Positions 1 through 41,363 of a stretch of DNA of 41,363 bases are shown here, one piece after another. The notes beneath the pieces are model-generated. The model worked only from the letters and a program-made list of their open reading frames with translations, made no database searches and was not told the DNA's origin. How positions within the stretch are numbered: the stretch's first letter is position 1; each line of letters begins with the position of its first letter. Made by a program: the position numbers and the translations under genes. The DNA is from an uncultured Curvibacter sp. (lineage in GTDB: Bacteria > Pseudomonadota > Gammaproteobacteria > Burkholderiales > Burkholderiaceae_C): assembly GCA_903902035.1 (NCBI GenBank), contig CAIUTG010000183.1:1-41363 (forward strand), given 5' to 3'.

Positions 1-941
1 GCGGCTTCAATGCCAGCGATGTCGCCGGGCTGGACGCCCTGGGGGGCTTGGGCGGTGAAGGTGGCGGTGCGCTTGACCCGGTCTATTTCGACGCTCAGGT
101 GGGGGTAGCGAATGGCGTTGGCTTCAAGCGTGCGGGGCAAGGGATTCAAAGTCACGCCTTTGGCACCGGCGCTGGCACCCGCCACGCCTGGACGGTCGCT
201 TTGTGCGGCCAAGGCCTGCGCCCGCTCTTGCACTTTTTGCGCAAAGACAGCGGGTTTGGCGATGTCGTCCACCAAGCGCCAGTCTTTGGCGCGCTGACCA
301 CGAACGCCTTCGACGCTGGTGCAAAAAATATCGGCCAAATCGTGGCGAACCTTGCGCTTGTCAGTCACCCGAGTCAACCCCCCCGTGCCGGGCAACACGC
401 CCAACAACGGCACTTCGGGCAGGCTGACGGCGCTGGAGCGATCGTCCACCAACACAATTTCGTCACAGGCCAAGGCCAACTCATAGCCGCCACCCGCGCA
501 AGCGCCGTTCACTGCGGCCAAAAATTTCAAACCGCTGTAGCGGGATGAGTCTTCAAAACCATTGCGGGTTTCGTTGGTGAATTTGCAAAAGTTGACTTTC
601 CAGGCATGGCTGGAAACGCCCAACATGAAGATGTTGGCCCCCGAACAAAACACCTTGTCTTTGGCGCTGGTGACCACCACGGTGCGCACTTCAGGGTGCT
701 CAAAACGAATGCGGCTGACGGCGTCGTTCAGTTCAATGTCCACGCCCAGGTCATAGCTGTTGAGCTTGAGCTTGTAGCCTTCGCGCAGGCCGGCGGTTTC
801 GTCAATGTCGATGGCCAGTGTGGCCACTTCGCCGTTGAAACTCAGCTTCAGGTGCCGGTATTGGCTGGGGTGGGTTTGGTACTCAACGCGGGCCGGGGCC
901 GGGGCCTGGACCTGGACCTCGGCTTGGTGAACACTGCTCAT
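1..941 (-). CDS. boxC: Benzoyl-CoA-dihydrodiol lyase BoxC (3' end truncated by window edge)
   Basis: Reverse-strand reading from ATG at 941 gives MSSVHQAEVQVQAPAPARVEYQTHPSQYRHLKLSFNGEVATLAIDIDETAGLREGYKLKLNSYDLGVDIELNDAVSRIRFEHPEVRTVVVTSAKDKVFCSGANIFMLG...GACAGGGYELALACDEI, an enoyl-CoA hydratase-like BoxC N-terminus. Open at the left edge. Confidence 0.9.
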   Translation of the reverse strand, partial: MSSVHQAEVQVQAPAPARVEYQTHPSQYRHLKLSFNGEVATLAIDIDETAGLREGYKLKLNSYDLGVDIELNDAVSRIRFEHPEVRTVVVTSAKDKVFCSGANIFMLGVSSHAWKVNFCKFTNETRNGFEDSSRYSGLKFLAAVNGACAGGGYELALACDEIVLVDDRSSAVSLPEVPLLGVLPGTGGLTRVTDKRKVRHDLADIFCTSVEGVRGQRAKDWRLVDDIAKPAVFAQKVQERAQALAAQSDRPGVAGASAGAKGVTLNPLPRTLEANAIRYPHLSVEIDRVKRTATFTAQAPQGVQPGDIAGIEA

Positions 942-972
942 GGAAATCTCCTGTTTGACGTCGGTTTTATGA

Positions 973-1015
973 ATAATAATTCACATCAAAACCGGAAGTC
1001 AAGCATTTTTATGCA
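973..1015 (-). promoter_or_regulatory. Candidate boxC promoter with adjacent TGCA-N6-TGC operator-like site
   Basis: Minus strand: TGCATAAAAATGC (1015-1003) then -35 TTGACT (1002-997), 18 bp spacer, TATTAT -10 (978-973). Confidence 0.6.
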
Positions 1016-1031
1016 TGTTTTTTGAAAGTGT

Positions 1032-1946
1032 TCATGCAGGCAACTGCAGCTGCTCTCTCACCATCCCGCGCAACAACTGAAAAGTAAGGTCCAGGGGCTG
1101 GGCGCTGGTGTCCAACTTGAGTTGGGCCTTGGAATAAAAAGCCGCACGGCCCTGCAAAATGCTTTTGAGGTCTTCCATCGCCTCTGGGCTGGCTGCCATC
1201 GGGCGCATGTCCCCTTGGGCCTGAACCCGGGCCATGTGGTCTTGCGGGTCGGCCTGCAACCACACCGTGGTGCAATGGCTGAGCAACTGGTTGAAGGTTG
1301 CCGGGTCGGAGACCAAGCCGCCGGGAGTGGCAATCACGGCTTCGGGGTAAATTTGAATGGCCTCTTCCAATGCGCGTCGCTCGTAACGCCGATAGGCCGC
1401 CACGCCATACAAGGCCTGGATTTCCGCCACACTGCAGCCGGCAAATTGCTCAATTTCCCGGCTCAATTCCACAAAAGGAAAGCCCAGGTCCTGCGCCAGC
1501 ATCGAGCCCAAGGTGGACTTGCCCGCGCCCCGCAACCCCACCAAAGCGACACGGGGGTTGGCGTGCGGGCTGCTGCCCCCGGTGCCCAGGGCTTCCCCAA
1601 TGGCGATGCGGGCTTTGCGCAAGGTGTTTTCATCGGCCGACCCCAACAACTCGCGGATCAGCAACCACTCCGGGTTGGCGGTGGTGACATCGCCCAGCAA
1701 TTCCACCAATGAACACTGCAAGGCCGTGGCCACCTGCTGCAAGACCAAGATGGAAGCATTGCCTTCGCCGTATTCCAGATTGGCCAGATGCCGCTCCGAC
1801 ACCTGGGCCGCTTGTGCCACCGCTTTGCGGGTCATGCCACGACGCGAGCGCAGGGAGCGCACGCGCTCGCCCAAGGCCATCAGAAAGGGGTTCTTGGCGG
1901 CCGATTCAGACAGGCTTTGATCAGGGTCCAGGGCGACAGCATTCAT
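1032..1946 (-). CDS. boxR: BoxR/BzdR-type regulator: N-terminal XRE HTH plus C-terminal shikimate-kinase-like domain
   Basis: ORF of 304 aa. HTH (GMTRKAVAQAAQVSERHLANLEYGEGNASI) followed by P-loop GLRGAGKSTLGSMLAQDLGFPFVELSREIE; lies between boxC and the boxD/bclA genes. Confidence 0.92.
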   Translation of the reverse strand: MNAVALDPDQSLSESAAKNPFLMALGERVRSLRSRRGMTRKAVAQAAQVSERHLANLEYGEGNASILVLQQVATALQCSLVELLGDVTTANPEWLLIRELLGSADENTLRKARIAIGEALGTGGSSPHANPRVALVGLRGAGKSTLGSMLAQDLGFPFVELSREIEQFAGCSVAEIQALYGVAAYRRYERRALEEAIQIYPEAVIATPGGLVSDPATFNQLLSHCTTVWLQADPQDHMARVQAQGDMRPMAASPEAMEDLKSILQGRAAFYSKAQLKLDTSAQPLDLTFQLLRGMVREQLQLPA

Positions 1947-1974
1947 GTTTCATCTCAGGGCAAACCCGAGTATA

Positions 1975-2016
1975 TGCAATATATTGCTTGACTTCATGGC
2001 AAGCAGGCTTTATCTT
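1975..2016 (+). promoter_or_regulatory. Candidate promoter of the DUF4863-boxD-bclA-liv operon with adjacent TGCA-N6-TGC operator-like site
   Basis: TGCAATATATTGC (1975-1987, containing the perfect palindrome GCAATATATTGC), TTGACT (1988-1993), 17 bp spacer, TATCTT (2011-2016). Confidence 0.6.
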
Positions 2017-2092
2017 TCAAGCACGCACAATAATTCATGTCTTGAAAAAAAACAAGCCGCATTCTCAAGCTTTCTCAAATTTGGAGCCCCCT

Positions 2093-2578
2093 GTGACCCC
2101 CGCCGAGTTTCGCAACCTCTTAACCCCCTTGACGCAGGCCATCGCCCAGCAGCTCAATGGTCAGGCGTTGAGCGCCCGCTTGGGCCAATGGCTCAACCAG
2201 CATTACGGGCCCGCAAGCGCTCCCTACCAAGCCATCAAGCAAGCCTGTGAAACCGGTGTGCAGGCTGGCTGGCTGGCCCAATACGAAGGCAGCGGTCTGC
2301 GCTATGGCCGCATCTTCAAACCCGCCGACGACCTGCAGGGTTTTTCAGTCGATGTGGTAGACATGAACAACGTGGCGGGCCCCCACCATGTGCATCCCGA
2401 AGGCGAAATTGATCTGATCATGCCGCAAGACGGCGACGCCCTGTTTGATGGCACCCCGGCCGGTTGGCTGGTCTGCCCCCCCGGCAGCGCCCACGCCCCC
2501 ACGGTCACCCAAGGCCGCGCCTTGGTGCTTTATTTGCTGCCTCAAGGTCGCATCGAATTCACCACAGCCAGCGCATAA
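2093..2578 (+). CDS. DUF4863 family protein of box clusters, cupin-like
   Basis: GTG start in the 1709..2578 frame, preceded by GGAG; MTPAEFRNLLTPLTQAIAQQLNGQ...; cupin-like motifs HHVHPEGEIDLIMPQDG and GWLVCPPGSAH. Confidence 0.8.
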   Translation: MTPAEFRNLLTPLTQAIAQQLNGQALSARLGQWLNQHYGPASAPYQAIKQACETGVQAGWLAQYEGSGLRYGRIFKPADDLQGFSVDVVDMNNVAGPHHVHPEGEIDLIMPQDGDALFDGTPAGWLVCPPGSAHAPTVTQGRALVLYLLPQGRIEFTTASA

Positions 2579-2609
2579 AAACACCTCCTTCCTGACTGGA
2601 ACAATCACC

Positions 2610-4178
2610 ATGACCGAACTTCTTTCCAATTACATCAGCGGCCAATGGCAAGCGGGCCAGGGCCCTGGCACCCCTTTGTTTGACCCGGTCACCGGCGCCG
2701 AATTGGTGCGGGTCGACGCCACGGGGCTGGACCTGGCGGCAGGCTTTGCCTTCGCCCGCGAACAAGGCGGCAGCGCCCTGCGTGCGATGACTTACCAGGC
2801 GCGTGGCGCATTGCTGGGGGCCATCGTCAAGGTGTTGCAAAGCCACCGCGATGCCTATTACGAGATGGCCACCGCCAACAGCGGCACGGTGCCAACCGAC
2901 TCGGCCGTGGACATCGATGGCGGCATTTACACCTTGGGCGTCTACGCCAAGATGGGCGAGAGCCTGGGCGCACGTCACTTTTTGCTGGACGGTGAGGCCA
3001 CCAAATTGGGCAAAGACCCGCTGTTCCAATCGCAGCACGTCTTGACGCCCACACGCGGTGTGGCCTTGTTCATCAATGCCTTTAACTTCCCTTCCTGGGG
3101 CTTGTGGGAAAAGGCCGCACCGGCCTTGCTGTCGGGCGTGCCCGTCATCATCAAACCCGCCACCGCCACCGCCTGGTTGACACAGCGCATGGTGAAAGAC
3201 GTGGTCGATGCGGGCGTCTTGCCGGCCGGCGCTTTGTCGGTCATTTGCGGCAGCTCGGCCGGGTTGCTGGACCAACTCCAGCCCTTTGATGTGTTGTCCT
3301 TTACGGGCTCGGCCGACACCGCGGCCGTGATCCGCTCACACCCCGCCGTGACGCAGCGCTCGGTGCGCGTGAACATTGAAGCCGACAGCATCAACTCGGC
3401 CCTGTTGTTGCCAGGCGAAGGCGCGGACAGCGAGGCCTTTGGCTTGTTTGTGAAAGAAGTGGCGCGTGAAATGACCGTGAAATCGGGTCAAAAATGCACC
3501 GCCATTCGACGCGCCCTCGTGCCCGAAGCGCTCTACAGCGCAGCGGCCCAGGCCATCAGCGCCCGCCTCGCCAAAACCGTGGTGGGCAACCCCCGCAATG
3601 AAAGCGTGCGCATGGGTGCTTTGGTCAACCGGGCGCAACTCAATACCGCCAAAGAAGGCTTGGCCTATTTGAGCGCCCAAACAGAAGTCTTGCACGACGG
3701 CAGCCAAACCGCTTTGGTGGATGCCGATGCCGCCGTGTCTTGCTGCATGGCCCCGACCTTGTTCGGCACACGCCATGCCGCCGGCAGCGACGCCGCCGAC
3801 CGCGTGCACGACACCGAAGTGTTCGGCCCCGTCGCCACCCTGGTGCCTTACCGCGACCTGGCCCATGCGCTGCATTTGGTGCGCCGTGGTTTGGGCTCCC
3901 TGGTGTGCTCCTTGTACGGCCAAGACCCCCAGGCCCTGGCGCATGCCGCCAGTGAATTGGCCGACAGCCATGGCCGCGTTCACCTCATTTCGCCCGATGT
4001 GGCGGCGCTGCATACAGGCCACGGCAATGTGATGCCTCAGTCTTTGCACGGCGGCCCCGGCCGTGCCGGCGGCGGCGAAGAGTTGGGGGGAATGCGTGCC
4101 CTGAATTTTTACCATCGCCGCAGCGCCCTCCAGGCCAGCACCACGGTCTTGGCGCTCCTGAGCCCGACCTCCCCTTGA
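2610..4178 (+). CDS. boxD: 3,4-dehydroadipyl-CoA semialdehyde dehydrogenase (BoxD-type aldehyde dehydrogenase)
   Basis: MTELLSNYISGQWQAGQGPGTPLFDPVTGAEL...; ALDH motifs FNFPSWGLWEKAAPALLSGVPVIIKPATATAW, FTGS, GQKCTAIRR; located in the box operon. Confidence 0.88.
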   Translation: MTELLSNYISGQWQAGQGPGTPLFDPVTGAELVRVDATGLDLAAGFAFAREQGGSALRAMTYQARGALLGAIVKVLQSHRDAYYEMATANSGTVPTDSAVDIDGGIYTLGVYAKMGESLGARHFLLDGEATKLGKDPLFQSQHVLTPTRGVALFINAFNFPSWGLWEKAAPALLSGVPVIIKPATATAWLTQRMVKDVVDAGVLPAGALSVICGSSAGLLDQLQPFDVLSFTGSADTAAVIRSHPAVTQRSVRVNIEADSINSALLLPGEGADSEAFGLFVKEVAREMTVKSGQKCTAIRRALVPEALYSAAAQAISARLAKTVVGNPRNESVRMGALVNRAQLNTAKEGLAYLSAQTEVLHDGSQTALVDADAAVSCCMAPTLFGTRHAAGSDAADRVHDTEVFGPVATLVPYRDLAHALHLVRRGLGSLVCSLYGQDPQALAHAASELADSHGRVHLISPDVAALHTGHGNVMPQSLHGGPGRAGGGEELGGMRALNFYHRRSALQASTTVLALLSPTSP

Positions 4179-4202
4179 GCCTTCCCGCGAACAGGAATCA
4201 CC

Positions 4203-5795
4203 ATGCCCCAAGACGACCCCATGGCCGGGCTGGCCTTGCCCAGGTCCTTCAACTTTGCTGCCCATTTGCTCGGCGTGAACAGTGGACGCGGCGAAAAAAC
4301 CGCCTTCGTTGATGACCAGGGCAGCCTGAGCTACGCCCAACTCGACGAGCGCGTGCGCCGCTTGGCGGCCGGCCTTCGGTCTTTGGGTTTGCGCCGCGAA
4401 GAGCGGGTGTTGTTGCTGATGCAAGACGGCACCGATTGGCCGGTGAGTTTTTTGGGGGCGATGTACGCGGGACTGGTGCCTGTGGCGGTCAACACCCTGC
4501 TCACCGCCGACGATTACGCCTACATGCTGGAGCACTCCAGAGCCCAAGCGGTGCTGGTTTCGGGGGCTTTGTTGCCCACGTTGACGGCGGCCTTGGTCAA
4601 ATCAGGCCACGAAGTCGGCAAGGTGGTGGTGTCGCGCCCAGCCGCGCCGCTGCACCCTGCCGAAGTGGATTTCGAGGCCTTTCTGCAAGCCCACCCCCCG
4701 CTCACAAAATCCGCCAACACCAGTGCCGACGACCCCGGTTTTTGGCTCTACTCCTCAGGCTCCACAGGCCGCCCCAAAGGCACGGTGCATTCGCACGCCA
4801 ATCCTTATTGGACCTGCGAGCTGTACGGCAAACGGGTGCTGCAACTGACCGAGGCCGATGTGTGCTTTTCGGCGGCCAAATTGTTTTTTGCCTACGGTCT
4901 GGGCAATGCGCTCACCTTCCCCATGAGCGTGGGCGCCACCACCCTCTTAATGGCCGAACGCCCCACGCCCGAAGCGACCTTCAAACGTTGGCTGGGCCAA
5001 ATCGGGGACCAAACGCCCACGGTGTTTTTTGGCGCGCCAACCGGCTTTGCCGGCATGTTGGCCCACCCCAAGCTGCCGCCGCGCGAACAAGTGGCCTTGC
5101 GCCTGGTGTCTTCGGCGGGTGAGGCCTTGCCGGCCGAACTCGGCGAGCGCTTTCAGCGCCACTTTGGCATCGACATTGTGGACGGCATTGGCTCGACGGA
5201 GATGCTGCACATCTTCCTGTCCAACACCCCGCAAAAAGTGCGCTACGGCACCACCGGCTGGCCCGTGCCTGGCTATCGGGTGGAACTGCGCGGTGACGAT
5301 GGCCTGCCCGTGCCCGACGGCGAGCCCGGCGATCTCTACATCCAAGGCCCCTCGGCGGCCATGATGTATTGGGCCAACCAAGAAAAAACCCGCGAAACCT
5401 TCCAGGGCGGCTGGACCAAAAGCGGTGACAAATACGTGCGCAATGCCGACGGCAGCTACACCTATGGTGGGCGCAGCGACGACATGCTGAAAGTCAGCGG
5501 CATCTATGTCTCGCCCTTCGAGGTCGAGGCCACCTTGGTGCAGCACCCGGCGGTGCTGGAGGCCGCCGTGATCGGTGTGCCCGACGCCGAAGGGTTGAGC
5601 AAAACCAAGGCCTTTGTGGTGCTGAAAGACCATGCCCAGGTCAGCACAGAAGAATTAAAGGCCTTCGTCAAGGACAAGCTGGCCCCTTACAAATACCCAC
5701 GCCAAATTGAATTTGTCAAAGAGTTGCCCAAGACCGCCACCGGCAAAATCCAACGCTTCAAATTGCGGGCCCAAGAAGCCGAGAACGCGGGCTGA
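4203..5795 (+). CDS. bclA: Benzoate-CoA ligase
   Basis: 530-aa AMP-dependent ligase: LYSSGSTGRPKGTVHSH, YGGRSDDMLKVSGIYVSPFEVE, LPKTATGKIQRFKLR; position in the box cluster. Confidence 0.9.
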   Translation: MPQDDPMAGLALPRSFNFAAHLLGVNSGRGEKTAFVDDQGSLSYAQLDERVRRLAAGLRSLGLRREERVLLLMQDGTDWPVSFLGAMYAGLVPVAVNTLLTADDYAYMLEHSRAQAVLVSGALLPTLTAALVKSGHEVGKVVVSRPAAPLHPAEVDFEAFLQAHPPLTKSANTSADDPGFWLYSSGSTGRPKGTVHSHANPYWTCELYGKRVLQLTEADVCFSAAKLFFAYGLGNALTFPMSVGATTLLMAERPTPEATFKRWLGQIGDQTPTVFFGAPTGFAGMLAHPKLPPREQVALRLVSSAGEALPAELGERFQRHFGIDIVDGIGSTEMLHIFLSNTPQKVRYGTTGWPVPGYRVELRGDDGLPVPDGEPGDLYIQGPSAAMMYWANQEKTRETFQGGWTKSGDKYVRNADGSYTYGGRSDDMLKVSGIYVSPFEVEATLVQHPAVLEAAVIGVPDAEGLSKTKAFVVLKDHAQVSTEELKAFVKDKLAPYKYPRQIEFVKELPKTATGKIQRFKLRAQEAENAG

Positions 5796-5832
5796 GGCCA
5801 CTGAGCCCCCTTCATCCACACAAATAATCCAC

Positions 5833-6702
5833 ATGGCAACGCAACGCGTCACACTGTCCGGCTTGTCCCCATCGGGGTCAGGTGCTGTGCAGGCGCTGCA
5901 AGTGGAGTGGGCGTGGTGCGAGCCCGAGGGGCTCCATGAAAAAGACAGGCAGTCCACCCCGTTGATGGTTTTTTTGCACGAAGGCTTGGGCTCCTTGTCG
6001 ATGTGGCGTGACTTTCCGGCCCAGTTGTGTCAGGCCTTGGGCTGTCGGGGTTTGGTTTACTCACGCCCAGGCTACGGCCAGTCAACACCGCGCGCACCCG
6101 ATGAAAACTGGGGCTCGGATTTCATGCACCAACAGGCCCAGCAAGTCCTGCCCGCGCTGCTGGAAGCGCTCCAAATCGACCCCACCCAAACACCCATCTG
6201 GTTGTTCGGTCACAGCGATGGCGGCTCCATCGCCTTGTTGGCGGCGGCCCAACTCAGCGCGATCCGGGGCGTCATCGTGGTGGCACCGCATATTTTTGTG
6301 GAAGACCTGAGCGTGGCCAGCATCGCCCAAACCCGCACGGCCTATTTGAACGCCACGACCGGTTTGCGCCAACGCCTGGCCCGTCACCACGCCGATGTGG
6401 ACTCGGCTTTTTGGGGCTGGAACAACATTTGGTTGAACCCCGAATTTCGACATTGGCGGATTGACCATGCGCTTGGCCAAATCAAATGCCCCATTCTGGC
6501 CATCCAGGCCAGGGATGACGAGTATGGTACTTTGGACCAAATTCAAGGAATTGCAGAGATACTCCCGCTGTGCGAATTGGCGGTCCTGGACCACGGTGGT
6601 CATTCACCGCACAGAAACCAGCCCCAGGCGCTGATCGACTGTGTCAAGGTTTTTTTTCACAAACACCCAACATCCTTTTCGGAGACAAACCATGAAGCCT
6701 GA
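5833..6702 (+). CDS. Alpha/beta hydrolase of the box cluster
   Basis: 289 aa; FLHEGLGSLSMWRDFP, nucleophile elbow GHSDGG, C-terminal DHGGHSPH. Confidence 0.85.
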   Translation: MATQRVTLSGLSPSGSGAVQALQVEWAWCEPEGLHEKDRQSTPLMVFLHEGLGSLSMWRDFPAQLCQALGCRGLVYSRPGYGQSTPRAPDENWGSDFMHQQAQQVLPALLEALQIDPTQTPIWLFGHSDGGSIALLAAAQLSAIRGVIVVAPHIFVEDLSVASIAQTRTAYLNATTGLRQRLARHHADVDSAFWGWNNIWLNPEFRHWRIDHALGQIKCPILAIQARDDEYGTLDQIQGIAEILPLCELAVLDHGGHSPHRNQPQALIDCVKVFFHKHPTSFSETNHEA

Positions 6703-7924
6703 AAACCACCCCACCGCCTCAACCACCCGTCATCTGCGCCGAGTCGGTCTGGCCATGAGCGCCATGCTTGTGACCACGGGCTTGCTGCTGGCGCCACTGA
6801 AAACGGCGCAGGCGCAGACCCAGACCGCAGCCAACACCCCACTCAAAGTGGGCTTGATGTTGCCCTACACCGGCACCTATGCGTCCTTGGGCAATGCCAT
6901 CGAAAACGGCTTCAAACTCTATGTGAACGAACAGGGCGGCAAGCTCTCGGGCCGTGAAGTCGAATTCATCAAAGTGGACGACGAATCCGATCCCTCCAAA
7001 GCCACCGACAACGTCAACAAACTGGTCAAACGCGACCATGTGGATGTGTTGATCGGCTCGGTGCATTCTGGCGTGGCGATGGCCATGGCCAAGGTGGCCA
7101 AAGAAACCGACACCTTGATGATCGTGCCCAACGCCGGGTCTGACGCGGTGACCGGCCCCATGTGCGCGACCAATATTTTCCGCAGTTCGTTCAGCAACTG
7201 GCAAACCGGCTACGCCATGGGCGAAGTGTTGGCTAAAAAAGGCATCAAGCGGGTGGCCACCATCACCTGGAAATACGCCGCCGGGGACGAGAATGTGCGG
7301 GGCTTCAAAGAGGCCTTTGAAAAAGGCGGCGGCACGGTCATCAAGGAACTCAACCTGCCCTTTCCAAATGTGGAATTTCAGGCCCTGCTGACCGACATTG
7401 CCGCTGCCAAGCCCGAAGCGGTTTTCACTTTCTTTGCTGGCGGTGGTGCGGTGAAATTCGTCAAAGACTATGCCGCTGCGGGTTTGAAGAAAACCATCCC
7501 CCTTTATGGCGCTGGCTTTTTGACCGATGGCACGCTCGACGCCCAAGGCGAGGCAGCCGAAGGGCTCTTCACCACACTGCATTACGCCGACAGCCTGAAC
7601 CTGCCCAAGGACAAAAGCTTTCGCCTGAACTACGCCAAAACCTTCAAGCTCCAGCCCGATGTGTATGCCGTGCAAGGCTATGACGCAGCGCAAATCTTGG
7701 CCATTGGCCTCAAGGCCGTGAACGGCGATGTAAGCAAAAAAGCCGAGTTCGCCAAAGCCGTGGAAGCCGCCAAGATTGACAGCCCGCGTGGCACTTTCAC
7801 CTTGTCCAAAGCGCACAACCCGGTGCAGGACATGTACCTGCGTCAGGTCGTGGGCAAAGAGAACAAACTGGTGGGCATTGCCAGCAAGTCCCTGAACGAC
7901 CCCGCGCGCGGCTGCAAGATGTAA
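6692..7924 (+). CDS. Liv-type ABC transporter substrate-binding protein (probably aromatic acid uptake)
   Basis: Signal peptide then LKVGLMLPYTGTYASLGNAIENGFKLYVNEQGGKLSGREVEFIKVDDESDPSKATDNVNKLV; peripheral-binding fold; followed by livHMGF. Confidence 0.9.
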   Translation: MKPENHPTASTTRHLRRVGLAMSAMLVTTGLLLAPLKTAQAQTQTAANTPLKVGLMLPYTGTYASLGNAIENGFKLYVNEQGGKLSGREVEFIKVDDESDPSKATDNVNKLVKRDHVDVLIGSVHSGVAMAMAKVAKETDTLMIVPNAGSDAVTGPMCATNIFRSSFSNWQTGYAMGEVLAKKGIKRVATITWKYAAGDENVRGFKEAFEKGGGTVIKELNLPFPNVEFQALLTDIAAAKPEAVFTFFAGGGAVKFVKDYAAAGLKKTIPLYGAGFLTDGTLDAQGEAAEGLFTTLHYADSLNLPKDKSFRLNYAKTFKLQPDVYAVQGYDAAQILAIGLKAVNGDVSKKAEFAKAVEAAKIDSPRGTFTLSKAHNPVQDMYLRQVVGKENKLVGIASKSLNDPARGCKM

Positions 7925-7938
7925 CAGGCGCACGCCCC

Positions 7939-8820
7939 ATGGATGCCTCCACTTTTTTCATTCAGTGCTTGAACGCGGTGCAGTACGGCTTGCTGCTGTT
8001 CCTGATCGCGTCGGGACTGACCTTGATCTTTGGCATCATGGGCGTGATCAATCTCGCGCATGGCAGCTTTTACATGCTGGGGGCCTACATGGCTTATGCG
8101 CTGGCCCCGCTGGTGGCGAGCACGTTTGGCGGGGGCTTCTTTGCCACCCTGGGCGTCGGGGTGGCTTTGGCCGTGCTGCTGGGTTATGTGCTGGAATGGG
8201 CCTTCTTCAGCTTCTTGTATGAGCGCGAACACCTGCAGCAGGTGCTGATGACCTATGGCCTGATTTTGGTTTTTGAGGAAGTGCGCAGCCTGCTGGTGGG
8301 CGATGATGTCCACAGTGTCGAGGTGCCCTCGCTGCTGTCGGGCAGTTTGCCGCTGGGCGAATTGATGAGTTACCCGGTTTACCGTCTCTTCATCTCGGGC
8401 GCTTGCTTGTTGCTGGCCCTGGGCATGTACTGGGTGTTCAAGTACACCCGCTTGGGCATGATGATCCGCGCTGGCAGCGCCAACCGCGAGATGGTGCAGT
8501 CCTTGGGCATTGACATCCGATTTCTGAACCGGATTGTGTTCGCAGCGGGCCTGGCCATTGCGGTGTTCGCCGGCATGTTGGCCGCGCCGGTGTCTTCGGT
8601 CTATCCGGGCATGGGCGACACCGTGTTGATCATTTGCTTTGTGGTGGTGGTGATTGGGGGCATCGGCTCCATTCGCGGTGCCCTGCTGGCCGCGCTGTTG
8701 ATTGGGGTGGTGGACACCTTTGGCAAGGTGCTGTTGCCTCAAGCTGCCGGCGTCCTCGTGTATGTGTTGATGGCACTGATTTTGTTGTGCAAGCCCACGG
8801 GCCTGTTCAAAGCGGGCTGA
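7939..8820 (+). CDS. livH: Branched-chain amino acid-type ABC transporter permease (LivH-like)
   Basis: 293 aa; SGLTLIFGIMGVINLAHGSFYMLGAYMAYAL, VIGGIGSIRGALLAALLIGVVDTFGK. Confidence 0.9.
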   Translation: MDASTFFIQCLNAVQYGLLLFLIASGLTLIFGIMGVINLAHGSFYMLGAYMAYALAPLVASTFGGGFFATLGVGVALAVLLGYVLEWAFFSFLYEREHLQQVLMTYGLILVFEEVRSLLVGDDVHSVEVPSLLSGSLPLGELMSYPVYRLFISGACLLLALGMYWVFKYTRLGMMIRAGSANREMVQSLGIDIRFLNRIVFAAGLAIAVFAGMLAAPVSSVYPGMGDTVLIICFVVVVIGGIGSIRGALLAALLIGVVDTFGKVLLPQAAGVLVYVLMALILLCKPTGLFKAG

Positions 8821-8838
8821 ACCAGGGCAAGTCTTTTG

Positions 8839-9834
8839 ATGCAAACACCGGCCTCCAAACTCTTTGTGATCGCTGCCTTCTTGTTGTTGGCGGTGTTCCC
8901 CACATTTGCCGGCGCTTATGGGCTGGACTTTGTCACCAAGATCATGGTCTATGCCTTGTTCGCGCTGAGCCTCGAATTGTTGGTCGGCTCGGCCGGTTTG
9001 GTCTGTTTTGGACAAGCGGCCTTTTTTGGCTTGGGTGCCTATGCCACGGTCTGGTTCTCGCCTGAAAGCCATTCGGCCTCACTGGCCTGGCTGCTGCCTG
9101 CTTGCGTGGCGTTGGCTGAGGCTTATGCCCTGGTGGTGGGGGCGCTGTCGCTGCGAACGCAAGGCGTTTACTTCATCATGGTCACCCTGGCCTTTGGGCA
9201 AATGGCGTATTACATGGTGCACGACACCCCCTGGGGCGGCGGTAGCGACGGGATTTATCTCCTGTTCAAACCTGTCTTGGGAACTTGGCTTGATTTAGAC
9301 CATGCCACCACGCTTTACGGCTTCACTTGGACTTGCTTGTTGGCCGTCTTTGGCATGTTGGCACTCCTCAACCGATCCCGCTTTGGCCGGGCTTTGGCGG
9401 GTATTCGGGTCAATGCCCAACGCATGCGTGCCACGGGATTCTCGACCTACCCCTATCAACTCGCGGCCTTTACCTTGTCGGGTGGCATCGCTGGGTTGGC
9501 AGGTTTTCTCTTTGCGGTCAAGGATGGTTTTGTGAACCCCGAGCTGTTGAGTTGGCATCTGTCCGGCGCGGTGCTGATCATGGTGATCTTGGGCGGCATT
9601 GGTCAACTCAGGGGCGCCTTGTTGGGGGCGTTTGCCTTTGCTTTGTTGCAAGAGTTTTTCAAATCAGAAGCGATTTTCGGGCATTGGGCAAAGCACTGGC
9701 ACTTGGGCCTGGGGCTGAGCATCATGCTCAGCGTGATGGGGCTGCCGCGCGGCTTGGTGGGCGTGCCCGAACAAATCAAAAACCGCCTGAAAGGCAAGTC
9801 GGTGGCCGCCAGCGATGAGGGCACCCCCCCATGA
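8839..9834 (+). CDS. livM: Branched-chain amino acid-type ABC transporter permease (LivM-like)
   Basis: 331 aa; ALFALSLELLVGSAGLVCFGQAAFFGLGAY, GGIGQLRGALLGAFAFALLQEF. Confidence 0.9.
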   Translation: MQTPASKLFVIAAFLLLAVFPTFAGAYGLDFVTKIMVYALFALSLELLVGSAGLVCFGQAAFFGLGAYATVWFSPESHSASLAWLLPACVALAEAYALVVGALSLRTQGVYFIMVTLAFGQMAYYMVHDTPWGGGSDGIYLLFKPVLGTWLDLDHATTLYGFTWTCLLAVFGMLALLNRSRFGRALAGIRVNAQRMRATGFSTYPYQLAAFTLSGGIAGLAGFLFAVKDGFVNPELLSWHLSGAVLIMVILGGIGQLRGALLGAFAFALLQEFFKSEAIFGHWAKHWHLGLGLSIMLSVMGLPRGLVGVPEQIKNRLKGKSVAASDEGTPP

Positions 9835-10610
9835 CCACACACTCAAAACCGGTGCTGATGCGTGGACATCAAATCACCCGCCGCTGGGGCGGTTTGGTGG
9901 CCTTGAACCAAGTCTCCATCGAACTGGTGGCGGGCAGCCTGCATGCAGTGATTGGCACCAATGGCGCGGGCAAATCCACCTTGATCAACATTTTGTCAGG
10001 GGAGTTCCCCCCCTCGCAAGGTCGGGTTGAATTGCTGGGTCAAGACGTCACGCATTGGCCACAAGCGCAACGTGCGCGGGCCGGGCTGGGGCGCAGTTAT
10101 CAGCGCAACAACATCTACCCCCCTTTCAGTGTTTTTGAAAACTGTCGCTTGGCGGCCCAGGCGCAGGATCAAAAACCCTGGCTCTGGTGGCGCAGCGCCC
10201 AAAGCGCCGAACTCAGCCGAGTGCGCGCACAAGAAGTCATGGCGCGTTGCGGACTGACCGAATGGCAGGATTGGCCGGCCGGCCTTTTGTCACACGGCCA
10301 AAAACGCCAACTCGAAATCGCCATGTGTTTGGCGACCCATCCCCAGGTGCTGCTGCTCGACGAGCCCCTGGCCGGCATGGGGGCCGAAGAAACCGAGCGC
10401 ATGCTGACCCTGCTGACCCAGTTGAAAGCAGACCATGCCATTTTGTTGGTCGAGCACGACATGGACGCGGTGTTCCGCATCGCCGACCGGATCACGGTCA
10501 TGGTCAATGGCAGCGTGATTGCCAGCGATGTGCCGCCAGCCATTCGACAAAATCCCGCCGTGCAAACCGCCTACCTGGGTGACCCCGAACACGACGAGGC
10601 CGCCGCCTGA
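9831..10610 (+). CDS. livG: ABC transporter ATP-binding protein (LivG-like)
   Basis: Walker A GTNGAGKSTLINIL, LSHGQKRQLEIAMCLATHPQVLLLDEPLAGM; ATGA overlap with livM. Confidence 0.92.
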   Translation: MTTHSKPVLMRGHQITRRWGGLVALNQVSIELVAGSLHAVIGTNGAGKSTLINILSGEFPPSQGRVELLGQDVTHWPQAQRARAGLGRSYQRNNIYPPFSVFENCRLAAQAQDQKPWLWWRSAQSAELSRVRAQEVMARCGLTEWQDWPAGLLSHGQKRQLEIAMCLATHPQVLLLDEPLAGMGAEETERMLTLLTQLKADHAILLVEHDMDAVFRIADRITVMVNGSVIASDVPPAIRQNPAVQTAYLGDPEHDEAAA

Positions 10611-10611
10611 A

Positions 10612-11349
10612 ATGCCTGCAACGATGTCGCACCCGATGCCCACTGAAACCCTCCTGGAAGCCACCCATTTGCATGCCTGGTATGGGTCCAGCCATGTGCT
10701 GCATGGTGTCAGCCTGCAGTTGGGGCGTGGCCAGACCCTGGGCCTGCTGGGTCGCAATGGCATGGGCAAAAGCACCCTGATTCGCACCCTGCTGGGCCAT
10801 GTGACGCAGCGGGAGGGGCAGATCGTTTTCTTTGGCCACGACCTGTCCCGCGCCAAGCCCCATGAAGTGGCGCGTGCGGGCGTGGCCTATGTGCCCGAAG
10901 GCCGAGGCGTTTTTCCCAACCTCACCGTGCGCGAAAACCTGGTCATGGCCGCCAAACCCCATTCAGTCAGGCAAGAGGACTGGACTCTGGATCGGGTGCT
11001 GACCACGTTTCCGCGCTTGCAAGAACGCTTGTCCCATCTGGGTGGACAGTTGTCCGGTGGCGAACAGCAGATGCTCTCGATTGGCCGAGCCCTCATGACC
11101 CACCCCAGTTTGCTCATCCTGGACGAGGCCACCGAAGGCCTGGCCCCCTTGATCGTGGCCGAGATTTGGCGCGTGATCGCTGAAATCCGCGCCAGCGGCA
11201 TGGCCATCCTCATCGTGGACCGCGATTACAAAAAAGTGCTGCGCCATGCCGACACCGCCGTGGTGCTGCAAAAAGGCCAGGTGGTGCTGCACGGTTCGGC
11301 GCAAAGGGTGGCCAGCAGCCCCGAACTGGCCGGTTTCCTGAGCCTTTGA
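10612..11349 (+). CDS. livF: ABC transporter ATP-binding protein (LivF-like)
   Basis: Walker A GRNGMGKSTLIRTL, LSGGEQQMLSIGRALMTHPSLLILDEATEGL. Confidence 0.92.
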   Translation: MPATMSHPMPTETLLEATHLHAWYGSSHVLHGVSLQLGRGQTLGLLGRNGMGKSTLIRTLLGHVTQREGQIVFFGHDLSRAKPHEVARAGVAYVPEGRGVFPNLTVRENLVMAAKPHSVRQEDWTLDRVLTTFPRLQERLSHLGGQLSGGEQQMLSIGRALMTHPSLLILDEATEGLAPLIVAEIWRVIAEIRASGMAILIVDRDYKKVLRHADTAVVLQKGQVVLHGSAQRVASSPELAGFLSL

Positions 11350-11415
11350 TTCAGGGCCTTTGTTTCAGAGTCCTTAAAATAGCGTCTTAAAGGGCCTGCA
11401 AGCCAGGCTGAACCG

Positions 11416-12756
11416 ATGAGCGCTGCCCCAACTCCCTTCCAAAATCTTGCCGTCCGCAGCCTGGCTGCTGTCTGGCACCCCTGCACCCAAATGGCCCGCG
11501 CGGCGGTGGTGCCCCCCCTGGCCATTGCCCGGGGCGAAGGCCCCTGGTTGTTGGATGTTGAGGGACGTCGCTACTTTGACGCCAACAGTTCTTGGTGGGT
11601 CAATTTGTTTGGCCACTCCGACCCGGGCATTCACCAGGCCATCAAGGACCAGCTTGACCGCCTGCCCCATGTGATGTTGGCCGGTTGTACCCACGAGCCC
11701 GCGGTGACGCTGGCAGAAAAATTATCGGCCTTGACCCAAGGGGCTTTGGGCCACACTTTTTTTGCCAGTGACGGGGCCTCGGCGGTGGAAATCGCGCTCA
11801 AGATGAGCTTTCACAGTTGGAAAAACCAGGGTCTGGCGCAAAAAAAAGAATTTATCTGCCTGCGCAACGGCTACCACGGCGAAACCATAGGGGCCCTGGC
11901 AGTCACCGATGTGGCGATTTTTCGGGATGCCTATGAACCCTTGCTGATGCAAGCGCATCTGGTGGCCTCGCCCGACTCCCGACATGAGGGCTCCGAAGCG
12001 CTGGCGCTGGCCGATTTGCGGCGCACCCTGAGCCAACGCCAGGGCCAGGTGGCCGCGGTCATCCTGGAGCCGCTGGTGCAATGCGCGGCGGGCATGGTAA
12101 TGCACAGCCCCGCCTATTTGCGCAGCGTGCGGGCTTTGTGCGACGAGTTCGAGGTGCACCTGATTGCCGATGAAATTGCCGTGGGCTGTGGCCGCACAGG
12201 CACTTTTTTCGCCTGGGAACAAACCCATGAGGGCCTGTCGGGCGATCCCGTCAAACATTGGCCCGACTTCATCACCCTGTCCAAAGGCATCAGCGGCGGC
12301 ACCCTGCCCCTGTCCCTGGTCTTGAGCACCGAAGCCGTGTTTCAAAGCTTTTGGAGCGACGAGGTGGCACGCGGCTTTTTGCACTCGCATTCCTACACCG
12401 GCAACCCACTGGCCTGTGCCGCCGCCAATGCGGTGCTGGACCGCTTTGCCCAAGCCCAAGTGGTGGCACAAAATCAAATTCAGGCACAACACCTGCGCCA
12501 GGCCTTGGCGCCACTGGCCCAGGACCCCCGGGTGCAACATTGGCGCCAGCGCGGCATGGTGGTGGCTTTTGATGTGGTCGGCAAGCACGACCGTTTTGCC
12601 GAGCGCTTTCACCAAGCGGCGCGCCAACATGAGTTGCTGATTCGCCCGATTGGTCAAACGGTCTATGTGATGCCGCCTTATTTGATCGACGCGGCGACCG
12701 CGCAATTTTTGTTCGAGGGCATTCGGCGCAGTCTGAACGAGGTAGTGCATGGTTGA
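11416..12756 (+). CDS. bioA: Adenosylmethionine-8-amino-7-oxononanoate aminotransferase
   Basis: 446 aa; VWHPCTQMARA, FDANSSWWVNLFGHSDPGIHQAI, LSKGISGGTLPLSLVL, HSHSYTGNPLACAAANAVL. Confidence 0.95.
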   Translation: MSAAPTPFQNLAVRSLAAVWHPCTQMARAAVVPPLAIARGEGPWLLDVEGRRYFDANSSWWVNLFGHSDPGIHQAIKDQLDRLPHVMLAGCTHEPAVTLAEKLSALTQGALGHTFFASDGASAVEIALKMSFHSWKNQGLAQKKEFICLRNGYHGETIGALAVTDVAIFRDAYEPLLMQAHLVASPDSRHEGSEALALADLRRTLSQRQGQVAAVILEPLVQCAAGMVMHSPAYLRSVRALCDEFEVHLIADEIAVGCGRTGTFFAWEQTHEGLSGDPVKHWPDFITLSKGISGGTLPLSLVLSTEAVFQSFWSDEVARGFLHSHSYTGNPLACAAANAVLDRFAQAQVVAQNQIQAQHLRQALAPLAQDPRVQHWRQRGMVVAFDVVGKHDRFAERFHQAARQHELLIRPIGQTVYVMPPYLIDAATAQFLFEGIRRSLNEVVHG

Positions 12757-14017
12757 CGAAATCTCTTCCCTGTTAAACCCCTTCAAAACCAAACTGCAAA
12801 CCCTGGCAGACCAGCAGTTGATTCGGGTGCTGCGCGCGGCCGAAACGGGCACCGCCCCACACCAGCGGGTGCACAGCGGCCAGCACCAAGACCCGCACAC
12901 CAGCCAAGACTTGCTGATGTTTTGCTCCAACGACTACCTGGGCTTGGCGGCCCATCCCGACATCGCAGCGGCCTTGATCGAGGGCGTGGATTTGTACGGC
13001 GCTGGCTCGGGTTCTTCGCACCTCATCAGCGGTCACTCGGTCGCCCACCAGGCCTTGGAAGCGGCCTTGGCCGCCTGGGTACAGCCCCAAATCCCGCAGG
13101 CCCAAGCGCTTTATTTTTGCACCGGCTACATGGCCAATCTGGCAGTGATTTCGGCTTTGGCCGATGAGCACACCGCCATTTTTTCGGAAGCCTTGAACCA
13201 TGCTTCCTTGATCGATGGGATTCGCCTGGCGCGGGCCAAGGGGGCCCAGATGCACCGTTACCCCCACCTGGATTTGGCCACCCTTGCCGAGCAATTGGCG
13301 CAGAGCCCAGCGGCGGTCAAACTCATCGTCACCGATGCCGTCTTCAGCATGGATGGCGAATTGGCGCCTTTGGCTGATTTGTTGGCGCTGGCAGAACAAC
13401 ACCAGGCCTGGCTGGTGGTGGACGATGCCCACGGCTTCGGCGTGCTGGGCCCCAACGGACAAGGCACGCTGGCGCATTTTGGCTGTCGCAGCCAGCGCCT
13501 GATTTTGGTCGGCACCCTGGGCAAGGCCGCCGGTGTGGCCGGGGCCTTTGTGGCGGCGCATCCCACCCTCATTCAATTTCTGATTCAAACCGCCCGCCCC
13601 TACATCTTCACCACCGCCGCGCCGCCTGCTGTGGCCCATGCCCTGTTGACCAGCCTGGCGCTGATGCAAGACGAGCGCGGCCAAGCCCGACGCGAACAGT
13701 TGAGGCGCCTGCAAACCCAGTGGCAAACCGGGATGCGCGCGCTCCTGGCACGCCGACCCGATCTTGGCTGGACCCTGATCGACAGCCCCACCCCCATCCA
13801 ACCCCTGGTGGTGGGTGACAACGCCACCGCACTGGCGCTGGCCGCTGGTTTGGAAAAACGTGGCATCCGGGTGCCTGCCATCCGCCCCCCCACCGTGCCG
13901 GCGGGCACCGCCCGCCTGCGCGTGACCCTGTGTGGCAGCCACACCGAAGCCGATGTGGCCCAGTTGCTGGCGGCCTTGGAAGCCGAAGCCAACGGACAAG
14001 CAAATTCGCCAACATGA
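12749..14017 (+). CDS. bioF: 8-amino-7-oxononanoate synthase
   Basis: 422 aa; FCSNDYLGLAAHPDI, GAGSGSSHLISGHS, DDAHGFGVLGPNGQGTLAHFG, GTLGKAAGVAGAF; overlaps bioA by 8 nt. Confidence 0.94.
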   Translation: MVDEISSLLNPFKTKLQTLADQQLIRVLRAAETGTAPHQRVHSGQHQDPHTSQDLLMFCSNDYLGLAAHPDIAAALIEGVDLYGAGSGSSHLISGHSVAHQALEAALAAWVQPQIPQAQALYFCTGYMANLAVISALADEHTAIFSEALNHASLIDGIRLARAKGAQMHRYPHLDLATLAEQLAQSPAAVKLIVTDAVFSMDGELAPLADLLALAEQHQAWLVVDDAHGFGVLGPNGQGTLAHFGCRSQRLILVGTLGKAAGVAGAFVAAHPTLIQFLIQTARPYIFTTAAPPAVAHALLTSLALMQDERGQARREQLRRLQTQWQTGMRALLARRPDLGWTLIDSPTPIQPLVVGDNATALALAAGLEKRGIRVPAIRPPTVPAGTARLRVTLCGSHTEADVAQLLAALEAEANGQANSPT

Positions 14018-15333
14018 CCCCTGCCTTCTCTGGATTTTTCATCACCGGCACCGACACCGAAATCGGCAAAACCGCCCTCACTGCGGCCCTCACCCATTTG
14101 CTGGGCCAAAGCGGTCGGCGCGCGGTCGCCATCAAACCGATTGCAGCGGGCCTGGAACAGGTGGATGGCCGCTGGGTCAACGACGATGTGCAACGCCTGC
14201 GTGCAGCCAGCAACATCGAAGTGCAAGACCAGGAGGTCGGCCCGCTGCAACTGCGCCATGCCTGTGCCCCGCACATCGCCGCCGTCTTGGAAAACGTGGC
14301 GATTGACCGCCAAGCCTTGCTGGCCGAGGTTCGGCGCACAGCGGCCAAGGCCGAGGTCAGTGTGGTGGAAGGGGTGGGCGGGTTTTGTGTGCCGCTGGTA
14401 GAGGGAGCGTCCCCCTGGGACAGCGCCGACCTGGCCGTGGACTTGGCCTTGCCGGTGGTGCTGGTGGTGGGCATGCGCTTGGGCTGCATCAACCATGCGC
14501 TGTTGAGCGCCGAGGCGATTCGCGCCCGGGGTCTGAAATTGGTGGCCTGGGTGGCCAACCAGGTGGATCCGAACATGGGCCATGCCGACGCCAACTTTGC
14601 CACTCTGAGTCAAAGGCTGCAAGCCCCCTGCTGGGGTCGGGTGCCCTTTTTGCTCCAAGCCGACCCGGCCCACATTGCGCCTTATTTGAATGCGCCAGCG
14701 GTGCTCCAGGAATTGGTGGCCCATCCGGCTCCGAGCCCACGCCAAAACATCGTCATTCTGATTTCGGGTTCGGGCTCGAACATGCAGGCCATTGCCGAAA
14801 CCGCACAGACCGAACAATGGGCCCAGCGCCACGGCATCCAGATTGCGGCGGTGATCAGCAACCGGGCCGACGCAGCGGGCCTGCCAATCGCCAAGCGCCT
14901 GGGCCTGCACACCGAGGTCTTGCCGCACACGCAGTTTGCATCACGCACCGATTTCGATGCCGCTTTGCGCCAATTGATCGACCGTTTTGCCCCCGATCTG
15001 GTGGTGCTGGCGGGCTTCATGCGGGTGCTCACGCCCGAGTTTGTGCAGCACTATGCGGGTCGGCTGATCAACATTCATCCCTCCTTATTGCCCGCTTTCC
15101 CTGGCTTGAACACCCACCAGCGTGCCATTGAAGCAGGCTGCAAAGTCGCCGGGGCCACGGTGCATGAGGTCAGTGTGGAGGTGGACCAGGGCCACATCCT
15201 GGCCCAGACCGTGGTGCCCGTCTTGCCCGATGACGACGCCGAGACTTTGGCGCAACGCGTGCTGGCTGCCGAACACCGGCTTTACCCAACCGCAGTGCGC
15301 CAAAAACTCAGCCAAAAACTCAGCCAAAATTGA
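14014..15333 (+). CDS. bioD-purN: Fusion protein: dethiobiotin synthetase (BioD) plus phosphoribosylglycinamide formyltransferase (PurN)
   Basis: One open frame of 439 aa from an ATG overlapping the bioF stop (ATGA). N-half FFITGTDTEIGKTALTAAL...VEGVGGFCVPLVEGAS (BioD); C-half NIVILISGSGSNMQAIAE...RLINIHPSLLPAFPGLNTHQRAIEAGCKVAGATVHEVSVEVDQGHILAQ (PurN). Confidence 0.88.
   Translation: MTPAFSGFFITGTDTEIGKTALTAALTHLLGQSGRRAVAIKPIAAGLEQVDGRWVNDDVQRLRAASNIEVQDQEVGPLQLRHACAPHIAAVLENVAIDRQALLAEVRRTAAKAEVSVVEGVGGFCVPLVEGASPWDSADLAVDLALPVVLVVGMRLGCINHALLSAEAIRARGLKLVAWVANQVDPNMGHADANFATLSQRLQAPCWGRVPFLLQADPAHIAPYLNAPAVLQELVAHPAPSPRQNIVILISGSGSNMQAIAETAQTEQWAQRHGIQIAAVISNRADAAGLPIAKRLGLHTEVLPHTQFASRTDFDAALRQLIDRFAPDLVVLAGFMRVLTPEFVQHYAGRLINIHPSLLPAFPGLNTHQRAIEAGCKVAGATVHEVSVEVDQGHILAQTVVPVLPDDDAETLAQRVLAAEHRLYPTAVRQKLSQKLSQN
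15299..15329 (+). repeat. Short tandem repeat, 12-nt unit GCCAAAAACTCA (two full copies plus a partial)
   Basis: gccaaaaactca gccaaaaactca gccaaaa, encoding (K)LSQKLSQN at the C-terminus of the BioD-PurN ORF. Confidence 0.8.
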
Positions 15334-16141
15334 AGCCAGACACGCGGGTTTCCAACACCCGGTCCGTGAACACCTTGCGTCCCAAGTCTTGGCCGGCAGC
15401 GCCAGCCACCACCATCAAGGGCAGCAGGTGTTCTTCTGCCCTGGGCGGGTGGCACCAGCGCGCCATCGGCGCTTGTGCCCAATCGATCAGGGCCTGATTG
15501 CGCTCAGGCACAGGGGAGGCCATTGCCTGGGTTAACCAATCGTCAAACGCATCGGAAATGGGGCCGAAACGCGGGTCACGGTAGCCCCGCATGTTGTGGA
15601 AACTCATGCCACTGCCGATGATCAAAATGCCTTCATCGCGCAAGCTCGCCAAGCTTCGCCCCAGTTGCAAATGGGCGGCCGGGTCCAGGCTTTTCAGCAA
15701 GGAAACCTGCACCACCGGAATGTCTGCCGCAGGGAACATCAGCATCATGGGAATGAACATGCCGTGGTCAAAACCCCGGTTGGGGTTGGGGTGCGAGGCC
15801 TGACCGGCCTGGGCCAACAAAGTCTCAACACGGGCGGCCAGTTCCGGCGAGCCCGGTGCGGGGTAGGTCAGCTCATAGGTGTGGGGCGGAAAACCATAGT
15901 AATCAAACAGCAGCTCAGGCCTGACCCCATTCATCACGCCCACATCGGACTCCAGCCAATGGGCCGAGACCATGACGATGCCCCGAGGCTTGGCGGGCAA
16001 AGTGGCGGCCTGGGATTTCAGGTAGTCGGCCATGCGGTCCCAAGTGTCTGGCGGGCTGTATTCCATGAAAAAGCAGGGGCCACCCCCATGCGGGATGTAC
16101 CAGGTGGGCATGCGAAGCGAGGGCGATGTGACGGTGTTCAT
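15320..16141 (-). CDS. DODA-type class III extradiol ring-cleavage dioxygenase family protein
   Basis: MNTVTSPSLRMPTWYIPHGGGPCFFMEYSP...IVMVSAHWLESDVGVM...NRGFDHGMFIPMMLMFP...GSGMSFHNMR; conserved His motifs of the LigB/DODA superfamily. Confidence 0.85.
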   Translation of the reverse strand: MNTVTSPSLRMPTWYIPHGGGPCFFMEYSPPDTWDRMADYLKSQAATLPAKPRGIVMVSAHWLESDVGVMNGVRPELLFDYYGFPPHTYELTYPAPGSPELAARVETLLAQAGQASHPNPNRGFDHGMFIPMMLMFPAADIPVVQVSLLKSLDPAAHLQLGRSLASLRDEGILIIGSGMSFHNMRGYRDPRFGPISDAFDDWLTQAMASPVPERNQALIDWAQAPMARWCHPPRAEEHLLPLMVVAGAAGQDLGRKVFTDRVLETRVSGFNFG

Positions 16142-16167
16142 GCCATCTACCTTAGCCGCCAGGCGGC

Positions 16168-17607
16168 TCAAAGGTGGTAAGCCAATTGCAATACATCCTG
16201 CAATTTTTTTGATTGTTTGAGCGCCATCTTCAACACGGCCCGATCGAGTTCATTGAGCTGGTCCGGGTCAATCCGGTTTTCAGCCCCCGAGGGCAGGTTC
16301 TCGCGCTGGTGCAGCAGGCGCAATTTCTGGATGAACAAGAACCCGTCCACCATGGCCTCCACATCCTCCCCCACCAAGGCCCCGCGCCGCACCAGGGTGC
16401 GCAGGCGCTCGATGGTGGAGGTTTCGCTCACCCCATGGGCCAAGGCCAAAATGCGCGCAGCATCGACAAACAGGCGCGAGCCAAAGGCCTTCAGGTCCAG
16501 GGTGTTGGGAAAGTCTTTGTCGTCGTCAAAAACAAAGTCCCGGATCAGGCCCAGCGGGGGACGGGCCTTGAGCGCCGTTTCTGCCATGAAGCGCAAGAAC
16601 AGGCCTTCCTGGGGCACGCTTTTTTGCAAGCCCAGATGCAAGGCTTCGGCCAAAGCCTCTTGGCCATAAAGGGGCCGAAAGTCAAAGAAGATCACCGCGT
16701 TGAGCATGGCCTGGGCATCGCCGCTGCGCATCCAGTCGGCAAAGCGTTGACGCCACTCGGCCAGCGACAAACACAGCTCGGGGTTGCTGGCCATGATGTT
16801 GCCCTTGCACAAGGGGAAACCACAGGTGTCCAGTCGGTCATTCACCACCGCAGCGAAGGGCAAGAAGGCTTGCCGGGTGGCCTCCACCTCTTCGGGCTTG
16901 CAATCGAACAGCAGGCCATTGTCCTGATCGGTGGCCAGGGTTTGCTCAAAGCGCCCTTCCGAACCAAAGGCCAGCCAGCACCAGGGCACCGGGGGCAGGG
17001 TGAAATCACGTCGGGTCAATTCCACCACCCGCATCACCAGCAAATCATTCAGGGTGGACAGGGTTTGCATGACCTGCTCGGCAGCAGCCCCCTCGGACAA
17101 CATGCGCTTGGCCACTTGTTGCGCCTCGTCAGCGGCCATTTCCAACACATGCATGTCGCGCGCCTCACGAATGGTCATGCTCAACGCTTTGGCGTTGCCA
17201 CGCTGCACATCCAGGATGTCGCTTTGCGAAATCACCCCCACCAAGCGCCCCGCCGCGTCGACCACGATCAGGTGATGAATGCCATGTCGGGCCAACAACA
17301 TCTCGGCCTGGTAAGCCTTGGCGCGCCAGTTCAACAGGATCAAATGGCTGTCGGAGATGAGCGACAAAATCATCGTGTCCAGGTCCAGGCCATGCAAAGC
17401 CACCTTGTGCAACAAATCGCGCAAGGTGAAAATGCCCATCGGGCGGCCGCTCTCAGGCTCAACCACCACCACCGAACCCACTTTTTCAGCGGCCATCAAA
17501 GCCACCACTTCGCGCAGCAAAGCGTCGGGCATGACCGTGACGGGCTTGCGACGCAGGAATTCAGCCAAGGGGCTGTGCAGGGTGAGGCGGTTGCGGGCGA
17601 CCATCAA
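16168..17607 (-). CDS. CBS-domain plus DUF294 nucleotidyltransferase-like protein
   Basis: 479 aa; two CBS-like repeats (RRKPVTVMPDALLREVVALMAAEKVGSVVVV...; ...HLIVVDAAGRLVGVISQSDILD), then NTase motif AFGSEGRFEQTLATDQDNGLLFD and a DUF294 C-terminal region. Confidence 0.85.
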   Translation of the reverse strand: MMVARNRLTLHSPLAEFLRRKPVTVMPDALLREVVALMAAEKVGSVVVVEPESGRPMGIFTLRDLLHKVALHGLDLDTMILSLISDSHLILLNWRAKAYQAEMLLARHGIHHLIVVDAAGRLVGVISQSDILDVQRGNAKALSMTIREARDMHVLEMAADEAQQVAKRMLSEGAAAEQVMQTLSTLNDLLVMRVVELTRRDFTLPPVPWCWLAFGSEGRFEQTLATDQDNGLLFDCKPEEVEATRQAFLPFAAVVNDRLDTCGFPLCKGNIMASNPELCLSLAEWRQRFADWMRSGDAQAMLNAVIFFDFRPLYGQEALAEALHLGLQKSVPQEGLFLRFMAETALKARPPLGLIRDFVFDDDKDFPNTLDLKAFGSRLFVDAARILALAHGVSETSTIERLRTLVRRGALVGEDVEAMVDGFLFIQKLRLLHQRENLPSGAENRIDPDQLNELDRAVLKMALKQSKKLQDVLQLAYHL

Positions 17608-17617
17608 CCAGCCAGCC

Positions 17618-19189
17618 TCAGTATTGAACCCGGGCGTACCGGGTTTTTTGTGAGGCTTGCAGCGCTTGTGCCAAGGTGTGAATACCGCGCTGACGCAACA
17701 AGGGCAAGAGTTTCAGGAACACCTGGCCGGTGATCAAGGCATCTTGCACCGCATCGTGCCGACCTTCGGCCTGCACGCCCAAGCGGGCGGCAATGGCTTC
17801 CAAAGCGTGGTTGTCCTGCTCCGGATGAAGCCAAGCCGAGAGCAGCAGGGTGTCAAGGACGGGCTGCAAGAATCGCACCCCACTTTTGTCTTCGCGCAAC
17901 TGCAAGAAGCGCAAATCGAAAGCGGCATTGTGTGCCACCAGCACCGTGTCACCACAAAAAAAGTGAAATTCAGGCAACACTTCGTCGATGCGGGGTTGGC
18001 CTTTGAGCTGGGCCTCGTGAATGCCGTGAATGGCCATGCTCGCCGGGGAGATCGGGCAGCCCGGATCGATCAACTGATTGAAAATTTCTGCCGTCAACAA
18101 ACGCCGGTTCACAATGCGCACCGCACCAATTTGAATGATCTGATCCACCGATGGGTTGAGTCCGGTGGTTTCGGTGTCAAAAACGGTAAAGCCTAAGCGG
18201 CCCAAATCCTGCTGCTGCAGCAAGGCCAGGCTGGGACTGGCCTCCAAATTCTGGAACAGGTCGAAATCATAAAACTCGGGCCGGTGGTGCCACGCCCGGG
18301 GCGTGGCGTTCAGGACCGAGGCCGGCACCAAGGGCGCGGAGGGGCTCGGGGTGTCAGCAAAATTCACGGGCTCCTGGTGCATGAACATCAACACATAGCC
18401 CGTGATGTCCAGGCCCTGCGCCTCGTCGGCACTGGCCATGCTGATGGGGGCCAGTTGGACCTCATAAACCTCGCCCGCGACCGCCCCCGGCAAGGCCAAT
18501 TGCAGCGAGGGCTCCGCCTCGCCTTGAATCACCTGCTCCAGCAATTGGGCTTGCGCCTGGGCCAGAGCGGGCTCCGACAAAACGCTGTAAATGGATCGGC
18601 CCAGACCAATTTTGGGATTGCCGCCCAAGCGGCCTTCCCGTGCCTTGGGGTTGTAGAGCACCACCCGCCCCGCTGGATTGACCACCACCACCCCCACCGG
18701 CAACTGGGCCAGCAGCACCGCCAGACAGCTGCGCTCTGACGCCACGGCTTCGCGTGCCGCTTGCACCTGGTTTTGCACATCCGCCAGGAGATGGTCACGC
18801 TGGTCGGCCAGTTGATTGGCGGCTGCGGCCAGGGCCTGCACTTCCAGCGGGCCCGTCACGGCCACCCGAAAATCCCGGTTGGATTCGTTCATGATCTGCA
18901 GCTGCTGGGCCATTTGAGCCAGGCCTTTGACATACGAACGAAAGAGCTTGTGCAGCAAGACCAAACCGGCCACAAAGCCCAAGAAAGTCAGCAAGCCACC
19001 CGTCAACCAATGTGGCGCAACCAAGCGCAGCACGTCGTGGCGCTCAGACTCGGGCATGTCCAGATACACCACGGTGACGGTCAAAACAAATGGCCCGGTC
19101 ATCAACAGACCCAGGGCCAGCGTCGCCAAAACAAAGCGGGCGTTGGCGCTGATCCGGGTCAGCTCAAGAGGGAGGGACAAGGGCTTCAC
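17618..19189 (-). CDS. Membrane-anchored PAS-like/DnaQ-type (DEDDh) 3'-5' exonuclease
   Basis: 523 aa; two N-terminal hydrophobic helices, PAS-like segment (LLAQLPVGVVVVNPAGRVVLYNPKAREGRLG), then FTVFDTETTGLNPSVDQIIQIGAVRI...LVAHNAAFDLRFL...GRHDAVQDALITGQVFLKLLPLL. Confidence 0.85.
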   Translation of the reverse strand: MKPLSLPLELTRISANARFVLATLALGLLMTGPFVLTVTVVYLDMPESERHDVLRLVAPHWLTGGLLTFLGFVAGLVLLHKLFRSYVKGLAQMAQQLQIMNESNRDFRVAVTGPLEVQALAAAANQLADQRDHLLADVQNQVQAAREAVASERSCLAVLLAQLPVGVVVVNPAGRVVLYNPKAREGRLGGNPKIGLGRSIYSVLSEPALAQAQAQLLEQVIQGEAEPSLQLALPGAVAGEVYEVQLAPISMASADEAQGLDITGYVLMFMHQEPVNFADTPSPSAPLVPASVLNATPRAWHHRPEFYDFDLFQNLEASPSLALLQQQDLGRLGFTVFDTETTGLNPSVDQIIQIGAVRIVNRRLLTAEIFNQLIDPGCPISPASMAIHGIHEAQLKGQPRIDEVLPEFHFFCGDTVLVAHNAAFDLRFLQLREDKSGVRFLQPVLDTLLLSAWLHPEQDNHALEAIAARLGVQAEGRHDAVQDALITGQVFLKLLPLLRQRGIHTLAQALQASQKTRYARVQY

Positions 19190-19213
19190 GGCGCCCAGTT
19201 TAGCAAGCGTCGC

Positions 19214-20050
19214 TCAGACCGTGGCCAAGGCCATCACACCCGCCGCTGTGTTGGAAATCGGGATGTGGTAATTTTGGTGAACGGTGCTGACCTGGTCGCC
19301 CAAAGCACCCCGCATGGCCAACCACATCACCAGCTCCACACCTTGGGTCCCGGTTTTTTCAACCAACTCATGGATGCTGAACTGTGTGGCCCAAGCCGGG
19401 TTGTCTTGCAGGCTCTTCATGAATTCCAAATCAAAAGGTTTGTTGATGTGCCCTGCCCGTGCCCCATCCAATTGATGGCTCAAGCCGCCGGTGCCGATCA
19501 CGACCACTTTTTTGTCGCTGTCCCAGTTTCGAATGGCCTCACCCACCGCCTGACCCAGCTTGTAGCACCGCTGCGCCGACGGCATGGGGAACTGCACCGT
19601 GTTGATGCACACCGGCACGGTCAATACCGGGCACTCGGCGCCGGGCCAGAACAACTTCAAAGGCAGGGTGAAGGCATGGTCCACCCACATTTCCTGGCAG
19701 GTCGTGATGTCGAACTCCTGCTCAATCAGGTGGTTGATCAAATGCCAAGACAATTCGGGCGTGCCCTTGAAGGGAGGCAGCGTCGGAATGCCCCAGCCTT
19801 CGTCGGCATTGCGGTACTCAGGGGCTGCGCCGACCGAGAAAGTCGGCATTTTGTCGAGGAAGAAATTCAGACCATGGTCGTTGTAAAACACCACAGCCAC
19901 ATCGGGCTGGGTTTGGGCCAACCATTCATGAATGGGGGGAAAGCTGTCAAAGAACGGCTTCCAGTAAGGGTCTTGTTGGGTTCCCTTGGCAATCGCTGCG
20001 CCAATGGACGGGATATGGGAAGAGGCGAGTCCGCCGACGATGTGGGCCAT
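19214..20050 (-). CDS. ligB: Protocatechuate 4,5-dioxygenase-type extradiol dioxygenase, beta subunit
   Basis: 278 aa; MAHIVGGLASSHIPSIGAAIAKG...VVFYNDHGLNFFLDKMPTFSVGAAPEYRNADEGWG...WVDHAFTLPL...GTGGLSHQLDG. Confidence 0.88.
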   Translation of the reverse strand: MAHIVGGLASSHIPSIGAAIAKGTQQDPYWKPFFDSFPPIHEWLAQTQPDVAVVFYNDHGLNFFLDKMPTFSVGAAPEYRNADEGWGIPTLPPFKGTPELSWHLINHLIEQEFDITTCQEMWVDHAFTLPLKLFWPGAECPVLTVPVCINTVQFPMPSAQRCYKLGQAVGEAIRNWDSDKKVVVIGTGGLSHQLDGARAGHINKPFDLEFMKSLQDNPAWATQFSIHELVEKTGTQGVELVMWLAMRGALGDQVSTVHQNYHIPISNTAAGVMALATV

Positions 20051-20060
20051 CTGATTCTCC

Positions 20061-20408
20061 TTATTGGGCCGCTGCCCGCAATTTGGCTTGAAATTGTGCT
20101 TTGGTCATGCCGGTCTGGGCTGCGCCCAGGTCTTGCACATCCAGGCCCAAAATGCCAGCAAATTTGGCCAGGTAATACACATTGCCGCCCGCAGCCAAAA
20201 GGCCCAGCACATCACGGTTTTGAATCGCTCGGCGTTGCGACTCGTTCAATCCATAGGACTGCATATAGGCCGCTTCATCGGCTTTGAACGCCTGGCGGTT
20301 GTCGGCTGAGTTGAAAGAAAAACACATCTTGTTGAGCGCATAGCCTTTTTGGGCCTGCTCGCCATCAAACAAGGTGGTACCTGGAATGGGGGGGTGGTGT
20401 TGGGTCAT
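20061..20408 (-). CDS. ligA: Protocatechuate 4,5-dioxygenase-type extradiol dioxygenase, alpha subunit
   Basis: 115 aa; GTTLFDGEQAQKGYALNKMCFSFNSADNRQAFKADEAAYM...RDVLGLLAAGGNVYYLAKFAGILG; directly upstream of ligB. Confidence 0.87.
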   Translation of the reverse strand: MTQHHPPIPGTTLFDGEQAQKGYALNKMCFSFNSADNRQAFKADEAAYMQSYGLNESQRRAIQNRDVLGLLAAGGNVYYLAKFAGILGLDVQDLGAAQTGMTKAQFQAKLRAAAQ

Positions 20409-20426
20409 GGGCTGGAGTTTGTACGG

Positions 20427-20465
20427 TTTTATTCATAAAATAAACTCATATTTACTAATTTATTT
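20427..20465. promoter_or_regulatory. AT-rich divergent ligA/lysR control region with inverted repeats
   Basis: Perfect inverted repeat TTTTAT-TC-ATAAAA (20427-20440) and outer AAATAAA...TTTATTT (20438-20444/20459-20465). Confidence 0.45.
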
Positions 20466-20466
20466 A

Positions 20467-21357
20467 ATGAAAAATATCGATCATTTGGACCTGGATGGCC
20501 GTCTGCTCCAACTCTTGGTAACGCTGGTGGAGCTGGGCTCGGTGACCCAAACGGCGCAAAGGATGGACGTGACCCAATCCGCTGTGAGCCACCAACTGGA
20601 CCGGCTGCGGGCCATTGTGGGCGACGAACTGTTTGTGAAATCCGGACGAGGCATCGTCGCCACAGCGCGGGCCGAGGCCCTGGCCGATCAGGCCAAAGCC
20701 TTGCTGGCACAGATGCAGCGCCTAGTTCAAGCCGAGGTGTTTGATGCCAGCCGTTTGAAGCAATGTTTCACCATCGCGGCCAACGATTTGCAACGTGATT
20801 TTTTATTGCCCCAGCTGTTGAACCGCCTGCGGGAACAAGCACCCGGGGTGAGCTTGCGGGTGATTCCTTCCGATGTGCCCACCGCTGAGATGCTGCGCGA
20901 CCAGGCCTGTCAACTCGTGATCAGCCCGCGCCCGCCCGATGCCACCGACATCCGCCACAAACGCCTGTTCACCGACACCTATCGGGTCTTTTTTGACCCC
21001 AGCCAACGCAAGGCACCCCGCTCGCTCAAGGCCTTTGAAGCCGCCGACCATGTGCATGTGGTGCACACGACCCAGCGCAAGCTGGAGATTGATGAAGTGC
21101 TGGAAAAATCAGGCATCACGCGCCAGTTTGCCGTGACCGTCAGCCATTTTGGCGGGGTCGCCGCCTTCATCCAGGGCAGTCAGCGATTGGCCACCTTGCC
21201 CGGGCTGTTGCGCCAGGGCCTGCTCAGGGGCTTGGCCGATGCGCCGCTGCCGATGCCCACCCCAGACATGCCCATGTATGCCATTTGGCATGTGCGCCAC
21301 CAACGCGACCCGGCCCATGCCTGGCTGCGTGGGGCCTTGTTTCAACGAACCGTGTAG
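20467..21357 (+). CDS. LysR-family transcriptional regulator
   Basis: 296 aa; HTH LVTLVELGSVTQTAQRMDVTQSAVSHQLDRLRAIVGDELFVKSGRGIVAT; divergent from ligAB. Confidence 0.92.
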   Translation: MKNIDHLDLDGRLLQLLVTLVELGSVTQTAQRMDVTQSAVSHQLDRLRAIVGDELFVKSGRGIVATARAEALADQAKALLAQMQRLVQAEVFDASRLKQCFTIAANDLQRDFLLPQLLNRLREQAPGVSLRVIPSDVPTAEMLRDQACQLVISPRPPDATDIRHKRLFTDTYRVFFDPSQRKAPRSLKAFEAADHVHVVHTTQRKLEIDEVLEKSGITRQFAVTVSHFGGVAAFIQGSQRLATLPGLLRQGLLRGLADAPLPMPTPDMPMYAIWHVRHQRDPAHAWLRGALFQRTV

Positions 21358-21995
21358 CCGCGCGAATCCATGCACATCGCGAAAGCTTGGTTGTAAGCAT
21401 TCACATTGCCCGCCACATTGGGTTGCGCGGCGGCCCAGTTGCTGCATTGGTTGGCGTCGGCCTGAACCTGGGCGGCGGGCTGACCATTGCGGGGGTAGAT
21501 CATGGGGGCGGCAGGCAGGGCTTGGGGCGCCATGGGAGCGGGCTCAACCTGAGTCGGCACGACCGTTTCAATGCCTTGTGGGGGCTCCACCACCACATAG
21601 CCGCCCGGGGCGGCTTGGTAATAAACCCCGTTGGCGTAGTAGTAGGTCAAGCCGGCAAAAGCCAACACCATCATGTCGACGGGCAACATGGGCACCACCA
21701 AGCCAAAAGACGGACGGGCCACACAGTAATAACCCCCGCAAGGCGAATACCAAATACCGGCATGGTAAAAAAAGCGGCCGTCACCCACTCGAATGGCGGG
21801 GCCCGGCAGGGCGCCAATGCGCACGCCCACCGCTGGGTAAGCCGCAGGCCGACCATGACGGACCTCCATCCCAGGACGACCGCGCTCTTCACGCTCATGG
21901 GGTTCAGCCCAGACAGTCGTTTGAAAAGCCAGCAAGGTGGCGGTCAAAGCCGCCCACTTCAAAACGGGCCCATTGAATTCAAATGTCAATTTCAT
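21342..21995 (-). CDS. Exported Tyr/Gly/Val-rich hypothetical protein (DUF6515-like repeats)
   Basis: 217 aa; signal-like WAALTATLLAFQTTVWA; repeated YY(H/A)xG(I/V)(W/Y)Y...GGYYCV/GGYVVVEPP motifs. Confidence 0.65.
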   Translation of the reverse strand: MKLTFEFNGPVLKWAALTATLLAFQTTVWAEPHEREERGRPGMEVRHGRPAAYPAVGVRIGALPGPAIRVGDGRFFYHAGIWYSPCGGYYCVARPSFGLVVPMLPVDMMVLAFAGLTYYYANGVYYQAAPGGYVVVEPPQGIETVVPTQVEPAPMAPQALPAAPMIYPRNGQPAAQVQADANQCSNWAAAQPNVAGNVNAYNQAFAMCMDSRGYTVR

Positions 21996-22150
21996 GATCG
22001 ATTACTCCAAGATTCAGCGATTCATTTTAGGAGGGGTTGATGAACTAAAGTAAATAATCAGGGCCACATCTCACGCCCTGATCGGATTTATTACACTCAC
22101 TGACGATGCGTGTGTTGGGCCGTTCTTGGTCGATCTACTTTCAAATTTCT

Positions 22151-23380
22151 ATGTGGTTTCGCCGTTTCACCGCCCTGCTGAGTCTGGGACTTGTACTCTT
22201 ATCGGGGTGCGGAGGCGGTGGCAGCTCGTCTTCCGTCACGACCAGCAGCACCTCCAACACAGCCACCCCTTTGGCCGCCAACGCCATCAACGTGCAGGTG
22301 ACCGGTGGCATTCAAGGTGGTTTTTCCAACCTGCTGATGGCGTCGGTCACGGTCTGCATTCACGGCGCCACCCGCTGCCAAACAATTGACAATGTGCAAG
22401 TCGATACCGGCTCAACCGGCCTGCGCCTGCTGGCCTCGGCCTTGAGTGGCCTGGCCTTGCCAGCGATCGCGGGCAACAGCAACGGTTCGACTCTGTACGA
22501 ATGTGCCGACTTTGCCGATGGCGTGGTGTGGGGCCAAATGGCCACTGCCGACGTCAAATTGGCCAGCGAATTGGCCAGCAACCTCCCCATCCAAATCATT
22601 GCAGACACCTCGGCTTTCGCCAGCATGCCCAGAACTTGCAGCGACCTGGGCAGCAACCAAAGCTCTTTGGCGGCCTTGGGCGCGAACGGCATATTGGGTG
22701 TCGGCTTGTTTGCCCAAGATGGTGGCGCTTATTTCTCTTGCACTGCCGCTGGCAGTTGCAGCAGCACTCAGGTGGACACCGCCAACCGTACCAGCAATCC
22801 AGTGGCCAGTTTCAGTACCGACAACAATGGCGTGGTGATTCAATTGCCGGCGGTGGGAACCAGCGGCACGAACAGCCTCAGTGGCAGTTTGATTTTTGGC
22901 ATCAACACCCAAAGCAACAACCAATTGAGCAGCAGCGCCACCGTGATATCGGTCCCCGCCACAGGACCACAGGCGGGCTACTTCAGCGCCACCCTCAATG
23001 GCCTGACCCTGCCCGACAGTTTTCTGGATACGGGTTCCGGTGCTTATTTCTTTGATGACAGCGGCTTGCCGGTGTGCGCCAACAATAGCGATGCAAAAGA
23101 CATGTATTGCCCCGGCAGCAGCCAGGCCGCCTCGCAGCTCAGCCTGAGCGTCAACCTGGCAGGTCATGCGGTGACGGTGAATGTGGCCAACGCCAGTTTT
23201 TTATACCAACAGAGCACCAATGGGGCCGAAAATGCGGTGTTCAGCAACTTGGCTGGCACCACGGGCGGCGTGCTGGGCCAATCGTTTGACTTTGGTCTGC
23301 CCTTCTTCTTTGGCCGCACGGTCTACACCGGTTTTGCCGTGCCTGGCAACACCAGCGGCCCTTATTACGCATTCCAATAA
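22151..23380 (+). CDS. DUF3443-like lipoprotein with two DTGS motifs; candidate pepsin-like aspartic protease
   Basis: 409 aa from ATG 22151; lipobox-like LVLLSGC at N-terminus; NVQVDTGSTGLRLLAS, ANGILGVGLFAQDGG, DSFLDTGSGAYFF, GGVLGQSFDFGLPFFFGRTVYTGFAV. Confidence 0.75.
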   Translation: MWFRRFTALLSLGLVLLSGCGGGGSSSSVTTSSTSNTATPLAANAINVQVTGGIQGGFSNLLMASVTVCIHGATRCQTIDNVQVDTGSTGLRLLASALSGLALPAIAGNSNGSTLYECADFADGVVWGQMATADVKLASELASNLPIQIIADTSAFASMPRTCSDLGSNQSSLAALGANGILGVGLFAQDGGAYFSCTAAGSCSSTQVDTANRTSNPVASFSTDNNGVVIQLPAVGTSGTNSLSGSLIFGINTQSNNQLSSSATVISVPATGPQAGYFSATLNGLTLPDSFLDTGSGAYFFDDSGLPVCANNSDAKDMYCPGSSQAASQLSLSVNLAGHAVTVNVANASFLYQQSTNGAENAVFSNLAGTTGGVLGQSFDFGLPFFFGRTVYTGFAVPGNTSGPYYAFQ

Positions 23381-23407
23381 AAAAGCCACCTGAATCAGGT
23401 GGCTTTT
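23381..23407. terminator. Bidirectional intrinsic terminator between convergent DUF3443-like and HiPIP genes
   Basis: Perfect inverted repeat AAAAGCCACCTGA-A-TCAGGTGGCTTTT starting immediately after the TAA stop at 23380. Confidence 0.9.
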
Positions 23408-23450
23408 CAGCGCTGACCGCAGAGGGGGCTCTGGTCAACCAGCAGGGAGC

Positions 23451-23741
23451 TTAAGCCTTCTTGGCGAATGCGCTGCACCAACCCTTGGCCGACACTTGCT
23501 TGCCCGCGAACAAGGCGCAACCCCCGGCGGCATCGCCCGCCTTGCCTTGGAACAAGGCGCATTGACCGCAAGCCTGACCGGGCTTGGCTTTGGCAGACTT
23601 GCTGGCGTCAGCCACATAACCCAAGGCAGCGGCTTGAGGGTCTTTTTCGTCCACCATGGCGGCTTCGGCCAGGGTCATCGTGGCCAGAGCGCCAGCGCCC
23701 AAAACGGATTGAATAACGAAGGTACGGCGGTTGGTTTTCAT
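23451..23741 (-). CDS. High-potential iron-sulfur protein (HiPIP) with Tat-like signal
   Basis: MKTNRRTFVIQSVLGAGALATMTLAEA (twin-Arg) then CGQCALFQGKAGDAAGGCALFAGKQVSAKGWCSAF, HiPIP cysteine spacing. Confidence 0.88.
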   Translation of the reverse strand: MKTNRRTFVIQSVLGAGALATMTLAEAAMVDEKDPQAAALGYVADASKSAKAKPGQACGQCALFQGKAGDAAGGCALFAGKQVSAKGWCSAFAKKA

Positions 23742-23857
23742 GAAAGCCTCTTTCAAAGAGTGGTTGCAGTTAAATGGTTCAAGCGCGACGATTCTAGCGA
23801 AATCAACTGAATTTTAGGTTCTCCAACCGCCCTTGCAAGGGCAAACACTGACGCAAG

Positions 23858-25174
23858 TCAAGGAACCGTTTCGTCTATTTCCAGAGCAATCCCGTGGGTC
23901 CCCAGTTTCAAAGCGGCAGATTGCCCTCTCAAATCACCCGACTGGGCCAGGGCCTGGCCCGAATGAGAAATGCGGGCTCGCACCCACACCCGGGCCTCGG
24001 GCGTTTGACGGGCCCATGCCGACAAGGAGGCCGCTGAACTCATGGCCAGGCGGTCATCGAGCTGAAAATCAAGGGTGTGGTTTGGGGCTTGCAGCAAATC
24101 CCGGGCTGGACGGCGCAACACCGCCAAAGGCATGGGCGGGCCATTCACCGCCACGGCCGTGATGAACAGCGTGTCTTGCGGCCCCACCTGTTGCCGCAAG
24201 GCTGGGGCCAAGCTGACATGGCCCTGCAAAACGGCCTGTGCATGCGGAGCCACCGGAGGCGCTGCTTCGGCGGGTCGGGACAAGTCCCCGCCTTTTTGAC
24301 GCGCCGCCGCCATGGCCTGTTGCACCGCCTGAGCCCCCTCAGAACCAGGTGGCAATTGGGCCAGCAAATGGCCCCAATGCACCAAGGCTTGGCTGAAATC
24401 ACCCATGGCAAAAGACACCTGGCCCGCCAGCAACAGGACCCGACTGTTGTTGGGGTCCGCCGCCAACGCGGCTTGAATCAGGCTGGCGGCCTCGCCTTCA
24501 AAATGCCCACCGTGCTGCATCGCCAGCGCCTCCAACCGCTCCAGGTTCAAGACCGGGTCTTGGGTCAAACGGTAAGCCTGCTCAAAACTTTGGGCGGCCA
24601 GCTCGAACTGCCCTTGCGCGCGTTGCACCCGCGCCAACACAATCCAGGCCTCCACGTCCGAGGGCCGACTCGCCAGACGTTTCGACAAGCCTCGCGCCAG
24701 GGCCTGCGGTGACAGGCCATCGGCCTGCGCCAGGGCCATGACATCGGGGTCCATCACATCGGTTTCGCCCCATTGGCGGTACAACCAAAAAGAAAGCGGC
24801 AACAACAGCAGCAAACCCAACACCGTGGCTTGCATGAAACGGGTCAGGCCCTGGGGCCGCTGAGCGGGGGCGGCGAGGGGCGTGGCATCCCCACTCAATT
24901 CACTGCTCAAGCGTTGGGCGATTTCGGCACGCGCCAGCCGCCACTGCGATTCGGACAGCTGACCTGCCGCATGCTCGGCATTCAATTCACCGAGTGCTTC
25001 TTGGTAAATGGCGGCACTGGTTTGGGCCTGGTCATCCAGCGAGGCCTCTGGCCAGTCGGTCTGCGCCATCCGTTGCACCGACGCACGCCACAAAGCACGG
25101 GCCAACACAAGGACCACCACCAAACTCAACAAAACCGACAAGGCCACAAAGGCCGGAGGCGCATTCAGGTTCAT
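23858..25174 (-). CDS. ccmI: c-type cytochrome biogenesis protein CcmI
   Basis: 438 aa; N-terminal TM segments plus TPR-like region (VEAWIVLARVQRAQGQFELAAQSFEQAYRLTQD); last gene of ccm order. Confidence 0.87.
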   Translation of the reverse strand: MNLNAPPAFVALSVLLSLVVVLVLARALWRASVQRMAQTDWPEASLDDQAQTSAAIYQEALGELNAEHAAGQLSESQWRLARAEIAQRLSSELSGDATPLAAPAQRPQGLTRFMQATVLGLLLLLPLSFWLYRQWGETDVMDPDVMALAQADGLSPQALARGLSKRLASRPSDVEAWIVLARVQRAQGQFELAAQSFEQAYRLTQDPVLNLERLEALAMQHGGHFEGEAASLIQAALAADPNNSRVLLLAGQVSFAMGDFSQALVHWGHLLAQLPPGSEGAQAVQQAMAAARQKGGDLSRPAEAAPPVAPHAQAVLQGHVSLAPALRQQVGPQDTLFITAVAVNGPPMPLAVLRRPARDLLQAPNHTLDFQLDDRLAMSSAASLSAWARQTPEARVWVRARISHSGQALAQSGDLRGQSAALKLGTHGIALEIDETVP

Positions 25175-25689
25175 ATTCCATCCCGGTCTTGCAAAACCGC
25201 GTCCACCAAACGCTGGGCCTCGTCACTGAGTGCCATCGGCGCTGGCGGCACCGTGGGCTTGGCGCGACGGGCACGCAAAGCCAGCCAGGCCAAGCCCAAG
25301 CCCAAGCCCAGCAGCGCTGCGGGCCCCCACCAAAGTGCCCAAGTGGTGGGCTTGACCTCGGGTCGGTAGAGCACAAAATCACCATACCGTGCGACCAAAT
25401 AGGCCTTGATCTCGGCATCCGTCTTGCCTTGACGGATCAGGCCACGGACCTCGTCACGCAAGTCTTTCGCCAAATCCGCCCGGGACGAAGCCAGGGTTTC
25501 GTTTTGGCACACCAGGCAACGCAGCTCTTCAGAAATGTGAACCATGCGCGCCTCCACCCAGGGCTCGTCACCCAAGGGAATGGCTTCTTTGGCCAGCACC
25601 GGGCAGGCGCACGTCAAAGCCAGCGCCAGCCAAACAGCCACCCACCAGGACCCGCCCCATGACCGCAGGAAAGTTAGACTCATCTTCAT
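25171..25689 (-). CDS. ccmH: Cytochrome c-type biogenesis protein CcmH
   Basis: ISEELRCLVCQNETLASSRADLAKDLRDEVRGLIRQGKTDAEIKAYLVARYGDFVLYRP. Confidence 0.94.
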   Translation of the reverse strand: MKMSLTFLRSWGGSWWVAVWLALALTCACPVLAKEAIPLGDEPWVEARMVHISEELRCLVCQNETLASSRADLAKDLRDEVRGLIRQGKTDAEIKAYLVARYGDFVLYRPEVKPTTWALWWGPAALLGLGLGLAWLALRARRAKPTVPPAPMALSDEAQRLVDAVLQDRDGI

Positions 25690-26297
25690 GAGGCCTCCGA
25701 CTTTGGCAGAGGCTCGTGTTGCAACTTCTCAATCAGAGGCTTGACGGTTTCCGTCAAAATTTCAGGCGTCAAAACACCCACCACCTTGTAGCGAATCAGG
25801 CCAGCTTTGTCGATGACGTAGCTTTCCGGCACGCCATACACGCCATAGTCCATGCCCACCCGGCCATCGACATCCAGCACCGTGACCGCATAGGGGTTGC
25901 CATGTTTTTTTAGCCAAGCCGCCGTTTTGGTGCGCGCCATTGACAGCCGCGTGGACGCGGACAAGACTTGGCCCGCCTCGTCTTGGTCGGTCTGAATTTC
26001 TTTGTAATTCATGCCCACCACCGGCGCCAAGCCCTGCTGGGCAAACTGCATCAACATGGGGTGCTCTTGCTGGCAGGGCAGGCACCAGGTGGCCCAGACA
26101 TTGAGCAACCACACTTGGCCCTTCATTTGTTCGGGGCTGAAACGGGGGCCCTCTGCCCCCACGGTTTCCAACACAAAAGTGGGGGCGGGGCGGTCGATCA
26201 GGGGCGAGGGAATTTCATGCGGGTCGCGCTTCAGACCCACCGCCAAGAACGCCACCAACGCCAAAAACACAATCAAAGGAATGAGGGCCAAACGCAT
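25686..26297 (-). CDS. ccmG: Thiol:disulfide interchange protein CcmG/DsbE
   Basis: MRLALIPLIVFLALVAFLAVGLKRDPHEIPSPLIDRPAPTFVL...LLNVWATWCLPCQQEHPML (CxxC thioredoxin fold). Confidence 0.93.
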   Translation of the reverse strand: MRLALIPLIVFLALVAFLAVGLKRDPHEIPSPLIDRPAPTFVLETVGAEGPRFSPEQMKGQVWLLNVWATWCLPCQQEHPMLMQFAQQGLAPVVGMNYKEIQTDQDEAGQVLSASTRLSMARTKTAAWLKKHGNPYAVTVLDVDGRVGMDYGVYGVPESYVIDKAGLIRYKVVGVLTPEILTETVKPLIEKLQHEPLPKSEAS

Positions 26298-26307
26298 GGT
26301 CAATCTT

Positions 26308-28251
26308 TCATTTTTGCGATGGCTTTCGATAGCGCCGATCGGCAGCAGCCACCACGCCACCTGCCATCATCAACAAAACCCCCGCCCAAATCCAGGACAC
26401 AAAGGGTTTGTTGTAGACCCGCAAACTCCACTGGGTTTGCGCCGGGTTCATGGGCTCGCCCAAGGAGACATAAAGATCACGCCAGGGGGACACGTCAATC
26501 GCCGCCTGGGTCATGGGCATGGGACTGGAAAAATAGCGTCGTTTCTCGGGGTGCAAAACCGCGACCCTTTGCTCGCCCTGGAAGACCGAGACCTCAGCGC
26601 GTTTGGCGGCGTAATTGGGGCCCGGCACTTCTTGAACACCGTCCAACACAAAATGGTAAGTTTGCAAATTCAGGGTGTCGCCCAAACCCATGCTCACATC
26701 GCGCTCGACCTCATAGCCTTTGACCAAGGTGATCCCCAACACCAGCACGGCCAAGCCCAAATGGGCCAGGTGCATGCCCAAAAATCCCATCGACACCCGG
26801 CCGGGGGCCCACCAACGCGGCATCAAATGCTGCAGGGTACCGGCGGCCACCCAGGTCGCCAGCCCCACGCCCAAAGTCACGCCCGGCGACCAAAGCGAAA
26901 CACCCAGGGCGTGCCCCAACCACGCGGGCACCAGCAGCCCCACCGACCCGCTCAGCAAGACCAAAGGCCAGAGTCGGCGCAAAACCACCCCCCACTCGGT
27001 GTCTTTCCAGGTCGCCACCACGCCGGGCACCAAGAGCAACAAAACCGGCACCATCAGCGGCACAAAAACCAGGTTGAAGTAAGGGGCTCCGACCGATAAT
27101 TTGCCCAGATTCAAGGCATCAATCACCATCGGGTAGACCGTGCCCAGCAAGACCGCCGCGCAGGCCACCACCAAGAACACGCTGTTCAACAACAACAAGG
27201 TTTCGCGCAACACCGGGGTGCCCGCTACCGCCTTCAGCTTGGGCGCACGCCAGGCAAACAAGGTCAGCGAGGTGCCGACCACCAAGGCCAAAAAGACCAG
27301 AATAAACACGCCCCGCTTGGGGTCCGAAGCAAAGGCGTGCACCGAGTTGAGCACGCCCGAGCGAACCAAAAACGTGCCCAGCAACGACAAAGAAAACGCC
27401 GCAATCGCCAGCAACACGGTCCAGGCTTTGAAGCCGCCGCGCTTTTCGGTCATCATCAAAGAGTGCAACAAGGCCGTGCCACACAGCCAGGGCAAGAGCG
27501 AGGCGTTCTCCACCGGGTCCCAAAACCACCACCCCCCCCAACCCAACACGTTGTAGGCCCACCAGGAACCCAGGCCAATGCCAAAGGACATGAAGACCCA
27601 GGCCACCAAGGTCCAGGGCCGCGACCAACGCGCCCAAGCCACATCGAGCCGCCCCGACAACAGGGCCGCAATGGCAAAGGCAAAGGCCACCGAAAAACCC
27701 ACATAGCCCATGTAAAGCATGGGGGGGTGAATCACCAAGGCCGGGTCTTGCAGCAAGGGGTTCAGGTCTTTGCCCTCTTGCAAGGCGGGCACCAAACGCT
27801 CGAAGGGGTTGGAGGTGGTGAGGATGAACAGCAAAAAGCCCATCGCCACAAAGCCGAGCACCGACAGCACCCGCGCCACCATCGGCAAAGGCAGTGGTTT
27901 GGAAAACACCGCCACGGCCAAGCCCCAGAGGCTCAAAATTTCGACCCACAGCAACAGCGACCCCTCATGCCCGCCCCAAATGGCAGCGAACTGGTAGTGC
28001 GCGGGCAGCAGTGAATTGGAATGCTCGGACACATAGCGAACCGAAAAATCATTGCTCAAAAACGCGGCGGCCAGACTGGCGAACGCCAAGCTGATCAACA
28101 CAAACAACAGCACCGCACAGGGCCGCGCCAGGGCCTGCCAAAGGGCCATGCGCGAAGCCGGCTTCAAGGTGCCCAGCAGAGGCAGAACGGCCTGGATCAG
28201 GGACACCCCCAGCGCCAGAATCAAACAAAAATGCCCCAGTTCAACCCACAT
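26308..28251 (-). CDS. ccmF: Heme lyase CcmF
   Basis: 647 aa; AIWGGHEGSLLLWVEILSLWG, WGGWWFWDPVENASLLPWLCGTALLHS. Confidence 0.95.
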   Translation of the reverse strand: MWVELGHFCLILALGVSLIQAVLPLLGTLKPASRMALWQALARPCAVLLFVLISLAFASLAAAFLSNDFSVRYVSEHSNSLLPAHYQFAAIWGGHEGSLLLWVEILSLWGLAVAVFSKPLPLPMVARVLSVLGFVAMGFLLFILTTSNPFERLVPALQEGKDLNPLLQDPALVIHPPMLYMGYVGFSVAFAFAIAALLSGRLDVAWARWSRPWTLVAWVFMSFGIGLGSWWAYNVLGWGGWWFWDPVENASLLPWLCGTALLHSLMMTEKRGGFKAWTVLLAIAAFSLSLLGTFLVRSGVLNSVHAFASDPKRGVFILVFLALVVGTSLTLFAWRAPKLKAVAGTPVLRETLLLLNSVFLVVACAAVLLGTVYPMVIDALNLGKLSVGAPYFNLVFVPLMVPVLLLLVPGVVATWKDTEWGVVLRRLWPLVLLSGSVGLLVPAWLGHALGVSLWSPGVTLGVGLATWVAAGTLQHLMPRWWAPGRVSMGFLGMHLAHLGLAVLVLGITLVKGYEVERDVSMGLGDTLNLQTYHFVLDGVQEVPGPNYAAKRAEVSVFQGEQRVAVLHPEKRRYFSSPMPMTQAAIDVSPWRDLYVSLGEPMNPAQTQWSLRVYNKPFVSWIWAGVLLMMAGGVVAAADRRYRKPSQK

Positions 28252-28287
28252 AAGAACCCACTTTCGAACTGCCCTTCAAAGCGACGC

Positions 28288-28740
28288 TCAAGGCGAATTG
28301 GCCAGCTTGCCGGCCAGTTTTCTGGCGGCCGCATCGTCCAAGGCCTGCTTGGCTTCGGGTGGCATGTAGTTCTCGTCGTGTTTGGCCAACACCTCCGAGG
28401 CAACGAATTGACCCTGGGCGTTGAGTTGGCCCTGAGCCACCACCCCCCGACCTTCTTTGAACAAATCGGGCAGCAAGCCGTCATACACCACCACCGCATC
28501 GTGGCGGGTGTCGGTCACCACGAAGGACACCTGCATGCCCTGGCGCTGCAAACTGCCCTCCTTGACCATGCCCCCCACCCGGAACACCTGGCCGTGCGGG
28601 GCCTGGCCCGACTGAATTTGGCTGGGCGTAAAAAAGAACACCAGATTGCTTTGGAAGGCGTTCAAGACAAAGTAGGCGGCAGCGCCCAAGGCCAGCAGGC
28701 CAATTCCAATGAACAAAAGACGTTGATGACGAGGTTTCAT
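28288..28740 (-). CDS. ccmE: Cytochrome c maturation heme chaperone CcmE
   Basis: MKPRHQRLLFIGIGLLALGAAAYFVLNAFQSNLVFFFTPSQI...FRVGGMVKEGSLQRQ...LAKHDENYMPPE (heme-binding His/Tyr motif). Confidence 0.95.
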   Translation of the reverse strand: MKPRHQRLLFIGIGLLALGAAAYFVLNAFQSNLVFFFTPSQIQSGQAPHGQVFRVGGMVKEGSLQRQGMQVSFVVTDTRHDAVVVYDGLLPDLFKEGRGVVAQGQLNAQGQFVASEVLAKHDENYMPPEAKQALDDAAARKLAGKLANSP

Positions 28741-28913
28741 GGGGTCTGATTGTCGCTGAGTTCGTTGGCCAGAATTTGCCCTGTCCGGCGCGTGGTGCGG
28801 CGGGCTTGAAGCACTTCCAGCGCCAAAGCAGCCAGCACCGCACCGTAGCTCCCCCAAACATAAAAGCCATAGCCGCCCATGGCCCAAAAAGCCTCTGAAT
28901 TCGCCCAGTTCAT
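28737..28913 (-). CDS. ccmD: Heme exporter protein CcmD
   Basis: 58 aa MNWANSEAFWAMGGYGFYVWGSYGAVLAALALEVLQARRTTRR; overlaps ccmE and ccmC starts/stops. Confidence 0.88.
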   Translation of the reverse strand: MNWANSEAFWAMGGYGFYVWGSYGAVLAALALEVLQARRTTRRTGQILANELSDNQTP

Positions 28914-29671
28914 GCCACTGCCTCCCATTCATTCTGCCGGACTCTGACCAGGTCTTGCACCCAAGCCGTCTCATGCTCACGCACCAGAATCAAGCTGCGG
29001 ACCCGGTACAAAGCCATGCCAATGGCATACGCCCAGCAGGCCAGGGTCACCAACAACAGGCTCCACAACATCGTCTGTGCCATGCTCGGGGCCCGGGTCA
29101 TGGAAATGCTGGCCCCCTGGTGCAAGGTGTTCCACCATTTGACCGAAAAATAAATGATGGGCACATTGATCACCCCGACCAAGGCCACCAAGGCCCCGGC
29201 CTGATCCCGCCGGCGGGGGTCATCAATCGCGCGGGTCAAGGCCAGATAACCCGCATACAAAAACAACAAAATCAGCTCGGAAGTCAGGCGCGCATCCCAA
29301 ACCCACCAGGTGCCCCACATGGGCTTGCCCCACAACGCGCCGGTCCACAAGGACAAAAAGCAAAACAGGGCGCCTGTCGGTGCCAGGGCTTGGGCCATCA
29401 AACCGGAGAGCCGGGTTTTAAAGCCCAAGCCCAAAGCCGACCAAAAAGCCATGGCCCCATAAATCACCATCGACATCCACGATGCGGGCACATGGATGAA
29501 GATGATGCGGTAGGCCTCACCCTGCTGGGCATCGGTCGGGGCCACAAAAAAACCCAGGTACAAACCCGCCAGGCCCAGCAAGGCCGCGAGCACAAAACAA
29601 AGGGGATAGAGCCGTCCCGCCAGACCATAAAACCGCTGCGGCGACGCATATTGAAGCCAAGGCAAAACCAT
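28910..29671 (-). CDS. ccmC: Heme ABC exporter permease CcmC
   Basis: 253 aa; IIFIHVPASWMSMVIYGAMAFWSALGL, WGTWWVWDARLTSELILLFLYAGYLAL. Confidence 0.95.
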   Translation of the reverse strand: MVLPWLQYASPQRFYGLAGRLYPLCFVLAALLGLAGLYLGFFVAPTDAQQGEAYRIIFIHVPASWMSMVIYGAMAFWSALGLGFKTRLSGLMAQALAPTGALFCFLSLWTGALWGKPMWGTWWVWDARLTSELILLFLYAGYLALTRAIDDPRRRDQAGALVALVGVINVPIIYFSVKWWNTLHQGASISMTRAPSMAQTMLWSLLLVTLACWAYAIGMALYRVRSLILVREHETAWVQDLVRVRQNEWEAVA

Positions 29672-29674
29672 GCT

Positions 29675-30379
29675 TTATTCCAACGCAATTTTCAGGGCCG
29701 ATGACGCGGCCCAAGGACACAAAAAGAGGGCCAGCATCAGCACCGCCATGAGCAAGGACACATGAGCCTGCGCCCCCAAACCACTCATTTCGGCCTGCAC
29801 GGCCCCCGCACCAAACACCAGGGTGGGAATATAAAGCGGCAGCACCAAGAGCGACAACAGCAACTCGCTGCTGCGCAAACCCAAGGTCAAGGCGGCCCCC
29901 ACGGCCCCGATCAACGACAGACTCAGGGTCCCCACCAGCAAAGTCAACATCAGAATTTTGACCGCATCCCAAGGCAAATCGAACTGCAAAGCCAACAGCG
30001 GCGACAAAATGACCAGGGGCAAGCCCGACAAAAGCCAATGCGCGACAATTTTGGTCGCCACCAACAAAGGCAAGGGCGTGGCCGACAACAGCAACTGCTC
30101 CAGGCTACCATCCGCCTCATCGGCCCCGAATAAACGCCCCATGGACAGCATCGCCGAAAGCAAGGCCGCCACCCACAAAATGCCGGGGCCAATCAAGCGC
30201 AAAGTGCCCATTTCAGGGCCAATCGCCAACGGGAACAACGCCGCCACCACCACAAAGAAAAACACCACGGTCGCCAGATCGCTTTGGCGTCGCGCCGCCA
30301 CTTTCAGGTCACGCAACAACAAAGCCCACAGGGTTTGGCGCAGGGAAGGGGCCGAGGACAACACAGGGGCGGCGCTCAT
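29675..30379 (-). CDS. ccmB: Heme exporter protein CcmB
   Basis: 234 aa membrane protein; FFFVVVAALFPLAIGPEMGTLRLIGPGILWVAALLSAMLSMGRLFGADEADGSLEQLLL. Confidence 0.94.
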   Translation of the reverse strand: MSAAPVLSSAPSLRQTLWALLLRDLKVAARRQSDLATVVFFFVVVAALFPLAIGPEMGTLRLIGPGILWVAALLSAMLSMGRLFGADEADGSLEQLLLSATPLPLLVATKIVAHWLLSGLPLVILSPLLALQFDLPWDAVKILMLTLLVGTLSLSLIGAVGAALTLGLRSSELLLSLLVLPLYIPTLVFGAGAVQAEMSGLGAQAHVSLLMAVLMLALFLCPWAASSALKIALE

Positions 30380-30999
30380 GCGGCAAACGCCCCCAAATCC
30401 AGCGTTTCACCCGGCGCCTGAAGCGCGATGGGCTGGTGGCTGGTGAACACCAGCAGACCGCCTCGCGCCAAGTGTTGGTCCAGCAGATCTTGCAGGCTGC
30501 TTTGCGCCGCCACATCCAGGGCGGCAACCGGCTCGTCCAGAATCCACAAGGGGGCTTGCCCCAAAATCAAGGCGGCCAGGGTCACGCGGCGTTTTTGCCC
30601 CTGCGACAAAACCTTCACCGGCCATTGCGACCGCCCCTTCAAGCCCACCTGGACCAAAGCGTCTTGCGCGGCCTGCGCTGACACCGAAGTGCCGCGCAAA
30701 GCGGCACCCGACATCAAATTTTCATGCGCGCTGAGCTCTTCTTTGAGGGCCAAACCATGGCCTTGGTAGTGCAACTCGGCATGGAATGCCGAGCGAGTCG
30801 TTTGGATGTTTTGGCCTTGCCAGCGCACTTCGCCCTGAGCGGGCGTTGACAGACCACACAAAATTCGCAGCAAACTGGTTTTGCCAGCCCCATTGGGGCC
30901 TTTGACCTGAAGCCAACGGCCCGGCTGGAGGTGGAAATGAAGGCCCTGAAACAACCGTTTGGAGCCACGCTGACAGGACAGTTGATGGGCCGAAAGCAT
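30376..30999 (-). CDS. ccmA: Heme exporter ATP-binding protein CcmA
   Basis: 207 aa from ATG at 30999 (the ORF-track N-extension is not required); MLSAHQLSCQRGSKRLFQGLHFHLQPGRWLQVKGPNGAGKTSLLRILCGL, LSQGQKRRVTLAALILGQAPLWILDEP. Confidence 0.94.
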   Translation of the reverse strand: MLSAHQLSCQRGSKRLFQGLHFHLQPGRWLQVKGPNGAGKTSLLRILCGLSTPAQGEVRWQGQNIQTTRSAFHAELHYQGHGLALKEELSAHENLMSGAALRGTSVSAQAAQDALVQVGLKGRSQWPVKVLSQGQKRRVTLAALILGQAPLWILDEPVAALDVAAQSSLQDLLDQHLARGGLLVFTSHQPIALQAPGETLDLGAFAA

Positions 31000-31026
31000 G
31001 CAAGATGATACCAGTATGATTCGCCC

Positions 31027-32004
31027 ATGCCGTCTCTTTACCTGACCATTGCCACCCGTGAAAGCCGCCTTGCCCTGTGGCAGGCCGAACATGTCAAAGC
31101 CCTGTTGCAACAACAAGGCCATCACATTGAACTGCTGGGCATGACCACCCAAGGCGATCAGATGCTGGAGGTGAGTTTGAGCAAAGTGGGCGGCAAAGGC
31201 CTGTTTGTCAAAGAACTGGAAGTCGCCTTGGCGCAAGGCCGCGCCCAATTGGCGGTGCATTCGCTCAAAGACGTACCGATGGAGCTGCCCCCCGGCTTCG
31301 AGTTGGCCTGTGTCATGCGCCGCGAAGACCCGCGCGATGCCTGGGTGTCCCCTGCCTACGCCAGCCTGGACGACTTGCCCGAAGGGGCCGTGGTCGGCAC
31401 TTCGAGCCTGCGCCGCACGGTCTTGCTGCGCCAACTGCGCCCCGACTTAAAAATCGAAGCCCTGCGCGGCAACCTGGACACCCGACTGCGAAAACTCGAC
31501 GCAGGCCAATACGCCGGTATTGTGTTGGCGGCCGCCGGTTTGAAGCGCCTGGGCCTGTCAGACCGGATTCGCACCATTTTTGACACCGAACAAATGCTGC
31601 CCGCTGCGGGCCAAGGGGCTTTGGGTATTGAAATTCGCCACTCAACGCAAGACCCCGCACCACCCGGTCTGCTCGACGCCTTGAGCCCCCTCGCCGACGC
31701 CAGTACCTGGCTGGCTGTTAGCGCCGAGCGCGCCGTCAGCCGCGCCCTGGGCGGCAGTTGCTCCATGCCCTTGGCCGCCCACGCCGTTTGGCAAGACGAC
31801 ACCCTGCACCTGCAAGCGGCCTGGGGCAACCCCCTCTCGGCCACGCCCCACTTGATTCGGGTGCAAGGCGAGGTCCGCTTGCCAGGGGCCACGGCCAACG
31901 CCCACCCACTCAACCCCGAAGCGGCCTTGGCCGCCAGCGCCCTGGGCGAGCAACTGGCCGCCCGACTGCGCCAGCAGGGTGCAACCTCTTCCAGTCCCGC
32001 CTGA
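31027..32004 (+). CDS. hemC: Hydroxymethylbilane synthase (porphobilinogen deaminase)
   Basis: 325 aa; [100 protein letters not shown]. Confidence 0.97.
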
Positions 32005-32021
32005 TTTTCCAGCCCTGCCCT

Positions 32022-33104
32022 ATGTTCGCCCCCCTCCAAAACGACACCTTCCTGCGCGCCTGCCTGGGCCAGACCACCGACTACACCCCCCTGTGGCTGA
32101 TGCGCCAAGCCGGTCGCTACCTGCCCGAATACCGCGCCACGCGCGCCCAAGCGGGCAGCTTCATGGGCCTGGCCACCAACGTGGATTACGCCACCGAAGT
32201 CACCCTGCAACCCCTGGAGCGCTACCCGCTGGACGCGGCCATTTTGTTCAGTGACATCCTGACCGTGCCCGACGCCATGGGCTTGGGCCTGTCGTTCGCC
32301 TTGGGTGAAGGCCCCAAATTTGCGAAGAACGTGCGCGACGAAGCCGCCGTGGCCGAATTGGCCGTGCCCGACATGGCCAAGCTGCGCTATGTGTTTGACG
32401 CCGTGACCTCGATCCGTCAAGCCCTCAACGGTCGCGTCCCCTTGATCGGCTTTTCAGGCAGCCCCTGGACCTTGGCCTGCTACATGGTCGAAGGCGCGGG
32501 CTCGGACGACTACCGCCACGTCAAAACCCTGATGTACGCCCGCCCCGACCTGATGCACCGCATTTTGACCCTCAACGCCGACGCGGTGGCGCTCTACCTC
32601 AACACCCAAATTGAAGCCGGTGCGCAAGCGGTGATGATTTTTGACAGCTGGGGTGGCGTCTTGGCCGACGGCGCGTTCCAAGCCTTTAGCTTGGCCTACA
32701 CGAAGCGCGTGTTGGCCCAACTCAAGAAAACCCAAGACGGCCAGACCATCCCCAGCATTGTCTTCACCAAGGGCGGCGGCCAGTGGCTGGACGACATGAA
32801 AGACCTGGATTGCAACGTCTTGGGCCTGGACTGGACCACCCACCTGGGCGCCGCCCGCGCCAAGGTGGCCCCCTACGGCAAGGCCTTGCAAGGCAATCTG
32901 GACCCCCATGTGCTGTTCGCCCCCCCAGACACCATCGCCGCCCAAGCGCGCCAGGTGTTGGACAGCTTCGGCCGCCCGAGTGCCGGATCGACCCACATCT
33001 TCAACCTGGGCCACGGCATCAGCCAACACACCCCGCCGGAAAGCGTGAGCGCCTTGGTGGAGGCGGTGCACTCGCATTCGCGGGCCATGCGCCAACGGAC
33101 TTGA
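32022..33104 (+). CDS. hemE: Uroporphyrinogen decarboxylase
   Basis: 360 aa; [71 protein letters not shown]. Confidence 0.97.
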
Positions 33105-34034
33105 TCAAACCCCTGCCGCCAACCAATCCCGAGGCTGCAAAAAATAATCCAGCTGCTGCTGCTCGGCAGAGTCGGGGGCGTGTTGTTTTTGGTAAGACCA
33201 GCTCACCAAGGGCGGCATGGACAGCAAGATGGACTCGGTGCGTCCGCCCGATTGCAGGCCGAAATGGGTGCCCCGGTCCCAGACCAGGTTGAACTCCACA
33301 TAGCGCCCGCGCCGATACAGCTGGTGCTCGCGTTCGCGCTCGCCATAAGGCGTTTGGGCACGCCGGTTGACGATGGGCAAGTACGCGGGCAAAAAGCAAT
33401 GGCCCACGCTTTGCAGCATGGCCAGGCTTTGCGCCAGGCCCAGCTCCGAAAAATCGTCAAAAAAGATGCCGCCTACACCGCGCTGCTCACCCCGGTGTTT
33501 CAAACAAAAATAGTCGTCGCACCATGTTTTGAAGCGCGGGTAAAGCGTGGGGCCAAAAGGGGCAAGGGCGTCGTGGCAGGTGCGGTGGAAATGCACCGCG
33601 TCTTCTTTGAAACCGTAGTAAGGCGTCAGGTCCAGGCCGCCACCAAACCAGGCCACGGGCGCCGACCCGTTGGGGGGGCTGGCGGCGATCATGCGCACAT
33701 TCATGTGCACGGTCGGCACATACGGGTTGCGCGGGTGAAACACCAAGGAAACCCCCAGGGCTTCAAAAGGCGCGCCCGCCAATTCGGGCCGATGCTGCGT
33801 GGCCGAAGGCGGCAACTGAGCCCCTCGAACATGCGAAAACCCGCAGCCCGCACGCTCGAAGACCGTGCCGCCTTCCAGGATTTGGGTGATGCCATTGCCC
33901 TGCAATTTTTCTGTGGGCCCTTTGGCCCAGGGATCGACGACAAAAGTACCCCCGTCGATGTCAGCCACCGCCTGGGTGATATCGGCTTGAAGCTGAAGAA
34001 GATAGGTTCTGACCTGATCGATCAAGGCATTCAT
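33105..34034 (-). CDS. hemF: Oxygen-dependent coproporphyrinogen III oxidase
   Basis: 309 aa; [100 protein letters not shown]. Confidence 0.97.
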
Positions 34035-34097
34035 GGCGGCTCAAAAATGAGGGATGATAAACTCAAAGGTTTTCAACCTCACCGCATAGACAACACC

Positions 34098-34268
34098 ATG
34101 GGCAACAAAATCGTTACCGAAGCCGATCGCAAAAGCACACCCGCACCCAAACCCATGCCTGGCATGCCCACGCCCACCGGCGGCCGTGGTCAAAAAGTGA
34201 GCCGTGAGCGCGGTGTCGCCACCAACAACAAAAAGAACCCCGGCAAGCGCTCCAAAAAGGGCGGTTAA
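34098..34268 (+). CDS. Small basic protein of unknown function, 56 aa
   Basis: ATG 34098 to TAA 34268: MGNKIVTEADRKSTPAPKPMPGMPTPTGGRGQKVSRERGVATNNKKNPGKRSKKGG; stands alone between divergent hemF and an intrinsic terminator. Confidence 0.7.
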   Translation: MGNKIVTEADRKSTPAPKPMPGMPTPTGGRGQKVSRERGVATNNKKNPGKRSKKGG

Positions 34269-34299
34269 GCCAGTCCCCTTGGCGACCCCAGGAGACCAC

Positions 34300-34323
34300 A
34301 GCGCACTTCGGTGCGCTTTTTTT
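34300..34323 (+). terminator. Intrinsic terminator with C(UUCG)G tetraloop after the 56-aa gene
   Basis: AGCGCAC-TTCG-GTGCGCT followed by T tract (gcgcacttcggtgcgcttttttt). Confidence 0.92.
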
Positions 34324-34382
34324 CGTCCCCATTTGCCTCAAAATCTCGGTTGACCCTCCAACAGGGAACAGGAGTTTTTGAA

Positions 34383-35582
34383 ATGGCAAAGCACGCAAGT
34401 TTTGATTGGGCCGATCCTTTTTTACTGGACCAACAACTCACCACCGATGAGCGCATGGTGCGCGACGCCGCTGCCGCGTATTGCCAAGACAAACTGGCCC
34501 CGCGTGTGCTCGGCATGTTCCGCAACGAAAGCGTGGACACCGCCATTTTTCGTGAGATGGGCGAACTCGGCTTATTGGGCCCCACCATCCCCGAAGCCTA
34601 CGGTGGCCCCGGTCTGAACTATGTGGCCTACGGCCTGATTGCCCGCGAAATCGAACGCGTGGACTCGGGCTACCGCTCCATGGCCAGCGTGCAAAGTTCG
34701 TTGGTGATGGTGCCCATTTATGAATTCGGCAGCGAAGCGCAGCGCCAAAAATACCTGCCCAAACTGGCCAGCGGCGCGTCGATTGGCTGCTTTGGCTTGA
34801 CCGAGCCCGACCACGGCTCCGACCCCGGCAGCATGGCCACCCGCGCCCACAAGACCGCGGGCGGCTACCGACTCAAGGGCAGCAAGATGTGGATTTCCAA
34901 CAGTCCCATCGCCGATGTGTTCGTGGTCTGGGCCAAGGAAGTGTCCGAGGGCGGCGCGGTGGGCCCCATCCGTGGCTTTGTGCTGGAAAAAGGCATGAAG
35001 GGCCTGAGCGCGCCAGCCATCCACGGCAAGGTGGGTTTGCGCGCTTCGATCACCGGCGAAATCGTGATGGACGACGTGTTCGTGCCCGAAGAAAACGCCT
35101 TCCCGGAAGTGCAAGGTTTGAAAGGCCCGTTCACCTGCCTGAACTCGGCCCGCTACGGCATTGCTTGGGGCGCTTTGGGTGCCGCCGAAGATTGCTGGCA
35201 CCGTGCCCGCCAATACACCCTGGACCGCCAGCAGTTTGGCCGCCCTCTGGCCGCCAACCAATTGATCCAGAAAAAGCTGGCCGACATGCAAACCGAAATC
35301 GCCATCGGTCTGCAAGCCTGTTTGCGCATGGGTCAAATGAAAGACCAGGGCATTGCCTCGGTGGAAGCGACCTCCATCATCAAGCGCAATTCCTGCGGCA
35401 AGGCGCTGGACATTGCCCGCTTGGCACGCGACATGATGGGCGGCAACGGCATCAGCGATGAATTCGGCGTGGCCCGCCATTTGGTCAACCTCGAAGTGGT
35501 CAACACCTATGAGGGCACGCACGATGTGCACGCCCTCATTTTGGGTCGGGCGCAAACCGGGATCGCGGCTTTTGCGAATTAA
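34383..35582 (+). CDS. gcdH: Acyl-CoA dehydrogenase, glutaryl-CoA dehydrogenase-like
   Basis: 399 aa; [131 protein letters not shown]. Confidence 0.9.
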
Positions 35583-35597
35583 ACCTCAGCCCACCGC

Positions 35598-37256
35598 TCA
35601 AACATCGATGGCCGAGGCCGAGCCCGCCCGCTGGCGCAGCTCGAACTTCTGAATCTTGCCGGTGCTGGTTTTGGGCAGCTCGCCAAACACCACCGCACGC
35701 GGCACTTTGAAGCCCGCCAAGTGCTTCTTGCAATGCGCCACGATGTCTTCGGGCGTGGCTTGTGCTTCGGCCTTCAACTCCACAAAGGCGCAAGGCGTTT
35801 CGCCCCAGCGCGCGTCGGGTTTGGCCACCACAGCGGCGGCCAGCACATCGGGGTGGCGGTAGAGCACGTCTTCGACCTCGATGGACGAGATGTTTTCACC
35901 GCCCGAGATGATGATGTCTTTGCTGCGGTCCTTGATCTTGATGTAGCCATCGGGGTATTGCACCGCCAGATCGCCGCTGTGAAACCAGCCGCCCGCCAAG
36001 GCGTCTTCGGTGGCCTGGGGGTTCTTCAAATAACCCTTCATGGCGATGTTGCCACGGAACATGATTTCGCCCATGGTTTCGCCATCCCAAGGCACGGGCT
36101 GCAAGGTTTCAGGGTTGCGAACCTGGGCCGCTGCCTGCAAGTGGTAGCGCACGCCTTGGCGCGCATTCAGCCGAGCCCGCTCGCCAATGTCGAGGGCCTC
36201 CCAATCGTCCTGTTTGGCACACACCACGGCGGGGCCATAGACCTCGGTCAGGCCGTAAACGTGGGTCAAATCGAAGCCCATGGTTTCCATGCCTTCAATC
36301 ATGGAAGCGGGCGGCGCCGCGCCCGCCACCATGGCTTTCACGCCGGTGGGCAGGCCCACTTTCAAGGCCGCTGGCGCATTGACCAGCAGCCCATGCACGA
36401 TGGGCGCACCGCAGTAGTGGGTCACGCCATGCTCGCGCATCATGTCGAAAATCAAGGCGGGGTCAATTTTGCGCAAGCACACATTCACCGCCGCCCGCGC
36501 CGCCACCGTCCAGGGAAAACACCAGCCGTTGCAGTGAAACATGGGCAGTGTCCAAAGGTAGACCGAGAACTTGGGCAGGTCCCACTCCAGCACATTGGAG
36601 ATGGCGTTCATGGCCGCGCCCCGGTGGTGATACACGACGCCCTTGGGGTTGCCGGTGGTGCCACTGGTGTAGTTGAGGGCAATCGCGTCCCACTCATCGG
36701 CCGGGCCTTGCCAATCGAATTCGGGGTCGCCGCTGGCCAAAAAGGCTTCATAGCCCAGGTGGCCCAATTTCAAAGACGCAGGGCCGTACAGATCGTCTTC
36801 CACGTCGATCAGCAAAATCGGCGTGGTCGAATGGCGCAAAGTCAGGGCTTTGGCGAACACGGCGGCAAATTCAGGGTCCACAATCGCGGCCTTGGCCTCG
36901 CCATGGTCCAGCATGAAGGCCAAGGCTTCAGCGTCCAAACGGGTGTTCAAGGCATTCAAGACCGCGCCCGCCATGGGCACGCCAAAATGGGCCTCGACCA
37001 TGGGCGGCGTGTTGGGCAACATCACCGCCACGGTGTCGTTTTTGCCCAAACCGGCTTTTTGCAAGGCGCTGGCCAGGCGACGGCAACGGGCGTAGGTCTG
37101 GCTCCAGGTCTGGCGCAGCGCGCTGGCACCCAAACCATGCACAATGGCGAGTCGATCGGGATAAACCGAAGCACTGCGCTCCAAAAAGCCCAAAGGCGAA
37201 AGCGGTGCAAAATTGGCCGCCGTTTTAGGCAGATCTTGATCAAAAATCGACGACAA
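35598..37256 (-). CDS. AMP-dependent acyl-CoA synthetase (AlkK/DmdB-like)
   Basis: Adenylation motifs LNYTSGTTGNPKGVVYHHRG, GWFHSGDLAVQYPDGYIKIKDRSKDIIISGGENISSIEVED, LPKTSTGKIQKFELR. Probable TTG start at 37256 (LSSIFDQDL...), 7 nt after AGGAG; the ORF track extends to 37274. Confidence 0.88.
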   Translation of the reverse strand: MSSIFDQDLPKTAANFAPLSPLGFLERSASVYPDRLAIVHGLGASALRQTWSQTYARCRRLASALQKAGLGKNDTVAVMLPNTPPMVEAHFGVPMAGAVLNALNTRLDAEALAFMLDHGEAKAAIVDPEFAAVFAKALTLRHSTTPILLIDVEDDLYGPASLKLGHLGYEAFLASGDPEFDWQGPADEWDAIALNYTSGTTGNPKGVVYHHRGAAMNAISNVLEWDLPKFSVYLWTLPMFHCNGWCFPWTVAARAAVNVCLRKIDPALIFDMMREHGVTHYCGAPIVHGLLVNAPAALKVGLPTGVKAMVAGAAPPASMIEGMETMGFDLTHVYGLTEVYGPAVVCAKQDDWEALDIGERARLNARQGVRYHLQAAAQVRNPETLQPVPWDGETMGEIMFRGNIAMKGYLKNPQATEDALAGGWFHSGDLAVQYPDGYIKIKDRSKDIIISGGENISSIEVEDVLYRHPDVLAAAVVAKPDARWGETPCAFVELKAEAQATPEDIVAHCKKHLAGFKVPRAVVFGELPKTSTGKIQKFELRQRAGSASAIDV

Positions 37257-37303
37257 AATACATCTCCTAGACAAAATTCAAATTCCGCAACCGCCGCGAC
37301 GCC

Positions 37304-39289
37304 ATGGCCATTCCTCAGAGCTTCATCCAAGAATTGTTGGCACGCGTTGACGTGGTCGACGTGGTGGGTCGCCACGTCACACTCAAAAAAGGCGGCGCTA
37401 ACTTCATGGGTTTGTGTCCTTTCCATGGGGAAAAGTCGCCCTCCTTCTCGGTCAGCCCGACCAAGCAGTTCTACCATTGCTTTGGCTGTGGGGCCAGCGG
37501 TGACGCCATCAAGTTCTTGACGGAATATACCGGCGCAAGCTTTATCGAAGCTGTCAACGACCTGGCCCAGCAATTTGGTCTGCAAGTACCCGAAGAAGAC
37601 ATTTCGCCGCAAGAACGCGCCCGCCAAAATGCGCTGCGCCAAAAGCAAACCAGTTTGTCCGACACGCTGGAAAAAGCGGGTGAGGCTTACCGAAACCAGT
37701 TGAAGCAGTCGCCCAAGGCGGTGCAATACCTCAAAAAACGCGGCCTCTCGGGCCAAATCGCCAAACGCTTCGGACTGGGCTACGCGCCGGAGGGGTGGCG
37801 CAGTCTGGCCAGCGTTTTTCCCAATTACAGTGACGCCAGCCTGGAAGAAAGCGGCTTGGTCATCACCTCGGCGGAGGAAGAAGAAAAGCGCTATGACCGT
37901 TTTCGCGACCGCATCATGTTTCCGATTCGCAATGTCAAGGGCGAGTGCATTGGTTTTGGCGGCCGGGTTTTGGGCGATGAAAAGCCCAAATACCTGAATT
38001 CCCCCGAAACCCCGGTCTTCAGCAAAGGGCGCGAACTTTATGGCCTGTTTGAAGCCCGCCAAGCCCTGCGCGAACACGGCTACGCGCTGGTGACCGAGGG
38101 CTATATGGACGTGGTGGCGCTGGCCCAACTCGGCTTTCCCAACGCCGTGGCGACCCTGGGCACCGCCTGCACATCGGAGCATGTGCAAAAGTTGTTTCGC
38201 TTCACCGAGTCGGTGGTTTTCAGCTTCGACGGGGACGCTGCAGGCCGACGCGCTGCCCGCAAGGCCTTGGACGCCGCCATTCCTTTCGCCAACGACACCC
38301 GCTCGGTGAAGTTTTTGTTTTTGCCCGCCGAACACGATCCCGACAGCTTCATCCGGGAATTCGGTGCCGATGCCTTTGCCCGCCATGTGCACGACGCCCT
38401 GCCCCTGAGCCGTTTTTTGGTGGAGGCGGCGCGCGAGCAATGCGACACCGGCACGGCAGAAGGCCGCGCCCACATGGCGGCCAATGCCCGGCCTTTGTGG
38501 AGTGCCCTGCCCGACGGCGTGCTCAAGCGCCAATTGCTGAGTGAGCTGGCGCAACTGGCCCAAATCAACGCCGCAGAACTGGCGGCGGTGTGGCAATCCA
38601 CCAGTCAATCCGTGGGCATCCCGGCCCACGCGGGGCAAACCAATGCCTCGCCCTACTCCCCGGAGCCCCAGTGGGGGATGTCCGCCCCGCATGGGGGGGA
38701 AGCCTCATTGGGTGCGCCCCACGGGCCCGCCGCCAAGCCCCCCTACAAAACCCCTTTTGTGCCTTATGCCAAAAACGGCGGGCGCTTCAACTCAAAATTT
38801 GCCCCCAAGCCCATCGAAAACGACGCTGCGCCACGGGTCTTGCTGTCCACCCGGGAAGATCAGGTGTTGCGCCTGCTGTTGACTGACTTGAGCGCCTTGG
38901 ACGGACTGGCTTTTGAAGACCGCGAGTTGTTGGGCCAATTGCCCACCCCGCATGGCGATCTGTTTCATTGGCTGGAACGAGAAGTGAATGAATCGGGTGT
39001 CTTGCCCTGGGCGGCCCTCAAGCAAGGCCTGCCGCCATCGCTCGGTGCCGCCGCAGAGCGCTTGATGGCGCACCCCTTATCGGTTTCAGCCACTGAGCCT
39101 GCAGCCGCTGATTTGCACGCTGAACTGCGCTCCACCCTGGATCGCCTTTTGATTGAGAAGCTCAAAAGCGAGGAACGCGCTGCCATTGCCGCCGCCGCAA
39201 GCGACCCCACGGCCCTGTCCCACTACCGACAACTGCAGCAGCGTCGGCTGGAATTGGAACGAAATTTAGCCAACAATTCCCAAGACTGA
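37304..39289 (+). CDS. dnaG: DNA primase
   Basis: 661 aa; zinc-binding CPFHGEKSPSFSVSPTKQFYHCFGCGASGDAIKFL, EGYMDVVALAQLGFPNAVATLGTACT, FSFDGDAAGRRAARKAL. Confidence 0.97.
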   Translation: MAIPQSFIQELLARVDVVDVVGRHVTLKKGGANFMGLCPFHGEKSPSFSVSPTKQFYHCFGCGASGDAIKFLTEYTGASFIEAVNDLAQQFGLQVPEEDISPQERARQNALRQKQTSLSDTLEKAGEAYRNQLKQSPKAVQYLKKRGLSGQIAKRFGLGYAPEGWRSLASVFPNYSDASLEESGLVITSAEEEEKRYDRFRDRIMFPIRNVKGECIGFGGRVLGDEKPKYLNSPETPVFSKGRELYGLFEARQALREHGYALVTEGYMDVVALAQLGFPNAVATLGTACTSEHVQKLFRFTESVVFSFDGDAAGRRAARKALDAAIPFANDTRSVKFLFLPAEHDPDSFIREFGADAFARHVHDALPLSRFLVEAAREQCDTGTAEGRAHMAANARPLWSALPDGVLKRQLLSELAQLAQINAAELAAVWQSTSQSVGIPAHAGQTNASPYSPEPQWGMSAPHGGEASLGAPHGPAAKPPYKTPFVPYAKNGGRFNSKFAPKPIENDAAPRVLLSTREDQVLRLLLTDLSALDGLAFEDRELLGQLPTPHGDLFHWLEREVNESGVLPWAALKQGLPPSLGAAAERLMAHPLSVSATEPAAADLHAELRSTLDRLLIEKLKSEERAAIAAAASDPTALSHYRQLQQRRLELERNLANNSQD

Positions 39290-39292
39290 CGG

Positions 39293-39298
39293 TATAAT
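39293..39298 (+). promoter_or_regulatory. Candidate -10 element (TATAAT) of an rpoD promoter just downstream of the dnaG stop
   Basis: Perfect TATAAT 3 nt after the dnaG TGA; -35 at 17 bp spacing (CCAACA) is weak. Confidence 0.45.
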
Positions 39299-39517
39299 CC
39301 ATTTCACGATTCGGCAAGCGCGACAGCAACACCTCCGGACCGGGCCAGCCCTGCTTGAACAACACCCCACCTTGGGACGGCGCCCAACTACCGCAAGGAT
39401 TGCACACCAAATGATCGCCCGAGAGCTTGCTTAAACCCGTTCCCGTTGTCTGTGTCCTCACGCTGCCCTGTTGGCCGCGTTGGGCTTTGTGTTCCTGTTT
39501 CGATTCAGAGGTGCGAG

Positions 39518-41363
39518 ATGCCTGCTTCAAAGTCTACCAAGTCGGTCAAAGACAAAACCCCTGCTGCCAAGCAGGCCCCTGCGACCAAAACCAAAGCCGT
39601 GACCCCCGCCAAGGCGTCTGCGCCCGCGCCCGCGCCCGCCAAAGCCAGCACCAAAGCCAAGGCAGAGGCTGAAGTCGAGGTGAAGGCCAGCGCCAAAAAA
39701 GCAGCCCCTGTCAAAGCGGCATCGACCAAAGCCAGCGCCAAAACCGCTGCGCCGGCCAAAACCACGCCCGCCGCCAAACGCGGCCGCAAGGCCAAGGCCG
39801 ACAGCAAGGGGGCGGGCGAAGACGATCTGGACTTGTCCGACATCGAAGCCGACCTGGAAGGTGAAGTGGAGGCCGAAGCCGCGCCGGTCACTGAAACCGC
39901 TGAAAAAGTCAAACCCCTGCGCATGAAAATCAGCAAGGCCAAAGAACGCGCCTTGATGAAGGAATTCGGTCTGGAAGAGACGGTGTTGTCTGAAGAAGAC
40001 CTGGCCAAACGCCGTTCGCGCTTGAAAGCCCTGATCAAGCTCGGCAAAACCCGTGGTTACTTGACCCACGGCGAAATTTCCGACCACTTGCCCGACAAGT
40101 TGGTCGATGCGGAAACCATGGAAGTCGTGATCACCATGTTGAACGACATGGATGTGGCGGTGTACGAGCAAATGCCCGATGCCGAAACCCTGTTGATCAC
40201 CAACACCGCACAAACCGCGACCACGGAAGAAGAGGCCGAAGAACAGGCGGAAGCCGCCCTGTCCACCGTGGACAGTGAATTTGGCCGCACCACCGATCCG
40301 GTGCGCATGTACATGCGTGAAATGGGCACGGTGGAATTGCTGACCCGCGAAGGCGAAATTGAAATCGCCAAACGCATCGAAGGCGGTCTGCAAGCCATGA
40401 TGGAAGCCATCTCGGGCTCACCCGCCACCATCGCCGAAATTCTGGAGCTGGGCGAGCAAATCCGTGAGAACAAGGTCGTGATTTCCACCATCGTGGACGG
40501 CTTTTCCAACGCCGACGAGGCCGACGACTATGTGGCCGAAGAAGACTTCGACGAATTTGACGAAGCCGATGACGACGACGGCAAGGGCGGCTCCAAAGCA
40601 CTGACCAAGAAACTCGAAGAGCTGAAGAAAGAGGCCCTGACCCGTTTTGACAGCCTGCGCAACTGGTTTGAAAAAATGCACGCCATCTACGACAAAGAAG
40701 GCTATGGCAGCAAGGCTTATATGGAAGCCCAACGCCAGTTGTCGGCGGAGTTGATGACGATTCGCTTCACCGCCAAAACCATCGAAAAATTGTGCGACAT
40801 GGTGCGCGCCCAGGTCGATGATGTGCGCAAAAAAGAGCGCGAGCTGCGCCGCATCATTGTGGACAAATGCCATTACCCCCAAGAGCAATTCATCGCTGAT
40901 TTTTCGGGCGTGGACAAAAACGGCAACAAGGTCGCCAGCCAATTGCTCAACCTGAAATGGGTCGAAAAACAAGCCGCGGCCAACAAGCCCTGGAGCGTGG
41001 TCATGGCACGCAACATCCCACCGATTCAAGAGCTGCAACAAAAGCTGATGGACCTGCAAGCCAAGGTGGTGGTGCCCCTGCCCGGCTTGAAGGACATCAA
41101 CAAACGCATGAACGATGGCGAACGCGCCTCACGCGAAGCCAAGAAAGAAATGATCGAAGCCAATTTGCGCTTGGTCATCTCCATTGCCAAAAAATACACC
41201 AACCGGGGTTTGCAATTCCTGGACCTGATCCAGGAAGGCAACATTGGTTTGATGAAGGCCGTGGACAAATTTGAATACCGTCGCGGCTACAAATTCTCGA
41301 CCTACGCAACGTGGTGGATTCGTCAAGCCATCACCCGTTCAATCGCCGATCAGGCGCGCACCA
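39518..41363 (+). CDS. rpoD: RNA polymerase primary sigma factor (sigma-70), 3' end truncated by window
   Basis: ATG 39518; Lys/Ala/Pro-rich N-terminal extension, then [35 protein letters not shown]...[69 protein letters not shown]. Confidence 0.97.

Follow-up and report, generated by a model that had tools for sequence, protein, structure and literature searches.

Background

Bilobal homologues of pepsin have been described by Rawlings and Bateman in seven bacterial genomes among more than 960 prokaryote genomes, and all of these proteins are without signal peptides (PMC2761423). Shewasin D has been shown to accumulate in the cytoplasm (PMC4814920). Exported bacterial aspartic peptidases in the literature that was searched are retropepsin-like; the Rlo proteases of Pseudomonas aeruginosa carry signal peptides, and one of them is encoded in an operon with partner genes (PMC12239564).

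The locus reported here lies on a stretch of 41,363 nucleotides from an uncultured Curvibacter sp. (contig CAIUTG010000183.1), hereafter the window. An earlier note, made from the sequence alone, had proposed that one of its open reading frames encodes a DUF3443-like lipoprotein with the layout of a bilobal pepsin-type aspartic protease. The family concerned, PF11925, has so far been labelled only as being of unknown function (DUF3443), and public plasmid records name the genes of the pair described below merely DUF3443 and DUF2844. Our search of the open-access literature found DUF3443, PF11925 and DUF2844 unmentioned; an assignment in subscription journals, MEROPS or the Pfam clan tables is possible. 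We carried out a computational analysis of the gene, its family, its predicted fold and its genomic neighbourhood.

Methods

Homologues were gathered from GTDB genomes and aligned (106 DUF3443 sequences from Burkholderiales, other Pseudomonadota and Acidobacteriota, the nearest being approximately 40-50% identical to the window protein). Matches to PF11925 were judged against its curated cut-off of 25 bits. The structure was predicted using AlphaFold2, template-free, from a 61-sequence alignment; a model residue number equals the protein residue number minus 40. Gene neighbours were surveyed by targeted searches, after an all-against-all clustering of the adjacent ORFs had been confounded by overlapping high-GC frames. 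As a control for the DUF2844 search, the gene was recovered in 6/6 positive genomes; the three negative genomes were 93-98% complete.

Results

The gene and its lipoprotein signal

22151..23380, + strand: DUF3443 lipoprotein gene, predicted pepsin-fold aspartic protease, 409 aa (PF11925, AlphaFold2 model, Foldseek)
22151..22210, + strand: signal peptide and lipobox MWFRRFTALLSLGLVLLSGC20, Gly at +2 (sequence, alignment)
22211..22270, + strand: Gly/Ser/Thr-rich linker from the lipid anchor to the domain (sequence)
22721..22723, + strand: codon 191, Gly in place of Cys (Cys in 104/106 DUF3443 sequences; the partner Cys column is gapped too)

The frame at 22151-23380 (+) runs without an internal stop, and its translation of 409 residues matched PF11925 at an E-value of 4.6e-106 (355 bits) over profile positions 3-367 of 367. 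Sequence comparison assigns the window protein to DUF3443 over its full length. Other Pfam families were not matched even at E 10, a match to an arsenate reductase model in NCBIfam was discarded as due to chance, and searches of the PDB by sequence, with either the single protein or the 61-sequence profile as query, returned chance matches only. An alternative ATG upstream at 22106 is possible and would place 15 residues ahead of the lipoprotein signal; the start at 22151 leads to a canonical lipoprotein signal (MWFRRFTALLSLGLVLLSGC).

The N-terminus, described earlier as lipobox-like, carries a signal peptide and the lipobox LLSGC20 with its Cys, as expected of a bacterial lipoprotein that would be lipidated at this residue. 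Cys20 is aligned in 99 of the 106 homologues and is followed by Gly in 95 of these 99, so that the reading of the ORF as a DUF3443-like lipoprotein was upheld. The cysteine columns of the alignment are mostly near-invariant and, together with the lipobox, fit an exported protein; DUF3443 is very probably an exported lipoprotein family. The linker is too short for a pepsin-type propeptide.

Cys191 and a second near-invariant Cys a few columns on are both absent from only two of the 106 sequences, the window protein and one other (L101). This paired loss suggests that the two residues form a disulfide with each other. The site of the probable lost disulfide (22721-22735 in the window, and its equivalent in L101) adjoins the first hydrophobic-hydrophobic-Gly element described below.

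Putative catalytic motifs and their conservation

22403..22414, + strand: lobe-1 catalytic motif D85-T-G-S88 (Asp 105/105, Ser 105/105; Asp ends model strand E36-45)
22490..22534, + strand: flap-like beta-hairpin TLYECADF121-ADGVVWG128 (model E74-81/E84-97; register by inspection)
22685..22699, + strand: lobe-1 hydrophobic-hydrophobic-Gly element N-G-I-L-G183 (Gly180 105/106, Gly183 106/106; model strand E140-144)
23027..23038, + strand: lobe-2 catalytic motif D293-T-G-S296 (Asp, Gly and Ser/Thr296 each 106/106; Asp right after model strand E245-252)
23285..23317, + strand: lobe-2 hydrophobic-hydrophobic-Gly element and helix F379-D-F-G382-L383-PFFFGR389 (Gly382 106/106; model EE-HHHH, then strand 350-354)

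The two DTGS motifs were found exactly where they had been placed, with Asp codons at 22403 (residue 85, NVQVDTGSTGLRLL) and 23027 (residue 293, DSFLDTGSGAYFF) and exactly 208 residues between them. Loss of either Asp in the family had been named beforehand as one of the refuting outcomes, and no variation was found at Asp85 (105/105) or Asp293 (106/106); Arg92 (105/105) and Gly295 (106/106) are likewise invariant. On this alignment, the conservation of the motifs is far beyond chance. Each lobe contributes one putative catalytic Asp, set in a D-[ST]-G motif as in A1, with a lobe-1 consensus of D-[TS]-[GA]-S in which Gly is replaced by Ala (D-T-A-S) in 15 of the 106 sequences, mostly from Caballeronia.

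Each lobe also has the hydrophobic-hydrophobic-Gly element of A1 (ILG183 and DFG382). The segment reported between the motifs, ANGILGVG, is present at residues 178-185 and its Gly183 is invariant. A pepsin-like block near the C-terminus is present as well, but the choice of GVLG (373-376) as the counterpart of pepsin WILGD was wrong, this stretch being poorly conserved. The conserved counterpart of pepsin ILGD-VFIRQ-YYTVFD is DFG-LPFFFGR-TVYTGF, which forms strand-Gly-helix-strand in the model. Position -2 to Gly382 is Asp in 101/106, and this second element is loose by sequence and fits by its modelled secondary structure.

Residue 121, at the tip of the putative flap and in the place of pepsin Tyr75 when the register is set by inspection, is aromatic in all 105 sequences compared (Phe in 99, Tyr in 6). 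The position of pepsin Trp39 is taken by the invariant Arg92 and that of pepsin Asp303 mostly by Leu383 (99/106). A prediction of the pH optimum from Leu383 was dropped, as the Shewanella homologues share the replacement and yet shewasin D is active in acid.

Predicted fold and relation to A1

The AlphaFold2 model was obtained with a mean pLDDT of 91.9 and a pTM of 0.92. Foldseek returned 500 PDB matches at E ≤ 0.001, of which the best 50 are all A1 aspartic proteases, endothiapepsin, rhizopuspepsin, renin and BACE1 among them (best E 7.8e-11), in alignments spanning approximately 400 columns, i.e. both lobes. These results agree with the bilobal pepsin-type layout proposed earlier and argue strongly against an unrelated fold, and going by the model DUF3443 almost certainly has the bilobal pepsin fold. 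The TM-scores are moderate (approximately 0.5-0.6, rmsd approximately 7-8 Å), which indicates that the loops and the lobe orientation differ from those of eukaryotic pepsins.

The order of elements in the model is that of pepsin: a strand ending in D85TGS, the flap hairpin (model 74-81/84-97), the NG-ILG183 strand, a strand leading to D293TGS, and the DFG382 strand-helix-strand, with the helix at 383-386 and the last strand at 390-394 in protein numbering. Spacings in DUF3443 and pepsin are, respectively, 36 and 43 residues from the first Asp to the flap aromatic, 98 and 90 from the first Asp to the first motif Gly, 208 and 183 between the two Asp, and 89 and 87 from the second Asp to the second motif Gly.

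Searches by sequence and profile gave no significant match to A1. None of 61 DUF3443 members matched PF00026 at E 10, and the sub-significant Pfam touches among them (E 0.07-0.09) comprised three to Asp_protease_2 (best E 0.09) and one to gag-asp_proteas. When DUF3443 was compared by hhalign with an A1 alignment of pepsin and seven bacterial A1 homologues, the DTGS region alone was aligned (E 0.026), in a register that places DUF3443 lobe 1 on pepsin lobe 2; lobe 1 against the family's own lobe 2 likewise aligned the DTGS segment only (E 0.013). Since sequence comparison alone fails to reach A1, we treat DUF3443 as a separate pepsin-fold family outside A1. PF00026 itself was found in 7/399 genomes of the phylum.

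Genomic neighbourhood

21342-21995, - strand: DUF6515 gene, exported protein, divergent (profile search)
23381..23407, no strand assigned: A/T-ended inverted repeat, a likely terminator common to the DUF3443 and HiPIP genes (sequence AAAAAGCCACCTGAATCAGGTGGCTTTT)
23451-23756, - strand: HiPIP (high-potential iron-sulfur protein) gene, convergent (profile search)

The DUF3443 gene of the window is solitary, with the divergent DUF6515 gene upstream and the convergent HiPIP gene downstream. The inverted repeat was not called by the terminator scan. The HiPIP gene adjoins a cytochrome c biogenesis cluster at 23858-29668 (-), with CcmH/CcmG/CcmF-like ORFs recognised by eye and a cytochrome c assembly protein by Pfam.

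Elsewhere, a DUF2844 gene (PF11005) lies directly upstream of DUF3443 in 79/83 loci. Three of the four exceptions end at a contig edge and the fourth is the window, which gives 79 of the 80 loci with room. Across 200 genomes from the GTDB family of the window, DUF3443 occurs in 19, DUF2844 in 17 and both together in 16, where approximately 1.6 would be expected (hypergeometric P ~1e-19; the genomes are related and hence not independent). The pair stands directly behind cheR-cheD-cheB-cheY-cheZ in 27 loci, nearly all of them from Caballeronia. Plasmid pBGF2 of Burkholderia glumae has the pair between cheZ and flhB, a VOC gene intervening and flhB-flhA following. In one clade, the adjacent chemotaxis operon may place the pair in a context of motility or the cell surface.

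Tandem DUF3443 copies, mostly behind a single DUF2844, were seen in six loci (L006, L007, L053, L092, L094, L104), of which L053 has two consecutive pairs, and suggest local duplication. In two further loci (L102, L103) DUF3443 is split across two frames, probably through gene decay or errors in the sequence. Two genomes have an additional DUF2844 copy, of weak score, apart from any DUF3443 (G327:C1:3125242-3125616 and G440:C7:30785-31156).

DUF2844 was not detected anywhere in the window genome or in two relatives from its family (G388 and G328), and the DUF3443 motifs are intact in all three. On the tree its absence needs three changes, at least two of them on well-supported branches; DUF2844 was lost independently at least twice. 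Its absence from three genomes with intact DUF3443 indicates that it is not essential for DUF3443, and we regard it as a dedicated but dispensable partner.

Members of the DUF2844 family carry signal peptides. The DUF2844 model (alpha-beta4-alpha-beta3, pLDDT 88.6, pTM 0.83) had no significant Foldseek match in the PDB; the best, at E 0.07-0.10, include DUF2874 and BLIP-like (beta-lactamase-inhibitor-like) structures, so the hits stay short of identifying a PepSY/BLIP-like inhibitor (best E 0.07). A touch on PepSY_2 was seen for a single member (E 0.05); with no match among 53 mature-domain members, a PepSY identity was not upheld.

Discussion

On the model and the invariant motifs, DUF3443 is likely to be an active aspartic protease of the pepsin type. 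The window protein is most likely anchored in the outer membrane, facing the periplasm or the surface; regulation of the family by DUF2844 is possible. The signal peptide would be cut at the lipobox and Cys20 lipidated, probably placing the anchor in the outer membrane, with a flexible linker of approximately 20 residues tethering a disulfide-rich, two-lobed monomeric domain. Asp85 and Asp293, each on a psi-loop completed by ILG183 or DFG382, would meet in the interlobe cleft and activate a water molecule, and the flap hairpin with Phe121 at its tip would close over a bound peptide, which would then be cleaved. There would be no propeptide, and in most carriers the small exported DUF2844 protein encoded upstream would be the likely regulator, as an inhibitor or a folding helper. 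In the window organism the enzyme would work without it.

Not every protein with the pepsin fold is an active enzyme; the plant xylanase inhibitors (TAXI), for example, are not. DUF3443 could similarly be a binding or scaffold lipoprotein in which the Asp dyad is kept for structural reasons (the fireman's grip), given that the evidence is one of fold, that lobe 1 reads D-T-A-S in 15/106, that Arg92 replaces pepsin Trp39 and that the partner, DUF2844, is an unusual one. We consider this rather unlikely, as both Asp are invariant throughout the 106 sequences and the flap aromatic is kept as Phe or Tyr in 105/105. In reviewed pepsin-like proteins in which a catalytic Asp is replaced, the psi-loop conformation is essentially unchanged (PMC11313796), so structural constraint by itself would not be expected to hold both Asp of DUF3443 invariant. 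Local convergence, i.e. two chance DTGS motifs on an unrelated fold, would account for the absence of significant sequence similarity to A1 families, but it is barely credible beside a confident template-free model whose best 50 PDB matches are all A1 over both lobes, and motifs that are invariant family-wide.

A further reading, compatible with a pepsin-type protease, takes DUF2844 and DUF3443 together, and not the protease by itself, as a two-component functional unit. DUF2844 would serve as an inhibitor, as a folding helper acting in trans or as the main substrate, and the window would hold a reduced form. This reading draws on the pairing in 79/80 loci with room, the presence of DUF3443 in 16/17 DUF2844 genomes, the DUF2844 signal peptide, the non-significant DUF2874/BLIP-like matches and the single PepSY_2 touch. 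Against it stand the losses of DUF2844, at least two of them independent, which leave DUF3443 intact in three genomes, and the lack of PepSY support in other DUF2844 members; we hold it to be possible but doubtful. The narrower proposal that DUF2844 is an inhibitor or folding partner of DUF3443 is put forward equally tentatively. More speculative still is that DUF3443 is a new exported, lipid-anchored pepsin-type family whose propeptide-like control has moved to DUF2844, making a two-gene equivalent of a pepsin zymogen, with the control protein dropped in some lineages including that of the window.

If DUF3443 is indeed an active protease, pepsin-type proteolysis would be placed in the bacterial envelope by a widespread exported, lipid-anchored and disulfide-rich family that is present in Burkholderia and relatives. 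It would also offer fresh material on the origin of the two-lobed aspartic enzyme, and two labels of unknown function, DUF3443 and DUF2844, would gain testable roles.

Among other DUF3443 (PF11925) proteins, the window copy stands apart by being without DUF2844 and without one near-invariant cysteine pair. The family resembles A1 (pepsin, endothiapepsin, renin, BACE1; PF00026) in its bilobal model, two D-[ST]-G-S/T motifs, two hydrophobic-hydrophobic-Gly elements, similar spacings and a putative flap hairpin with an aromatic tip (register by inspection). It differs in having no sequence-level match to A1, in being a bacterial lipoprotein with no propeptide and with other cysteines, and in its residues at the positions of pepsin Trp39 (Arg) and Asp303 (Leu), with lobe 1 sometimes reading D-T-A-S. 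With shewasins A and D (PMC2761423, PMC4814920) it shares a bacterial origin, two lobes, both Asp and the lack of a propeptide, and Leu at the Asp303 position is shared with the Shewanella and Colwellia pepsin homologues; unlike the shewasins and other bacterial A1 homologues, DUF3443 is exported, lipid-anchored (as predicted), cysteine-rich and usually paired with DUF2844. Like Rlo (PMC12239564) and APRc of Rickettsia (PMC4140852), it is a predicted exported or envelope aspartic peptidase of bacteria, but whereas those are retropepsin-like with one catalytic motif per chain, DUF3443 carries both lobes in a single chain.
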